From assembly GCA_024761205.1 (NCBI GenBank), contig JAMASS010000008.1, forward strand, positions 1 through 64,000: a DNA stretch of 64,000 nucleotides, written 5' to 3'. Under the pieces are notes generated by a model. The model saw nothing but the letters and a program-made list of their open reading frames with translations, was not told the DNA's origin and did no database searches. Shown piece by piece: positions 1-64,000 of the stretch (its first letter is position 1; every line of letters begins with the position of its first letter). Made by a program: the position numbers and the translations under genes. The DNA comes from Limisphaerales bacterium (GTDB lineage: Bacteria > Verrucomicrobiota > Verrucomicrobiia > Limisphaerales > AAA164-E04).

Positions 1-720
1 CCCCTTGATCGCCAAATCGCCCGTAACAATTTCAAAATTATTGAGCGCCCCATGAGATGTCGCGAGGTTTTGGAGCGCGGCTGCGCCACTTTAGCTTCCC
101 CTAGGCGAGTGAGAACCACCCCAGGGCCATCGGGATAAGGGTGATGGTCCGGAGAAACGAGTGAGGGAGCGTCTCAACATCAAATGATAGATTGAATAGG
201 AGGTGCGTGCCGCTCGGAATGGCCTGTTACTAGCTGTGATGCCGTCAGCGGCGGTCAGCGGGACGGCGCCTCCGTCTCTGGTGATTCCGGTGGCGAAGAT
301 GAGGGCGTGATGGATCTCTTGGGCAACGAGTTCTTCGGGCCAGATCAGCTCCGACAACAGGCCGAAGCTGGACGCTCGCGCGCCGAGCCCTTTTTCTTAG
401 ATGTCATTGTCAGCAAGGCTCATGGCGTTTCGCCAGCTGGCGATCTAATGATCGCCGATTCGTCGTGCTTGCCAGAGATCAAAATGACATTGGCCCGAAG
501 TGTTGATGATGGACTGTGCTCGTCGTTTTGCGGATCGGACAGGGCGAGCAGGGAATTAGGACGCCTTTCAGGAGGGTGCGGGGCGCCCAGTCCGCCCGCG
601 AGAGGGGATGGTGATCTTTGGCGTGTCAGCGGTCACTTGGTAGACGGGAATGGACCATTGGTTGAGATTCATAATATAAGCCATGATTTTGACCGAGGTG
701 GCTAGGCTCTCGATGATAGC
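1..720 (-). pseudogene. Decayed secreted-protein gene, running off the window edge
   Basis: On the minus strand, protein-like stretches occur in changing frames with stops between them. Readable pieces are SELIWPEELVAQEIHHALIF at about 298-357, ATGITRDGGAVPLTAADG just after it, and LQNLATSHGALNNFEIVTGD at about 20-80, which continues beyond base 1. At about 640-720 there is a peptide reading IMAYIMNLNQWSIPVYQVTA. The pieces are collinear, so this looks like one gene broken by several frameshifts. I do not recognise the product; the peptide style suggests a large secreted enzyme-like protein. No intact alternative ORF fits. Confidence 0.5.
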
Positions 721-1098
721 GTCGGAATTGGAGTCGAGAGCGCGGGGTTTTTTGGGATGGGGTTGGTGTCAGATGCTGTCCGGTACGTAGAGAGGGCTCG
801 GGCGTTGGATTTCTTCGGGTTTCTGGGCGTGGGTTTGGTGGACTGCAAGTGAAAGGAAAAAGGCTTACGGTTAGAGAGGCAGTGCTCTCCGTGTATGGAG
901 GTTTGTTGACTCTGTTGGTTTTCATTTTGAGAATTGTCGGATTGGTCGGATATGACTAATTGCTTACAGTGGCTCTGCGACTGGCTCCGCTTGCCAGACG
1001 GACGCTCGCCGGATCGACCGCTTTGTCGCAAGGCGAACGCTAATTTAGCACTGCATTGGGGTTGCTAAGGCTCCGGAAACTGCTTAGATTGGAACGGT
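721..1098. other. Intergenic stretch upstream of the DUF1080 gene
   Basis: No coding signal is convincing here. Short ORFs on the minus strand are low-complexity (Ser/Pro/Arg rich) and have no ribosome binding site. The last 60 bases are the 5' leader of the DUF1080 lipoprotein gene. No clear promoter consensus or terminator was seen. Confidence 0.5.
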
Positions 1099-1878
1099 AT
1101 GAGTCGCACGAGGAGTCGTAGACATCACGCACGTCAGGGAAGTCTGGTGGTTGCGGTTGGTTTGGTGTTGCTGTGGGGTTGTGTGACGCCTGTGCCAGAG
1201 CCGCGGCCGGTGACCACCGTCACCTTACCCCAGTACGTGCAGCCGTTTAATGGGGTTGATCTTGGGGGGTGGCGTCGGCCAGTCGGGAACTGGATGGTTG
1301 TGGAGTCTGCGGAAGCGGATGCCTTTGATCAGACGAAACTACTCCTGACAGAAGGTACTGGCGTGCTGGTCAATGGGACAGAGGGGAAAACGTCGAACCT
1401 CCTTACAGTAATGGAACACGGGGACGCGGAAATACATCTCGAATTCTTAGTACCCAGGAATTCAAACTCCGGAGTCTACCTGCAAGGACGCTATGAGTTG
1501 CAAATCCTCGATAGCTGGGGGAACTATGAGCCGACCTTTGGCGATTGCGGTGGCATCTATGAGCGTTGGGCGAATGGGAAAGGATTTGAAGGACGGAGAC
1601 CTCGGGTTAATGCTTCACTCCCATCGGGTAATTGGCAGCGATTTGACATCACTTTTCGAGCCCCGCGTTTTGATGTAACGGGCCGAAAGATCGAGAATGC
1701 ACGATTCATCAAAGTGGTGCACAATGGTGTGACGATCCATGAGAATGTTGAGGTCACCGGTCCGACACGGTCAGCTCCATTCGATGATGAACAACCCTGG
1801 GGACCTCTTATGCTGCAAGGAGATCATGGCCCGGTTGCCTACCAGAATATGTTAATCCGGCACTTGTATCTCCCCTAA
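1099..1878 (+). CDS. DUF1080 (3-keto-disaccharide hydrolase-like) lipoprotein
   Basis: A 259-residue exported protein. The N-terminus has a basic region, a hydrophobic stretch (about residues 15-27) and a lipobox-like LLWGC, so it is probably a lipoprotein anchored at Cys28. The rest is one DUF1080 concanavalin-like domain: GGWRRPVGNWMVVES near the start, RNSNSGVYLQGRYELQILDS in the middle, and DDEQPWGPLMLQGDHGPVAY near the end. These are hallmark segments of the family, which in PVC bacteria is linked to glycoside binding or hydrolysis (3-keto-glycoside hydrolases). The substrate cannot be read from sequence. It lies about 70 bases upstream of the membrane/coiled-coil gene and MoxR on the same strand and could be cotranscribed with them. 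Confidence 0.85.
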   Translation: MSRTRSRRHHARQGSLVVAVGLVLLWGCVTPVPEPRPVTTVTLPQYVQPFNGVDLGGWRRPVGNWMVVESAEADAFDQTKLLLTEGTGVLVNGTEGKTSNLLTVMEHGDAEIHLEFLVPRNSNSGVYLQGRYELQILDSWGNYEPTFGDCGGIYERWANGKGFEGRRPRVNASLPSGNWQRFDITFRAPRFDVTGRKIENARFIKVVHNGVTIHENVEVTGPTRSAPFDDEQPWGPLMLQGDHGPVAYQNMLIRHLYLP

Positions 1879-1948
1879 TAGGCGGATTCCGTGGGCGTTG
1901 ATGTAACAGAACGGTCTGTGTTTGGTCTAACCAGAAGAGAGCAAAGTA

Positions 1949-3880
1949 ATGAGTGATCTAGAAGCCATTCGATCGGTATTGGACAAGGCGGCTCGACGCC
2001 GTCGGTGGGTGCGGGCTTGGAACGGTCTGTTCAGCGGTCTTTTTATCGCTGCCCTAGTCTGGTTGCTGGTGATCGTGAAGTTTAAGTTACTTCCGCTTCC
2101 CTTTGGAACGTTGGGCGGGGCGGGGATACTCGCGGTGCTCTTGGTGGTTGGCGGTTTTGTCTGGGGGCTGTGGCGCAAAGATTCTTGGTTGGAGACCGCT
2201 CGGTGGTTGGATTATAAGCTAGGGTTTAAAGAACGGCTGAGTGCGGCCATTGAGTTTTCGCGGTCGCCGGGTCCCTGGGGAGATGTGCTCCTGCGGGATG
2301 GCGCCAAATGTGTGGCCAAGATTCAAGCAAATCAACTCTTGCCATATCATCTGCCGAAAATTGCGCGTTGGACAGTCCTGTTACTTTTCGTGGGTGCCAC
2401 TCTGGGCTTTGTGCCCGAGTACCGAAGTCAAAAATATCTGGACGCTCAACGAGAGCAGGCAGTCATTAAGGAGACCGGGCAGCAGTTAGAAAGTTTCGCC
2501 CAACGATCGCTTCAGCAGAGACCGCCCAAAATGAAGCCGACCGAGAAAGCAATGGTGTCAGTGGAGGAATTGGGTGAGCAGCTGCAGAGCGCCAAGTTGA
2601 CGCGGGCTGATGCCTTGGAGAAAATCGCCAGCGTGACCCAGAAACTCAAGGCAGAGGCGAAGGATCTGAATGAAAACCCTGCTTTCAAGCGTTTGCGGCA
2701 GGCCGCCCGGACGCCGCCAAACGCCTCTTCCAGCAGTGCAGCATCGCTGCAGAAGAAAATCCAGGCACTGCAACAGCAGATGGCCGATAATTCAGGAGAT
2801 CCTGATACGCTCCAGAAGCTGAAGCATAAGATGAATCAATTGCAAAGTGCGGCGGCCAGTATGAATTCGAGTGAGATCGGAATGTCGCCGGAGATGAAAC
2901 AGCAAATGGCAAGCAGCATGGCCAGCCTGGCTCAAATGGCGCAGCAGCAAGGCGTTTCGTTGCCGGACTTGGAGGATGCGATTTCGGCCCTGCAGTATGG
3001 CGAGGTCGATCAATTTCTCAAAGCGCTCGATTCGGCGCAGATCGACCTGGACAAGATGCTGGAGATGGCCAAGGCGATGAAGAAAATGCAGATGGAAATG
3101 GCCGAGTTGGGGCGTGATTTGGGTGAGCAATTGGAAAAGGGGCAGGCACAGGCCGCCCACGAACGATTGCTAGACATGATCCGAAAGTTGCAGTCTGGAT
3201 CACTGGATTCCGGAGAACTGCAGAAACTAGCGGATGAAGTGAGCAGGGCCCTGGATCCAGCGGGAGATTACGGTGCGGTACGCAAGCATTTGGAGCAGGC
3301 GCTACAACAATGCCAGGGTGGGAATCTGAGGAAGGGTGCGCAATCATTACAATCGGCCGCCGACGAACTGAAACGACTCATGGGACAATTTGGTGATGTG
3401 CAATCGCTCATGGCTAGCTTGGACGCCTTGCAGAAGGCTCAGATGTGTGTGGGTAATTGCACGGGTTGGGGTATGGCAACCACCATGGCGGGCTTCAAAC
3501 CCGGCGGGAAACCCGGGAGAGGGGTTGGCACCTGGGCCGATGAAAACAATGGTTGGTTTTATTTTCCAGAGACGGGACGTTGGAACAATTCTGGCATTGT
3601 CCAACCGGAGTTGGAGCCACGGGGACATACGGACCGTGGCGAAGGAGACGGCTTGGCAGGGATGATTCCCACCAAGATTCGGGGCCGATTCACACCCGGC
3701 GGCCCGATGCCAAGCATCACCTTGCAGGGGGTGAGCATCAAAGGGGAGAGCCGGATGGTCAATATTGAGGAGGCCATTGCGACGGCACAAGACGAAGCCC
3801 AGAGCGCACTCAGCCAGCAGAAGATCCCCCGTGCCTACCAGCAAGCGGTTCGAAGCTATTTTGACGACATGAGCCAATAG
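1949..3880 (+). CDS. Membrane-anchored coiled-coil protein, MoxR partner, function unknown
   Basis: 643 residues. Two hydrophobic segments lie at about 24-43 and 54-76 and a third at about 139-156, giving an N-terminal membrane domain. Residues about 170-500 are Gln/Ala/Met/Leu/Lys-rich with heptad-like spacing, a long coiled coil with many KMxxM and QQM steps. The C-terminal part has a Gly-rich segment with TWADENNGWFYFPETGRW and then a globular tail. It precedes a MoxR ATPase by 32 bases, and long membrane proteins of this kind are common next to MoxR genes. It may therefore be a target or scaffold of the MoxR chaperone. That is inference from context; I cannot name a family. The coiled-coil repeats make the reading frame certain. 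Confidence 0.8.
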   Translation: MSDLEAIRSVLDKAARRRRWVRAWNGLFSGLFIAALVWLLVIVKFKLLPLPFGTLGGAGILAVLLVVGGFVWGLWRKDSWLETARWLDYKLGFKERLSAAIEFSRSPGPWGDVLLRDGAKCVAKIQANQLLPYHLPKIARWTVLLLFVGATLGFVPEYRSQKYLDAQREQAVIKETGQQLESFAQRSLQQRPPKMKPTEKAMVSVEELGEQLQSAKLTRADALEKIASVTQKLKAEAKDLNENPAFKRLRQAARTPPNASSSSAASLQKKIQALQQQMADNSGDPDTLQKLKHKMNQLQSAAASMNSSEIGMSPEMKQQMASSMASLAQMAQQQGVSLPDLEDAISALQYGEVDQFLKALDSAQIDLDKMLEMAKAMKKMQMEMAELGRDLGEQLEKGQAQAAHERLLDMIRKLQSGSLDSGELQKLADEVSRALDPAGDYGAVRKHLEQALQQCQGGNLRKGAQSLQSAADELKRLMGQFGDVQSLMASLDALQKAQMCVGNCTGWGMATTMAGFKPGGKPGRGVGTWADENNGWFYFPETGRWNNSGIVQPELEPRGHTDRGEGDGLAGMIPTKIRGRFTPGGPMPSITLQGVSIKGESRMVNIEEAIATAQDEAQSALSQQKIPRAYQQAVRSYFDDMSQ

Positions 3881-3912
3881 CAAGGTCGGCTAGGCCAGGT
3901 TTTATCAATGTT

Positions 3913-4914
3913 ATGGAGGAAAAGGTCAGCGAATTTCGGGATAGCTTTGCCCGACTCAAAGCAGAAATAGGCAAAGTCATCGTCGGACAGTCAGCGATCG
4001 TTGACGGCACCCTCATGGCCATCTGTGCTGGCGGACATGTTCTGCTGGAAGGCGTGCCGGGTTTAGGCAAGACTCTGCTGGTGCGAACCCTAAGCGAGGC
4101 GCTTGATCTCTCTTTTAACCGCGTGCAGTTTACGCCCGACTTGATGCCCGCGGATATCTTGGGAACCAATCTGGTTATCGAAAACCCGGATGGCCGACGG
4201 GAATTCCAGTTTCAATACGGCCCCATCTTCGCGCACATCGTACTGGCTGATGAGATCAATCGTGCCACGCCGAAGACGCAGTCAGCAATGCTGGAGGCCA
4301 TGCAAGAAAAGAGTGTGACAGCTGGCGGGGAAATCCGCCACATCACAGCGCCTTTCTTTGTTTTGGCGACGCAGAATCCGATCGATCAAGAAGGGACCTA
4401 TCCCTTGCCCGAAGCACAGTTGGATCGTTTTTTTTTCAAATTACTCGTGACCTATCCGACTGCCGATGAATTGGCGGCTGTAATTGATCGAACGACAGAA
4501 GGCCGTCAGGAAACAGTCGATAAAGTCGTGGATCGCGAAGCGTTACTGAAGATGCAGGAATTGGTGCGTGAAGTACCTGTGCCGACTCATGTGAAGGAGT
4601 ACGCCGTGAGACTGGTGCTGGCCACTCATCCGGGAACTGAGACGGCGGCGGATGTATCCAATCAGTATCTTCGCTTTGGCAGCAGTCCTCGGGGTGCTCA
4701 GACGATGATCTTGGCAGCCAAAGTGAGAGCGATGACCGAGGGGCGATTTAATGTGAGTTTTGATGATATCAAAGCGTTGGCGTCCGCTGCGTTGCGGCAT
4801 CGGTTGATTCTCAACTTCGAAGCTCAGGCGGAAGCGATCACAACCGATCATATTATCACCAAGGTCCTCGAAAGTGTACCGGTCATGCCCACGGCGGCTC
4901 AGTCTGCTTCGTGA
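3913..4914 (+). CDS. MoxR-family AAA+ ATPase
   Basis: 333 residues, the usual MoxR length. Walker A is GVPGLGKT at about 47-54. Walker B with the following helix is LADEINRATPKTQSAMLEAM (about 111-130). Sensor 1 is ATQNPIDQEGTYPLPEAQLD (starting about residue 156), followed by the typical DRFFFKL. MoxR ATPases are thought to act as chaperones that load cofactors or assemble complexes together with von Willebrand factor (VWA) and DUF58 proteins. Here the expected DUF58 and VWA genes do not follow: the next gene is a convergent Sel1 protein 12 bases away. The start ATG overlaps no upstream gene and begins MEEKVSEF. Confidence 0.93.
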   Translation: MEEKVSEFRDSFARLKAEIGKVIVGQSAIVDGTLMAICAGGHVLLEGVPGLGKTLLVRTLSEALDLSFNRVQFTPDLMPADILGTNLVIENPDGRREFQFQYGPIFAHIVLADEINRATPKTQSAMLEAMQEKSVTAGGEIRHITAPFFVLATQNPIDQEGTYPLPEAQLDRFFFKLLVTYPTADELAAVIDRTTEGRQETVDKVVDREALLKMQELVREVPVPTHVKEYAVRLVLATHPGTETAADVSNQYLRFGSSPRGAQTMILAAKVRAMTEGRFNVSFDDIKALASAALRHRLILNFEAQAEAITTDHIITKVLESVPVMPTAAQSAS

Positions 4915-4926
4915 GTTGAAGTCTGT

Positions 4927-5358
4927 CTACTTCAATTGGGAACGTGCTCGAAGTTTATGCAGGTTCGACGCTGCTTTTTCGTCTCCTTGTTTCGCGGCCT
5001 GCGCTAAGTGATGTTGGGCTGAAGACAGGTCCTTTGGTACCCCTCGACCTACGGCGAACATCATGCCCAGATTGGCTTGCGCTTTGAGGTGGCCGAGTTC
5101 AGCGGCCTTAGCAAACCATTGTGCGGCGGCCTCATAGTCGCACGGAACGCCGCGTCCGTCGTAGCAGCGTTCTCCCATATCGTAGAGTCCTTCCGGGTCG
5201 CCAGCCAGAGCGCGTTCCAATGATTCCTTGGTGTGCTTTTGTTGAATGCCTGTGGCCATCGACGAGACCTGTTTCAGTCCGGCCTTTGTCTGTCCGATCG
5301 TCGACTTGAGCCGCAGCCAGGAACCAATCAGCGCGATGAGGCGAAGGATCCAGCCCAT
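4927..5358 (-). CDS. Sel1-repeat protein
   Basis: 143 residues. A hydrophobic N-terminus (MGWILRLIALIGSWLRL) may be a signal or membrane anchor. It is followed by two Sel1-like repeats: EGLYDMGERCYDGRGVPCDY and then AQANLGMMFAVGRGVPKDL, each ending in the A-x3-A-x3-A helix pattern. Sel1 repeats form alpha-solenoids used for protein-protein contacts. The gene is convergent with the MoxR gene, the two stops being about 12 bases apart, and stands alone on its strand. Partner unknown. Confidence 0.8.
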   Translation of the reverse strand: MGWILRLIALIGSWLRLKSTIGQTKAGLKQVSSMATGIQQKHTKESLERALAGDPEGLYDMGERCYDGRGVPCDYEAAAQWFAKAAELGHLKAQANLGMMFAVGRGVPKDLSSAQHHLAQAAKQGDEKAASNLHKLRARSQLK

Positions 5359-5844
5359 GTCGTGAGTATTTAACCGTGGCAGTCATTTTTCAATGCAGAT
5401 TATCATCTCACAGCGATACCTCTACGCTTTGGTCTTTAGTTCATCAATTCCCAGCATCTAAGCCGTAGATTGCGAGGGCCTTATTCGCAGAAATTCCCGC
5501 TGACTCGAATTTTGCTAGGGATGGATGAGGCAGCGTTGGCTTTTCTCGGGTTGCTTTTCAAGCGTACTCAATTGCAAACGTAGTTTACGAAAACCCTTTT
5601 CAGATGCTTCCCCCCCCCAATACCTCTCCTCCTTTCCTTCCAACGGGAATCGCTGTAACCCCACCATAGGCTAGACTTACCAGGAGATTCTGGATAAAAT
5701 GAGAATAAAAGCGTCTTAAAGCGATTAGAGGTATCGATTTTCAATAAGTGGAAATCCTGAAACAGGCTAAGCAGCAAAAGAATGGAAGACAATTTAGGTC
5801 ACATCCAAATCGTAATTTATCTTAATGTTCGATGAGAAGAAATC
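5359..5844. other. Intergenic region before the restriction-modification island
   Basis: No gene is supported. The stretch contains the upstream copy of a 60-bp direct repeat (5487-5546), a run of nine C (5610-5618), and then a sharp change to AT-rich sequence leading into the endonuclease gene. The likely promoter of the endonuclease lies in the AT-rich 5690-5840 part, but no clear consensus could be assigned. Confidence 0.5.
5487..5546 (+). repeat. Direct repeat, left copy flanking the RM island
   Basis: This 60-bp segment aligns without gaps to 8110-8169 with 48 identical positions out of 60 by my hand count. Its first 29 bases differ at only two positions. Most differences are transitions. 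The two copies bracket the endonuclease and methyltransferase genes. Confidence 0.75.
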
Positions 5845-6516
5845 ATGGATCAAAAATCGATATCTCAACAGGTTGAAGAAAAAGTTTCAGATCTCTTTGA
5901 AGAACTCCGCTCAGGAATATCCGAAAGAGAAGATTCTCGCGCCTTCGGAGCGATGATAGAAAAGCGGATTACTGACAACTGGAAGCACATTTGCAGTGAT
6001 TTGGGATATGTTCCACTTGATCGCCCAGGGAGAAGGACCATCTTCGATTTCGCATTTCAGAATGGGAATCAAGTTGTCGGAATTGATGTAAAAACCAAAG
6101 ACCTAGACTCCACAAGGTATTCTGATGGGGGAATCTGTGCGGTAGGTAATCTTTTGAAATATCTTGCCAACGACAACGGCATTTTTTTGATTGCTGAATT
6201 CGGTCATAATAAGGCTTCAGATAGAACTGGACGACGAGATATTGAATATATTCGAGTAGCTCCATTTATAATGTTACCACAAAATGCATACAGAATTGAA
6301 AATCTTGGAACAGGCCAGATCAGATTAAATTACACGCTTAACCAAATATGGGATGAAATCGAGTGGGATCGTGAACTTGCCAGATTCTATGATCTTTTCA
6401 TTAACTTAGCTATCACTCACTATCGACGAGTTAGTGGGGATGCTATTAAACGAGTCAAAGCACTAGAGAGGTTTAAAGCTAATGGTTACCAACACTTTAG
6501 TTTTGGGAAAGGTTAA
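5845..6516 (+). CDS. Type II restriction endonuclease (PD-(D/E)XK)
   Basis: 223 residues. A candidate PD-(D/E)XK core is visible: an acidic residue in RRTIFDFAF (D68) and, after a short strand, GIDVKTKD (D81-x-K83). The following AEFGHNK segment fits a core beta-strand. The gene is AT-rich compared with its neighbours and its last 35 bases overlap an N6-adenine methyltransferase gene, which is the main evidence for its role. Together they form a Type II restriction-modification pair. The start is supported by a purine-rich GATGAGAAG just upstream of ATG. I cannot assign a named specificity, so the recognition site is unknown. Low GC content relative to the flanks suggests horizontal transfer. 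Confidence 0.75.
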   Translation: MDQKSISQQVEEKVSDLFEELRSGISEREDSRAFGAMIEKRITDNWKHICSDLGYVPLDRPGRRTIFDFAFQNGNQVVGIDVKTKDLDSTRYSDGGICAVGNLLKYLANDNGIFLIAEFGHNKASDRTGRRDIEYIRVAPFIMLPQNAYRIENLGTGQIRLNYTLNQIWDEIEWDRELARFYDLFINLAITHYRRVSGDAIKRVKALERFKANGYQHFSFGKG

Positions 6517-8032
6517 GATTGGGGAGATATTTACACCCATCTCATGGGCTCAATGGCTTCTTGATCGTTGGAATGTGTTCGATCGTTGGACAGAAGGAGA
6601 ATCGGTTTGCGATCCTACTGCTGGAACAGGGATTTTTGCAAAAGCACTGATTGCTAAGGCAGTGAGATTAAGAATGCACATCTCGGAAGAAATGCTGGGA
6701 CGCTTGCATATTGTTGAGTTAAAAAACGACCACCTTAGAAACTTCTCGAATAATGTTAGAGAAGAGTTGGGTATATCGTTTCCATCTACATCGCTACATC
6801 AAAGGGATATAATTACTCATCCGCTGGATAGAAAGTTCGATATCCTTGTTGGGAATCCGCCTTGGTCAAACTTTACTGATCTGCCCGATATATATAAAGA
6901 AATTCTAAAAATGTACTTTATAGAATACGGATTGGTCCCTAATCGTAAAGCAGTTCTGCTAGGCTCGTCACGAACCGATATAGCAGCTTTAGTGCTAAAA
7001 GTCGTTCTTCAGAATATGCTAAAGGACAATGGGGACGGTTATTTTTATACACCATTATCGCTTTTTGCAGGCGATGATGCTCACATTGGATTTCGGGATT
7101 ACCGTTCAAAAACGATTCATTTTTCAGTAAAGGAAGTTTATGAATTTACTGGTGTAAAAATTTTTGGAGCAGTCAGAACCTCATATTGTGCTGTACATTT
7201 CAAACGGAACGTCAAACAAACATTTCCTGTATCGTATTACAGGGGCGATGGTAATCAGTCAATCAAATTCAAAGCTTATCCTCTTAAAAAAATATCTGAT
7301 CCGTGGAGGATTGTTGGATTAGATGAAAATGCTGAAGAATTAGATGCAATTCAGGTAAAGATTGGTTCACATCAAAAGCCGAGGCAGGGGGTGAATACAT
7401 GTGGAGCGAATTCAGTTTTTATTTTTGATTCGTTTCCAGATTTTATTGATCCTGAATATATATTCCCATTAGCATCTAAGGAGATTTGGCGTGAGAGAAT
7501 TCTTTCTCCTAAAAAGTGGATTTTCCTCCCTTATGAAATCGGTTCGAGTAGACCATTGTCTGAAAAGAGGATTCAGTCGGCACGGAGTTATGGTTACCTA
7601 TGCGGCCATAAGCGTAAACTAAAATCCAGGAAAGGCACGTTAATTAGAAGTGCAATAGATAAAGGTCTCTGGTGGTCTTTATTGGGAGTCGGCCCGTATT
7701 CTTTTGCGCCATATAAAGTGATGTGGGAAGCCTATGGCAAACATACGTTTTCACCTATGGTGCTTGGAGTTTACGATGGTAAGCCATGGCAAGCAAACCA
7801 AGCCATGCACGCATTTATCCCATGTTGGGAGCAAAAAGATGCGGAACGTATTTGCAAAGAGTTGAGTAGCCCTAGCATTTCACGGTTGCTCAGCGAGCTA
7901 AATGGTCAGGGAAAGTGCAATTTTGCACAGCCAGGCAAGATCAAGAAAATATTGCATCTCCCATATGGAAGTTCAGAGCAAATGCTTCTTTTGGAATCGA
8001 AATCAAGACAGCGAACAAGGCAGGGCAGATGA
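6482..8032 (+). CDS. N6-adenine DNA methyltransferase (Type II, NPPW)
   Basis: 516 residues. The SAM-binding motif I is DPTAGTGIF (about 44-52). The catalytic motif IV is NPPW (125-128) in FDILVGNPPW, which marks an adenine-N6 amino-methyltransferase of the gamma-like, TaqI/Eco57I-related class. The long C-terminal half probably holds the target recognition domain. The start overlaps the endonuclease end by 35 bases, with an AGAGAGG about 9 bases before the ATG, so translation is likely coupled. It should protect host DNA from the upstream nuclease. The gene is AT-rich, matching its partner and unlike the flanking DNA, consistent with acquisition of both genes together. Confidence 0.88.
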   Translation: MVTNTLVLGKVKIGEIFTPISWAQWLLDRWNVFDRWTEGESVCDPTAGTGIFAKALIAKAVRLRMHISEEMLGRLHIVELKNDHLRNFSNNVREELGISFPSTSLHQRDIITHPLDRKFDILVGNPPWSNFTDLPDIYKEILKMYFIEYGLVPNRKAVLLGSSRTDIAALVLKVVLQNMLKDNGDGYFYTPLSLFAGDDAHIGFRDYRSKTIHFSVKEVYEFTGVKIFGAVRTSYCAVHFKRNVKQTFPVSYYRGDGNQSIKFKAYPLKKISDPWRIVGLDENAEELDAIQVKIGSHQKPRQGVNTCGANSVFIFDSFPDFIDPEYIFPLASKEIWRERILSPKKWIFLPYEIGSSRPLSEKRIQSARSYGYLCGHKRKLKSRKGTLIRSAIDKGLWWSLLGVGPYSFAPYKVMWEAYGKHTFSPMVLGVYDGKPWQANQAMHAFIPCWEQKDAERICKELSSPSISRLLSELNGQGKCNFAQPGKIKKILHLPYGSSEQMLLLESKSRQRTRQGR

Positions 8033-8531
8033 CACGAGATGCTACTGCACGTGTTTGGCCTCACATTCTGTGTGAAATTGGAAAGAAAATTACCCCATGT
8101 GTGGGCTCAGCAGAAATTCCTGCTGGCTCGAATTTTGCCGGAGGTAAATGTGGGAACGTTTGCTTTTCTTGAGGCGAGCGAACCTGTGGCGACGTGAATC
8201 ACGCGTTTAAAATGGGTCTCCGCTTCTCTGAAAATTGCGTTTGAGTGAAACTTTGATTACAGACTACTCAGGAGGTTTTCGGGACTTCCAATTGCACCTC
8301 AAACCCTTGGCAATTCCAAAATTCAATCCTAAGGACTTTCCACATGAATCGATTGGTTGAACACTTTTGATGGCTCTATCCGTCGCCTATTGCTGTGTCG
8401 TTGAACGTGGAATTCGTCTGCCAATGCTATCGGTTGGCAGAATAGTCTGACAGCGGTTATATATTCGATTGCGTTCATTGTGCTTTCGGGAGCGATCTTT
8501 CAAAAGACAAAAAAGCCATTGCCAAAATAGT
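8033..8531. other. Intergenic tract with a possible membrane-protein remnant
   Basis: It contains the right copy of the island-flanking repeat (8110-8169). At about 8410-8531 on the plus strand there is a short protein-like tail reading WQNSLTAVIYSIAFIVLSGA and ending in basic residues at a TAG, which could be the last transmembrane segment of a lost gene. Upstream of it frames are interrupted. No intact gene is supported. Confidence 0.35.
8110..8169 (+). repeat. Direct repeat, right copy flanking the RM island
   Basis: Second copy of the 60-bp repeat found at 5487-5546, same orientation, no gaps, about 80 percent identical. It begins 78 bases after the methyltransferase stop codon. Confidence 0.75.
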
Positions 8532-8966
8532 TCACCGCCATTGCCTGGTTGCCAACTGTGAAGAAAAGCCTATCAAACTTCTTAAGCCTCTAAATCCTAA
8601 TGGCGAAATTTTTATAGAGGTCTTTTCGTTGTTCTCCAGTTCGCCGTTATTATTGGCGTCGTACGGCGCAAGTGCTTCGTAAAGGCAAGCGAGTTTTGTG
8701 GCCACTATTGCAGGTGTGATTTCGATGTCTACGGGTGGATTGGGCAACTGCTCAGGCTTGTTCGTCTAGTTGTTTGTTGGCGCGTCAGCATCTCTAGCAT
8801 CTGCTACCGCAAGGATGGCGAAGCGCTCTGGCAGCTCCGAGACGAATGGTGGCGACCCAGCGGGAGCTGAACTGAGCCCACCCCCGCGGCGACTTTGGCA
8901 AAAGCTATGATGGAGAGTGTGGTGTCGATTGCGACTGTTACGTTGAGTTTGTTGAGTGGATTCATT
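8532..8966 (-). pseudogene. Decayed exported EF-hand-like protein
   Basis: A plausible start at 8966 gives MNPLNKLNVTVAIDTTLSII, a signal-peptide-like N-terminus, but this frame stops after about 53 codons. A second frame carries AILAVADARDADAPTNN, a stop, and then PNPPVDIEITPAIVATKLAC and EALAPYDANNNGELENNEKT. The DANNNGELENNE segment resembles an EF-hand calcium loop. At least one frameshift and one stop break the gene, so it is called a pseudogene. Function unknown. Confidence 0.5.
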
Positions 8967-9295
8967 TTACTTTTTAATCTTTTATTCGGATTGTTTTGTT
9001 TCGGTTTCCGCGTCTAATGATGTTCTAAACCTTGATGAAACCTTACTTGGTTTTCTTGAGGTGTGTCTGGTGATATGAGTCGAAGGTGTGCGGAGCTGAG
9101 ATGAAGGCGGTCAAAACGGGATGGATTGGCCACCAGAGAAGATTTGGGGAAGTCCTTTTTGCTTCGAACGGGAGGAGAGAACAGGGGTGGTTAGTATCGG
9201 CTTGAGTGGCGCGAAGTGTTGCCTGGATTTCTGCGATGATTATTGCATGGCTCACGGATAGTGATCTTCTCTCGAACTGGAAATCTCTGGAGGGC
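8967..9295. other. Intergenic, no gene supported
   Basis: A 70-codon minus-strand ORF (9043-9255) is present, but it has no ribosome binding site, biased composition and no recognisable motif. Nothing else is seen in this stretch. Confidence 0.4.
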
Positions 9296-10270
9296 TTATT
9301 CCCGGAGGATGCTGGTTCGGCGGAATTCGTCGTCGGGGTAAACTCTACCTGCTTCTAAGGTGTTAAAAATATGCTCGAACACCTTGCCTGGTTGACCGGT
9401 TTGTCTCCCGGAGCGGAAGTAGAAATGGCCTTTTAAGTCGTCGTAGATGTTGTTCACGTCGTCGCAGTCGACCGCATAGACGTTCTTGGGTGTGGCTTGG
9501 ATATCCTCAGGACCGGTGTGGCCTAGTCGGCGAGAGGCGATCTTGTTCTTTAGATTGGCGGCCTTGCTGGCCCGAAGTGCTAGGTCATCGGATGCAAAGT
9601 AGACCACTACGTTGCGTGATGCGTGGCAGATGATGTGGCCGGAGTTGTCGGGTTCGAGGGATTTATTGACGATATCTGCGGCCACCAGGAAGGTGTTTCG
9701 GAAAATGAGAGGCAATCCATTGGCCAGGTCGTATTTATTCCACGCCACGAGTGTTTGTCGGAGGACTCGATTACCCATCGAATGCGCCAGAATATTGATC
9801 CGCTTAAGGCAGGGGTCTGACTGTGGATTGTACTTGTCAGAGTTTCTCCACGCGAGGAATTTGCTCAGGATACGAGCGAAAGCAAAGGCACTCTGATCGG
9901 CTGCTTTTTGGTCGTCCCAGTAATCTTTGATGATCCCAAGGTCGTTGTCGCACGGCCAGACGAGCGGCATGACTAGCACTTCCTGGGCCTTTTTCTGGTC
10001 GGCTAGGTCTTGGAACTCAGAGGCTGCTTTGAACACGGATTCCGGCAGGTTGGAGAACCCGTGGATATAAATAAGGATCTGCCGATAGTTAGCTTCTTTC
10101 AGTTGTTTCAGAAAATCGATACTGCCAATTTCTGTATATTTTTCCGCATCGTGCCGTTTGCAGAAGAACACCGAGTTTCCGGCTGAGTTGTCGTTTAGAT
10201 CGAAGTCGAATGAACGTCCGATCTTGGTTCGAATGCTTTGTTTTGAGGTGCGATTGGTGATGAATAACAT
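9296..10270 (-). CDS. Alpha/beta hydrolase (DUF900-type)
   Basis: 324 residues. The alpha/beta-hydrolase oxyanion strand is ILIYIHGFSN (about residues 65-74), and the nucleophile elbow is LAHSMGNRVLRQTL (Ser in HSMGN). A late acidic residue and a His near GHFYFRSGRQ could complete the triad, but I cannot fix them. The layout fits the DUF900 (PF05990) family of serine hydrolases with unknown substrates. No signal peptide is evident, so it is probably cytoplasmic. The gene stands alone between remnants. It lacks obvious regulatory sequence apart from the AT-rich leader at 10271-10390. Confidence 0.8.
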   Translation of the reverse strand: MLFITNRTSKQSIRTKIGRSFDFDLNDNSAGNSVFFCKRHDAEKYTEIGSIDFLKQLKEANYRQILIYIHGFSNLPESVFKAASEFQDLADQKKAQEVLVMPLVWPCDNDLGIIKDYWDDQKAADQSAFAFARILSKFLAWRNSDKYNPQSDPCLKRINILAHSMGNRVLRQTLVAWNKYDLANGLPLIFRNTFLVAADIVNKSLEPDNSGHIICHASRNVVVYFASDDLALRASKAANLKNKIASRRLGHTGPEDIQATPKNVYAVDCDDVNNIYDDLKGHFYFRSGRQTGQPGKVFEHIFNTLEAGRVYPDDEFRRTSILRE

Positions 10271-10593
10271 GGCGATAGATTTGTTTGATAGGACTCCGAT
10301 AGTTAAATGATTATGTTTTTAGTGGCGTGTTTTTGGCAATCTATACTTTGCGATTAATTATGGGAAAAACTCCGGAATTAAATATTTGGTAGACTGCCGA
10401 AAGCAAGCGGATCTTCGGGTAGGTGGCCTTTGCCGAAACTAAAGCTAAAATGTTTCCTCAAGACTTCGTCTGCCGACTTCCCGTTTTTGATTAAAAGCTA
10501 TCTGTACGATAGAGTTCAATTGCTCTGTCAGGAAGAGGCGGAGGGATTGAGCGTCGGTAAGGCCAAAGATTATTTGCTGCAATCGATGCCTGT
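10271..10593. other. Intergenic with a small plus-strand coding remnant
   Basis: The first 120 bases are AT-rich and likely hold the promoter of the divergent hydrolase. At about 10435-10597 on the plus strand one open frame reads SYLYDRVQLLCQEEAEGLSV followed by GKAKDYLLQSMPV and a TAG. It looks like the C-terminal end of a lost gene because no start or upstream domain is present. Product not recognised. Confidence 0.35.
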
Positions 10594-11090
10594 TTAGCCT
10601 CCCGCGGACCACACCACCACGTCGGTGCTAGTCGACGTGGTGGTAGCCGAGTTCGTTTGTTGCTTTAGATATTCGGTCGGGGTGTAACCGCAGAAGGCTT
10701 TGAGTTCATGAATGAAGTGGGCCTGATCGTAGTAGTTGCCCGTGACGGCGATGTCACACCAATCGGGTTCGGTGGCATTCGTGAGCGATTCAATGACCCG
10801 CCGAAAACGCCGCACTCGGTCAAACGTTTCGGTGTCAGGCCCACTGTGCGTGAGAAAAGTATATCCGCGCCGTCTGGCTTGAAGTAAACGTCCAAGGCGA
10901 CCTCAGATTGTGAGCGATCGGCGATGAAGTGATGGGAATGTGATTCATAGAGTAGGGTGGGCTGGAAACGCAGGAATTTATCCGATTCAACCGAATCGAA
11001 AATCCGGACGATGTCATGGTCAGGCTAACCACTAAGTCCAAGGTCTCTGTGGGCAGCATCATCTCTTGCGCTTGGATGCGTCTGTATCCC
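10594..11090 (-). pseudogene. AraC-family transcriptional regulator, frameshifted
   Basis: Read from high to low coordinates, the pieces are QEMMLPTETLDLVVSL, then in a second frame IVRIFDSVESDKFLRFQPTL and ALDVYFKPDGADILF, then in a third frame VRRFRRVIESL and YYDQAHFIHELKAFCGYTPT. The order matches AraC regulators whose N-terminal domain has an LPTGTxELV-like start and whose C-terminus has the second helix-turn-helix (YxDQAHFxxEFKxxxGxTP). At least two frameshifts separate them, so the regulator is dead. Its former target is unknown; the neighbouring O-methyltransferase is divergent. Confidence 0.82.
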
Positions 11091-11266
11091 GTGGCGTGCC
11101 ACAGGCAGTTGACGTATTGAAGATGGTCCCGATTAGCAGCGCCATCGTCGGTAGGCCATCAAGGGTTTATTGGCGGTGGTTTCTGGAACCGAGCGTATCA
11201 TTTCCGGCGGCCGAATTTTTTACTATTTACTGTATAGCTGGTATGGAGTGATTCTATGCTGACGTT

Positions 11267-12280
11267 ATGGACCAAGAAAATGCTTCGTTCCAAATATTCC
11301 AATTGATCTGGCCCGGCGCGCTGGCGGCACAAGCGATCTCGGCAGTGGCAAGGATTGGTGTTGCCGATGCGATTGGCCGGAGTCCGGAAAGTGTGTCCGA
11401 GCTCGCGAAAACGACCGGGACTAAGGTGGAGAGCTTGTACCGCTTGTTGCGAGCGCTTTCGAGCGTCGGCGTTTTTACAGAAACCGAATCCGGGCATTTT
11501 GCGCACACCCCCGCGAGTGAAAGTCTACGCCGAGACCATCCGCAGACGACCCATCATTGGGCAGTGTTTCTGGGCGCTCACTGGATTTGGAATTCCATGG
11601 GTGAACTAGAAAAGACCGTTGCCTCCGGTCAATCCGGTTTCAAGAGGCTCTTCGGCGAAGATATTGATTTGTTTATGGCGCAGAATCCCGACCAAGTGGA
11701 AGTCTACAACAACGCGATGAGCTCCGGCTCACGCATGATGATCCAGGCTTTGCTTGAAGTTTACGATTTTTCTCGGTTTGAATGCGTGGTCGATATCGGC
11801 GGCGGACAAGGGGAGTTATTGAAAGGTATCTTGGAGGCGCATTCAGGGCTTCGGGGTAAATTGTTTGATCAGCCGGCGGTGATTGCGAGTGCCAGTGTAT
11901 TGACTGAAGGAGACGTCGCCGACCGAAGCGAAGCGATCGGTGGCGACTTCTTCGAATCGGTGCCAACCGGTGGCGACGTGTACATTTTGAAAGGCGTCTT
12001 GCACGGATTTACTGATGATGACGCCGTGTCCATTTTGAAAAAGATCCGCTCAGCGATCCGAGCGAACGGCCGTCTGCTCATTATTGAGGCAACGCCGGAA
12101 ACGTCCAACGAAGTCAATCCACGGAAAGCGTTTATGGACCTGTTGATGTTGACACTTACAGCTGGCAAAGAACGATCTGAGGACGAGTTTCGATCGCTCC
12201 TTATCAGAGGAGGGTTCGAGTTCATTCAGTCGAGACCGACATCTGCTACCAACGCCGTTGTTGAAGCCAAGCCAATTTAG
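11267..12280 (+). CDS. SAM-dependent O-methyltransferase (Methyltransf_2 type)
   Basis: 337 residues, the usual length for hydroxyindole/plant-type small-molecule O-methyltransferases. The N-terminal winged-helix dimerisation domain (about 1-110) includes the typical SLYRLLRALSSVGVFTE. The SAM-binding motif is CVVDIGGGQGELL (about residues 166-178). The catalytic-base region is LKGVLHGFTDDDAV, with the conserved His after LKGVL. Such enzymes methylate hydroxyl groups of phenolic or polyketide-like metabolites. No biosynthetic cluster surrounds it, so the substrate is unknown. It faces away from the AraC pseudogene and is convergent with ftsY. Confidence 0.87.
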   Translation: MDQENASFQIFQLIWPGALAAQAISAVARIGVADAIGRSPESVSELAKTTGTKVESLYRLLRALSSVGVFTETESGHFAHTPASESLRRDHPQTTHHWAVFLGAHWIWNSMGELEKTVASGQSGFKRLFGEDIDLFMAQNPDQVEVYNNAMSSGSRMMIQALLEVYDFSRFECVVDIGGGQGELLKGILEAHSGLRGKLFDQPAVIASASVLTEGDVADRSEAIGGDFFESVPTGGDVYILKGVLHGFTDDDAVSILKKIRSAIRANGRLLIIEATPETSNEVNPRKAFMDLLMLTLTAGKERSEDEFRSLLIRGGFEFIQSRPTSATNAVVEAKPI

Positions 12281-12319
12281 CCTTGGGCGAGCGAAGCGAA
12301 GACGCTATTTGTCGAGTGG

Positions 12320-13231
12320 TTACTCGACGAATAGTGCTTTGGCGAATTCTTTGGCTTGGAAGGGCTGGAGATCGTCAGCCTGTTCCCCGACGCCGATGAA
12401 TTTCACGGGGATATCGAGTTCCTGCTGGATTGATACAATCATTCCGCCTCGGCTCGTGCCATCAAGTTTGGTGAGGATAAGACCAGTCAACGGGGCGGTT
12501 TTGTTGAACTCGCGGGCTTGGTTGAGTGCGTTCATGCCGGTTGTTGCATCAATCACCAGTAGAACCTCATGGGGCGCACCCGGGAGTTTTTTCGATGTCA
12601 CCCGATGAAGCTTCTCGAGTTCCTTCATGAGGTTGTGCTTGGTATGGAGTCGGCCCGCCGTGTCGATCAGTAGGTAATCGCAGTTTTTGGCGGCGGCGGC
12701 GGAGAGGGCGTCGTGGGCGACGGAGGCGGGATCGGCCCCATAGGCGCCCGCGGTGATTGGGATCTCGAGTCGTTCGCTCCAGAGCTTGAGTTGATCGATC
12801 GCCGCGGCCCGGAATGTGTCGCAAGCGGCCATCCAGGGTTTCGAACCACTTTCCTTCAGACGATTCGCTAGTTTGGCGCACGTGGTGGTTTTTCCGGTCC
12901 CGTTGACACCGACTAGGGAGATGATGGTGAGACCCTTGGGTTGCTTGGTGAGAGTTGCGCTCTTCTGCCCGAGAGCGGCTTCGACTTCTCGCGTTGCAAT
13001 GCCGAAGATGTTGACTCCGTCGCGTCCTTGAGTTTCATATGCGCTTTTGGTGGCGGCAAGAATGCGTTGGGTTATCGGAAGGCCTAGGTCGGCGCCGAGG
13101 AGCGCGGCTTCAAGGTCTTCCGAACCTTCCTTGGTTAGCTTGGGTGATAGGGTGACGATCCGCCTGATTTCTTGAGACAGGCTGGCTTGGGTTTTCTTAA
13201 GACCTTCCTTGAGTTTTTGAAAGAGGCTCAT
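12320..13231 (-). CDS. ftsY: Signal recognition particle receptor FtsY
   Basis: 303 residues from the second possible ATG (MSLFQKLKEGL), which fits FtsY starts; an ATG nine bases upstream is the alternative. The SRP-GTPase N and G domains are present: G1 GVNGTGKTTTCAKLANRL, DTFRAAAIDQL, G3 DTAGRL, and G4 TKLDGTSRGG. FtsY docks ribosome-SRP complexes at the membrane for cotranslational insertion. The long acidic A domain of Escherichia coli FtsY is absent, as in many bacteria. It follows nusB by about 60 bases in a likely nusB-ftsY unit. A perfect seven-base inverted repeat (GTCGAGT/ACTCGAC) overlaps its stop codon. Confidence 0.95.
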   Translation of the reverse strand: MSLFQKLKEGLKKTQASLSQEIRRIVTLSPKLTKEGSEDLEAALLGADLGLPITQRILAATKSAYETQGRDGVNIFGIATREVEAALGQKSATLTKQPKGLTIISLVGVNGTGKTTTCAKLANRLKESGSKPWMAACDTFRAAAIDQLKLWSERLEIPITAGAYGADPASVAHDALSAAAAKNCDYLLIDTAGRLHTKHNLMKELEKLHRVTSKKLPGAPHEVLLVIDATTGMNALNQAREFNKTAPLTGLILTKLDGTSRGGMIVSIQQELDIPVKFIGVGEQADDLQPFQAKEFAKALFVE

Positions 13232-13291
13232 CGAGTGCATGTTGATGGTTGGCTGGGTCTTGGGCGAGGTTGGTGAACGGATGCCGATTTG

Positions 13292-13792
13292 TCAGGCGCT
13301 TTTGGGCACCGGGGTTCGTGCGGGGCGCATGAGATCCTGTTTAACGCGATCAAGAATACCGTTCACAAAGCGTCCGCTATCTTCGGTGGAGAAGCGTTTG
13401 GAGATATCAACGGCCTCATTGATGCTCACTACAGGCGGAATATCATCGCGATGGTGCATTTCGTAGATGGCGAGCCGCAGGACGTTTCGGTCGACGACGG
13501 CCATGCGGTTGATATCCCAGTTTTTGGCGTGCTGCTTGATGGTCTGATCAATCTCTTTGAGATGCTCGATTACGCCCTTGATGAGCGGATCGCCGAAGAG
13601 ACGCACCGCGGATTTCTCAGCGGTCGCCCCCTCATCCGTTTGTTCATCCGGGGGCGCCGGTTTGTCTGCCTTTGCGTTCCGCTGCGAGCCCCAGAAGCGA
13701 TCAAGCGCCTCGTCCAGTTTCGACGTGGGATTCAGGTCGAATTGGAAAAGAAACTGGATCGCTTTTTCTCGAGCTTCCCGGCGCGGGCGCAT
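13292..13792 (-). CDS. nusB: Transcription antitermination factor NusB
   Basis: 166 residues, slightly long because of a linker rich in Asp, Pro and Glu near residues 35-55. It starts RPRREAREKAIQFLFQFDLN, the typical NusB first helix, and ends with INEAVDISKRFSTEDSGRFV and NGILDRV, the RNA-binding and C-terminal NusB signature. NusB with NusE (ribosomal protein S10) binds boxA RNA to promote rRNA antitermination. It sits between moeB and ftsY on the same strand; ribH, its common neighbour, is not here. Confidence 0.93.
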   Translation of the reverse strand: MRPRREAREKAIQFLFQFDLNPTSKLDEALDRFWGSQRNAKADKPAPPDEQTDEGATAEKSAVRLFGDPLIKGVIEHLKEIDQTIKQHAKNWDINRMAVVDRNVLRLAIYEMHHRDDIPPVVSINEAVDISKRFSTEDSGRFVNGILDRVKQDLMRPARTPVPKSA

Positions 13793-13901
13793 GCGTTGTT
13801 CCTGTGAACTCAGTTGAAGTTATGAATATTCGCGAGATTGTGCCCGAGTGAATCCTTTGGGCTCGATCGATTAGCGGTCTTTGTGGTCTTGAGCCTGAGA
13901 T

Positions 13902-15050
13902 TTAGTATTGGGGGATGTCAGGATCGATTTCCTCCGACCAGGCTGTAATGCCGCCTTTGACGCTCTTCACATACTTGAATCCTTGTTCGCGGAGGAAGTT
14001 CAAGGCTTTCATCGAACGGATACCGCTCTTGCAGTGGAGATAATAGGTTTGGTTGGGATCCAAATCCGTGAATTGCTGCGGCAGTTTGCTCAAGGGGTAA
14101 TTCGGTACGCCATTAACGCCCGCGATCTCGAGTTCGTCCGGTTCGCGGACATCAATCACTTTGATCCCTAAGGCCACGCCTTTCAAAGCCTTCTGCATGT
14201 CTTGGACCGTGACTTCATCTGGAGTGGTGTCCGAGGTCTCGGGCTCTTGAGGGATGCCGCAAAACTGTTGATAGTCGATCAACTCGGTTACCGTGGAATT
14301 CTCGCCGCAAACGGGGCACTTCGGATCGTGGCGGAGTTTTAACTCACGGAACTTCATGTCCAACGCGTTATAGAGAAGCAGTCGACCGATTAACGGACTC
14401 CCTTGCCCCAAAGCTAGCTTAATAATCTCGGTGGCTTGGATGCAGCCGATGATGCCCGGTAGGATTCCCAAGACGCCGCCCTCGGCGCAACTCGGTGTCA
14501 TTCCAGGCGGTGGCGGTTCTGGATAAAGGCAGCGATAGCAGGGGCCGCCCATCTCCGGTGCAAAGACGCTGGACTGTCCTTCAAACCGGAAAATCGAGCC
14601 GTAGACATTGGGCTTTCTAAGCAAGACGCAGGCGTCATTGGTCAGGTATCGTGTCGGGAAGTTGTCCGTGCCGTCGACCACGATGTCATACTTCGCGATG
14701 ATATCCATGGCATTCTCGCTGGTCAGAGCGATGTTGTGGAGCTTGATTTCAACATCCGGATTGATGCTATGGAGGGTATCGCGAGCCGATTCCCCTTTGG
14801 GCCGCCCCACGTCATCGGTGCCGTGGAGAATCTGTCGCTGGAGATTCGAGAAGTCGACCGTATCGAAGTCGACCAAGCCGAGTTTGCCGATTCCGGCGGC
14901 GGCCAGATACATAGCGATGGGCGAACCCAATCCGCCAGCCCCGATACACAGCACAGACGTCGACCGAATTTTCTTTTGGCCGTCCATTCCAACTTCGGGC
15001 AGAATGAGGTGTCTGGAATATCGTCGTATCTCGTCGTTCGTTAGTTCCAT
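13902..15050 (-). CDS. moeB: MoeB/MoeZ-type adenylyltransferase with rhodanese domain
   Basis: 382 residues in two domains. Residues 1 to about 250 are a ThiF/MoeB E1-like domain: nucleotide motif GAGGLGSP (about 37-44), ATP-contact DFDTVDFSNLQRQILH, zinc pairs CYRC and CPVC, and the catalytic-loop Cys in PSCAEGG. Residues about 275-382 are a rhodanese domain with active-site loop HCKSGIRS. Such fusions adenylate and then thiolate the C-terminal Gly-Gly of small sulfur carriers (MoaD or ThiS) for molybdopterin, thiamine or thio-modification pathways. The sulfur carrier partner is not in the window. It is upstream of nusB on the same strand with about 110 bases between. Confidence 0.9.
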   Translation of the reverse strand: MELTNDEIRRYSRHLILPEVGMDGQKKIRSTSVLCIGAGGLGSPIAMYLAAAGIGKLGLVDFDTVDFSNLQRQILHGTDDVGRPKGESARDTLHSINPDVEIKLHNIALTSENAMDIIAKYDIVVDGTDNFPTRYLTNDACVLLRKPNVYGSIFRFEGQSSVFAPEMGGPCYRCLYPEPPPPGMTPSCAEGGVLGILPGIIGCIQATEIIKLALGQGSPLIGRLLLYNALDMKFRELKLRHDPKCPVCGENSTVTELIDYQQFCGIPQEPETSDTTPDEVTVQDMQKALKGVALGIKVIDVREPDELEIAGVNGVPNYPLSKLPQQFTDLDPNQTYYLHCKSGIRSMKALNFLREQGFKYVKSVKGGITAWSEEIDPDIPQY

Positions 15051-15125
15051 GTCACAAAGCCAATTAGGCAGTTGATGCTAGTGCTGCCTTCAAGGAAATC
15101 AAGCTAGCAACGAAAGTTTTCCACT

Positions 15126-15941
15126 ATGGCAGTTAATCCCCAAGCGGCGGTGGCGCTTCTTCAGAATGCGATTCCTGAAATGCCCTCGCTCGGCATTGTT
15201 CTCGGGTCGGGATTTCAGACAATTTTAGAGGGGCTGGCCGTTGAATCTCGGTTCCCGTTTTCAGGGCTTCCCGGTTTTCACCTGCCTACCGTGCCTGGAC
15301 ACGAGCAAGCGGCGATACTGGTGGCTACGGTTGGCGGACGGCGGGTGGTTTTGATTTCCGGACGGATGCATTATTACGAGGGGCATTCGATGGCCACAGT
15401 GACGCTTCCGGTTCGGGTCCTGGCGCGGTGCGGCGTTCGAACGTTGGTGTTAACAAATGCCGCTGGCGGGATCCGAGAGGATTTTCGGGTGGGTGATCTT
15501 GTTTGTTTGACCGATCATCTCAATTTCATAGGGGTGAATCCTTTGCGGGATTCTAGCTCGTCCACCGAAGTTGGTTTCGTAGATTTGTGTGACCTTTACA
15601 GTGAACGTGTCAATCAGCGGTTGACACACTGTGGCCGGCGACACGGATTCCAGGTGCATCGGGGTGTCTATGTGGCTGTAGCCGGCCCGAGTTTCGAGAC
15701 TCCGGCCGAGATTCGAATGTTCGAGCGGCTAGGTGGCGATTTGATTGGGATGAGCACCGTGCCGGAGGCGGTCGCGTCGCGGCAGTGTGGGCTGGAGGTC
15801 GCAGCACTGGCGTTCATCACTAATCTTGCCGCTGGTAGAAGCCATCGTGAGATTCGGCACGAAGAGGTGCTGGAGGTGTTGAGTGACGCTGGGGACCGGC
15901 TCGCAAAATTGATCGCTGATTTTTGCCGAGAGGTTGAATGA
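15126..15941 (+). CDS. punA: Purine nucleoside phosphorylase
   Basis: 271 residues. Trimeric PNP signatures are clear: phosphate loop LGSGFQTILEGL, VPGHEQAAI, RMHYYEGHS, the purine-site TNAAGGI, VAGPSFETPAE and GMSTVPEA. It cleaves inosine and guanosine with phosphate to base and ribose-1-phosphate in purine salvage. It is divergent from moeB, with about 75 bases between their starts, so the two may share a promoter region. The deoC gene of nucleoside catabolism is a pseudogene elsewhere in this window, so deoxyribose-phosphate from this pathway may not be catabolised here unless another copy exists. Confidence 0.92.
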   Translation: MAVNPQAAVALLQNAIPEMPSLGIVLGSGFQTILEGLAVESRFPFSGLPGFHLPTVPGHEQAAILVATVGGRRVVLISGRMHYYEGHSMATVTLPVRVLARCGVRTLVLTNAAGGIREDFRVGDLVCLTDHLNFIGVNPLRDSSSSTEVGFVDLCDLYSERVNQRLTHCGRRHGFQVHRGVYVAVAGPSFETPAEIRMFERLGGDLIGMSTVPEAVASRQCGLEVAALAFITNLAAGRSHREIRHEEVLEVLSDAGDRLAKLIADFCREVE

Positions 15942-16129
15942 CGAAGGCCGAACTCCTCTCTCCTAACTCTGAACTTGGGACCTGAAACGACTCCCGATTT
16001 GCTTGTCAAGGTTGATTGTGTTTGTCCTCTCCTGGCAAAGTCAAAAAATGGGTGGTCGTGGCGTTGGTTTTGCCTCCCGGTGGGATACGATTGGCGGGAA
16101 ATCTTTGGGGGAAAGCGGGCCGATCAGGT

Positions 16130-16884
16130 ATGCAGATTGAAAGTTTAAAGTTGTTTTGCGGCTTAAGTGAAACGGAGAGTTTCATGGAGACGGCGCAGAT
16201 AAATTAAATCACCTAGTCTGAGGCGGGCCAGCAGGTGGGGGCGTTGGAGTCGCCCATTGATACGCTCTTTATTGAGCGGGGCAAGAAATGTTTTTCGTCT
16301 TACCCAGGAGGGGCGGCTGCTCTGTGACTATAGTAAACAGATCATTCAGACCTATGATTTGCTGAAACATCGGTTACAGGAGTTAAGGAGATCGTCTTTG
16401 GGACGATGCGTTTGTCGAGGATCTACAGTGTTAGATTGCACGAGCTGTCGCCCTATATAAAGTCCTTTTTCAAGCAACGGCCGGCGGTCAATGTCCGCGT
16501 TGAATATCGGCGGGCCAATCGGGTTTATGAGGATGTCTTGGGCAATGTTGTGGACCTGGGGCTGGTGGCCTATCTAGCCAAAGAATCATGGTTGGTCGTG
16601 GAGTTGGTTTGTAACGATCGGCTGCATTTTTAAGGAACATGGCGCCGAGGTGTCTGTAGGGATGGAGTTCGATAACATTGAAACGGTGAAGGGGCGGTAG
16701 AGATCGATGTGGGTGTGCCCATCGTTCTTCAAAGCACGGTGGCGCAGGAGGTGGCGCTGAAATTTTGGCGCAATTGGAGATTGCAGACGGTGCCTTTTGC
16801 CGTCCCTTGGCGGTAATCTGCAAAAAGAACAAAGTGTTATCGCCGGCGGTGAAACAATTTGTGAAGATCTTGAAATCGATTTGA
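16130..16884 (+). pseudogene. LysR-family regulator, multiply frameshifted
   Basis: The N-terminus MQIESLKLFCGLSETESF is a standard LysR helix-turn-helix start, ended by a stop after about 25 codons. Further pieces in other frames are RLTQEGRLLCDYSKQIIQTY, then AVNVRVEYRRANRVYEDVLG with NVVDLGLVAYLAK (the effector domain), then MEFDNIETVK, and finally AVICKKNKVLSPAVKQFVKI. This order matches the CysB-like LysR proteins common in Verrucomicrobia. At least four lesions, including internal deletions, are needed to explain the layout. The gene is non-functional. Its old target is unknown. Confidence 0.88.
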
Positions 16885-16984
16885 CGTGAGATTGCCGAGT
16901 TTGGCAAACCGGGAATGAGCGACCAAGGTCATGGGTTTAAGTCTCGGTGGAAGTTAGTTTTTTGTTCAGGGCTTAAGTTAATCA

Positions 16985-18082
16985 TTGATGAGTGACGATG
17001 GAATGCGGTTTGACCGATCTGAAATGAAGGTAGGTGTTGTTGGGGCATCCGGGTATTCCGGTGGAGAGTTGGTGAGGTTGCTGTTGCGGCACCCTCAGGT
17101 CGAGATCGGATGTGTGACTTCGCGCCAATATGCGGGGCAATCGCTTACTTCTGTCTTTCCTCGGTTTGCGCTCTATCCCGGTGCTGACGAGATTGTTTTT
17201 AGTCAGCCGGAAATCGATCATTTGGCCAACGCTGCTGAGCTGGTTTTCCTGGCCTTGCCTCACGGTGTCGCTTCAGAATTCGCCGTGCCTCTTTTGGAGA
17301 AGGGGACGCGAGTGGTCGATTTGAGCGCGGACTTTCGGTTGGATGATCCGGTGGTCTATAAAGAATTCTACGGGAAGGACCATCCGGCGCCGGACCTCTT
17401 GGACCAGGCGGTTTATGGGATGCCGGAGATCTACCGGGAGCAGATCCGCAATGCCCGGCTCGTAGCCAGTCCCGGTTGTTATCCGACCAGCATTATTTTG
17501 CCTTGCTTACCGTTGCTTCGTGAGGGGTTGATTCAGCCGTCGAGCATTATCGCCGATTCACTCAGCGGCCCGAGCGGTGCCGGACGCAAGGTCTCTCTCC
17601 CGTTCCTCTTTGTGGAATGCAACGAGAGCCTTCGACCCTATGGAGTGCCCAAACATCGCCATCTTTCAGAGATCGAACAAGAGCTTTCCAAAGTCGCGGG
17701 TCAATCGCTGCGGGTCCAATTTACACCGCATCTCGTGCCGATCAATCGAGGCATCTTGACCACGCTCTACCTGGCGCCCAAGGCGGCGTTCGCTTCGGAT
17801 ACGGCCATGGCAGAGTTGGAGACGAAGGTTTCGGCCGCCTTTGAAGCGTCTTATGCGGATGAACCTTTTGTCCGTCTTTTGGGGAATGCAGCGTTTCCTG
17901 ATACGAAGAACGTGGCGAATACCAATGTGCTGGAGATTGCCTGGCGCCTAGACGCCCGCACCGGGCGATTGATTGTGATGAGTGCGGAAGACAATCTTGG
18001 CAAGGGAGCCAGTAGTCAAGCCTTGCAAAACTTCAACATCATGGCTGAATATCCCGAAACAACAGGCCTGTTGTGGGGGTGA
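16985..18082 (+). CDS. argC: N-acetyl-gamma-glutamyl-phosphate reductase
   Basis: 365 residues from the first ATG; an internal ATG at 17027 (MKVGVVGASGY) would remove 14 residues and matches family starts better, but neither has a strong ribosome binding site. NADP-binding motif VGVVGASGYSGGELVRLL, catalytic Cys in SPGCYPTS, the GPSGAGRK loop and the His in PKHRHLSEIEQE are all present. It reduces N-acetylglutamyl phosphate to the semialdehyde in arginine synthesis. No other arg gene is nearby. A secreted-protein gene starts about 70 bases downstream on the same strand. Confidence 0.95.
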   Translation: MMSDDGMRFDRSEMKVGVVGASGYSGGELVRLLLRHPQVEIGCVTSRQYAGQSLTSVFPRFALYPGADEIVFSQPEIDHLANAAELVFLALPHGVASEFAVPLLEKGTRVVDLSADFRLDDPVVYKEFYGKDHPAPDLLDQAVYGMPEIYREQIRNARLVASPGCYPTSIILPCLPLLREGLIQPSSIIADSLSGPSGAGRKVSLPFLFVECNESLRPYGVPKHRHLSEIEQELSKVAGQSLRVQFTPHLVPINRGILTTLYLAPKAAFASDTAMAELETKVSAAFEASYADEPFVRLLGNAAFPDTKNVANTNVLEIAWRLDARTGRLIVMSAEDNLGKGASSQALQNFNIMAEYPETTGLLWG

Positions 18083-18149
18083 TCCGAAAGCCAGACGGAA
18101 GCAATTGGAAATGATTGGGAACGAGAGAAAGGTGCGAACCAATACTGAG

Positions 18150-19337
18150 ATGGACATGACGAAACTAGCAGGCGTTTTGGCGCAATGCGTTTTGATCGGT
18201 GCTATGAGTAGCTACACAGCTAGCATTGATGCTTCGGAACGAGCGGATGTCGATCAACAGATTGCTATTCTCCAGGCAGTAGGCAACGAGGGGATCGGCA
18301 ACGAAAGGGCGAGTCTTGCCATGCGTGAACTCGAGAAAGCCGACGGCACCGCGTTGCTCAAGGTCTTGGAGGCGATGGACGAGGCCAACGGGTTGGGGCT
18401 TAATTGGTTACGGGCCACTGCGGACAGTCTGGTCGATCGAGAGCTCGCCGCCCGGCGTTCTTTGCCTTTGGGCGAATTGGGCGAGTTCCTCTTGGATATT
18501 CGCCATCATCCTCGAGCGCGGCGTTATGCCTTCGAACTGCTTTCTCGCCTGGAGCCAAAAGCAGCCGAACGAATGCTCCCCGGGATGATTAATGATCCGA
18601 GTGTTGAACTTCGGCGCGATGCCGTGCAACAGCTTGTGGATAGCGCGGCCGCTTTCGAATCGGCCAAGAGCGCTGAAGCCGCCACGCTTCTATACCGCCA
18701 AGCACTCGGTGCGGCTCGTGATGTCGACCAGATCGAAACGGTGACGGCCGGGCTGCGCCGTTTGGATCAGTCGGTGGACCTTCCCCGTCATTTCGGATTT
18801 CTGATGCGATGGCAGGTGATTGGCCCCTTCGACAATAGTGGGCGGCTCGGGTTTGAGCAGGTGTTCACTCCCGAGATGGAGGTGAATCTCGAGGCGAGTT
18901 ATCCGGGCAAGGAGACGACAGCTAAATGGCAAGAGCTGGTCACTACGGATGAATACGGGATGCTGGATATCAATAAGGCTTTTGGTCCTCTCAAAGAGGC
19001 CACTGCTTACGCCTACACAGAATTCAAGAGTGCCGAGGCTCGCCCCGTTGAGTTGCGGCTCGGGTGCAAGAACGCGTGGAAGATTTGGTTGAATGGGGAG
19101 TTCCTGTTCGGACGGGATGAGTATCATCGTGGCATGCGAATTGATCAGTATCGGATTCAAGGATGGCTCAAGCCCGGAAAGAATACGATTTTGGTTAAAG
19201 TCTGCCAAAATGAGGAGGTGAAGGATTGGACGGTGGAATGGCAGTTTCAGTTGCGCGTGTGCGACGCGAGTGGGACTGCCATCCTGAGCGAGGATCGCTT
19301 GCCTGCGCCAGTTGCCGCAGCGACGCGCAGACGCTAG
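18150..19337 (+). CDS. Exported protein, alpha-solenoid plus carbohydrate-binding-like domain
   Basis: About 395 residues from ATG 18150, chosen because it gives a signal-peptide-like N-terminus (MTKLAGVLAQCVLIGAMSSY, cut near a Thr-Ala-Ser); an ATG at 18111 is possible. Residues about 40-190 are helical, HEAT-like, with conserved LEPKAAERMLPGMINDPSVE. The C-terminal half, starting at RWQVIGPFDNSGRLGFEQVF, resembles secreted PVC proteins with a GPFD segment and a jelly-roll (WLNGEFLFGRDEYHRG; GKNTILVKVCQNEEVKDWTV). This motif set usually forms a small beta-sandwich that may bind sugar. It is followed 46 bases later by a PQQ-like propeller gene, probably as one unit. The substrate is unknown. 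Confidence 0.75.
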   Translation: MDMTKLAGVLAQCVLIGAMSSYTASIDASERADVDQQIAILQAVGNEGIGNERASLAMRELEKADGTALLKVLEAMDEANGLGLNWLRATADSLVDRELAARRSLPLGELGEFLLDIRHHPRARRYAFELLSRLEPKAAERMLPGMINDPSVELRRDAVQQLVDSAAAFESAKSAEAATLLYRQALGAARDVDQIETVTAGLRRLDQSVDLPRHFGFLMRWQVIGPFDNSGRLGFEQVFTPEMEVNLEASYPGKETTAKWQELVTTDEYGMLDINKAFGPLKEATAYAYTEFKSAEARPVELRLGCKNAWKIWLNGEFLFGRDEYHRGMRIDQYRIQGWLKPGKNTILVKVCQNEEVKDWTVEWQFQLRVCDASGTAILSEDRLPAPVAAATRRR

Positions 19338-19383
19338 CGTCTACGTTACGAGGCTTTTTGAGTTTATTAAGGAGAAAGAAGAT

Positions 19384-20601
19384 ATGGGTAGATTATCTTT
19401 ATGGATCCTGCTCGTTGGATGGGCCGCATACGCGGGCCTTCAGGGGCAGGATTGGCGGCACTTTCGGGGAACGGACATCACGGGAATCTCCCAGGGGCGG
19501 CCGGTGCCGGTTGCCCTGGACATCGACAAACACGTGGCATGGAAGGTGCCCTTGCCCGGGCGCGGGTTATCGAGCCCGATCGTGGTCGGTGGCCGGGTTT
19601 TTATGAGCTGCGCGAGTGGAGCCAATAAGGATCGATTGCACATTCGCTGCCATTCGGTAACGGACGGTAATCTCCTTTGGGAACGGCAGTTTTGGGCGAC
19701 GGGGCGGACCATGTGCCACGACAAGACCAGCGTGGCCGCGCCCACGCCCTCTTCGGATGGAGAGCGCATCTACGTCTTGTTTTCGTCCAACGACGTGTTT
19801 TGCCTGGACTTAGAGGGGCGGCTTCAGTGGTTGCGGGGCCTGGGCAGCGATTATCCCAACGCCAGCAACAGCTTGGGGATGGCGTCATCCCCCATTGTGG
19901 TGGGCAACACGTTGGTGATTCAAAGTGAGAACGACAGCGAATCTTTTGCTGCCGGCCTAGACACCGAGAACGGGAAAAACCGCTGGCAGATCGAGCGTCC
20001 CAAACGGGCGAACTGGACGTCGCCCGCGGTGTTGGATGACGAGGGAAGCGGAAGAACAGTGGTCGCGCTGCAATCGAGCGAGGGCGTGACGGCGGTCAAT
20101 CCTGCGACCGGCGAGATTGCATGGAATTATGCTGACGGCGCGGCCACGATTCCGTCGAGTGTCGTTGTGAGGGACATTCTGCTGGTGCCCTCACACGGGA
20201 TCACTGCCTTGCGACTGAGTTCGGTTTCGGGCGAGCCGGAACAGCTGTGGCGATCCGGTCGTCTTCAGCCATCGATGCCCAGCCCGGTGGTCTTCGGTAA
20301 TCGCGTCTTTACCGTTAATCGGGCTGGCGTCGTGACTTGCGGCAATCTGGAGAACGGGGACCGCATGTGGCAACTCCGCCTGCAAGGACCGTTCAGCAGC
20401 ACGCCGGTGGGGTGGGGGAAGTATCTCTATTTTGCCAACGAAAAAGGTTTGTTGCAGGTGGTGGACACCGGGAGGGAAAGCGAAGGCGCCGTCGTCAGCA
20501 TAATGGACTTGGGCGAAACCGTGCTCTGCACGCCCGCGCTTCATGACGGCGCGCTTTACCTTCGGAGCGATCAACATCTCTGGAAGCTCGCCGAGCCTTG
20601 A
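19384..20601 (+). CDS. Exported PQQ-like beta-propeller protein
   Basis: 405 residues from ATG 19384, which has AAGGAGA upstream and begins a signal peptide (MGRLSLWILLVGWAAYAG). After the signal comes DWRHFRGTDITGISQGRPVP, the characteristic start of PVC outer-membrane-assembly or PQQ-like proteins, and then repeated blades with TGEIAWNYADG, SSPIVVGGRVF and SPVVFGNRVFTVN. The family uses a seven- or eight-bladed propeller. No quinoprotein dehydrogenase ligands are obvious, so an enzymatic role is doubtful; a structural or binding role outside the cytoplasm is more likely. It follows the preceding exported protein on the same strand. Confidence 0.85.
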   Translation: MGRLSLWILLVGWAAYAGLQGQDWRHFRGTDITGISQGRPVPVALDIDKHVAWKVPLPGRGLSSPIVVGGRVFMSCASGANKDRLHIRCHSVTDGNLLWERQFWATGRTMCHDKTSVAAPTPSSDGERIYVLFSSNDVFCLDLEGRLQWLRGLGSDYPNASNSLGMASSPIVVGNTLVIQSENDSESFAAGLDTENGKNRWQIERPKRANWTSPAVLDDEGSGRTVVALQSSEGVTAVNPATGEIAWNYADGAATIPSSVVVRDILLVPSHGITALRLSSVSGEPEQLWRSGRLQPSMPSPVVFGNRVFTVNRAGVVTCGNLENGDRMWQLRLQGPFSSTPVGWGKYLYFANEKGLLQVVDTGRESEGAVVSIMDLGETVLCTPALHDGALYLRSDQHLWKLAEP

Positions 20602-20642
20602 TCCCGTCCGCCGTCGGGGCGTTCTCCGGGAATCATCTGGAA

Positions 20643-21593
20643 TTACTCGGAGGGCTCTGCAGGGTTTAACGCATCGCTGAAGGCTTCCAATGCAGCTTCA
20701 AAATCAGGCGGCTTTACCTCCTCCGGCAAACTCAACTTGGGGAACTCCGCCCGCATCATGTGATACTGCATCCTCTCCCGAGGCGGCCCGGCGTATCGCG
20801 CTTGCGCCGCCCGGAATTCGTCCGTCAACCAATCCTCATCGGTCAGCAGCTTATCGCCCCACACCGTCTTGCGCCGCTCGCGGCCGAAGGAGCCGTCGCC
20901 CGGCTCGATCAAACCGACGTCCACCTCCCACAAGGCCTTGATCAGTTCGGGGTCCGTGATGTTCGTGGTGAACTTGAACCGGGTCGGTGCCATGCGGAAA
21001 ATCTTTTCCTGCCTCTCCCTTATCGGCTTCAACTGCTCCTCGATCTCCTCCGGTGAAAACAGGTTGGCCCTCTCAAAGGCGCGCCGATGCCACGCCGCCT
21101 CCTGCTGCCAAGAAGCGAGGAGACCGGTCACGATGCGCCACTCCTCAAGGCCGTAGCCGTTTTCCAACAACAGCACCATGATGCGGCGAAACGCCAGATC
21201 GTCCTTTCGCTTCGAATACAGATAATCGCCGATTCGGTAATGCGTGTGCACCTTTTTGAGATACGCCTCGTCCCCGCCGGCTTCGAACCCATTTCCGAAC
21301 GCGCTCTTGATCCGCTCGAAATCGTAGTAGTCGTCGGGAAATTCCCGGAGCAAACGCTCCCGCTCCGCCCGGTTGGCGGCCCGCTGCGCCCGCGCCGCGG
21401 CAATCTTCCGAGGGTCGGGAAGCTCCAGCTTCGGCCCCGCAACCGCGCTCGGAGCATCCGGCTGAGCCGGCACCACCGCCGCCGGCCCGCTCTCCTCGGT
21501 AACGGCCCGCCGCGGGCTTCGGAAGAAACTTGATATCACGACGACGGCCAGTGCGGCCCCGCCCGCCGCAAACAACAGATCCCGGCGATTCAT
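20643..21593 (-). CDS. Anchored exported protein of unknown function (cassette 1)
   Basis: 316 residues from an internal ATG (MNRRDLLFAAGG) that starts a Tat-like or anchor N-terminus: twin Arg, then a hydrophobic stretch to about residue 23. A Pro/Ala-rich linker follows (about 28-60). The rest is helical and charged, with REFPDDYYDFERIK, YLYSKRKDDLAFRRIMVLLL and RERRKTVWGDKLLTDEDWL. No known domain is recognised. It is 48 bases downstream of a broken secreted-protein gene on the same strand. A second cassette at 38-40 kb has the same plan, including a related RRTKMTWGEK segment. Codon use is GC-rich compared with neighbours. Confidence 0.7.
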   Translation of the reverse strand: MNRRDLLFAAGGAALAVVVISSFFRSPRRAVTEESGPAAVVPAQPDAPSAVAGPKLELPDPRKIAAARAQRAANRAERERLLREFPDDYYDFERIKSAFGNGFEAGGDEAYLKKVHTHYRIGDYLYSKRKDDLAFRRIMVLLLENGYGLEEWRIVTGLLASWQQEAAWHRRAFERANLFSPEEIEEQLKPIRERQEKIFRMAPTRFKFTTNITDPELIKALWEVDVGLIEPGDGSFGRERRKTVWGDKLLTDEDWLTDEFRAAQARYAGPPRERMQYHMMRAEFPKLSLPEEVKPPDFEAALEAFSDALNPAEPSE

Positions 21594-21641
21594 TCCGCCC
21601 CTTCCGTCGCATCCTCTCTCTCGCCCTCTGGCCACTGGGCG

Positions 21642-22230
21642 CTAGCATTCACCGAGGAAGTGAACGTTTGCGAGGGGCGGCTGCCAAGTGAGCCGGCCGC
21701 TGCTTTCATAGCCCATCGGGGCGGTATATTGCCGCGTCTGGTAAGCGCCCGTTCCCTCGCCTTCCGAATCAACGCCCTCATACTCCGCATCGACGACGAC
21801 CTGAAACGGCCCGTAGCCGCTGTCCGCCTCATAGGTGTTCGTCCAATCCACCGCCAGGCGCGACCAGTGAATCTTTGTCTCGACGCTCGACCACTGAACA
21901 AAACCTGTCCGTGTTTTATAGCTGCCGTAGTTGTCGTCCGTCATCTCCAATTCCCACCAATTCGTGTAGGTAAAACGGGAATAAGGGTTGCCAACAGCCC
22001 AACGAATCTCCGCGTTCACTTGACTGAGCACCCCAGCTGATGATCATCCTGCTCTGCGTCCAACTCTGTCGTGGCTATTGTCTGGTAATGAGCCGAAGTT
22101 TCGACTATCAGCCAAACGGAACTGTAATCATGGGTCACCGAGAAGGCGGACGCCCCCAGTATCCGCCCGCCGCTACGGTCAGAAAGCCCAGGAAGCCGGC
22201 TCCGTTTTGTTTGGGAATGTTCGTTCTCAT
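21642..22230 (-). pseudogene. Secreted Trp/Tyr-rich protein, frameshifted (cassette 1)
   Basis: From ATG 22230 the first frame gives MRTNIPKQNGAGFLGFLTVA, a signal-like start. The next frame carries ILGASAFSVTHDYSSVWLIV and a tail to DDHQLG. The third frame, from about 22016, has AEIRWAVGNPYSRFTYTNWW and ends in LTWQPPLANVHFLGEC. The three parts fit end to end as one secreted protein of about 195 residues with two frameshifts. The final 129 codons are open, so a truncated product from a GTG near 22029 remains possible. No known family. It pairs with the anchored protein at 20643-21593. Confidence 0.6.
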
Positions 22231-22662
22231 ATTTCTTTGTCTTTCTTCTGTGTAAGGGCACCGGGTCCGTTTGCAACCAAATCAGCAAAACACTGAAGAG
22301 TTCCTGCTTATTCGTCCCGGAACTGTCGCATTCAGCAGGAACCCCGCCAAGTTTCGAGGTTAATTCTGTTGTGCGCCCCACACCATATTATTTATACAAA
22401 AATTTACAGATTGGGAAAGGGCCACGCAAGGAGAAGATGATTGATTGTATGGGACTGAGACGCCCTTGCGGGCGCGAACGAGCCGCACTGCCCGTCCAGG
22501 GCTAATCGCCGCCAAGTTCACGGCGCCAAGGCTATGAGCTGGCCATAGGCAGGGCCAAGAAAACAGGTGAAAGCGCGGTCGGTTGATATTCAGCATGTTG
22601 GATGATGCGGTTCTGGAATCGCTTCCGGCTCCGGTGGCGCGGCGCGGGATGGCGATGCCGGG
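22231..22662. other. Intergenic, upstream of cassette 1 and downstream of trpB
   Basis: No gene is supported. An AT-rich patch at about 22380-22410 may contain the promoter for the cassette on the minus strand. No terminator hairpin with a T-run was found after trpB. Confidence 0.4.
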
Positions 22663-23880
22663 TTACAGATCAATTTTATCCGCGATCTGCTGGACGTCTT
22701 TATCTCCGCGGCCGGAGAGGTTGGCGATGATGAGCTCGTCCGGGGACATCTTGGGTGCGCGATCGATCACGGCGGCGATGGCATGAGATGATTCCAGCGC
22801 GGGGATGATGCCTTCCAGCCGGGACAATTTCAGACAGGCTGCCAGGGTTTGAGCATCGGTGGCGTAATCGTATTCGGCGCGTTGATGGTCCCGCAGCCAG
22901 GCGTGTTCCGGACCAACCGCGGCGTAATCGAGTCCAGCGGAGACACTATGGGTGAGTTGAATCTGACCGTGCTCATCCTGGAGAATGTACGACCGTGTGC
23001 CTTGCAGGACACCGAGCGAGCCACCCTGAAATCGGGCCGCATGCCGTTCCGGTTGAATGCCTTCGCCGCCCGCTTCGACTCCTAGTAAGCTGACCTCTTT
23101 AGCCTCCAAAAAGGGGTAGAAGAGACCGATGGCGTTGGAACCGCCGCCGACACAAGCGATCAAGAGGTTGGGAAGCCGTCCTTCCTGCTCAAGGATCTGC
23201 CGCCGGGCTTCATCACCGATCACACGTTGAAAGTTCCGAACCATCACTGGATACGGATGGGCTCCATAGGCCGTTCCCAGAGCATAGTGGGTGTGGCGAA
23301 CATTGGTTACCCAATCCCGCATCGCTTCATTCACGGCTTCCTTAAGTGTGCGTTGGCCTGCCGTGATGGGGTGAACCTCGGCACCCAGCATCTTCATGCG
23401 AAGGACATTCAGCGCCTGGCGTTCGCAATCGAGTTCGCCCATATAGATCGTGCATTCCATGCCGAACATGGCGGCGACCGTGGCCGTGGCCACGCCGTGT
23501 TGACCGGCTCCGGTTTCTGCGATGATGCGAGTCTTCCCCATGCGTTTCGCAAGGAGGATCTGCCCCATGCTATTGTTAATCTTGTGAGCGCCCGTGTGCA
23601 AGAGATCCTCCCGCTTGAGATAGATCTTCGCGCCTTCGAGATCCTTTGTCAGCCGTTCAGCATAGTAGAGTGGGGTGGGGCGGCCGCAGAATTCCCTGAG
23701 ATAGTATTGGAGTTCGTTTTGGAACTCAGGATCCTTTTGTGAGCGAAAATACTCGTCTTCCAACTCTTGAAGCGGATGCATCAACGTCTCCGGCACATAC
23801 CGACCCCCATATGGCCCAAAGTGACCGTTCTGATCTGGAAGCGCCTCAGATGCGGGCGTTGCAGCAGCAGTGTTACTCAT
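22663..23880 (-). CDS. trpB: Tryptophan synthase beta chain
   Basis: 405 residues. It has [15 protein letters not shown] near the start, the PLP lysine in [28 protein letters not shown], the phosphate-binding [12 protein letters not shown] and the C-terminal GRGDKDV. It makes tryptophan from indole and serine together with TrpA. trpA, which usually follows, is not present on either side, so the trp genes are dispersed in this genome (trpE lies 27 kb away). Downstream of the SahR-like regulator on the same strand with about 75 bases between; no functional link is implied. Confidence 0.97.
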
Positions 23881-23954
23881 ATCTCAAACCTACCCGGAAT
23901 CCCAAGCCCTGCCAACTCTCTGCAACTTAAAACTTGGCGCCTGACATTTGGGAC

Positions 23955-24887
23955 TCACCCCCGAACCCCGGACGCCATCAGGGTCTCAAAATGCGGCGGC
24001 TCCGCCTCCTTGGCAACACGACTGATATCAATCGCGCTGAATCCCGCTGCATCTAGCCAGTGGTGGAGATCACTTTCCTGAAAACCCAGCCAGAAATCGC
24101 CGTAGAGTGATCGGGCGTCTTCGAACTCATGTTTCAGGAGGTCAAGGATAATGACGTGCCCCCCCTCTCTGAGAATTCGATAACTGGACTGGATCGCTTT
24201 CTTGGGGGTTTCCGTATGGTGAAGCGCTTGGCTGAGGATAACTAGGTCGACCGATGCGTCATTGATAGGTGGCTCCGCAAGGTCGCCTTGTCGGAATTCC
24301 AGATTCAACAGGCCGTTTTGCTTGGCCTTTTTGGTTCCGAATTCCACCATCTTGGGCGAGTTATCCACGGCGATCACCCGTTTTGCCCTCAGGGCCAATA
24401 ACTCTGAGAGGAGACCCTCGCCGGAGCCGAGATCGGCAATCTCCAGCGGGGGAACCACCTGCAAGAGCAGATGGCCGAAGGCCTGCCAGGAACGCCCCGG
24501 ACCGTAGCTACGATCTAATCGGCCGGCAACCTGATCGAAAAAGACCTTAGCTTGATTTTGGCGACGTTCGACAATGCGGCGCAGATTGGTTTCGTCTGCT
24601 TTGGTTTCCGGTAGTTCAGGCGCACCACCGATTGCCAGCTGGATCAGCTCCACCGTGCGGTTGGGAAGTTGCTGGTTCAGGCGATAAAAGATTCTTTTCC
24701 CTTCCCTCCGGGAGACGAGTAACTCGGATTCCTGCATGAGGCCCAGGTGAGTCGAGATCCGGGATTGTCCCATGTGGGTGATTTCTTGGAGTTCGTTTAC
24801 GGAAAGTTCTTCTTGCCGCAGCAGAACAATCAGACGCAGGCGAGTGATATCCGCCAGGATTCTAAATGATTTGAGCGTTGAAATCAT
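23955..24887 (-). CDS. ArsR regulator fused to SAM methyltransferase domain (SahR-like)
   Basis: 310 residues in two domains. Residues 1-90 are an ArsR winged helix (SFRILADITRLRLIVLLRQE; HMGQSRISTHLGLMQESELL). Residues about 115-310 are a class I SAM-binding domain with IADLGSGEGLLSELLA (motif I, about 150-165) and VDLVILSQALHHTETP. This architecture is that of SahR, known in Proteobacteria as an S-adenosylhomocysteine-sensing repressor of methionine-cycle genes. The gene is divergent from metK and ahcY, which produce SAM and remove SAH, so control of these genes is the natural inference. The 130-base gap between starts holds a candidate operator. Whether the methyltransferase domain is catalytic or only senses SAM/SAH cannot be told. 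Confidence 0.85.
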   Translation of the reverse strand: MISTLKSFRILADITRLRLIVLLRQEELSVNELQEITHMGQSRISTHLGLMQESELLVSRREGKRIFYRLNQQLPNRTVELIQLAIGGAPELPETKADETNLRRIVERRQNQAKVFFDQVAGRLDRSYGPGRSWQAFGHLLLQVVPPLEIADLGSGEGLLSELLALRAKRVIAVDNSPKMVEFGTKKAKQNGLLNLEFRQGDLAEPPINDASVDLVILSQALHHTETPKKAIQSSYRILREGGHVIILDLLKHEFEDARSLYGDFWLGFQESDLHHWLDAAGFSAIDISRVAKEAEPPHFETLMASGVRG

Positions 24888-25017
24888 TGAGATATACGCT
24901 TCTGGTTCGGGGAGAAGATTCCGTTAGTTTTCTTTTGACTGCGATGTATTCTCTTATATCATTACATCTTGATGCGTCAATATAAATGCGCTGGGGTGAT
25001 GCTTTAAGACAACGCTA
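24888..25017. promoter_or_regulatory. Divergent promoter region between SahR-like gene and metK, candidate operator
   Basis: AT-rich 130-base region between two divergent starts. At 24969-24980 TTGATGCGTCAA is a near-perfect palindrome (five of six pairs), and the overlapping 24965-24974 CATCTTGATG is also an inverted repeat. ArsR-family dimers bind such sites. It is the only obvious symmetric element in the region, but its role is inferred from position. Confidence 0.45.
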
Positions 25018-26196
25018 ATGAGTAAGAATTATATATTCTCGTCGGAATCGGTCACTGAAGGGCATCCGGACAAGATTTGCGATACCATTTCGGATGCGAT
25101 CCTGGATGCTTGCTTAGCGCAGGACAAGACTAGTCGGGTGGCTTGCGAGACGTTTGCCAAAAGCAATGTAGTTGTTGTTGGAGGCGAAATCACGACGCAA
25201 GCGAAGTTTGACTATTCTGAAGTGATCCGAGCGGCTATCGGTGAGATCGGGTATGTCCACGACGATGATGTCTTTCATGCGGACAAAGTGTTCATCACAA
25301 ACTTGTTGACACCGCAGAGCCCGGATATTTCTCAAGGAGTCGATGCCAAAAAGGCTGTGGGCAAGGCGACAGCGGAGCAGGGGGCGGGCGACCAAGGCCT
25401 GATGTTTGGCTACGCCTGTAACGAAACGCCTGAACTGATGCCGGCTCCCATTATGTGCGCTCATCAACTCAGTCGTGAACTGACCCGGATTCGCAAAAGC
25501 GGCAAGGTGAAGTGGTTGCGACCTGATGCTAAGTCGCAAGTCTCCATCCAGTATGAGAATGGAAAACCAAAGGCCATTACCAGCGTCGTCGTGTCCACTC
25601 AACACGCAGCAGGTGTCTCCAACAAAATGATTCGTGATTTTATCACCAATAAGGTGATCCGTAAGGTGCTCCCCAAGAAACTACTGTCAAAGAAAACGCA
25701 ACTCCTTATCAATCCCACCGGTCGCTTTGTCATTGGCGGCCCACAGGGGGACAGCGGCCTCACCGGGCGAAAGATCATCATGGATACCTATGGCGGCATG
25801 GGACGCCACGGTGGCGGGGCCTTCAGCGGTAAGGACCCCTCAAAGGTGGATCGCAGTGCGGCTTATATGGGGCGTTACGTGGCCAAGAACGTGGCCGCTG
25901 CCGGGTTGGCCACTCATTGTGAGGTTCAGTTCGCTTATGCCATTGGTTATCCCGATCCCGTCTCTGTGGCAGTGGATACCTTTGGCACTGGGGAGGTGGG
26001 TGATGAGGTGATTACCAGGGCGGTGCAGGAAGTGTTCAGCTTTAAGCCGGCGGACATCGTCAAGCAGCTTAAACTCTTGCGCCCTATTTTTTCCGAGACC
26101 ACCAACTATGGTCACTTTGGGAAAACAAAGGATGTTGAAACCATCACGTGGGAGAAGACCGATAAAGTGAAGGCCTTGCAGAGGGCGGCCGAGTAA
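25018..26196 (+). CDS. metK: S-adenosylmethionine synthase
   Basis: 392 residues, full length. The N-terminal [16 protein letters not shown], the ATP-binding [20 protein letters not shown] (starting about residue 122) and the conserved [20 protein letters not shown] are present. It makes SAM from methionine and ATP. It is first in a metK-ahcY pair and divergent from the SahR-like regulator, which fits control by SAM-cycle status. The start is ATG directly after a short leader; no SAM riboswitch fold was recognised in the 130-base leader. Confidence 0.97.
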
Positions 26197-26263
26197 GACG
26201 TTCGGGATCCTCGATTCTCGCCGATTTAAATCTCGATCGAACATCGTTAAATTATTAGCAGCA

Positions 26264-27700
26264 ATGAGCACCACAGCAGGCGAAACCAAAGAACTGAAGC
26301 ACGATTACAAAGTCGCCGATCTCGGTCTGGCCGATTGGGGCCGAAAAGAAATTTCCATCGCCGAGCATGAGATGCCCGGGTTGATGGCGATTCGAAAGAA
26401 ATATGCTGCTGACAAACCCTTGACCGGGGTCCGCGTGACGGGATCGCTCCACATGACGATCCAGACCGCTGTCTTGATAGAAACCTTGGGCGACCTCGGC
26501 GCTTCCGTGCGTTGGGCCAGCTGCAATATCTTTTCGACCCAGGACCATGCCGCAGCCGCCATTGCCGAGGCCGGGTATCCTGTGTTTGCTTGGAAGGGTG
26601 AGACGCTGGAGGAGTATTGGTGGTGCACTTGCAGAGCGTTAATACATCCCGAAGGACAAGGACCTCAGCTCATTGTTGATGATGGCGGGGATGCGACGCT
26701 GCTGATCCACAAAGGTTACGAGCTGGAGGAGGGAAGTGATTGGGTGAATATACTGTCATCGAGCGCCGAAGAACAGGTCATCAAGGATCTGTTGAAAAAA
26801 GTCCAGGCGGAAAATCCTTATCAATGGCACGAGGTTGTGAAGGAGTTGAGGGGGGTTTCTGAGGAAACGACGACCGGCGTCCACCGCCTCTACAAGATGC
26901 AGCAGGAAGGCACACTTCTCATTCCCGCGATTAACGTCAACGATTCGGTCACCAAGTCGAAGTTTGACAATCTCTATGGCTGTCGTGAATCCCTGGCCGA
27001 TGGCATCAAGCGCGCCACGGATGTGATGGTGGCCGGTAAGGTGGCCATGATTTGTGGGTATGGCGATGTCGGCAAGGGTTGTGCGCAATCAATGCGGGGA
27101 TTTGGTGCTCGGGTGCTGGTCTCAGAAATTGATCCGATCAATGCGTTGCAGGCGGTGATGGCAGGTTTCGAGGTCACGACCGTGGAAGATTCCCTCGGTG
27201 AGGCGGATATCTACGTAACCACTACCGGGAACAAGGATGTGCTCACGCTCGATCACCTGTTGAAAATGAAAGACCAGGCGATTGTCTGTAACATTGGTCA
27301 TTTTGACAACGAGATTCAGGTGGGCCGATTGAATGCACACGATGGCGTTAAGAAGGTCAACGTGAAGCCGCAGGTCGATCAATATCAGTTGCCGAACGGC
27401 AACGAACTATTCCTCCTGGCTGAAGGCCGGTTGGTGAACCTGGGTTGCGCGACCGGGCATCCGAGTTTTGTCATGTCCAACTCGTTTGCGAATCAGACCT
27501 TGGCACAGCTCGATCTCTGGACCAATCGCGAGACTTACAAGCCGGGTGTCTATGTCTTGCCCAAGAAACTTGATGAAGAGGTGGCGCGGCTCCATTTGGA
27601 GAAACTTGGTGTGAAGTTGACCACGCTCAGCCGGGAGCAGGCGGATTACCTTGGAGTTCCGGTGGAAGGACCTTACAAACCGGACCACTATCGCTATTGA
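26264..27700 (+). CDS. ahcY: Adenosylhomocysteinase
   Basis: 478 residues. Substrate and NAD segments include [36 protein letters not shown], the NAD-binding [20 protein letters not shown] and the ending [10 protein letters not shown], all typical. It hydrolyses S-adenosylhomocysteine to adenosine and homocysteine, relieving product inhibition of methyltransferases. It lies 67 bases after metK on the same strand and is probably cotranscribed. A terminator follows at 27728-27753. Confidence 0.97.
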
Positions 27701-27727
27701 TCTGCGTTGGTGTTTTCTCAGGCGCAA

Positions 27728-27753
27728 GAGCAGGAGGCTGCTCGCGTTTTTTT
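27728..27753 (+). terminator. Rho-independent terminator after ahcY
   Basis: GAGCAG/CTGCTC stem of six base pairs with a GAGG loop at 27728-27743, then GCG and seven T (27747-27753). It lies 27 bases after the ahcY stop and abuts the end of the convergent pdxH gene. Confidence 0.7.
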
Positions 27754-28390
27754 ATGGAGCAAGACGTTCGATTCGCCAGTCGCTTTTGATTTGGCGGGTG
27801 TAGAGGAGTCGATCGTGGAGCCGGTTCTTGCCTCCCTGCCAAAACTCCATGGTTCGGGGAATGACGCGGTAGCCGCCCCAAAACGAAGGGAGTGGAATTT
27901 TTCCGGCGGCGAATTTTCGTTTCATCTCATTCCACTTCAATTCGAGCAGTTTGCGTGAGGTGATGACCTGACTTTGCGGCGATGCCCAAGCACCGATTTG
28001 GCTGCCCTCAGGTCGTGACTGAAAGTATTTGAGGGATTCTTTCGGCGAGATCTTTTCCGCAGAGCCATTGATGATGACCTGTCGTTCTAGAGCCAACCAG
28101 GGAAAAAGGAGGGAGACTCTTTGGTTCTTGGCGATTTGCTGGGCCTTGCGGCTTTCGCAATTGGTGAAAAAGAGAAAACCGGCCTCGCTGAAACTCTTCA
28201 TGAGTACCGTGCGTGTCCACGGCTGGCCGCTTGCATCAACGGTCGCCAACGTCATAGCGTTCGGTTCGATGATCTCTGCGGAACATGCTTGATCAATCCA
28301 GAGCTGAAATTGAACGAAGGGATTGGGATCGATATCCTCCTCGGTCAATATGGCTTTAGTATATTCTTTACGGAGATCGGCAACATTCAT
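27752..28390 (-). CDS. pdxH: Pyridoxamine 5'-phosphate oxidase
   Basis: 212 residues from ATG 28390 (MNVADLRKEYTKAILTEEDI); the longer in-frame extension upstream lacks family similarity. FMN/PLP segments are present: PWTRTVLMKSFSEAGFLFFT, NCESRKAQQI, FPWLALERQVIINGSAEKIS, and the ending RLLYTRQIKSDWRIERLAP. It oxidises pyridoxine or pyridoxamine phosphate to PLP with FMN. PLP is required by trpB and by glucan phosphorylase in this window. A small palindrome lies about 30 bases upstream of the start. Confidence 0.95.
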   Translation of the reverse strand: MNVADLRKEYTKAILTEEDIDPNPFVQFQLWIDQACSAEIIEPNAMTLATVDASGQPWTRTVLMKSFSEAGFLFFTNCESRKAQQIAKNQRVSLLFPWLALERQVIINGSAEKISPKESLKYFQSRPEGSQIGAWASPQSQVITSRKLLELKWNEMKRKFAAGKIPLPSFWGGYRVIPRTMEFWQGGKNRLHDRLLYTRQIKSDWRIERLAP

Positions 28391-28987
28391 GTAAGCGCAT
28401 TCCTCGTTGCGGTGCGAAAGCGGTGAAGCATCACCGCAGCACATCCTTTTTCCCCCGCACAATCGTTCCACTACTCATAATCAGCCCTAACCATTTCATC
28501 CAACGAAATCTTATTTTGGATGCACCTGCGCTGCTTGTAATTATTGGATCGATCATAAAGCTTCTGCCTCCATCGTATTATCTCTTGTTGCTTTGGTTCG
28601 TCACCACTCCAGTGATGTTATCTGCTTCCTTTATTTAATCCTCTTTTTAAAGACGCGGATGCGTGAAAACAATGGCATCTTATCAAAAGAATTATCGCGA
28701 TTTGATCACCCATAAATGGCGCAATTCTTGTCAAGTTATTTTCTCAAAATGAGTGTTGGCATCTCTGGAAGTCGTGATCGAATCGTGAGAACGTTACTTA
28801 TCGATCATAAACACAAGCGGTTTAACAACTCTAAATGCCTTCTTTTCCTCGGCTATTATTGAGGTGGGCGACATTGGGAGAGACGGACGTTGCCAGCAAT
28901 TGCGAACGGACGCTCTGCAGCGATGGAAGGGTAGGCTATCGCCGCATTGGATGAATCATTGAAGTGAAACGAACCATAGCTCATAAA
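28391..28987. other. Intergenic between pdxH and decayed giant gene 1
   Basis: AT-rich sequence with no supported gene; a 71-codon plus-strand ORF at 28423-28638 is hydrophobic but has no start signal. It holds a REP-like palindrome at 28420-28437 and the probable pdxH promoter. Otherwise nothing is seen. Confidence 0.4.
28420..28437. repeat. REP-like palindrome upstream of pdxH
   Basis: GCGGTGA, loop AGCA, TCACCGC: a perfect seven-base-pair hairpin. Its GCGGTG/CACCGC core is shared with the longer hairpin at 42982-43009, so both may be members of one repeat family. Confidence 0.4.
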
Positions 28988-30424
28988 ATGAATCAAAACT
29001 GGAGGATATTGATTGAGATGCTGCTTACGGCCATTGCCCCTTGGCTGTCGGCGCAGCGGCTCAACCGAGAGCTATAATCTGTTGGGGGGGCGACCGGACA
29101 GACTGACTCTGAGATCATTCTCAGAGTCGATTGCACCAGCATAACCGGTGCGTTAGAGTTCCCTTTGCTGGTGTATTGCAGGTGACAGTCTCCTTGGGCA
29201 TACTGTGATTAATCTGCCAATCTCAGCGATTGTGGCTTCAACGGCGGGGCTTTGGGTCGGTGAGGTGTTGGTGAGTCAGGTCTGGCATTAATTGGTTTTG
29301 TTTCAGCGTGATGCGCCCGGCGAGTTCGAACAGGATGTAGAAGGGAAATATATCCCGAGCGCTGTCAATACCAGCCTCGGTGGTGTGGCCGAATCTTTTC
29401 CGTTACGGTTGAGCATCGGGATGGTAGACAGCGCCCGATTGCTGCAGTGGATCTATATGGGGTTGGACAGTAACGCTGATACGATTTTGTCCCTTCGCGA
29501 AAGTAGTTTGGCCGCAGAGCACTTGGGAACGGCTGGGCCTTCGGTGGAGTGGAGGGCTTAGTCTGGGGGCAAGTATGACGGCGCAGGTGCCGTTGGCCTA
29601 TGACGATCACGGGTCTAACCCGTTTTTCATATCTATCACTCAGATCATGACGATCTCGACGCCGGATTCGAATCCGGACTCCCGGTCGGATTCGAATCGT
29701 CCAATGTGATTCGGTCGATTACTTTGGCCGTGGACACACCACTGAACGGTTTCGAGAGCCGGACTCGGAGTGTTCAGTTGTTTTCAGGGGCATACTCGGA
29801 GATCATCACTTTTTGCTCTTTTGGCACAGAATGTCGTCGGGGCTGAGGGTGAGTGGGGGCTGCCGATTGCGGTCGCTGGCGGCGGGAATGACTTTTGTGC
29901 AGGACAATGATAGTTTTATGAGGGCGGGGTTTCAAAACAGACCACCGGTTTCCGTTTCTCCATTTCGGGCGGCTACGAGAATCAAGCGACGGGTGCGGCT
30001 TCTGTAGTTGGTGGTGGACTGAGGACGAAGTGACTGGCTTGCAGGCTTCCGTTTCTGGGGGGAGTGGACATGGCACGACAACGTTGCGGTCAATATCAAC
30101 TCTTCTTGAGTCGCTGGATCGGGTGCCGGTTGTTTGCTGGCATTACTAAAGAGAGGGGGGATGACCGGGCCAAGAATCTCGGGCCGATGGCATGGGATTT
30201 TAAGGGGGTTTTCTATCCCGGCCGGGATGGCAGGTCGAATCACGACTCGGGAGATGGGTGGCGTGCAATTGGCGGCATTAAAGAGACTGCGGCAGCAGAC
30301 GCTGGAGCAGGAAACGGAGATTGAGCATTTACGGGCAGAACGAAAATCCATGTATGCGCTGGTTCAGAAGTTACTCGAGCACGACGAGCAACGTGAAGGG
30401 ATCCGTCACAGTTTTTGGTCTTGA
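28988..30424 (+). pseudogene. Giant secreted protein gene 1, decayed
   Basis: Starts with a signal peptide (MNQNWRILIEMLLTAIAPWL, then SAQ) at 28988, with GAGG-type signals absent, and stops after about 30 codons. Protein-like segments follow in changing frames: PISAIVASTAGLWVGEVLVS (about 29217), KYIPSAVNTSLGGVAESFPL (about 29348), RLLQWIYMGLDSNADTILSL, VPLAYDDHGSNPF, HIYHSDHDDLDAGFESGLPV (about 29625) and FSGAYSEIITF. The end is a coiled coil, LAALKRLRQQTLEQETEIEH, to a TGA at 30422. I associate these segments with very large secreted proteins of Verrucomicrobia. Many frameshifts and stops make it non-functional. The function of the intact family is unknown to me. Confidence 0.78.
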
Positions 30425-30456
30425 TGATGAAACTGACGATCGGACGAGAGGAAGTG

Positions 30457-33400
30457 ATGATGAGCGTGATGAAAGCGGCGATTCAGCGTGGGATGATCGC
30501 AGCAGGTATGGCATGGGCGTTGATAGGCTGGTCTCAAGGGGTCACGCTCCTGCTCGAAATTAGGCAAGGGTGACGCAGCTAAACATCCTGTCAGTCCGTG
30601 GCGTCCCCTTGTCGAGTGTGGTGGGCGATCCATTGGGGTCGGACGGTCGCGCCCTGCCCCAATAGAGCTAGGTGGACGCTGGTTTGACCATCAATCCTCC
30701 GACGATGGAGCAGTTTCAAAGTATCGTGGTGCCAGATGCTGTCGGCCACACCGGCGAACTTGGTCAAAGGGCGGGCACTTTGCGAGAATGTCGTTCAAAT
30801 TGGATTGCTCCGCACGCGGGCGACAGGAACTCTGAGTGCCGTGATGTTGTCGGAAACCGTGGGAGCACCGCTTTTCGGTCCGTCCATCTTCTTCCTGTTT
30901 GGTGCCGTGATCTCACCATCTGCCACTGATGAAAATGGGAACCTTTGCCGGAAGGCGCGCTCCCGGAAGTGTATTGGTTAGAAGGACCGCATAGCACGGA
31001 TGCCCATGAGGATGCGGGCTATTACTGGAGTCTTCATGCGCGGGCAGTGTTTGCCCAGACAGTGCCCATCGATAGGTCTGCGGAAGGCTCAGGCCACGAC
31101 CATTGAACCGGCTGATTTTGCGACGAATCCTGAAAACTGTTTCGTAGAAGGCGGCAATTACTTTTCACTGCTATCGCAGCGTTATCTGGTCTTGGGTTCC
31201 TCGGTCAAGAGCCTGCATCGGATGTTTTGGATTCAGGGCGCCTTTCGTGGCTGCGGGAAACCGGTGATGTTGAGGCGACCGTCAACATTGGGGAAAGGCT
31301 GGTGGCGCTGTCCGGTGAGTTGGTCTGCGATATCGGTGACAATACCTTGGGGGGGTGATGGTTTCGAGAGGTGTTGTCGGCCAGCGGCCTTGAGATTAGG
31401 CGATCGCTGTGGCCTTCAGTGGTCGGGTGCCACACGCTGCAGTGACTAGCCAATTCGGTGGCGATTGTTCTCGTAAGTTAATGACGGTCTGGATGCCTTG
31501 CTGAGTCTAGTGCAGCGGTCTGTATCTAAAATGATCCGACGGCGCCCAATGGTAATCCCAACGAGAAGCATGCTTTTTTTGGGCGATGTTTTAAATATCG
31601 CGCCGCCGCCTGGCTATTCCTCTGCCCTATCTGTGCTGATTGAATACTCGGAAGCGGACGCGCGTCCGGCGATGGCGGTATTCAAGGTACTTAGGGAGAA
31701 GCCGGAGGCGTCCATACTGTTTGACTTTATCGTGAAGGCGGGATCCGTTGTGTAGACCCTCATGCCTCTGCGCTTTTGCCTCAACCGGTCGTCGGCAATG
31801 GAAGCTTTGCGGTGAATTTCAATACGGAGCCGCTCGCGGACGATGGCGACCTTCCGACCAACTGGAATTCAGTGGTCCATGTCCTTGCCGTCAGCCCATT
31901 CGGACATTATGAGTGCATTACGTTTGAGGATCGCAAGCATTCGTTTGGGTGTACCGGGGCCCATGCCGGATTGCCCGTGTTGGCCACGGGCACCTGCGTT
32001 GCGGCCAGCGATTCGTTCACCGCGCCGGCGCGGCGGTGGCCATTGTCGGGGAAGATCTTGGATACTATCTATATCTCTCTCGCCGCATCGATTTCCTGGT
32101 GATGACTGGAGATCCCAACAATCCGTTGCCAGCTTGGTTGCGCATCGAAGGTAAGGTGCTATTGCGCAATCCCGTGGAAGATGATGCTGGAGCGACGACA
32201 GTCGGACTAATTTTGACGGATCAGGTATCACCACGAATCAGGAGCACTCGAGGCTCAGAGTGTGAATTCTGAGAGTAACGCGAATGTGACGTTTGGGGGG
32301 CGTCAGCCCTGTATCGTCCGGTGTGGTCGGCGCTGCCAATAACAATGTTGCTGGTGATATGTTGCTGATGCCTAAGGATGGGTTTGCCAGCCCGTGCAGA
32401 GTCAAACGAGTATGGAGGGGTTGTATCAGCAGTCCATTGCCAATGATATCAGCAAAGCCCCGGTCAATGGCAGTGTGACTTTTTGACCCTATGCGCGAGA
32501 AAACGGTGAATATCGAGTTGCGCAACCTTGACGAATTGTCGCCTTCCATTCAAACGGAGAATCTTGAAGGCAATATTTTTCCCGCAACTGCCGCCGCATT
32601 TGGTGGAGCGATTTTTTTATGATCTCAATCGAAGTGTCAACGGGGCCTTGGTGTTGAAGGGGGAATTTTGTGATGAGGCGTTTAGGGATTTGGCAACTCG
32701 TGTCGTCAAGTTTGTCGAGAGTGCCACAGTGCCGAAGTGTTGGTTAATAACTTTCTGGTCATGCGATATCGGGCTAAGAACCCGAGCTATCCGATTGCGG
32801 ATCAATGGTCCGATTGGACGGAGCCACAGCTGGCCAAGGGATGGATTAAGCGAGGCTTGGATGGAATCGATCTGTTCAATCAACGGGTTACGGATCTGTT
32901 TAACAACGCAGTTAATACCGACGTGGGTCACGTCACTCAGGCGCGGAGGCGATGAATCCGACCATTGGGATTGGGACGATGGACAAGCAATTTGGCGATT
33001 TTCGACCTTGCTGTTCGCCTTTTGGGGCTAGGTGCTCTCGGTGCTTAAAGAGGATCTGACGTTGCTCTGCGGGCGCGACGATTTCCTCCTCCCCGGGGTT
33101 GGATCAGTCCGGTATGCAATCGCTTGGCATGGAACTACACCCGGGGGAAACACAGGCGAGGCGATCTACGTGATCAACTACAACATTCACCAGGAGTATC
33201 CGAACCGAAATCCGGATGGGATCATCAATGCGGAGAATGCGCAGATCGTGTTTCCCTAGGGTTGTGGCGATATTTGTGGCCATTATCTGGCCGCGATCAA
33301 AGACTACTCTTTGTTGCTGGACACGGATTTTGATTGGGTGCCTCGAAATGAAGCAGTTTCTGTTTTTGGACAGCCGGTGTTGGTGGACTATTTTGATAAG

Positions 33401-34290
33401 CGGAAGTTTGCCGCGGCTGTCCGTCGTCAGGGCGGGAGCTTAGATCTTCGTTTTATGATTGCATTTGCAGATCTTTGGATTCCCTTCGGGAGGTTCAAGA
33501 GGCGTGGAGTCAAGCGGGAAAAGGATTCATTCCTAAATCCTGGACTGCTGGGGCTTCCGTTGGTGGCGATATATTCGCCAGCAGTGAGGCAATTTTAGAT
33601 GGCGAGGAAGCCATCGCGCTTTCAATCCCCAAGCGCTGGAGATCTCGAGAGGCATTGCCACTGAAGTTCGGAAGGTCAATTTGTCGGATGAGATCCTCAC
33701 GGCGGAGCATGACATCGACCTCCTGCGCGCTGATGTTCATGAGCTGGCTATGGCTCTCTGGCGATGCAGGGTGAGTTATTCACCATTAACACCCGCATCC
33801 AGGAGCTCGATGATACCGAACGCAATTCGCAGACGGGAATCGCGTGTGCGAAAAAGGAAGGGTGATGCGGCAGCGATTATCGGCGATCGCTCAGGGTTTC
33901 CGGACTCGGGACGCCGCTTTTCGCATCTTTCGGAACGAAAAGCTCGAATGCTATGAATGCCTATTCAACTTGGCTGCACAGTATGCCTGCCTGGCCGTCA
34001 AGTCCTTCGACTATAAAACGGGCCTCCTAAACACTAGCGAAGGACGGATGTTCTTAAATCAGATTGTCAGCGCGCGCTTTGGGAGTGTTAGACGGGGGCG
34101 AGCCATAGTTTGCCGAATGCGAATGCGGACGGCGAGGGGTCGAGCAATTTGGACGAGTATCTTGTAAACGGCCAACTTGCCAAGAGCATGGAGATGGAGA
34201 CAGCGAACCACACGGTGGAGCCAAGGCTACTATTTGAGCAGCTATCTGAAGGCCGTAGTTGTTATGTGCCGGGGGAATGTGGTGGAGCGC
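30457..34290 (+). pseudogene. Giant secreted protein gene 2, decayed and truncated
   Basis: A start at 30457 with GAGAGGAAG upstream gives a signal-like MKAAIQRGMIAAGMAWALIG. Collinear fragments in all three frames then follow: VYWLEGPHSTDAHEDAGYYW (about 30966), GERLVALSGELVCDIGDNTL (about 31291), LPAWLRIEGKVLLRNPVEDD (about 32129), DLFNQRVTDLFNNAVNTDV (about 32873), YPNRNPDGIINAENAQIVFP (about 33197), LLDTDFDWVPRNEAVSVFGQ (about 33314), GKGFIPKSWTAGASVGGDIF (about 33520), QRLSAIAQGFRTRDAAFRIF (about 33872). These match, in order, segments I know from giant secreted verrucomicrobial proteins. The known family continues well past the last fragment, so the 3' part is deleted. The lesions are too many for sequencing error. 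Confidence 0.8.
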
Positions 34291-34319
34291 CAAGTTTTGG
34301 CAGCCGCTTTGGCCTTTTT

Positions 34320-34962
34320 TTAACGTACTCGGCCAAGGTGTCGAATTCGAAAACTCTCGGTGTGGCTTCGGGTGTCGTTGATTCCTGAAGTATGGTTTAG
34401 CAAATCGCGGACGGTGATTTCTCGCCTTGCTGGTCGCGGGGCGCTGCTTTCAATCCGGACTTTGGGATTTTTGTAATTTGGAAGAAATTTCGAGGTCGGC
34501 GTGTCGAGGAGCAAACGCTTTTTTCCCGCTAGCATCATCGTGGCGATCGCAGTTACGGGCTTGATCATGGAGGCGATGTCAAAAAGGCATTCTTGGGCAT
34601 TGGATCGGCCCCACTGAGTCCTCGAGTTCATATGCCTCGTGATGAATGACGCGGACTCGTCTTGCGATGTATGTCACAAACCCGGCGGCTTCTTTGCGCG
34701 CCACCATACCTTTGAGCTACGCCTTGATGTCAATCCAAGCGTTCGGCAGACATGTCGGCCTCACGAATCGCGCTGAGTCTACGTTGGATTTGGACATGCG
34801 CCATTGGTGTACCAAACCTGTATCTTGGAGTCGATGGAGACAGGGATCAGGCAGATGACGAGTGGTTTCGCAACATTGAAGTAGACATTGGCGATACGAG
34901 TTAGGGTTCACAATGGCGTAGCAGCAAAAGGTTATTCCGCTCGTGTCAACGCTCACGCCCAC
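34320..34962 (-). pseudogene. Serine hydrolase (beta-lactamase/S12 family) remnant
   Basis: Read from high to low coordinates: CLPNAWIDIKA, then LKGMVARKEAAGFVTYIAR (about 34710-34660), then FDIASMIKPVTAIATMMLAG (SxxK active-site motif, here SMIK) and PARREITVRDLLNHTSGIND. These are the first third of class C beta-lactamase-like serine hydrolases. The YxN and HxG motifs and the whole C-terminal half are missing, and frames change between the pieces. It lies directly against the truncated end of giant gene 2, so the junction may mark a deletion. Confidence 0.82.
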
Positions 34963-35287
34963 AAGCAGTCAGAGCCGATATGGTAGACTCTATGGGAACT
35001 AATTCCTTGATTGGTTGTTCGTCACAATCAAAGCGATAGCTTCGCTTTTCACTTCTAGCCTTCACCAAGGCTACGGATGGCAGGCAAGACCTAGCGGAAT
35101 AGCCGGAGCCTTTAGAGACGAGAGCGAAGCTGTTGTCTTTGATTCTTTCGCTAGACGAATGGCGGTTGAGATATTGTAAGAAATCTAATTTTCACACAAC
35201 CTGTCATATCGGCTGCTATGTGCTTCCTGGTCTTAGATGGGCATCGTTGTCATTCGGCCTCACATTCCTATTGCCAAGAGATTCGGC
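34963..35287. other. Intergenic, no gene supported
   Basis: No coding signal, hairpin with T-run or repeat stood out. It lies downstream of the helicase gene on the minus strand. Confidence 0.45.
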
Positions 35288-37831
35288 CTAGAACGTGTAG
35301 AGCCGGTTGAAGGTGATCGCTGGTTGTTTTTGCTTCTTGGACTCCTGAAGGTCGATGGCAAATTCGGCGAACCAGTCGTTTTTTTCTTCAGGGTCCACCA
35401 GCGTTTGTTGGAGTTTCCAGGTGTTGTGGTCGTCTTGTTTTTGGATGAGACTGTAGCGCTGGTTTCGGGCCTCGGGGTCGAGGCGGATGCGCTCGTGGTC
35501 TTGGTGGTAGGTGGTGAGTTGGTCTTGGATTTCGGCCAGATCGAGGGGAGGCTCCGTGTTTGGCTCGAGGTGTAAGGAGTGAAAGGCGGTCTTGAGGTCC
35601 CCGAGGGCGAGTCCACGGAGGAAACTTAGGACGCACTGACGAATCATGGCAATGAAGGCCTTTTCGTCACGGGTGATGTCTTCGGGGCTAAGCGACGGCA
35701 TGGCCTTTGAGGTGCCAGTGGACGGCGGTTGATAGGTTGGGTCCTTCATCTGTTCCCACTCTTCCATGAGGCTGGAGTCGGTTTGTTCGATGAGGGATTT
35801 GAGATAAATCTCAATCTCCCGAATCAGGTCGTTTTTTCTGCTATGGGGAACCGTTTGCGTCAGGGTTTTGTAGACGCTGGAAATGTGTCTTAAGAGAAGA
35901 CCTTCGGCGCGTTGGAGGCCGTAGTCCTTGATGTAGTCGTTGAAGGAACGGAAGGCTTCAAACATTTCGCGGACGATGGATTTAGGCCGGATGTTCTCTT
36001 CACCAACCCATGGGTGCCGCCGAGCGAATTCGTTGTAGGTGCTGTAGATGAACTCACGATTGGGCTTTGGGTATTCGAGTTTTTCGAGCCCTTCCATGCG
36101 CTGGTCGTAGTCGAGTCCTTCTTCCTTCATGGCGGCGAGGGCTTGTTCTTTGATTTTGTCGAGCTGTTTCATCAGGATGACTTGAGGGTCTTCGAGGATG
36201 GACTCGACCAAGCTGATCACCACAAGAGCGTAGTCTTCGGCTTCAGGATCCATGAGTTCGAGGGTTTCGTGGAGATAGAGGGACAGCGCCTGATTCATGG
36301 AAAAGTCTTCCTGGAGGTCGACGTTGACTCGGATGTGTCTGCCGGATTCGGATGGTGCAGGCAGCTGGATGATTTTTTGTCCAAGGAGGGCGCGCAATAG
36401 CTGCCAGCCGCGACGTGCGTGCGCCTTCTTTTGGTTTGGTGAATCGTGACAATCGCGAATGAGTTGGCGCATCACCCGGCAACCATCCTCGCCTTTGCGA
36501 CCGAGGACGTTGATGAGCATACCGTGCGACACTTGAAAACGGGAGACGAGTGTTTCCGGAGTCGATTTGATTAGGCGATTAAAGGTTTTTTCATCCCAAG
36601 CAACAAAGCCTCGCTCGGGCGGTTTGCGTTTGACGAATTTTTTTCCGGTCTTCGCGGCTTTCTGTTCGAGTTTGAGATTTTCGATCACGTGTTCCGGTGC
36701 CTGAGCCACGACCCATCCGCGATCATCATATCCCTTGCGCCCGGCGCGTCCGGCGATTTGATGAAAATCGCGTGAAGTGATGATGCCGGTTTTTTGGCCA
36801 TCGTACTTGCATAATCGAGTGAAAACGACGGTGCGAATGGGGACATTGATGCCGACCCCTAGGGTATCGGTGCCGCAGATGATCTTGAGGAGGCCTTTTT
36901 GTGCCAGTTGCTCGACGAGCATGCGGTATTTGGGAAGCAGACCCGCGTGATGGAGTCCAATGCCGTGTTTTAACCATTTCTTGAGGGAAGGGCCGTAGGG
37001 ACTGTTGAATTTGAAATCGTGGAGTGCTTCGGTAATCACCTGTTTTTCTTCTTTGTTGCAAACGTTGATGCTGGTGAATCCCTGAGCACTCTCAGCGGCT
37101 TCGCGTTGACTGAAGCAGACCACGTAGAGTGGGCATTTGTCTTGCTCGACCAATGCTTCAATGGTTTGCGTCAGGGATGTTTTGCGGTAGTCGAATTCCA
37201 GCGGCACTGGCCGTTCTGTGGTCTTGATGGTGACGGTGGGCTTACCGTTGAGTTCGGTTAGCGCTTCTTCAAAGAAATCAGTGTTGCCTAGAGTGGCCGA
37301 CATCAGAAGGAATCTTGACTGGGGCAATGTCAATAATGGGAGTTGCCACGCAACGCCGCGGTCGCGATCAGAGTAGTAGTGAAACTCGTCCATGATGATG
37401 TCTTCGATGGCGGTTTGGCTCCCTTTCTTTAGCGCAATGTTTGCGAGAATTTCGGCGGTGCAGCAAAGGATTGGGGCGTCACGGTTGACGGTTGCGTCTC
37501 CGGTGCTGAGGCCAACGTTTTCGGGGCCAAAGTCCTTGCACAAAGCTAGCCACTTCTCATTGACAAGGGCCTTGATGGGGCAGGTGTAGACGGATCGCTT
37601 GTTTTGGACGAGGGACTTAAAATGGAGGGCGGTGGCAACCATCGATTTCCCTGAACCTGTCGGAGTGTTTTGGATGACGTTTTTTTCGTCGTAGAGTTCC
37701 AGGATGGCGGTTTCCTGGGCTGGGTAAAGAGAAACCCCCTTGCCCTCGATGTGTTCGAGAAACGTCTCGAGAGCGAGGTCATTGGAGAGCGGCGGCCCGG
37801 CCGGATCAATGCGACGCAGGATTTCAGACAT
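35288..37831 (-). CDS. SKI2-like DEAD/DEAH helicase with DUF3516
   Basis: About 847 residues from the ATG beginning [15 protein letters not shown] (a 13-codon longer start is possible). The superfamily 2 motifs are clear: Walker [10 protein letters not shown], motif II MDEFHYY (a DEFH box), motif III MSATLGN, and motif [20 protein letters not shown]. The winged-helix and long helical C-terminus (from [12 protein letters not shown] to the end) match DUF3516, found in SKI2/LHR-like RNA helicases of Actinobacteria and others. An RNA unwinding or decay role is likely but unproven. It stands alone on the minus strand with no obvious operon partner. Confidence 0.88.
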
Positions 37832-38271
37832 TAGCGGTGAAGTGTGGCGGATCAAGCCTCCGCTTGTCACGAGCGAAACGAGGCCGCTGCTTCTTTCCGC
37901 TCAGCCGGGGTCATTTGAAGCTAATGAAAGATGCAATTCATCCGCTTCGGCACGCTGCTCTTCCCGGGTCTTGTCGTGTTGGTCTTGAGTGGCCGTGATT
38001 TTGCTCCAACCCCCGGGTTGATGTTCCGCTCATTTCCTAAAGATCGCCACCGAAAGGCGGTTCAGGAACTTGTCTTTGCCTCTTATCAAACGAAAAGCGC
38101 CCAGGTAAGGCGGGATGGAGTCATGTGCCAAGAGTGCCTTTGATTTTGTTTTGGCTCAACCACTTTCCGTGCAGCCGGTTTTTCTCTTAAATCTGCCTGC
38201 ACAAACAGCGTCCAAACAAAAAGGCCAAGCCCCGGAAAGGCTTGGCCGCAAGGATGAAATGAGGCGGGAGA
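37832..38271. other. Intergenic between helicase and cassette 2
   Basis: No gene is supported; small plus-strand ORFs lack start signals. It contains the terminator of cassette 2 at 38212-38247 and, near 37832-37900, the leader of the helicase. Confidence 0.45.
38212..38247 (-). terminator. Rho-independent terminator of cassette 2
   Basis: Perfect nine-base-pair stem GGCCAAGCC/GGCTTGGCC (38223-38231 and 38239-38247) with a seven-base loop. Reading the minus strand it is followed by TTTTTGTTT (38222-38214). It sits 25 bases after the stop of the last cassette gene. Confidence 0.85.
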
Positions 38272-39306
38272 TTACTCGTATGGGCTCCCGCCGTTTGAAA
38301 GCGGCGGCGAGGGCAAGGCTTGCCGGGCTTCTTGCTCGCGCTCGAGCAATTGCCGGGCGATGATGGGCGATGCTCTGTCCTGCCACTGCCAATACGCTTC
38401 CACCCAGCCTTCCTTGGGAATCAGAAACGCATCGCCCTCCTCCAACTCCTTTGCGTGCTCATGGAAGCGAACGAAACTTTTCGGCCAATAGCCTGAGGTA
38501 TTGGCTGGAGTAATCTCGGCGAGTATCCGGTCCCGCAAGGCCATTGCCTCCTCCTCCGGCATCCACTCCTTGCTCGGCCACCTTTTCCGGGCGTGCAGCT
38601 TGTAGACGATGCTCCTGGCGTGAGAGTCCGCCTTTTCGCCCCAGGTCATCTTGGTTCTTCGCCAAGCCGGAACTTTCATGGTAATCCAGTTTCCCGTGAC
38701 GGGATCAAACTCGCCGGTGGGCACCTCCCTCATGATCACCTCATCGCGGTCCTCCACGTGCGCCGCCGCCTCGTGGTAGTTTTGTATATCGTTGAATATA
38801 CCTGCCACCATCGCGGGGTTGTCATGCCGGTCATGCTCCTTGAGGAGGTAATAGAGATCCTCAAAGGTCTTGGTGAAGCGCAACTCATTCTCGAAAAAGC
38901 CCCTCATAAAGACGTGTTCATCAATGACCGGTTTCATTCGCTTTTTCCCTTCGCCGTGCCAGGTGGCGGGATTGGTGGAATCGTAGAGGGCAGGGTCGAA
39001 CTTCAGGGTGGGATGATAGAGGGGCTGATAGGGAAAGTTGGCCTTCCAATTCGCCAGCCGCTCCGCTTCTTCCTGTTCTTCGTCCGATGGCTGTGCCGCC
39101 TTGCGGGCGGCCGCCACCCGTTCCCGCATCGCCTGCCAAGCCTCGTTCCCGCTACCGGACTCAACGGCCTCGGGGCGGGGAGCGGGCTTCGCCTTGTTCG
39201 CCGGGCGACATTCACGAATCCAGAAAATCACGACCATCGCCCCGATGAAACAGATGAAGAGGCCGGGATAATCAAGATACCAGTATTTTCGATCATTATT
39301 TGTCAT
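38272..39306 (-). CDS. Anchored protein of unknown function (cassette 2)
   Basis: 344 residues. One N-terminal transmembrane segment (about residues 11-30, YPGLFICFIGAMVVIFWI) is followed by a charged linker with PAPRPEAVESGSGNEAW, then a helical domain with several Trp-rich motifs: YDSTNPATWHGEGKKRMKP, RTKMTWGEKADSHARSIVYK and RDRILAEITPANTSGYWPKS. No family is recognised. It has the same plan as the 20643-21593 protein (anchor, Ala/Pro/Glu linker, helical domain) and shares the RR-T-WG-D/E-K segment, so the two are probably distant relatives. It is last in a three-gene unit ending in a strong terminator. Confidence 0.72.
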   Translation of the reverse strand: MTNNDRKYWYLDYPGLFICFIGAMVVIFWIRECRPANKAKPAPRPEAVESGSGNEAWQAMRERVAAARKAAQPSDEEQEEAERLANWKANFPYQPLYHPTLKFDPALYDSTNPATWHGEGKKRMKPVIDEHVFMRGFFENELRFTKTFEDLYYLLKEHDRHDNPAMVAGIFNDIQNYHEAAAHVEDRDEVIMREVPTGEFDPVTGNWITMKVPAWRRTKMTWGEKADSHARSIVYKLHARKRWPSKEWMPEEEAMALRDRILAEITPANTSGYWPKSFVRFHEHAKELEEGDAFLIPKEGWVEAYWQWQDRASPIIARQLLEREQEARQALPSPPLSNGGSPYE

Positions 39307-39348
39307 GCTTCTGCCTCGGTTTGGCTCTGCTCTTGCGGGAGGCGTTTT

Positions 39349-39573
39349 TCAGGCGCCAGGGGGTCCTTCCCGGAAATCTCTGCAATACTCGCTGCAAGTT
39401 TGGCCCTCGCAGTATTCGATTATACAGGGTGTAAAATATCCCTTCACTGTCATGCACTTTCCCCTTTTGCGCTCCACGGAGCCGATGATCTTGCTCGCCA
39501 ACAAACCTTCGCCGTGATCGAGAATGTCAATGTCTAGATAGTCGTCGCTAGTGCCGGACAGAGAGTATTTCAT
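39349..39573 (-). CDS. Small Cys-rich protein (cassette 2)
   Basis: 74 residues, MKYSLSGTSDDYLDIDILDH at the start and a Cys-rich end with GKCMTVKGYFTPCIIEYCEG and QTCSEYCRDF. Five cysteines in the second half suggest metal binding or disulfides. It starts nine bases after the upstream secreted-protein gene and ends 42 bases before the anchored-protein gene, so it is in the same transcript. No family recognised; the reading frame is supported by its tight packing rather than by similarity. Confidence 0.55.
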   Translation of the reverse strand: MKYSLSGTSDDYLDIDILDHGEGLLASKIIGSVERKRGKCMTVKGYFTPCIIEYCEGQTCSEYCRDFREGPPGA

Positions 39574-39582
39574 CTCGGGTTC

Positions 39583-40257
39583 TCAATCCTCCCGGGCGAC
39601 TCGGTGAACATCATATGGACTGCCGTCGGGCCCCGGGTAGCTCAAGTCCTCCAGGTGATATCTGAGAGTGACGGTGTAGGTGCCGGGCATTACCGGTGCC
39701 CGCAGTTTCCGAGTAAAATGGGATTTGATTCGATAGGTCATGCTGTATGTCCTTGCATTACCTGTGGTAATATACGGTTTATCAGGTGCCGCAAAAGACT
39801 CTCCTAGGGACCATTCGTGCTCCCATGCTTCGTCGCCTTGAAGATGCCCGTGATAGGCGAAATCCCAGTCTTTAATTTCTGACCAGCCAAGAGAGCCAAT
39901 ATCGTGAACATGGCCGGATTGATGATCGATGGAAAAACTCTCATAGTATCCTCCGTTACTATCAAGTTCAGTCCAAGTCAGAGAGACTGGCACATTCGCA
40001 TACCAGTATTGGTGGGCATGAAAATAAGTCTGCTCATGAAGGCCCGATGCCCAGACTTTCGCCGAGCCTTTGTTCAGTGCATACAGAACCATGTTGGGCA
40101 GGAACTGCGCTTGCGTGGTGGGCATCGGCATGTAGATGAGGAGCAAGGCTATCGCCAGGATTCCGGTTGTCAATGTCTTTCCTAAGGCGGGGAGGGATTT
40201 GGCCGATTGGCTGGAGATACCGGCAAGAGCCGGCCATATCGAATGAAGTTTATTCAT
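39583..40257 (-). CDS. Secreted Trp/His/Tyr-rich protein (cassette 2)
   Basis: About 224 residues from an internal ATG (MNKLHSIWPALAG), which gives a long signal: hydrophobic TTGILAIALLLIYMPMPTTQ and a cut near AQA. An upstream ATG at 40284 is an alternative. The mature part is rich in Trp, His and Tyr (YFHAHQYWYANVPVSLTWTE; WEHEWSLGESF) and ends in TYTVTLRYHLEDL, suggesting a beta-sandwich. No known family. It is first in the cassette 2 transcript, and its position matches the broken gene at 21642-22230 in cassette 1. Confidence 0.65.
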   Translation of the reverse strand: MNKLHSIWPALAGISSQSAKSLPALGKTLTTGILAIALLLIYMPMPTTQAQFLPNMVLYALNKGSAKVWASGLHEQTYFHAHQYWYANVPVSLTWTELDSNGGYYESFSIDHQSGHVHDIGSLGWSEIKDWDFAYHGHLQGDEAWEHEWSLGESFAAPDKPYITTGNARTYSMTYRIKSHFTRKLRAPVMPGTYTVTLRYHLEDLSYPGPDGSPYDVHRVARED

Positions 40258-40763
40258 GATGTTACGGATCGTCAGGGTTTCCATTTTCGGACGACGACCC
40301 GTGCGCAAAGGCGCCGGGCCATTGCAACACACATCAGTGAGAACCTGAAGAAGCCTCACTTGTTCGCCCTAGCGCCGAGGGGATCAATCCTCGACGCCGT
40401 TTGCGGGCTATTATATTCAGTGAGTAACCCGACAAGCGAGTCCTACTAATATGTGTTGCGGCAGAGAGATTACTGAAAGGAATGGGGCGTGGTCAAGGGC
40501 AAATCGGCATTTTCTGCCTTTTTCTTCTGCTTTGACGAGGTGGGGCGAAGCGAGGCCGGGAAGTGGTCAAAAACGCCATTCATCGGTGTGGTATCGGTGT
40601 GGTTGTCTTGTGGCTTCGGTTCAGTTGCCTATCGGCGGCGGTTGGTGCAGGCCAAGGTTGCTTTTTGGGTTGGAATGAGGTTTTCTTTTGCGCTTTCCCG
40701 AGGGGACTTGGGCCTGTTGATATGGGGCTGGTGGATGCTGCCTCCTTGGTTCTTTTTTGACGG
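40258..40763. other. Intergenic between cassette 2 and glgP with an inverted-repeat element
   Basis: Divergent promoter region. An inverted repeat GCAACACA/TGTGTTGC at 40324-40331 and 40452-40459 brackets about 120 bases that contain further smaller inverted repeats (AGTGAG/CTCACT) and a direct repeat of CAGTGAG. No gene is supported in either strand. Confidence 0.45.
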
Positions 40764-42911
40764 ATGATAAAATTTGTGAATTCGAAACCACTTACTGCTG
40801 CGGATGTCAGCAATCTGACTTCGGGCCTCCATCGCGTAGCGAGAAACCTTTGGTGGACTTGGAACCAAGAAGCCCAGGATGTTTTTCAGGAATTGTCTCC
40901 CCGGGGCTGGCGCAATCTTTACCACAATGCGGTCGCCATTCTTTATGAGGTCTCGGATTACGAGTTGCGGGTTCATTTGCAGGAGCCGGCTTTTGCGGCG
41001 CGGGTTCGGGTGGTGATTGATCGGTTTGATGCTTATATGGGCGAACAAAATACCTGGGGCGCTGAGCACATGGCCCACTTGAGAGCTCGCCCGGCTGCTT
41101 ATTTTTCAGCTGAGTTCGGCTTTCATGAAACGCTTCCCATTGCTGCGGGGGGGTTGGGGATGCTGGCTGGAGATCATGCAAAGTCGGCCAGTGATCTGGG
41201 CCTCGGGTTTGTCGGGGTCAGCCTGTTTTACCGAGAGGGTTATTTCATGCAGGCAATCAATCAAGACAATTGGCAGACGGAGTATTATACCTTGTTGAAC
41301 CCCAAGAATCTGCCGATTGAGCCTGTGCTTGACGCCAAGGGAGAACCGGTGGTGGGGTCTGTGGAGATTGCCACTAGTCAAGTTTATTTCAAGGCGTGGC
41401 GAGTTAATGTGGGGCGGATTCCGGTATACTTGCTTGATGCCAATCTTCCGGAGAACGAAGACCATTACCGGGATCTGACTTTGCGAGTTTATGGGGGGGA
41501 TTCGTCGACTCGGATCATGCAGGAGATTTTGCTGGGGGTTGGCGGTGTTCGATTGATGCGGCTGCTCGGGATTTCACCGTCGGTCTTTCATATGAACGAA
41601 GGGCACGCAGCCTTTCTATCCCTCGAGTTGGCGCGGGAGAAGGTCGCTGCTGGTCAGACGTTGGAGGCGGCGCTGGAGGCCACCAAGAAGGAGTGTGTCT
41701 TTACGACTCACACACCGGTCGAAGCCGGGCACGACCGGTTCAGCAGCGACCTAATGGAATTTGCGGCCCACAAATTCAGCAGACAGCTGAACGTCAGCCA
41801 CGAGCAGTTGATGGATCTGGGACGAGTCACTGCCGGTGAGGAGACGGAAGCGTTTTGCATGACGGTGCTGGCACTGCGCCTATCGCGAGCGGCCAATGGC
41901 GTCAGCGAGTTGCACGGTCAGATTAGCCGGCAGATGTGGCAGTGTCTCTATCCTGACAAGTCGGTTGACGAAGTGCCGATCGGCCACGTGACAAACGGGG
42001 TCCATATCTTGGGTTGGATGAAGGGATCGGTGCGATCGTTTTGGAAGGGGCGGCTTGGAGATTCTTGGGCGGATGATGTTCATTCGGCTTCATTTTGGGA
42101 ACAAATGCTTGACCGCGAGTTCATCTCAGATGAGGAACTCTGGGCCTTGCGCTACCGACTTCGTCGGGAACTTATTGAGTTCACCCGCCGTCGTCTTCTC
42201 TTGCAGGGGCACAGCTTGACGGTCGGCGATTACATTGCTTTTGATCATTTACTGAATCCCGATGCGCTGACGATTGGCTTTGCCCGGCGGTTTGCGACCT
42301 ATAAACGCGCGCCGTTGGTCTTCCAACAGTTTGAAAAGGTGGTTAAGTTGGTAGAGGATAAGGAACGACCGGTTCAATTTATCTTTGCCGGAAAGGCGCA
42401 TCCTCGCGATGACGAGGGCAAGAAGTTTATTCAGCACATTATTCATCTGAGCAAGTTCAGCGAATTGACGGGACATGTGGTTTTTATTGAAAATTACGAC
42501 GTCCACGTTGCTCGTCAAATGGTTTCGGGTTGCGATGTTTGGTTGAACAATCCTCGGCGACCGCTCGAGGCTTCGGGAACCAGCGGGCAGAAAACTTCAC
42601 CCCATGGATGTTTAAACTTGAGCATTATGGATGGCTGGTGGCGGGAGGGTTATGATGGTGCCAATGGGTTTGCAATTGGTGAAGATTCACATCCGGATTC
42701 TGTTGAAGAACAGGATCGTGGTGATAGTGAGAATCTTTTTCGGGTCCTGACTGAGGAAGTGGTGCCTTGTTTCTTCAATCGTGATGGCGGTGGGATTCCT
42801 CGACAATGGCTGCAAAAGATTCGTCGGGCCATGGCGACGCTTTCGGCTGAGTACAGCACATGGCGAATGGTGCAGGATTACGCGAACAAGTACTACAAGG
42901 TTGAGGATTGA
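40764..42911 (+). CDS. glgP: Alpha-glucan phosphorylase
   Basis: 715 residues, the length of the TIGR02094-type phosphorylases. Early segments HRVARNLWWTWNQEAQDVFQ and AYFSAEFGFHETLPIAAGGL, then MNEGHAAFLSLELAREKV, TTHTPVEAGHDRF and FARRFATYKRAPLVF match the family. It uses PLP and phosphate to cut glucose-1-phosphate from glycogen or maltodextrins. The PLP-lysine loop reads ASGTSGQKTSPHGCLNLSIM: the Lys is present, but Met-Lys-Ala-Ala-x-x-Gly of most relatives is changed to Gln-Lys-Thr-Ser-Pro-His-Gly. No other glycogen gene is nearby. A strong hairpin follows at 42982-43009. Confidence 0.93.
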   Translation: MIKFVNSKPLTAADVSNLTSGLHRVARNLWWTWNQEAQDVFQELSPRGWRNLYHNAVAILYEVSDYELRVHLQEPAFAARVRVVIDRFDAYMGEQNTWGAEHMAHLRARPAAYFSAEFGFHETLPIAAGGLGMLAGDHAKSASDLGLGFVGVSLFYREGYFMQAINQDNWQTEYYTLLNPKNLPIEPVLDAKGEPVVGSVEIATSQVYFKAWRVNVGRIPVYLLDANLPENEDHYRDLTLRVYGGDSSTRIMQEILLGVGGVRLMRLLGISPSVFHMNEGHAAFLSLELAREKVAAGQTLEAALEATKKECVFTTHTPVEAGHDRFSSDLMEFAAHKFSRQLNVSHEQLMDLGRVTAGEETEAFCMTVLALRLSRAANGVSELHGQISRQMWQCLYPDKSVDEVPIGHVTNGVHILGWMKGSVRSFWKGRLGDSWADDVHSASFWEQMLDREFISDEELWALRYRLRRELIEFTRRRLLLQGHSLTVGDYIAFDHLLNPDALTIGFARRFATYKRAPLVFQQFEKVVKLVEDKERPVQFIFAGKAHPRDDEGKKFIQHIIHLSKFSELTGHVVFIENYDVHVARQMVSGCDVWLNNPRRPLEASGTSGQKTSPHGCLNLSIMDGWWREGYDGANGFAIGEDSHPDSVEEQDRGDSENLFRVLTEEVVPCFFNRDGGGIPRQWLQKIRRAMATLSAEYSTWRMVQDYANKYYKVED

Positions 42912-42981
42912 GCTTGCAGGCGGCGAGCGCGCTGTTGAATGCGGGGGATCATTGGATTCTGGCCGAAGATTTCCGGACGGG

Positions 42982-43009
42982 GGAGTGCGGTGCAGGATCA
43001 CCGCACTCC
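42982..43009. repeat. Strong hairpin after glgP (REP-like or terminator)
   Basis: Perfect eleven-base-pair stem, GGAGTGCGGTG and CACCGCACTCC, with a six-base CAGGAT loop. There is no T-run on either side, so it is not a classic terminator. It shares the GCGGTG/CACCGC core with the palindrome at 28420-28437. Confidence 0.55.
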
Positions 43010-43140
43010 AAGACGCTATCGTGTTATTCAAAGTTGGTTGCGTTGTGCGAGGGGTAAAGGATAAGCGCGCGGTGATTTTTCACGGCTTTGGATAGGAAGG
43101 CCTGAGAGCCAACGGTTGCGGTTAGTGATTTGGGCTGGCC

Positions 43141-44277
43141 ATGCGTGAAAATATTCGATCCAAACACCGTTTGGCTATTGATGACTGGCTGCTGCGGAAC
43201 GGCCATCCCCGGTATCGCTGCGGCCAGATTCTTCATTGGCTCTATTCTCGTCGTGTGACCGACTGGGAGGCGATGGGCAACGTCCCGAAGGCCTTGCGTC
43301 AGGCCTTGTCTGAGGAGTTTGAAATTTGTTTGCCGGAATTGGTGCGGCAGCAAGAGGCCGGGGATTCAACGAGGAAGTATCTTTGGCGGTTGAAGGATGG
43401 GGCCTTCATTGAGAGTGTTTTGATTCCTGCGAATCCCGCTCAGGCGGGGGTGGCGAGCGACCGGAAGACGCTTTGCGTGTCCACGCAAGTGGGGTGTGCT
43501 TACGGTTGCGTGTTTTGCGCCAGTGGTTTGGATGGCTGGAAACGAAATCTGGCACCGGATGAGATTGTCGGCCAGGTTTTGGCAGCGGAAACACAAGCGC
43601 GCGAAGAAACGAGTGGAGGTGATGGAGCGGCTTCTCGGTCTGAGATTGAAAGGAAGGGGGGAGAGCGGCAGGTTGACAACCTCGTATTCATGGGGATGGG
43701 CGAGCCGCTGGCCAACTACGACAATCTGCTGAAAGCCTTGAGTATCCTCAATGCGGATTGGGGCGTTGGGATCGGTGCGCGTCGGATTACAATTTCGACA
43801 AGCGGGCTAGTTCCGCAGATTCGGCAGCTTGCGGAGGAACCGGCGCAGTATCGTTTGGCGATTTCTCTTCACGGACCTACTGATGAAGTTCGGCGACAGG
43901 TCATGCCGGTGAGCAAACGCCATCCTTTGGCGGAGCTCATGGAGGCATGCGAGTACTTCTCTCAAAAGCGGGGTAAGGTGATTACGCTTGAGTATATTTT
44001 GATTGAGGGTGTCAACGATGCTGTGTCATTGGCAGATTCCCTGAGCAAGCTCGCGCATCAATTGCGGGCCAAGGTCAATTTGATTCCGTATAACATGGTG
44101 GATGGTCTTAAATGGCGACGACCGTCGGTCGAGCAGCAGGAACAGTTCTTTCGAGCACTTTGTGACCGCGGTGTGAGGGTGACCCTGCGGCGGGTGAAAG
44201 GGCATGATATTGATGCTGCGTGTGGGCAGTTGCGGCTGAAGGCGGAAAGAAGAAAGGCTTCGGAAACGGCGGTGTAG
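43141..44277 (+). CDS. rlmN: 23S rRNA (adenine2503-C2)-methyltransferase
   Basis: 378 residues. The radical-SAM cluster motif is CAYGCVFCASG (CxxxCxxC, near residue 119-126), and the second catalytic Cys is in IDAACGQLR near the C-terminus. Middle motifs MGMGEPLANYDNLLKAL and ISLHGPTDEVR are typical. RlmN methylates A2503 of 23S rRNA and A37 of some tRNAs. An insert rich in Glu, Gly and Ser at about residues 150-180 is unusual but does not touch the core. It is followed by the CAAX protease gene about 100 bases later on the same strand. Confidence 0.96.
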   Translation: MRENIRSKHRLAIDDWLLRNGHPRYRCGQILHWLYSRRVTDWEAMGNVPKALRQALSEEFEICLPELVRQQEAGDSTRKYLWRLKDGAFIESVLIPANPAQAGVASDRKTLCVSTQVGCAYGCVFCASGLDGWKRNLAPDEIVGQVLAAETQAREETSGGDGAASRSEIERKGGERQVDNLVFMGMGEPLANYDNLLKALSILNADWGVGIGARRITISTSGLVPQIRQLAEEPAQYRLAISLHGPTDEVRRQVMPVSKRHPLAELMEACEYFSQKRGKVITLEYILIEGVNDAVSLADSLSKLAHQLRAKVNLIPYNMVDGLKWRRPSVEQQEQFFRALCDRGVRVTLRRVKGHDIDAACGQLRLKAERRKASETAV

Positions 44278-44375
44278 TTTGCGCCTACCTTAAATATTGC
44301 TTTTCGTTGGGAGTGTGCTCGGGGTAAAACTCTGGGGCGTTTGCTGACACTCTGGCGGGCGATGAAATACAAGCC

Positions 44376-45071
44376 ATGTTACCCAAGAGACTCAGAGCCT
44401 ATTTGGAAGCGTCGCCAGGGGGGAGGCGAATCGCGCCGTTCATCATATTCATCCTCCTAACGGTGGCGCAGGGAAAATTTGGTGCCCAGTCCGCTTATTG
44501 GTTTTATTTGGCCAAGACGGTTATCGGCGCTTGGATGGTGCTGGCGGTCTGGCCGCTGATCAGCGAGCTTCGCCTGGCGATCAGCTGGGAAGCAATCATT
44601 GTGGGCACGGGTGTTTTTGTGATGTGGGTGGGTCTCGATGGTCTTTACCCCGGCCTTGATCAACTCCTTGGCAAAAATGCGGAGGAAACGTCCCCATGGA
44701 ATCCTCATCTAACCTTTGGCCAAGGCTCTGGACTGGCTTGGTTGTTCATCTTGATACGCACTCTGGGGTCTTCGCTGGTGGTGCCGCCGTTGGAAGAGGT
44801 TGTATTCCGGTCCACGATCTATCGCTACATCATCCATCCTGATTTCGAGAAGGTTTCTTTGCGGCAATTTCATTGGGGCGCGCTGCTGATTACCTCACTC
44901 ATCTTTGCCGTGGAGCACAACGAATGGTTGGCGGGATTTCTCTGCGGGATTGCCTATCAGTGGCTCGTCATTCGGAAGGGTCGATTGGGCGATGCCATCA
45001 CGGCTCATGCGATCACTAATTTCTTGTTGGCGGGTTGGGTTGTGTTTCGCGGCGCATGGCAGTTTTGGTAG
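44376..45071 (+). CDS. CPBP/CAAX-type membrane protease, PEP-CTERM-associated class
   Basis: 231 residues with about six to seven hydrophobic segments. The CPBP glutamate motif EEVVFRS (EExxxR) comes after PPL, and the second motif is FAVEHNEWLAGFLCGIAYQW (His after Glu). This pattern fits TIGR03008 CAAX prenyl protease-related proteins that usually accompany exosortase in PEP-CTERM sorting. No exosortase or PEP-CTERM protein was found in this window. It is between rlmN and an rRNA methyltransferase on the same strand, which may only be shared transcription. Confidence 0.82.
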   Translation: MLPKRLRAYLEASPGGRRIAPFIIFILLTVAQGKFGAQSAYWFYLAKTVIGAWMVLAVWPLISELRLAISWEAIIVGTGVFVMWVGLDGLYPGLDQLLGKNAEETSPWNPHLTFGQGSGLAWLFILIRTLGSSLVVPPLEEVVFRSTIYRYIIHPDFEKVSLRQFHWGALLITSLIFAVEHNEWLAGFLCGIAYQWLVIRKGRLGDAITAHAITNFLLAGWVVFRGAWQFW

Positions 45072-45122
45072 GATCCATTCTGTAATCGGCCAACGAAGAT
45101 TCCTTTTTTCGGGGCGCGGCGA

Positions 45123-46424
45123 ATGAGCGGTGAAACTTGCCCATTAAAGCTGTTTGAAAATCGTTTCTGTTGCCTCGTTGAAAAGCCCGCGGATGTCCCG
45201 CTGAAGTCAAAATCTCCGTATGCAAGTGAGGGATTCCTGGTCTGGTTTCTACGCCGGTATCTACCCGAAACGAAACCGGCGGACGGTTGTGTCTTGAACC
45301 TAGGGGATCGGCAGTTTGTGTTGTTTCCCAAGGAAGGGGGCGAAAAATCTGGGGCGCCGACCTGGGAATCCATAGAGCAGACGTCACCGGCTGGCTGGCG
45401 AGTCTCACATGCGTGGTTTGGAACCGACGTCTTCATTGAATCGACACCTGCTCAAGCCCGTCAGCAATCGCCTCCGTGGCTCAATACGACGCAAACTAAC
45501 GCGTATCGTTGTGCGCGGTTTCACTCGGATCAAAATAGTCCGTGGTCCATTGATCGACTCGGTCATTTTTTCTTGGGCCAGTTTTCGGCGAAGCCAGGGC
45601 CAAAGGATTTGGAACGGCTCTCGGCGTACTCCCGCGAATGCGGCGGAGAGGGATGTTACTGGAAGATTTTGGGTCGCGAAGCGCGGACGAAATCCGAGTT
45701 GAATCTCTGCCCGCGGTTTCATGCAGGACAACCCATGGTGGGGCGTCCCTTGGTGTTGGAATCGGGAGTCTCCTACCATATCGATTTCAAGGAAGGGTAT
45801 TCCTTCGGCCTGTTTTTGGATCAACGAGAGAATCGATTTCGATTACTACAAAATCTCGTGGCGCCAGGCTTTCCCGTTTGGCCGGAGGACAGCGCCGAGC
45901 CTCCTCAGATGCTCAATACTTTTGCTTATACCTGCGGCTTTTCTGTTTGTGCTGGGCTTGCGGGAGCAAAAGTGGTGAGCGTGGACTTGTCGCGTAAGTA
46001 TCTGCAATGGGGCGAGGGGAATTTTGTGGCAAACCAATTGGCGCCTGCGGAGCATGAGTTTCTGTACGGTGATGTGTTTGGTTGGATGAAGCGATTCATA
46101 CGACGCGGGCGAAGGTTCGACGCAATTGTGCTCGACCCGCCGACCTTCTCACGATCGAAAGAAGGCGGCGTGTTCAAAGTCAAACGAGATCTCCCCGGAT
46201 TAGTGGAGACCGTTGTGGCGCTTTTGAAGCCGGGCGGGCGCATTTTGGTGTCATCCAATTACGCTGCTTGGTCTCCGGATGCCTTTACGCGATCGATCGA
46301 GGCGGCCATTGACCGGACCGGGCGAGAGATAGGCAGGCGTCTCTTTGCCACGCAGCCATGGGACTTCGGGATCATCGCCAAGGATGAGGGATATTTGAAA
46401 ACTTGGTGGTTGGAGGTCTTGTAG
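45123..46424 (+). CDS. Class I SAM methyltransferase, RlmI-like
   Basis: 433 residues. The C-terminal half is a Rossmann methyltransferase: FLDQRENRF, the SAM motif region FAYTCGFSVCAGLAGAKVVS (about residues 264-283), VDLSRKYLQWG and the catalytic DPPTFSRSK motif (about residues 339-347). This matches the RlmI/RlmK family of rRNA (cytosine-C5 or guanine) methyltransferases. The N-terminal half lacks a clear PUA motif and is more divergent, so the exact target is not safe to assign. It starts about 50 bases after the CAAX protease and is likely cotranscribed with it and rlmN. Confidence 0.8.
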   Translation: MSGETCPLKLFENRFCCLVEKPADVPLKSKSPYASEGFLVWFLRRYLPETKPADGCVLNLGDRQFVLFPKEGGEKSGAPTWESIEQTSPAGWRVSHAWFGTDVFIESTPAQARQQSPPWLNTTQTNAYRCARFHSDQNSPWSIDRLGHFFLGQFSAKPGPKDLERLSAYSRECGGEGCYWKILGREARTKSELNLCPRFHAGQPMVGRPLVLESGVSYHIDFKEGYSFGLFLDQRENRFRLLQNLVAPGFPVWPEDSAEPPQMLNTFAYTCGFSVCAGLAGAKVVSVDLSRKYLQWGEGNFVANQLAPAEHEFLYGDVFGWMKRFIRRGRRFDAIVLDPPTFSRSKEGGVFKVKRDLPGLVETVVALLKPGGRILVSSNYAAWSPDAFTRSIEAAIDRTGREIGRRLFATQPWDFGIIAKDEGYLKTWWLEVL

Positions 46425-46577
46425 AATGAAGGAATGGGCAATGCCCCGTTGGACCGGAAAACAATGCCGACTGTGCCGCAATACGCACACTTGCCAGCAC
46501 CGAGCCGCCGCCTTAAAGTTGCAGCGAATTTTCACTCCGAACTAAGAAAAACGCGTTTCCGTAATACACAAACTACC

Positions 46578-47486
46578 ATGAGAATGACGAAAACAAGAAG
46601 AATCGACCGGCGAAGGGGGGGGGGGGGGGGCTTCACCCTCATTGAGTTGCTGGTGGTGATTGCCATTATTGCGATCCTGGCCGGGATGTTGTTGCCCGCC
46701 CTGTCCAAGGCCAAGGAAAAGGCCAAAGGCGTCCTCTGCATGAACAACACCAAACAGCTCATGCTCGCCTGTTTCATGTACACCGGGGACAACGATGACA
46801 GATTACCCCTTATCCACCATGGCAACAACATCCAAAGAGGAACGTGGTGCACAGGCTGGCTGGATTGGAGTGTCAGGGGGACTAAGGACAACTTCCGAAC
46901 CGACTACTTGCTAGACCCTGAGTATTCCACTCTTGCCGTTTATTTCTCCAGCGCCAAAAACATCTACAAATGTCCCTCGGACAAATACGCCACACCCGCG
47001 CAAAGAGCGCATTACGAAGCGAACAAGAACGAGCCCAACTATGACCCACCTCGGGTGCGCAGTATTTCCTCCAACATCCGCTTGACAGGCGAGAGTCCGC
47101 GGAATGCTTGGTCCACCAAGTATTTCCCACAAACCACTTCAAAGCTCTCCGGATTGACAAATCCCGGTCCCGCAGAGACTTGGCTCTACATGGACGAACA
47201 TCCCGACAGCATCAACGATGTGGGCAACTTCACCTACGAGCCGGGAGACAGAGGATGGGTTGATGCACCAGCGAATTACCACAACGGCGCCGCGGGGATT
47301 GCTTTTGTCGACGGGCATTCCGAAATCCATAAATGGAAGGCTTCTTTGGCCGCTGCGCCAAGGGTTAACTATACAACAGGCATTGGTCATTTAAGACTGA
47401 AAAAAGATGCTGACGCGCTGTGGTGGGCTTTGCGCACGCAACGGAAATCTCAATACACCGAAGCGGACATCCGCGCAGAGTTCTAA
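46578..47486 (+). CDS. Type II pseudopilin-like protein with poly-G tract in its leader
   Basis: 302 residues from ATG 46578. The prepilin leader is basic then [20 protein letters not shown], with processing expected at the Gly-Phe junction and the glutamate at position 5 of the mature protein. The body carries repeated Cys and Trp and, near the end, [19 protein letters not shown], the H-x9-DG motif of verrucomicrobial and planctomycetal pseudopilins. Such proteins are exported and methylated by the type II secretion or type IV pilus apparatus; many are abundant surface proteins with unknown roles. A run of 16 G (46615-46630) encodes the glycines directly before the cleavage site, which would make expression sensitive to slippage. 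No strong ribosome binding site is visible. Confidence 0.85.
46615..46630 (+). repeat. 16-base poly-G tract in the pseudopilin leader
   Basis: An uninterrupted run of 16 G within the coding region, at codons for Arg-Gly-Gly-Gly-Gly-Gly. Loss or gain of one or two bases would shift the reading frame before the mature pilin part begins. Confidence 0.9.
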
Positions 47487-47552
47487 GCCGTCGGTAGCGG
47501 TGTTATATTGATGATGCCGCCTCTTTGCTGAACGTCATTTTCTCCAATCATT

Positions 47553-47587
47553 CGCCCGCCGTTGTTTTCTTCGGCGGGCGTTTTTTT
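47553..47587 (+). terminator. Rho-independent terminator after the pseudopilin
   Basis: Nine-base-pair stem CGCCCGCCG/CGGCGGGCG (47553-47561 and 47572-47580), a ten-base T-rich loop, and seven T directly after (47581-47587). It lies 66 bases after the stop codon. Confidence 0.92.
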
Positions 47588-47746
47588 ATCAGGCGTTCAA
47601 GGCTCCGGGAAGCTGCCAATCGGTTTTCTCCGCCTTGCCGAGCCTCCCTCTCAGGTTCATTCGGTTGCGGCCGCTTTCTCAGGGGCAAGGGCGGGTGTTT
47701 CTTCTTGCCAGGTTCTCTGAGTGGTGGTTCGCTGGCGTCATCGCCT

Positions 47747-48166
47747 ATGAAGATGTTTATGATTCTTGTGGTGTTGTTTGTCGTCATCGGCGTCGGGTGC
47801 AGCGATGGCGGACCGCAGGCGGTGGCGGCGGATATTGATATTCCGGCATTGTTGGAGCAGTTGAAGAGTCCGGATGCGGACACCCGATTGGCGGCCTGCG
47901 TCTCCTTCAGTGAAGGGCTTCACAGGGCGGCACCGGCGATCAACGAACTTATTGAAGTCTGCAAAACGGACAAGGACGCTCAAGTGCGCGAGATGGCCGT
48001 CTACGCGATTTACCAAATGGGTGAGAAGGCTGGCAAGCCGGCGGTTCCGATGATCAAGGAGCGTTGGGAAAAGGAACGGTCGCTCAGAGTTCGGTCTATG
48101 CTATTCAGTTTGTGGAACATGCTGGAGCCCGAGACAGCGCCTACGGTGAGCAATGCGCGGCCGTAG
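47747..48166 (+). CDS. HEAT-repeat lipoprotein
   Basis: 139 residues from ATG 47747, chosen over longer in-frame starts because it gives a signal peptide ending in a lipobox-like VIGVGCSDG (Cys18). The rest is a pair of HEAT-like repeats: LLEQLKSPDADTRLAACVSF and then EVCKTDKDAQVREMAVYAIY, with a third partial helix pair ending VRSMLFSLWNML. Probably a small lipoprotein used for protein contacts. It is downstream of the pseudopilin terminator, so it has its own promoter. Confidence 0.72.
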   Translation: MKMFMILVVLFVVIGVGCSDGGPQAVAADIDIPALLEQLKSPDADTRLAACVSFSEGLHRAAPAINELIEVCKTDKDAQVREMAVYAIYQMGEKAGKPAVPMIKERWEKERSLRVRSMLFSLWNMLEPETAPTVSNARP

Positions 48167-48741
48167 GGCATCCGGTTTGGCCTGTTTTCCCGGGGGCGGG
48201 CCAAGTGCGTGAGGAACAACAGGCACCGTCAGATGACGCTAGGAAGCTCTTGCTTTGGCGGAGACTCGGGCATTTTCCCGGGCTTCGGCAATTCGTCAAC
48301 CCTTAGCGGGTGCTTTTAGTTCTTTGAAGCTCTCTTGGCGGACTCGGCAAATTGGTCCACGCGGCGCCGGTTTGTTTCCAGGCAACGTATCAGAGAAGAC
48401 ATCATGAGGTATGCCGCCTGGCAAATTCGGGCCCCTCCCACCCGTAAGGGCCGGAGACAACATCTTGGATGCCGTCACGGTTGAAGTCACCGGTGTAGGC
48501 ACCTTCACTCCAGAACTGATCGATCAGTTGAACCTTTCAAAGGTGTGGTGGTAGTAAGTTGCGGCTTGAGCGTCGAAGTTTAGGGAAATGATCGCGATAA
48601 GGAGTGGGATGATGCGGCGGAGCATGAGGCTATATATCCAAGGATTGCGATGTGGGTCAAGCAGGGGGAACCAGACTTCAATGTCTTGCATGCTTGCATT
48701 GATGCTGAGGGTCGCTTAAAAACGGCGTCCTATTTGAAACG
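48167..48741. other. Intergenic around a small pseudogene, upstream of mdh
   Basis: Apart from the FG-GAP remnant on the minus strand (about 48370-48626), no coding signal was seen. The last 100 bases are the leader of mdh and are more AT-rich. Confidence 0.45.
48370..48626 (-). pseudogene. FG-GAP/VCBS secreted protein, decayed N-terminus
   Basis: From ATG 48626: MLRRIIPLLIAIISLNFDAQ, a clean signal peptide, then AATYYHHTFERFN and a stop. In another frame LIDQFWSEGAYTGDFNRDGI then QDVVSGPYGWEGPEF. The second piece is an FG-GAP/VCBS repeat of the GDFNRDGIQDVVSGPYWWEG type, common in secreted PVC proteins. The rest of the gene is missing. It is a truncated pseudogene. Confidence 0.75.
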
Positions 48742-49740
48742 ATGACAACAAATTCATCTCCTATTCGTGTCGCTATTACCGGTGCGGCCGGTCAAATCAG
48801 TTACTCCTTGCTCTTCAGAATTGCCTCTGGCGCCATGTTCGGCCCTCATCAGCCAGTGATCTTGCATCTGATTGAGATTGAACCAGCGATGGGAGTTCTG
48901 GAGGGTGTGGTCATGGAGTTGGATGATTGTGCGTTTCCGCTCTTAAGGGGGACGGTCGCCACTTCAAGTTTGGACGAAGGCTTCAAGGGCGTGAATTGGG
49001 CGCTGTTAGTGGGCAGCCTACCGCGGAAGGCCGGCATGGAGCGGAAGGATCTTCTCGGAATCAACGGCAAGATTTTTGTGGAGCAGGGCCGGGCGATTCA
49101 AGACAATGCGGCCAGCAATGTTCGGACCTTGGTGGTGGGCAATCCTTGCAACACCAATTGCTTGATCGCCATGAACAATGCGCCCGACATTCCTCAGAAT
49201 CGTTGGTTTGCAATGACTCGCTTGGATGAAAACCGGGCCAAGTCGCAACTCGCCCAAAAGGCGGGAGTGGACGTGACAGACGTCACGAATTTGGCCGTCT
49301 GGGGAAATCACTCTGCCACGCAATATCCTGATTTTACCAATGCCAAAATCAGTGGCCGACCGGTAGCTTCGGTCATTGACGACGGCCATTGGCTCAAGGG
49401 TGAGTTCATCAGCACGGTCCAACAACGGGGCGCAGCCATCATCAAAGCACGGGGCGCTTCGAGTGCGGCCAGCGCCGCGGCTGCCATTATCGATACCGTG
49501 GCGTCTATTGTCACTCCCACCATGAATAGTGATTGGCATAGCGTCTGTATCGCTTCCCGCGGCGACTATGGGATTGAGGAAGGCCTGATCTGTTCGTTTC
49601 CGATCCGAAGCCACGATAGTGAGCTGAGCGTGGTGGAGAGTCTGATCTTGGATTCGTTCAGCCAGGAGAAGGTTGAGGTTTCTGTGGATGAGCTCAAAGA
49701 AGAGAGGAGCATGGTGACGGAACATCTTCCTGGTGTTTAA
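48742..49740 (+). CDS. mdh: Malate dehydrogenase
   Basis: 332 residues, close to the usual bacterial length. NAD motif [12 protein letters not shown], the substrate loop [27 protein letters not shown] and the catalytic His in [11 protein letters not shown] are present. It interconverts malate and oxaloacetate with NAD in the citric acid cycle. The first residue of the loop is Ser instead of the usual Ala (GSLPRK rather than GAxPRK); the two catalytic Arg of the loop remain. It is followed by a deoC pseudogene on the same strand. Confidence 0.95.
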
Positions 49741-49761
49741 ACCGATGCTGAGGCATAGCAC

Positions 49762-50276
49762 CTGAGCGACTTGCCAGTCACATCGATCATATGCTGCTTC
49801 GTCCGACGGCCTCCGCGAATGATATTGATCGATGTGTGATAAGGCAGCCCGTTACGCCTTTCATAGCGTGTGTGTAGCCAGTTCGGCGGGTGGACTTTGC
49901 CGTGAGTCTAACGGAGGTGCAGGTTTGTAGCGATGAGCTTGATAGGGCGAGCAATCTCGGCATGGTGAAAGACGGTGCTGATGTGTTGATTCACCGTGAG
50001 CTACGAAATATGGCGGTGGAGAATGAGCGACCGGTGAAGGTGATTTTGAAGGCAGCCTATCTGGATCAAAAGGAGATTCGGCGTATGGTGGAAGTCTTCA
50101 AAAAATCAGACGCCCACTTTATCAAGACTTCGACCGGATTTGGTCCTCGTGACGTCAGCGTGGAAGACGCAACCTTTCTTGAGCAGCGGATGGGTTCGGT
50201 TTTAAGGTCAAAGCCACCCGGCGGGGTTCGTATTTGCAAGTCCGCATTGGCTGTGCTTGAGGCTGGGGCCAACTGA
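49762..50276 (+). pseudogene. deoC: Deoxyribose-phosphate aldolase, frameshifted
   Basis: The 5' part reads TSIDHMLLRPTASANDIDR (about 49782) and, after a frameshift, CDKAARYAFHSVCVASS, the standard DeoC N-terminus; it then stops. The 3' part (from about 49890) carries NLGMVKDGADVLIHRELR, RPVKVILKAAYLDQKEIRRM and FIKTSTGFGPRDVSVEDATF, with the Schiff-base lysine in FIKTSTGFG retained. The middle (the RVAVCVYPxxV block) is lost. It is a disrupted gene. Deoxyribose-5-phosphate cleavage in nucleoside breakdown is therefore probably absent from this locus. Confidence 0.9.
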
Positions 50277-50368
50277 TTGAGGACCTCGGCCAGCGTTCAG
50301 ATCATCAAGGAGTGTGCCGAGTCACGAGGCGGATGCGGCCGTCTAATATGGCGGCGGCCCGGGGCCGG

Positions 50369-51904
50369 CTATGCCGGCGAGAATGACTCCGCCAAGGCGA
50401 TCGTCTTGATCATGGACTTGGCCTTGTTAATCGTTTCCTGATATTCCATTTCCGGGTTTGAGTCATTGACCCAGCCGCCCCCGGCTTGCACGTAAGCCTT
50501 GCCGTCTTTCATCAAGGCGGTTCGGATGGTGATACAGCAATCGAGATTCCCGCTGTAGGAGAAGTAGCCGACACAACCGCCGTAGGGACCGCGCTGGGTC
50601 TTTTCAAATTCGGAGATGATTTGCATGGCGCGGACCTTGGGAGCACCGCTGAGGGTGCCGGCCGGAAAGGTAGCCCGCATGAGATCGTAGGAGGTCTTGT
50701 CTCTAGTCAAACGCCCTTCGACTTGAGAGACGATGTGCATTACGTGGCTGTAGCGTTCGATTACCATGAAATCCTTCACTTGCACCGACTCAAACTCGCA
50801 AACACGCCCGATATCATTGCGGGCCAGGTCGACGAGCATTACGTGTTCGGCACGTTCCTTGGGATCGGCGAGCAATTCCGCTTCATTGGCGAGGTCTTGT
50901 TCTCGCGTTTTGCCGCGCGGCCGCGTGCCGGCGATGGGGCGGATTTCGACCTGACCCGACTCACTGCGTACATGAATTTCGGGGGAGGCCCCAACCAATG
51001 CCATGCTCTCGAGTTCGAGAAGGAACATGTAGGGTGAGGGATTGATGGACCTGGCGGCGCGGTAGACATCCAAGGGCGAAGCACTGACCGGGGCCGAAAA
51101 CCGCTGGGACCCAACAACCTGAATAATGTCGCCTGCCCGAATGTAATTTTTGGCCTTGATGACATTGGTTAGGAAACGGTCCTTTTCCATGTTGGATTGG
51201 AAGTCCAACGGCGGTGCGTCTTGATGCAGAGATGCGGGTTTGTACTGGACGGGCTGGGAAAGTGCTTTGATCAGTGTTTTGATCCGACCAACGGCTGCTT
51301 GGTAGCCGCTGGTGAGGTCTGAGTCTGTCCCGATCTCGACCTTGGCGTTGACAATGATCGTGATGGTTTGGGACACGCGATCGAAGACCAGAAGTTCATC
51401 AGTGATCAGGAAGTAGACCGTGGGTGTGCCTAGTTCATTCCGCTCGGGACAAGGCACCACCGATTCCACGTCGTGGATGAACTCGTAACCAATGAATCCG
51501 ACGGCACCGCCGGTAAAACGATTCGGCAATGCCGGCAATGTCACCGGCTGGTAGCGAGTTAAATATGCCTCGACCACCTCCAAGGCGTCTTGAACATCGG
51601 ACGATCCCGCATCGGTCAGCTTTCGTTTAATGTAAGAAGTTTTCTTGGGTTTTCCCTGCTCACACAGCTCGACTTGGTCGTCCCATTGACGAATGACGGC
51701 CTTTGGATTGCAGCCGACGAAAGAATACCGTCCCAGATGCTCACCGCCTTCGACTGATTCGAAGAGAAAGGTTTCACCTTTGCCGCGAAGTTTCCAATAG
51801 GCGGAGACCGGAGTGTCGAAATCGGCTAGGATTTGCCGCGTTACCGGGATAAGGTTTCCCTTGGTGGCCAGTTGCTTAAACTCGTCTTCGTTCGGGTAAT
51901 ACAT
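50369..51904 (-). CDS. trpE: Anthranilate synthase component I
   Basis: 511 residues. N-terminal regulatory LxES-like FLFESVEGGEHLGRYSFVG (the feedback tryptophan site region), and chorismate-binding PIAGTRPRGKTREQD, ADPKERAEHVMLVDLARNDI and TLSGAPKVRAMQIISEFE. It converts chorismate to anthranilate, the first step of tryptophan synthesis, with TrpG supplying ammonia. trpG, trpD and trpC are not nearby. It is on the minus strand next to a divergent histone-deacetylase-like gene. Confidence 0.97.
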   Translation of the reverse strand: MYYPNEDEFKQLATKGNLIPVTRQILADFDTPVSAYWKLRGKGETFLFESVEGGEHLGRYSFVGCNPKAVIRQWDDQVELCEQGKPKKTSYIKRKLTDAGSSDVQDALEVVEAYLTRYQPVTLPALPNRFTGGAVGFIGYEFIHDVESVVPCPERNELGTPTVYFLITDELLVFDRVSQTITIIVNAKVEIGTDSDLTSGYQAAVGRIKTLIKALSQPVQYKPASLHQDAPPLDFQSNMEKDRFLTNVIKAKNYIRAGDIIQVVGSQRFSAPVSASPLDVYRAARSINPSPYMFLLELESMALVGASPEIHVRSESGQVEIRPIAGTRPRGKTREQDLANEAELLADPKERAEHVMLVDLARNDIGRVCEFESVQVKDFMVIERYSHVMHIVSQVEGRLTRDKTSYDLMRATFPAGTLSGAPKVRAMQIISEFEKTQRGPYGGCVGYFSYSGNLDCCITIRTALMKDGKAYVQAGGGWVNDSNPEMEYQETINKAKSMIKTIALAESFSPA

Positions 51905-52027
51905 CGTGACTCGCGAGGCGTATTGGTAGGGAAAAGATCGTTGCCAGCGGCCAAGGTCAGGAGCGCGGTCAGCGGATCCGTGATTTGACGCGTGCGAAAT
52001 CGGTTCGCGTTTGCCAGAATTTGGAAC

Positions 52028-52891
52028 ATGTACGTGATCACAGACGAACGGTGCCTGAACTATTATTCACCGGGACATCCGGAACGACCTGCGAGAATCA
52101 AAAATACCCTCGCTAAACTGCGATCTCAAGATGAACTTGAGATCGAGTGGCGGAAACCTTCAAAGCCGGCTGAGGATCTTCTGAAACTGGGACATTCTGA
52201 ACGACACCTCGAGAGTCTAAAAGCACCAAGGGCCGATTTTGACGGGGATACTCCCGCCTATCCTCAGATCAATGATCATGCTCGGCGAGCCGTTGGCGGG
52301 GCGCTTGATGCGCTCGAACTTGGGTTGAAGGATCAGCGAGTTCTGAGTCTAATGCGTCCTCCGGGGCACCATGCCACCCGCGAACGGGCGATGGGTTTCT
52401 GCTATTTGGGGTCGGTGGGGATATCTGTTCTTCACGCGGCCAAAAACTTGGGAAAGCGGGTGGCTGTGTTTGACTTTGATGTGCATCACGGGAATGGCAC
52501 GGAAGCGCTGTTGCTGAACCAGAAAAACGTCGCGTTTTTTTCCATTCATCAGCATCCGTGTTATCCCGGCACCGGGGTTACCGATGTGGGCGACAATTGT
52601 TTCAATTTTCCGGTCGCGCCCCGTACGCCACGAAAAGACTATCGAGAAATCCTCAGTCGTGCGTTCGAGGCGCTGATCCAATGGAGGCTCGATCTCATTG
52701 CTGTTTCCGCCGGATTTGATGCCTATGCACGCGATCCGATTGCTCAAGAGACCCTGGAGGCAGACGATTTCCATTGGCTGGGAAGGGAAATCTCCAAGCA
52801 GGGAATACCCTTCTACAGTGTGCTTGAGGGTGGCTACAGTAACGACCTTCCGGAATTAGTTGATGCCTACCTCCAAGGGACGGCGGCTTGA
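52028..52891 (+). CDS. Histone deacetylase-family (acetoin-utilisation-like) hydrolase
   Basis: 287 residues from ATG 52028 (MYVITDERCLNYYSPGHPER); an upstream ATG adds 12 residues. Zinc and catalytic residues are seen in MRPPGHHATRERAMGFCYLG (His-His), FDFDVHHGNGTEALL (Asp-x-His), AVSAGFDAYARDP (Asp) and the Tyr in LEGGYS. The class II or AcuC/AphA-like family removes acetyl groups from lysines or small amines. Substrate unknown; no polyamine gene is close. It is divergent from trpE with about 120 bases between starts. Confidence 0.9.
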   Translation: MYVITDERCLNYYSPGHPERPARIKNTLAKLRSQDELEIEWRKPSKPAEDLLKLGHSERHLESLKAPRADFDGDTPAYPQINDHARRAVGGALDALELGLKDQRVLSLMRPPGHHATRERAMGFCYLGSVGISVLHAAKNLGKRVAVFDFDVHHGNGTEALLLNQKNVAFFSIHQHPCYPGTGVTDVGDNCFNFPVAPRTPRKDYREILSRAFEALIQWRLDLIAVSAGFDAYARDPIAQETLEADDFHWLGREISKQGIPFYSVLEGGYSNDLPELVDAYLQGTAA

Positions 52892-53423
52892 CGGAATCTC
52901 TAGGGCGATTTCCAATGCCGTGGTTGGTTTTACGGCCCTGTTACGCCAACAATGAGGAAACACCTAGAGGCGCCATGCTGATTTTTTCCTGGCAAACCAC
53001 CGGGGACTTTTGAGAGTCGGCTGAGCCGTTGGCATCCCGTAGCGCATGAAACCCGATTTCACAAAATCGCGATCGCAGCCTGCTGATGTTGCTACCTCTG
53101 GACCTACGGGATGGAGGCCAAGGGGGAGAGAAGTCAAGATCGTTTTCTATTTTTTTGATACAGGTTTTCAAAGGAAATTTCTTTGGTGACGATGAGTTCT
53201 TTTCTTTGGCCAGTGTGGTGTCTTGAATCCTGAGCCTGCCAGCGTTCCTGAACTCTGCCGGAAAGCCTTGGAAGCGGGCTTTGTTCCGTTTAATGGATTC
53301 CTGGTCTTTTAATTTGGCGGTTGGCGTGGCTTGTATCCCGCTTGGCGTCAACCTCAAAAAAAACATTCCATCCCTTGGCCAAAATCCTTGCTAAAGCCGC
53401 CTGGCAAACTCTATTTGTAACCT
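52892..53423. other. Intergenic, no gene supported
   Basis: Some basic low-complexity minus-strand ORF is present but has no start signal or similarity. No clear regulatory element except the AT-rich 53140-53200 part. Probably the leader of the membrane protein gene. Confidence 0.45.
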
Positions 53424-54257
53424 ATGTCCGACAACATCAAGGACGATTCTTGCGAACATGTCAGCCCCCCCCTCCTTCACCTCTGGTTCGGGAGCGAGGG
53501 CATCTTTAACAGCTATCTTCAGTACTTCTCTTTTTTTTCCTTTTGCTTCGCCATTATCATCAGCTTCATCCTCGCCCCTTGGGTCGAAGATTGGGCCCCC
53601 AGCCGGTACAGTCAAGCATTGACGGTGGCATTAACGTTGGTCGAGATAGTCGCCTACATCTTCGCATTACCTTTCTTCCTTTTCGTCTTAATCCTCATCC
53701 TCGTCATGTTCGCTCTTTGTGCCTACTTATACGCCTACTGGTTGGGCGTCTGCTCGGCTCTCATAATCGGCATCCTCTGCATCTGCCTTCGTCCCATCTG
53801 CCCCCTCATTCGGGAGAATGCCCATAGAATCGGCAAATTTGCCTATAACTGGCGTGTACCCAGCGGCATAGCTGCCGGAGCTTTCGTTGGTAATTTAGTC
53901 GGGGGAGCCATTAACGGACAGTTCGACATCTTCCATTACGGAGATTCCGTCATGGAGTGGGGTATCGCAATTATCGTCGGCTGGTGCACCTTCGTTGGTT
54001 CCGTTTTTACGTTTTCCCTTCGATTGTATGCTGCTGCAATTGCCGGTGATCTGGCTTTCGGTGAAGGAGGTCCCCTCTTATCCCCTCCCCTCCTCCCCAT
54101 CTTCGGCTTAGGTGGCTTCTTCTTCGCCATTGTCGGTGCCTGCATCGGTAGAAACCTTGGTAGAAAACTAGGGGCTTGGGAGGCAAATATTATCGATACA
54201 AATCGGGGTGATGGCAGGCAAATGACTGACGAAGCCTCGGGTGGCGGATGGTCTTAG
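53424..54257 (+). CDS. Multi-spanning membrane protein of unknown function
   Basis: 277 residues with about six hydrophobic segments (about 32-52, 62-80, 82-106, 108-130, 148-166, 178-200 and 215-245 overlap into a bundle). Gly-rich helices near GIAAGAFVGNLVGGAINGQF and GFFFAIVGACIGRNLGRKLG suggest tight helix packing. The ends are soluble. No family is recognised. The sequence is unusually rich in C/T on the coding strand (long CTTCATCCTC-like stretches), unlike the neighbours, which hints at different origin. It has its own terminator at 54259-54301. Confidence 0.75.
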   Translation: MSDNIKDDSCEHVSPPLLHLWFGSEGIFNSYLQYFSFFSFCFAIIISFILAPWVEDWAPSRYSQALTVALTLVEIVAYIFALPFFLFVLILILVMFALCAYLYAYWLGVCSALIIGILCICLRPICPLIRENAHRIGKFAYNWRVPSGIAAGAFVGNLVGGAINGQFDIFHYGDSVMEWGIAIIVGWCTFVGSVFTFSLRLYAAAIAGDLAFGEGGPLLSPPLLPIFGLGGFFFAIVGACIGRNLGRKLGAWEANIIDTNRGDGRQMTDEASGGGWS

Positions 54258-54258
54258 C

Positions 54259-54301
54259 CTGCCGCTCATTCCGGATATCCGCAAGCGGCAGTCTCTTTTT
54301 T
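54259..54301 (+). terminator. Rho-independent terminator after the membrane protein
   Basis: CTGCCGCT/AGCGGCAG stem of eight base pairs (54259-54266, 54284-54291) whose loop contains a smaller palindrome CGGATATCCG, then TCTCTTTTTT. It follows the stop codon directly. Confidence 0.8.
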
Positions 54302-54411
54302 CCTGGTCGTGGGAGGGGTCAAAGCGGCTATTGACCGGTTTAATGCCGGGGTTGTATCGGCGGGGGATTTCGGGGTGTCGCTTGGGGGGCGGTTTGGGGT
54401 AGGGTGGGGTT

Positions 54412-57228
54412 ATGGAGAAGCGGCTTTTTTTGTTGGATGGGATGGCGTTGGTGTATCGGGCGCATTTTGCTTTTGCCAAACGGCCGATTCTGACTTCGGC
54501 GGGTTTCAATACGTCGGCACTTTACGGGTTCACGAATACGTTGCTGGAGATTCAGAACAAGCATCAGCCGACGCATTTGGCGGTGGCTTTGGATACGCCG
54601 GAGCCGACGGCTCGGCATCTGGAGTATCCGGCGTATAAGGCGCAACGGGAGGCGATGCCGGAGGATTTGAGCGCGGCGTTGCCGCATGTGGAGCGGTTGT
54701 GCGCGGCGTTTCGGATTTCGACGGTCAAGTGTCCGGGGTATGAGGCGGATGATATTGTTGGCACGTTGTCGAGGCGGGCCGAGCCGGAGGGGTTCGAAAC
54801 TTTCATGGTCACGCCGGACAAGGATTTTGCTCAGTTGGTTTCTGATTCCACTTATCTGTTTAAGCCTGGTCGGAAGGGAGACGAGGTGGCGATCATGGGG
54901 CTGCCGGATGTTTTGGAGGAGTGGGGGATCGAGCGGGCGGAGCAGGTGATCGATATTTTGGGGCTTTGGGGGGATGTCTCGGACAATATCCCGGGCGTGC
55001 CGGGCATCGGTCAGAAGACGGCTAGCAAGTTGATTCTCAAATACGGGAGTATTGAGAATTTGCTCGAGCATGCGGACGACTTGAAGGGGAAGCAGAAGGA
55101 GAATCTGAGGAGGCATCGGGATAGTGCTGCGTTGTCGAAGCGGTTGGCTACGATTGATCGGGAGGTGCCGTTGTCAATAGGGTTGGGCGATCTGGAGTGT
55201 CAGCCGCAAAATGCCGATTTGCTGCGGCAGCTGTGTGTTGAGTTTGAGTTTAATTCGATTGGCCGCCGTCTTTTTGGAGCTGGCTTCAAGGCTGGTCGAG
55301 GTGGCGGCGAGGTGACTGCCGGGGAGGCGGAGGGAGCAGGGAAAGGCGGCGGCGCCGAGGAAATTACTGAGCAAGCGCAGGCTAAGCTGCAGACGCTCGC
55401 AGATGTCGAGCATGAGTATGTTTGTGTTCAAACGGAATCGGCTCGGAAGGATCTTGCGGCGCAGCTTGAGAAGCAGAGGCTCTTTTGTTTCGATACGGAG
55501 ACGACTGGGCTGGATGCCAAGTCGGCGATGATTATTGGCTTGGCTTTTGCCTTTGAATCGCATCGTGCGTTTTACGTGCCTGTGGTGGCTTATGACGAGC
55601 AGGGACAAGCGGTTGCGGGCGGGGAGGTTGATCTGGCAGTGCTTAAGGATTTTCGTGGGGTTTTGGAAAATCCGTCGATTGAGAAGATTGGGCATAACTT
55701 GAAGTATGATTTGAGTGTCTTGCGCTGGCACGGACTCGCTGTGCGAGGGACGATTTGGGATACGATGTTGATGCATTGTTTGATCGAGCCGGAGCTACGG
55801 CACGGAATGGACTTTTTGGCGGAGAAGTATTTGAGGTATTCACCGGTTTCGATTTCGAAATTGATTGGGGAAAGGGGTGGGGAGCAGCAGACAATGCTGG
55901 CCGTGGGGGTGGATCAACTGGCCGAATATGCGGCTGAGGATGCAGATGTAACTTGGCGGCTTTATCAAGAGCTGCGCCCGAGGTTGAAGGAAACCGAGCA
56001 GGAATCGGTTTATTTTGATATTGAGGAACCATTGATTCGGGTTTTGGTAGCGATGGAATATGAAGGCGTGCGCTTGGATTCGGATGCGTTACAGCAATTT
56101 TCGGTGCAGTTGGGGGAGCAGATACAGTTGTTGGAACGGGCTATCTATAACTTGGCGGGGACTGAGTTCAATCTCAATTCACCGAAGCAATTGGGAGAGG
56201 TTTTGTTTGGGCAGATGAAGTTGATTGAGAAACCGAAGAAGACCAAAACCGGGCAGTATGCGACGAATGAACAAGTGTTGATGACTCTTGCCTCGGAGCA
56301 CGAGATCGTCCGTAAGATTCTTGATTATCGAACTGCGACGAAGTTGAAGTCGACATATGCAGACGCTTTACCGGGATCGATCTTCAAAGCGACCGGGAGG
56401 GTGCACACTACGTATCACCAGGCAGCCACAGCTACGGGTCGGCTCAATTCTCAGAATCCGAACTTGCAGAACATTCCGATACGTACGGAGTTAGGACAGG
56501 AGATTCGGCGGGCCTTTGTGCCTCGGGGTGAGGGGTATGAGTTGATGTCGGCTGATTATTCTCAGATCGAGTTGCGCATCATCGCCTCTTTAAGTGGTGA
56601 TGAAGGAATGAAGGCTGCTTTCACCAACGGGGACGACATCCATACGGCAACAGCTGCGAAGGTGTTTGGGGTGTCCCTGGAAATGGTCACTGCGGAGATG
56701 CGGCGAAAGGCCAAGATGGTTAACTTTGGGGTGGCTTATGGAATCTCAGCGTTTGGTCTGTCGCAGCGGTTGGGGATTCCACGAAAGGAGGCGAGCAAGA
56801 TTATTGAGCAGTTTTTTGAGAGCTTTCCGGGTGTGAAGAAATATATTGACAAGAGGATCGAGTTTGCTCGCAAGCATGGCTATGTCCAGACGGTGAGTGG
56901 GCGGCGACGTTATTTGCGGGATATTAACTCAAAAAATGGAACGGTCAGGAGGGCTGCAGAGCGGAATGCGATTAATTCACCGATTCAGGGGACGGCGGCG
57001 GATCTGATTAAGAGGGCGATGGCGCGGATCGGAAGGGCAATTGAGGATCGGGGTTTAAGGACTCGTCTGTTGCTGCAGGTTCATGATGAGTTGATTTTTG
57101 ATTTGTGGGCGGCGGAGGCGGCGGAGGCGAAGGAGCTGGTGGCGGATGCGATGAAGAATGCGTTGACGCTGAGTGTGCCGTTGGAGGTTGAGATTGGGAC
57201 GGGGCGGCATTGGCTGGAGGCTCACTAA
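54412..57228 (+). CDS. polA: DNA polymerase I
   Basis: 938 residues with all three domains. 5' nuclease: YEADDIVGTLSRRAEPEGFE and PDKDFAQLV with IPGVPGIGQKTASKLILKYG (about residues 105-215). 3'-5' exonuclease: FDTETTGLDAKSAMIIGLAF, the NLKYDLSVL motif and YAAEDADVTWRLYQEL; the acidic ligands of ExoI, II and III are kept, so proofreading should be active. Polymerase: motif A SADYSQIELRIIASLSGD, O-helix RRKAKMVNFGVAYGISAFGL and motif C LLQVHDELIFD. It fills gaps in replication and repair. The start ATG lies in a G-rich leader without a strong ribosome binding site. Convergent with the next gene, about 200 bases apart. Confidence 0.97.
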   Translation: MEKRLFLLDGMALVYRAHFAFAKRPILTSAGFNTSALYGFTNTLLEIQNKHQPTHLAVALDTPEPTARHLEYPAYKAQREAMPEDLSAALPHVERLCAAFRISTVKCPGYEADDIVGTLSRRAEPEGFETFMVTPDKDFAQLVSDSTYLFKPGRKGDEVAIMGLPDVLEEWGIERAEQVIDILGLWGDVSDNIPGVPGIGQKTASKLILKYGSIENLLEHADDLKGKQKENLRRHRDSAALSKRLATIDREVPLSIGLGDLECQPQNADLLRQLCVEFEFNSIGRRLFGAGFKAGRGGGEVTAGEAEGAGKGGGAEEITEQAQAKLQTLADVEHEYVCVQTESARKDLAAQLEKQRLFCFDTETTGLDAKSAMIIGLAFAFESHRAFYVPVVAYDEQGQAVAGGEVDLAVLKDFRGVLENPSIEKIGHNLKYDLSVLRWHGLAVRGTIWDTMLMHCLIEPELRHGMDFLAEKYLRYSPVSISKLIGERGGEQQTMLAVGVDQLAEYAAEDADVTWRLYQELRPRLKETEQESVYFDIEEPLIRVLVAMEYEGVRLDSDALQQFSVQLGEQIQLLERAIYNLAGTEFNLNSPKQLGEVLFGQMKLIEKPKKTKTGQYATNEQVLMTLASEHEIVRKILDYRTATKLKSTYADALPGSIFKATGRVHTTYHQAATATGRLNSQNPNLQNIPIRTELGQEIRRAFVPRGEGYELMSADYSQIELRIIASLSGDEGMKAAFTNGDDIHTATAAKVFGVSLEMVTAEMRRKAKMVNFGVAYGISAFGLSQRLGIPRKEASKIIEQFFESFPGVKKYIDKRIEFARKHGYVQTVSGRRRYLRDINSKNGTVRRAAERNAINSPIQGTAADLIKRAMARIGRAIEDRGLRTRLLLQVHDELIFDLWAAEAAEAKELVADAMKNALTLSVPLEVEIGTGRHWLEAH

Positions 57229-57426
57229 CGGCGGGAAGGAAGCCGAGTTGGACTGCCGGAATATGCGAAAGGTTTGTGGGATGTATCAGGTTGTGTCTTG
57301 CTCTGTCTCAGCGCAAAAAGTTGGCGGGGGACGATCGGGATGAATTGGTTGAGCCGACGTTACAGAAGGCGGGACCAATCCGTATGTGGATTGATGTCTC
57401 GGGAGCCACCTCACTTTGGGGGAAGC

Positions 57427-59136
57427 TTAGTCTCCCGCTGGTTGGAGGATGGCGCGGTAGTAGCGGTGAGCCTCTGCGGTTAAGCCGGTCCAACTTGCGG
57501 TTTCGGCATCGGCGACGGTGGGCTTGCCGGTCGTTTGCCAGTCGGTGAGGTTTGCGGATTGCTCGATGGTGTAAGTGCGGTCGGGGACGGCATCCCAGGA
57601 CAATTGCAGTTCGCTCGCTGACAAGCGTTGGATCGCCAGCGTGGGAGGCGTATCGGGAACGACCGGGCCCTGCGGAAGCGGGGGTTTGACGGCGGGCGGT
57701 TGCGGGTCTGCCGGCAGTTCGCGGCTGGCTACGATTTGACCGGAGAAGGTCAAGGTTACGTCGTTTGGAGTGATAAGACGGAGGGAGATGTTGGCCTGGA
57801 TGGGAATGGTTAGTGTTTGAATGTTGTTGTGGATGGCGATCGTCGCGGGGTCATCGCTGTCGTTGACGCTGCCAAGTCCGGCGATGGATTGGGAGGTCAT
57901 GAGAGGGAAGAGTCCGTCACTGGAAACGTCGAGAGTACTTGAGGATCCTTCCGGGATGGCAAAAGACAGGCCATTGACGGGAAAGTCACTGCCGTCTGGG
58001 TTGAGGTCGATGGGATCACTGGCCAGGCTGAATTCGACGTTGCGAGCCGCTGCGTTTGCGGTCGTGATGATCACGTTCGCCACTGCTCCATAGTCGGCCG
58101 GTGCTGCGCCGCTCCCGCCGCCCGCCAAGGGCATCCAGTCGCCGCTGGGATTGGCGTTAATCTGAGAGGTTGGTTGAAAGATGATGTTGCTGTCCGAGAG
58201 GATGGTATGGATTTCTCCGGTGTAGGTGGTCGAGAGACTGCCGTCTCCTTGAGTCTTGATCGCGTTGCCTCGGGCGATGCCGGAAAGGGTGATGGTGCTT
58301 TTTTCTGCGATGACGGAGAATATCGCCTTGTCACTAACGGCGGCTGGTGGCTCGGGTTTTACCGACGGTTCCCCCGAACCGGGATCCACGGGTGGTGGGG
58401 TTGCCCCGGGAAGTTCGGTGTCAATCCAAATACTGCGGATGTTGACTGACGCCGATGCGGAGGTGGTGTTGTCGCCGAAGAACAGAAAGTCCGAAATCGT
58501 GTAGGGGATGCCGGAGCCGGAATAATCGCGCAGCGGACCGGTTAGAATCTCTTGCCCGTTGCCGGAAAGGGTGTATTCGTCTCCTTTGATCTCCAGCACA
58601 AAGTCAACATATTGGCTGCTCAACTGGAAGGGCAGATTTTGTGCGCCTTCGGAGTGAATAAATTCAACCGATTGGGCGAAGATTTCGTCTGTCCAGAACT
58701 CGATCTCAATGCCCAGGAGATCTCTAGATAGGGTGATGAGACTAAAGCCGGCTCGATCAGGACGAACGTGTGTCTCGGTCGGAAGTTGGATGGTGAATCC
58801 GATTTGATAGCCGCGTTCACGATTGAATTCATCAGGGAGTTGCGGATGAGGATCAAACAGAGGCGAGCGAGCGAAATAGCCGGCGTGATCATCGAAGTTA
58901 CGGAGAGTGGTGAGATTGACGGCGCGATCGACAACCACTTGACGGGCCTGATTGCGGACCAGCGGATTGAGGAGATAGATCCAACCTTGGTCACCTGGTA
59001 ATGAGCGGAGGTTGCCGTCATAAAGTGTGACCGGATCGGCCGAAATCTGGATTGCGAAAACTACCGCCACTAAGAAGTTGATACTCTTGAAAATACCCCT
59101 CTGATACCTCATTAAGCGTTTGAGATAATTCACCAT
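57427..59136 (-). CDS. Large secreted beta-rich protein
   Basis: 569 residues. Signal-anchor segment near INFLVAVVFAIQISADP (about residues 19-35, cleavage near Ala). The mature N-terminal domain, PVTLYDGNLRSLPGDQGWIY and on to about residue 245, is a beta-sandwich of the choice-of-anchor type seen in exported bacterial proteins. A Pro-rich linker (about 248-265) leads to a Ser/Thr/Asn-rich middle part, and after a second Pro-rich linker (about 475-495) the end is a fibronectin-III-like domain with RLSASELQLSWDAVPDRTYT and YRAILQPAGD. It is probably a surface or secreted binding protein. No PEP-CTERM tail is visible. Partner unknown. Confidence 0.78.
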   Translation of the reverse strand: MVNYLKRLMRYQRGIFKSINFLVAVVFAIQISADPVTLYDGNLRSLPGDQGWIYLLNPLVRNQARQVVVDRAVNLTTLRNFDDHAGYFARSPLFDPHPQLPDEFNRERGYQIGFTIQLPTETHVRPDRAGFSLITLSRDLLGIEIEFWTDEIFAQSVEFIHSEGAQNLPFQLSSQYVDFVLEIKGDEYTLSGNGQEILTGPLRDYSGSGIPYTISDFLFFGDNTTSASASVNIRSIWIDTELPGATPPPVDPGSGEPSVKPEPPAAVSDKAIFSVIAEKSTITLSGIARGNAIKTQGDGSLSTTYTGEIHTILSDSNIIFQPTSQINANPSGDWMPLAGGGSGAAPADYGAVANVIITTANAAARNVEFSLASDPIDLNPDGSDFPVNGLSFAIPEGSSSTLDVSSDGLFPLMTSQSIAGLGSVNDSDDPATIAIHNNIQTLTIPIQANISLRLITPNDVTLTFSGQIVASRELPADPQPPAVKPPLPQGPVVPDTPPTLAIQRLSASELQLSWDAVPDRTYTIEQSANLTDWQTTGKPTVADAETASWTGLTAEAHRYYRAILQPAGD

Positions 59137-59423
59137 CTCTCGGCGTTGGCCTGTGGCTGGCGATAATTGATTGTTGTGAATTATGGATGTTTTCGGCTTA
59201 ACCGGTGATGATTGAGTTCTAGGGAAACTCTGTTTAATCCCTAGACTTTACTGTTTTCGGTGATTTTTCCAGAGAAAACCGAGTTTCCGGTTATCATAAT
59301 CAGAGTTTCCCTAGCATGGACAATCCAAAGTGCAATGCAGCCACCGTATGATAAAAGAAGTATGTGTCAATTGGTTTCAGATCTGTGAATGCCAAAACTG
59401 TCCTTGTATCCGTGTAAGGTTGG
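59137..59423. other. Intergenic region holding a small inverted-repeat element
   Basis: No gene. It contains the 96-bp inverted-repeat element at 59219-59314 and the leader of the secreted protein on the minus strand. Confidence 0.5.
59219..59314. mobile_element. Putative 96-bp MITE-like element
   Basis: Perfect 14-base terminal inverted repeats, CTAGGGAAACTCTG at 59219-59232 and CAGAGTTTCCCTAG at 59301-59314. A third partial copy, TCCCTAG, lies inside at about 59238-59244. The element is non-coding. No certain target-site duplication is visible. It could be a miniature inverted-repeat transposable element or a solo fragment of an insertion sequence. Confidence 0.5.
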
Positions 59424-59869
59424 AGCCTCAGGAGTTCACGCTGCCGGGTGGGTTTGAAATCAGTCGGGTCGCAGGGCTTCCGTTGGAGGACCGTCCGATT
59501 TGAGGTCTCATTTGACGAACGGGGCCGCCTTGTACGGATTCGGCTGACGTGAGCGATGAGCACAAACACGGCTGAAGGAGAAGCCTCATCAAGTTGTTCG
59601 TATGGAAATAAGGATGATGATGGCGTGTATAACGAACGGACGGTTTTGCTGATCGGCTGATGTTTACGGAAGGTTGCCTACGGCATGCAGGGTCACTGTA
59701 CGTGGCCGCACCTCCAAGCATTTGGAAGCTAACCGACGGAGACGATGATGGTGTTGCGGATGAGCGGCAGGAATGTCAAGGTAAAACCCTGACCGGCTGC
59801 ACCAATGCCGTGTGCCGTAATACCGGATCTGGTAGAGGAAGATCGAGCTTCGCCTGGGCCGCTAGATAG
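59424..59869 (+). pseudogene. PVC dehydrogenase-like (DUF7133) protein, decayed N-terminus
   Basis: EPQEFTLPGGFEISRVAGLP then LEDRPI and, after stops and frame changes, DERGRLYV-like remnants, and finally LMFTEGCLRHAGSLYVAAPP with SIWKLTDGDDDGVADERQE and GKTLTGCTN. These correspond in order to the start of PVC-type membrane-bound dehydrogenase/heme-binding proteins (DUF7133 propeller): LPxGFEIELVA, MFPEGxMWxDGSLYVAAPPSIWKLTDTDGDG and GKTLTGCAND. Several stops and frameshifts are present, and everything after GKTLTGC is gone. It starts just after the MITE-like element. Confidence 0.85.
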
Positions 59870-60589
59870 GGGTTTGTGAACAGCTATCCGGAGGAGATCT
59901 TCGGCAGCGGCTAATGCCTGCACCAAACGATCCGCCACTTTGGTCCAGTTCTGGCGGAGATTGAGCGTTTCTCACTCGGTTTCATCCAGCAATTGGTCCA
60001 TTGATCCCTGATGCTCATCGCCACGCCTCCTTCAATGCTTATCCCAGGCGGCTTGACTAGAGGGTGGGACGCAGGGCAAGTCCCACCGGTGGAGTGGACG
60101 AGGAATCGCGATTTAAACGCGTCATATGGCTATCTGCCAAAAAGTCATTTGCCTTTCGATCGGGTTGCCACGCCAGTTTCGTCTAGGAGCTATGGGAGCC
60201 CGGCAGCGTTTTCGGTCTTGGGTTGAATTTCGAAGTGCCGTCACTGCAGAGGCAACTCAAAGCAAAAAACAGAACCTAGCACAGCCTCAGTTTCCGAAAA
60301 CTTATCCGGGCAGATGTGCTAAGCGCAACCACCGGTTCTGGGTGCGGGGAGTGCGCCGCCGGATTGCGGGCCCGCCTGAACTAACAGAAAATGCCTTGGG
60401 TGACGCGCCCCACCCGCTGGCGCGACTCTCCCCGGCGAGGGGTGTCAGGCCCTTTCCGAGTGCCCGTTGGCGCAGGCTGCCCAAACCGTCCGCAAAAGCG
60501 GCGCTGGCTTGCCGGCGGGGGTGCGGTGGGAGGGCATGGGGCAATCCCCATGCTCTCCTAACCTCCCTGCCGTCGGACAACCTTTATTG
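59870..60589. other. Non-coding tract with GC-rich palindromic part
   Basis: On the minus strand at about 59830-60010 there is a stretch reading NLRQNWTKVADRLVQALAAA and EDLLRIAVHK, preceded by a stop, possibly a coding remnant that I cannot name. From about 60190 to 60580 the DNA is GC-rich and full of short inverted repeats, for example GCATGGGG/CCCCATGC at 60534-60553. No ORF there looks real. Confidence 0.35.
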
Positions 60590-61660
60590 GCGAGAAATCC
60601 GGGCTAGGCCTTTGATTGGCAAGTTGAATCCTAGTGTGTCACTTGTTCGGGCGAAAATTGTTGCCGTAGACCGAATGGGGCGTCTGACACAGCGACGCCC
60701 CAATAGCGATGGCTTTGATCCAGGAGTTGCAGCCGGACGGACTCGGTCAGATATTGCGCCTGGGTTTTGCTCAATCGGGTCACGATTCGAAACGGAGCCT
60801 TGGCTAGATTTGATTTTGACGTTTCGGCTGATCGTCTCTCGACCAATGTCTTCGGTCCGCAGGTCGTAAGCTCCTGATGGCAGGTGAACGGTGAAATCGT
60901 CGAAAGCATCGGGATAGACTGCATATCCGCTGTCGTTGTGACCGATGAGCATCTTTGCCGTGATAATCGGTTGTCTCGCTGGATTGGATATCCTCCCTTT
61001 CAGGCGGCCGGCGGGTTTTCTTCTTGCAAAGCCCAATCCGATCATTTCGGACGGAGACGTGCTGACGCGAGAAAGCAGGCATAGCGAAGCGTTTCATCGG
61101 ACTGTACCGTCATTTCTGCGTCGGGAATGGTAAGTCGAATTCTATCCAGGCAAAGGCATATCCGGCTTTGTCGGCGGGGTCGGCCGAATCAGCCCACTGA
61201 ATGCCGGGGGTCTTGCTGGTGTCGCTGAAGTGCGTTCATCGGTCTCCGGTTTCAATCGTCTTGGGTATGTCATCGTTACGTCAGCTTGAGGTGATGACAA
61301 GGCCCTCCATTGATCACGAAGAATGTAGTTATGCTGTTCCTGCAGTCATTTATCGCTGCATTGATGACGGTGGCCACGATGGCTTCTCCGTCAGTGCCAT
61401 CTTTTGTGATCCGAATGTTGGCGATTGTGCCCCGCTTGCTTGGAAGGGGCAAAGATGGTCAGTTGGTCATTGTCCGCTCTTCGGAGAGTCAAGTTGTAGA
61501 GGCAACCAGGGGTTTGGCTGCCGGCACTATAAAACGTTTCCATGTTCGCACGGCGTCGCAGGCTGTTAAAGTCTATCAACACCTCGATTCGTTCGTTGTG
61601 AATCACGTGAAGTTCGATGAGCGTGAACGCTCGAAAGGAGTGATGGGTTCTGTTCATCGG
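60590..61660 (-). pseudogene. Decayed protein with a carboxypeptidase-regulatory-like domain
   Basis: Reading high to low: a frame with MNRTHHSFRAFTLIELHV and TFYSAGSQTP-like sequence at 61390-61660; then, in another frame, RGTIANIRITKDGTDGEAIV (about 61440-61380); then WADSADPADKAGYAFAWIEF (about 61195-61135); and finally KGRISNPARQPIITAKMLIG and HNDSGYAVYPDAFDDFTVHL with PSGAYDLRTEDIGRETISR (about 61000-60820). The last part matches the pattern of carboxypeptidase-regulatory-like beta-sandwich domains (GRVxDPxGxPVAGA, FxVxLPPGxYDLRA). Stops and frame changes between pieces make it a pseudogene. The original full product cannot be named. Confidence 0.6.
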
Positions 61661-61868
61661 ATGATAGTTTATTCGCTTCAGTGCGCCTTTTATGAGAAAG
61701 ATTTTGCCTTAGTTGTGGATGGCTTCAAACAACAGGTTTGAATCGATTGAGTGGCATTCTGGGCGAGGAAGGTTACAGGAAGTTTAAAACTAACATTTCT
61801 GCATTTTATATAATTCCTTTGGGGATTACATACTTGATGCCACAAGGGGAGGCTGTTTTCATAGAAAT

Positions 61869-62190
61869 TTAGGGGGTTAGCTGAGGGTAGCCGGCCCAGC
61901 AGGAGGCTTGGGCCATGGGCTTGCCGGTGAAGGGGTCGGCTAGCGGGGGGAGTTTGGGCATTTGCTGTTCCTCGAAGTATTCTTTCATGCTCCAGGCTTG
62001 GAGACGGGGATAGGTGTTGGGGGAGTCTATTCATGGGGGAAGGTGCCGGGTTCATCTTTGCTTCAATACGCCCCTCCGAGATGAGATGGTCTCTACGGTG
62101 ATGAGGATGCCTTGCGGCAGCTTTTTCTTTGCCGATGGTGTGGCAGAATGCCCGAATCTGGTCGGCTGGTAGATCGAATGCACTACCTCG
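61869..62190 (-). pseudogene. C-terminal remnant of an unknown gene
   Basis: A frame from about 62180 reads FDLPADQIRAFCHTIGKEKA and continues to about 62035, where the frame changes to PNTYPRLQAWSMKEYFEEQQ, MPKLPPLADPFTGKPMAQAS and ends CWAGYPQLTP at a TAA (61869-61871). The two frames join smoothly, so this looks like the last hundred codons of one gene with a frameshift. The protein family is not recognised. The pieces are too conserved in style to be chance. Confidence 0.5.
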
Positions 62191-62234
62191 ACATTGCCCC
62201 CGGCGGCTTCCGGGCTTCGATGGCCATGTGGCCT

Positions 62235-63053
62235 CTACAAAGGTTCGAGTTTTCCCCGCAAGGCATTCTCAAACTCGCGGCGTTTCACTGTTTCGGCAGA
62301 CAGCAGCTTGTCGCACGAATCTTCAAGTGACAGCACTTCCCAATGGTGAGATTCCAGCCGGTAGCCCGCAGTGATTCGAGGGATGAGCCAGACAATATCA
62401 CCATCGTTCAAGTCGTGGGAGGAGTCGTCCGACGGGCCGCCGATCGACTCGAAAAACGGGAGATCGACAGCCACCGCCAATTTGCTCCCCCAGCGGCGAA
62501 GCGTAGGGGCTTTCACCTGTAACTGTGGCATGAGGCGCTTCGCGCTGGATGATCGCCAGTCAGGACGCCTTACGGCATTTGGCGTCGGTGGAATTTGTGC
62601 GCTAGAGGCAAGAAGCCGTCTGAACTCCGACTCCATCCCCGGCCCAGAGAAGTAGACCGCCTGAATTTCCAGTCCGTACCAGCTTGAGGCGGCCTCGTCG
62701 CCAGACACCACCAAGTCGATACGCCCCGCCGGCCGGCCGGTTGTCGTCGACCGCATGAACGGCACTTCACGCGCCACGTAGGGATTGGAGAACCCGACGA
62801 TACGCCCAAGCCATCGGGAGATCAGGTTGCCTTCATCGAACCGTCGCGGGCAGGTGATGATAGGCGGCCTGTTCGGCGCCCCAATGGAACATACGCCGCC
62901 CCTCTTGCCGCAGGGAGGAGTTCCCGGCTGGAACGGACAAGGGAGAGGGTCGGTTTGCTTCAGCGCGGCCCTAGCCATCCGCTGTCGTCGCGGAACCGAC
63001 AGCGAGCCAAAAGGCTCGCCGTACCATTCGGCAATCCCGTGCCGACCAGTCAT
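62235..63053 (-). CDS. NotI-family restriction endonuclease
   Basis: 272 residues from ATG 63053 (MTGRHGIAEWYGEPF), which overlaps the upstream methyltransferase stop by four bases (ATGA). The iron-binding Cys set fits NotI: C39, C48, C55 and C68 in DPLPCPFQPGTPPCGKRGG, GGVCSIG and ITCPRRF. The PD-(D/E)XK core residues match those of NotI: Glu in REVPF (E96), Asp in GRIDLVV (D113), and Glu-x-Gln in GLEIQAVYFSG (E129, Q131). NotI itself cuts GCGGCCGC; the target of this homologue is unknown. It is translationally coupled to a D12 adenine methyltransferase. Length is somewhat shorter than NotI. Confidence 0.88.
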   Translation of the reverse strand: MTGRHGIAEWYGEPFGSLSVPRRQRMARAALKQTDPLPCPFQPGTPPCGKRGGVCSIGAPNRPPIITCPRRFDEGNLISRWLGRIVGFSNPYVAREVPFMRSTTTGRPAGRIDLVVSGDEAASSWYGLEIQAVYFSGPGMESEFRRLLASSAQIPPTPNAVRRPDWRSSSAKRLMPQLQVKAPTLRRWGSKLAVAVDLPFFESIGGPSDDSSHDLNDGDIVWLIPRITAGYRLESHHWEVLSLEDSCDKLLSAETVKRREFENALRGKLEPL

Positions 63054-63934
63054 GCGAACAACGGCTCGCCGGTAATAACTAGTTCGGACAACCGGTTGTG
63101 ATGCGTGTTCTTCATCGAAAGGGAGGCGGCGTTGAAGTCGTGTCGGCGCACCAGCTCTACGATCTCCGGAGCCGCGTCGTAGGTCATCAGGAAGTTGGAG
63201 TCGCAATCGGCCAGCGCTTGGAACAGCGCGCCGTGGTCGATCTCCGAATGCACATAGAGCCGCGTCCCCGCACGCTTTCCGCCCTGCGCCGTATAAGGCG
63301 GGTCAAGGAATACAGCCGCCCGGCGCCCCCATCCCTCCAAAAGAATCGGAAGCAGTTTCAATCCGTCACCCTCAAAGAAAGCGATCCGATGCGCGTGTTC
63401 CCGTATCGCGTTGATCCGCGAGACCAGTGTTTCGGGGTACCAGCGAGACAGAAGCCCCTTGCCGTTCTCGCCACGCCGGCTGAACGACGCCCCCGGGGCG
63501 AGGATGCCGCCCCTACGCGTCCGGTTCAGAACGAGCGTCCGAAACCCGTGTTCCTCCACTGTGCGCGGCGTTTCATTCGCCAAGCGCCTCAAGTTTTCAT
63601 GCGTCGGCTCGAACTGCCTGATCCGCTCCCCAAGCGCGGCCCCGCTCTCCAAAGTGGTGTGCCAGAAAGCCGCCACGTCCCGGTCGATCTCGACTATCAC
63701 CGCGCGTGCAACGAGGTCTTCCAGGATCGCGGTTAGGGAGACGATTGCCCCTCCGGCGAACGGTTCAATCAGGATGTCCGGCCGCGTCTTTGCAAGCCAT
63801 TCCCTGATGTGCGGGATCAGCCATGTCTTGCCGCCGGGGTAGCGGAGGGGGCTGCGTTGCGGGACCGTCGCAACATTGACGACCGGGATTCGCGACGATG
63901 GGAAGGCTTCTGCTAGCGGCGCAACGGTGCTCAC
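63050..63934 (-). CDS. D12-class N6-adenine DNA methyltransferase
   Basis: 294 residues, GTG start. SAM-binding segments are LRYPGGKTWLIPHI (about residues 30-43) and IEPFAGGAIVSLTAIL (about 56-71), and the catalytic motif is DPPY (211-214) in FLDPPYTAQGGKRAGTRLYV. This is the Dam/MT-D12 order, motif X, I and then IV, so it methylates adenine N6. It overlaps the endonuclease start by four bases and the upstream partial gene stop by four bases (GTGA), forming a tight operon. The NotI site GCGGCCGC has no adenine, so an adenine enzyme implies a different recognition site here. Confidence 0.9.
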   Translation of the reverse strand: MSTVAPLAEAFPSSRIPVVNVATVPQRSPLRYPGGKTWLIPHIREWLAKTRPDILIEPFAGGAIVSLTAILEDLVARAVIVEIDRDVAAFWHTTLESGAALGERIRQFEPTHENLRRLANETPRTVEEHGFRTLVLNRTRRGGILAPGASFSRRGENGKGLLSRWYPETLVSRINAIREHAHRIAFFEGDGLKLLPILLEGWGRRAAVFLDPPYTAQGGKRAGTRLYVHSEIDHGALFQALADCDSNFLMTYDAAPEIVELVRRHDFNAASLSMKNTHHNRLSELVITGEPLFA

Positions 63935-64000
63935 GACTGCTCTACCAATGACAGGCCGTTGTCGGCAAAGAGTTCGAGATAGCGATCAAGATGCAGTTGG
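63931..64000 (-). CDS. Partial upstream gene of the NotI-like operon
   Basis: The last 22 codons of a gene that starts beyond the window: QLHLDRYLELFADNGLSLVE then QS and TGA. Its stop overlaps the GTG of the methyltransferase by four bases, so it is the first known member of the same coupled operon. Too short to name; a small controller or specificity protein would be possible. Confidence 0.45.
   Translation of the reverse strand, partial: QLHLDRYLELFADNGLSLVEQS

Follow-up and report, generated by a model that had tools for sequence, protein, structure and literature searches.

Results

Genes at the locus

The window, by which we mean the whole stretch of 64,000 nucleotides that was analysed, ends in a group of minus-strand genes. 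A NotI-family restriction endonuclease (62235..63053, 272 aa, ATG start) lies downstream of a D12-class N6-adenine DNA methylase (63050..63934, 294 aa, GTG start), and both genes are intact. Upstream of the methylase is a third open reading frame, of which only the 3' end (63931..64000) falls in the window. The contig continues past the window edge, and by following it upstream, as an earlier note on this DNA had proposed, we read the third frame whole: it has 80 aa and its own ATG (contig 63931-64173). The earlier note had also described 4-nt overlaps among the three frames, and these are present, with the methylase stop and the nuclease start sharing ATGA (63050..63053) and the third frame's stop and the methylase start sharing GTGA (63931..63934). 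A scan of genome contigs for relatives of the nuclease found 510 in all, and we examined the loci of the best 80. The overlaps are not due to chance, because 47 of these 80 loci have a 4-nt methylase-nuclease overlap and four (L059, L060, L099 and L104) have a 4-nt overlap between an upstream transposase gene and the methylase.

The nuclease matches the Pfam profile PF12183 (NotI) with 138 bits (E 4e-40), the cut-off being 22 bits. In alignments of 14 and of 43 relatives its four cysteines (C39, C48, C55 and C68) and the E, D and E-x-Q catalytic set of PD-(D/E)xK type (E96, D113, E129 and Q131) are invariant or nearly so. A PDB search with the single sequence found no NotI chain; a profile built from the 14 relatives reached NotI 3bvq with an E value of 7e-4. 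In that profile alignment the four-cysteine stretch (CPF / C-K / GVC / CP), a predicted iron site, is in register with NotI, and the E-x-Q and the D could be aligned to NotI through a bridging relative that is nearer to it. The AlphaFold2 model of the nuclease has a pLDDT of 94.6. Its sole clear Foldseek match is NotI (E 5e-8; the next match has 0.095), and VIA-align superposes it on NotI 3c25 over 258 residues with Z 17.7 and rmsd 4.3. The fold match and the conserved residues therefore bear out the earlier note, which had read the four cysteines and the catalytic residues as kept from NotI. The likeness to NotI consists of the predicted fold, the profile alignment of the cysteine region and the E-x-Q with its upstream D/E; the two enzymes are nevertheless only 15-16% identical in the structural alignment, and the nuclease has EIQAVYFSG where NotI has EIQTMDFHG. 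No match to the nuclease was found among viral contigs and phages.

The methylase matches PF02086 (D12) with 41.5 bits (E 2e-10; cut-off 22). Its PF-GG (58-62; motif I) and DPPY (D211-P-P-Y214) motifs are invariant in 32 relatives, and the solved structural relatives found for it are 7m6b, DpnM and Dam. The profile, the DPPY motif and the overlap agree with the earlier view that an adenine methyltransferase is tightly coupled to the nuclease, and the two are likely to be cognate. Judged from their sequences, they form a complete Type II restriction-modification (R-M) pair with predicted enzyme activities.

If the pair is cognate, it is reasonable to expect that its site contains adenine and hence differs from GCGGCCGC, the site of NotI, because the partner methylase is of the adenine class and the NotI site has no adenine. 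Palindrome avoidance pointed to no outstanding 8-mer in 864 kb of the window's own genome, 400 kb of a second genome of the genus (G493) and 691 kb of related loci. The lowest 6-mer in the own genome is CGATCG, at 0.75 of expectation (0.66 in the related loci and 0.90 in G493), and many palindromes are low.

Related loci

The earlier note had singled out the pairing of these two families as a point of interest. The pairing is not unusual, because public plasmids carry the same neighbours and a D12 gene adjoins the nuclease in 78 of the 80 loci (best 80 of 510 relatives). In 73 of the same 80 the methylase is upstream of the nuclease on the same strand. NCBI annotates a NotI-family gene next to a DNA adenine methylase on IncP-1, Aeromonas and Thermus plasmids, and further genomes from the phylum of the window have it too. 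The plasmid pairs (pEST4011, Variovorax, Aeromonas and Thermus brockianus) have the same two families side by side, with nucleases 32-37% and methylases 42-49% identical to those of the window. However, in these plasmids the nuclease precedes the methylase, so that a stop-start overlap from methylase to nuclease is absent, and the annotation shows no IS1595 transposase alongside the pair.

The relatives of the nuclease form two groups, an EVQT type that is closer to NotI and an AVYxSG type. EVQT-type nucleases are paired with cytosine-5 methylases (L008-L010; methylase class read from the sequences). AVYxSG nucleases mostly have D12 methylases and sometimes cytosine enzymes (pBN5, Sedimenticola and L132).

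One Opitutaceae chromosome (OX638348.1) has the R-M pair twice (L063 and L064, 2107-7193), in a 5.1-kb block whose two copies are 99.98% identical and which contains an ORF resembling a piece of a phage-type integrase. We rejected these duplicates as proof of movement by IS1595, since no IS1595 gene precedes the pair; another process therefore copied it there.

A homologous methylase-nuclease pair lies in the same-genus genome G493 (L041, G493:C1:1060000-1074000, at 6593-8344; also L114). It has no resident insertion sequence (IS) around it, its genes contain stops and frameshifts, and it apparently also has the ATGA overlap.

The pair in the window could be inactive and decaying in the same way, as this broken copy and the decayed IS around the window pair (see below) would suggest. 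We consider this unlikely, since both window genes are open and of full length and keep all of the invariant residues.

Transposase genes upstream of the pair

In ten of the 80 loci (best 80 of 510 relatives) an IS1595-family transposase gene, intact or degraded, is directly upstream of the methylase on the same strand (L056, L059, L060, L061, L069, L099, L100, L104, L105 and L110). Only three other loci have an IS1595 match elsewhere in their flanks. This makes 13 loci with a match, and in 10 of them the transposase is directly upstream, at most 63 nt from the methylase ORF or overlapping it. The overlap is GTGA in L059, L099 and L104 and ATGA in L060. A Pfam scan of four upstream transposases gave PF12762 in all four and PF12760 in three; those of L056 and L100 have both.

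Inverted repeats enclose the transposase, methylase and nuclease genes in L056 (23/24 bp) and L100 (25/25 bp). Those of L056, L100, L099, L059 and L105 are above the shuffled maximum, and that of L060 is marginal. The 3015-bp element of L056, in a Chloroflexi genome, is flanked by a perfect 8-bp target duplication (AATAGTAA, 8/8), as is that of L100 in an alphaproteobacterium (TTCCGGTT, 8/8); in L059 the duplication is 7/8. With their inverted repeats and target duplications, L056 and L100 are thus complete IS1595-type elements with R-M cargo. The position of the transposase, the inverted repeats and the target duplications together indicate that an IS1595-type element carries the R-M pair as passenger cargo.

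The association might also be incidental, R-M pairs and IS1595 copies both being common and merely adjacent. The window's genome has 42 matches to IS1595 transposases, and among the best 80 of 510 relatives the probe used detects no upstream IS1595 gene in most R-M loci (about 63 of 73). However, chance adjacency would not be expected to place the transposase in one position, directly upstream and on the same strand, in 10 of 13 loci with matches, to give 4-nt transposase-methylase overlaps in four, or to enclose all three genes in inverted repeats, with perfect 8-bp duplications in two loci that belong to different phyla. We therefore regard an incidental association as very unlikely. As most relatives lack the IS1595 gene, the link between the pair and the IS that we favour may be recurrent rather than ancestral, or it may have decayed.

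IS1595 elements with passenger genes are known as tIS, e.g. MTnSag1/tISSag10 and tISCpe8; they have 25-bp repeats, and both known tIS are described as mobilizable by conjugation, tISCpe8 also as a lincomycin-resistance element (PMC5704250). The R-M elements resemble them in the IS1595-family transposase, the terminal inverted repeats of about 25 bp, the target duplication and the internal passenger genes. They differ in their cargo, a Type II R-M pair that overlaps the transposase gene. There are general reports that R-M systems occur on IS and transposons (PMC4176335), and IS-linked movement of the PaeR7I R-M system was shown experimentally (PMC3031569). PaeR7I is similar in that an R-M system moves with insertion sequences, although mainly by co-integration with unrelated resident IS1 or IS5 copies, whereas the R-M genes described here are inside the IS, between its inverted repeats. 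In the literature, mostly outside subscription papers, we found no report of an IS1595 element with Type II R-M cargo.

The resident repeat and its junctions

In the window the pair sits inside a resident, decayed repeat. BLASTN against copies without R-M cargo shows that the left part of this resident IS1595-type repeat matches, that about 1835 bp then diverge (the R-M cassette, 62167..64000 in the window, minus strand) and that the right part (61821..62166, minus strand) is 96-99% identical to the copies L036, L038 and L039. The right part consists of the remnant of a DNA methylase C-terminus and the right end, with a terminal inverted repeat at 61819..61867 (minus strand; core ATTACATACTTGATGCC at 61825-61841). 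The left junction of the cassette is at about contig 64001/64002, just beyond the window.

The same genome (G000) has five IS1595-derived repeats with degraded transposase genes (L035, L036, L037, L038 and L039, on contigs C8, C34, C34, C37 and C78), four of which have the methylase C-terminal remnant. The resident elements elsewhere in the genome are about 1.5-1.7 kb long and have terminal repeats with the core ATTACATACTTGATGCC, one copy lacking the right end, and their transposase genes differ by frame-shifting gaps. A search for the repeat in three further genomes of the genus found no copy. In the cargo-less copies the left and right parts are about 200 bp apart, and this stretch reads as a degraded methylase C-terminus (EGYLL.EP..HTRKV.AQVKS...ADQIRAFCH) that has an intact homologous gene elsewhere in the genome (L046). 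As the cargo-less copies read through the right junction and are homologous to an intact gene, the cargo-less form looks older, and the R-M cassette would have arrived later.

In L046 (G000:C89:127000-135000) an intact gene encodes a 480-aa N6/N4 DNA methylase with an Mrr-like domain. Many short tandem repeats (CTGTCTGGCTGTC-like) follow one another just upstream of it, at 5412-5858, where part of the sequence is masked as N, and the gene is possibly phase-variable.

The left partner of the resident terminal repeat was not found for the window copy, and around the window operon itself we found only weak inverted-repeat pairs. The transposase gene of the window copy is not intact, a 102-aa ORF being followed by shifted frames. 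Having neither the left repeat nor an intact transposase, the window copy was classed as a derivative and not as a working tIS. The window's genome is a draft in which junctions at repeats can be misassembled, although the junction between IS and R-M cassette is unique to this copy.

The same genome also contains a larger IS1595-type element (L040, G000:C34:370500-374500, about 331-3122) with inverted repeats resembling the resident ones. Between its transposase and its right end are two cargo ORFs resembling secreted or membrane proteins, the first of which begins like the third ORF of the window (59% identical over 37 residues).

The third open reading frame

The earlier note had suggested that the third gene could be a regulatory or specificity part. 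It is instead a chimeric remnant in which part of the resident IS1595 repeat is joined to what is probably the C-terminus of an IS1595 transposase. The genome encodes residues 1-59 five more times, at 93-97% identity and in every case with a stop after them, and there is no other NotI-family gene where these copies sit. Searches of Pfam, NCBIfam, PADLOC and the PDB with the third ORF gave no match. As a conserved gene it was rejected, its plasmid matches reaching only E 0.7 and its matches in 187 other genomes of the class being at chance level.

We compared the end of the ORF, anchored at the stop, with 4430 ORF ends. The transposase of L059 came first with 41/66 nt and that of L060 took the next value with 36/66 nt, the median being 18. 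By protein score with the same anchoring (4425 ORF ends), the L059 transposase was second and that of L060 fifth. From this ranking the last 20 or so codons are most likely the C-terminus of the cassette's own IS1595 transposase. The GTGA overlap with the methylase is the same as the transposase-methylase overlap in L059, L099 and L104, and is most likely that overlap preserved.

That the third ORF is functional, e.g. as a small protein for control or specificity that is produced together with the methylase, is hardly credible. In its favour, the frame is open, starts with an ATG of its own and shares GTGA with the methylase start. Against it, BLASTP with the whole ORF found no homologue beside the methylase in the 80 loci (best 80 of 510 relatives), the repeat that forms its first 59 residues has five more genome copies where there is no other NotI-family gene, and the ORF matches no family.

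Distribution across phyla

In the nuclease tree the window belongs to a supported clade of 16 rows (97*), which also includes rows from Chloroflexota, Rhodobacteraceae, other Pseudomonadota, Binatota and Opitutaceae. A larger clade contains ten named phyla (at least 10 phyla). The 12 phylum labels on the whole tree need 25 changes, the minimum being 11; the nuclease tree disagrees with taxonomy.

Most of the relatives' genomes appear to be those of sponge symbionts, although an enrichment there is an impression and not a statistic. MAGs named jk18x come from Ircinia sponges (PMC9531527), the name prefixes of other relatives fit sponge species of PMC8163846, and sponge-linked organism names among the relatives include Synechococcus spongiarum, Poriferisocius and Entotheonella. 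For the series SB06xx, OX638 and OY282 we infer a sponge origin. PMC8163846 reports enrichment and lateral transfer of R-M genes in sponge symbionts, with sponge Verrucomicrobiota largely lacking them. The window's genus includes an assembly named uncultured Verrucomicrobiae bacterium, and the window genome itself has the R-M pair.

Discussion

Taken together, these comparisons make it very probable that the R-M pair travelled as cargo of an IS1595-type element and that the window holds an intact pair stranded in a decayed resident IS. The D12 enzyme would methylate an adenine of the recognition site, and the NotI-like enzyme would cut this same site when unmethylated. In the IS1595-family element the genes are ordered transposase, methylase, nuclease, with short overlaps that may couple their translation, and the R-M-bearing elements have terminal inverted repeats of about 24-27 bp and 8-bp target duplications. 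Transposition probably helped the pair to spread across phyla, with other vehicles aiding its passage between cells. What the window holds is a piece of one such element (the transposase C-terminus, the methylase, the nuclease and 68 bp) that has replaced about 200 bp of the resident repeat, and the third ORF is an accidental in-frame fusion at the left junction of repeat and cassette. The window copy is presumably stranded and no longer mobile, since the left repeat and the transposase appear to have been lost.

A further-reaching possibility, which we regard as rather doubtful, is that one IS1595-type lineage with a built-in, coupled R-M pair has spread one NotI-like/adenine-methylase specificity through sponge microbiomes and stabilises itself there. 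If this were true, loss of the element would kill the cell, and the common methylation code of the carriers would filter foreign DNA and let DNA pass between symbionts.

The horizontal spread of R-M systems is known and the vehicle is usually guessed. An IS of about 3 kb, whose cargo besides a single transposase gene is the two R-M genes, is among the smallest possible vehicles. It can be read directly here, target duplications and inverted repeats included, and its relatives can be traced through at least ten phyla. The nuclease subfamily may be an untapped source of NotI-like enzymes with a putative adenine-containing, possibly rare site. The apparent concentration in sponge symbionts bears on the enrichment and lateral transfer of Type II R-M systems in these communities (PMC8163846).
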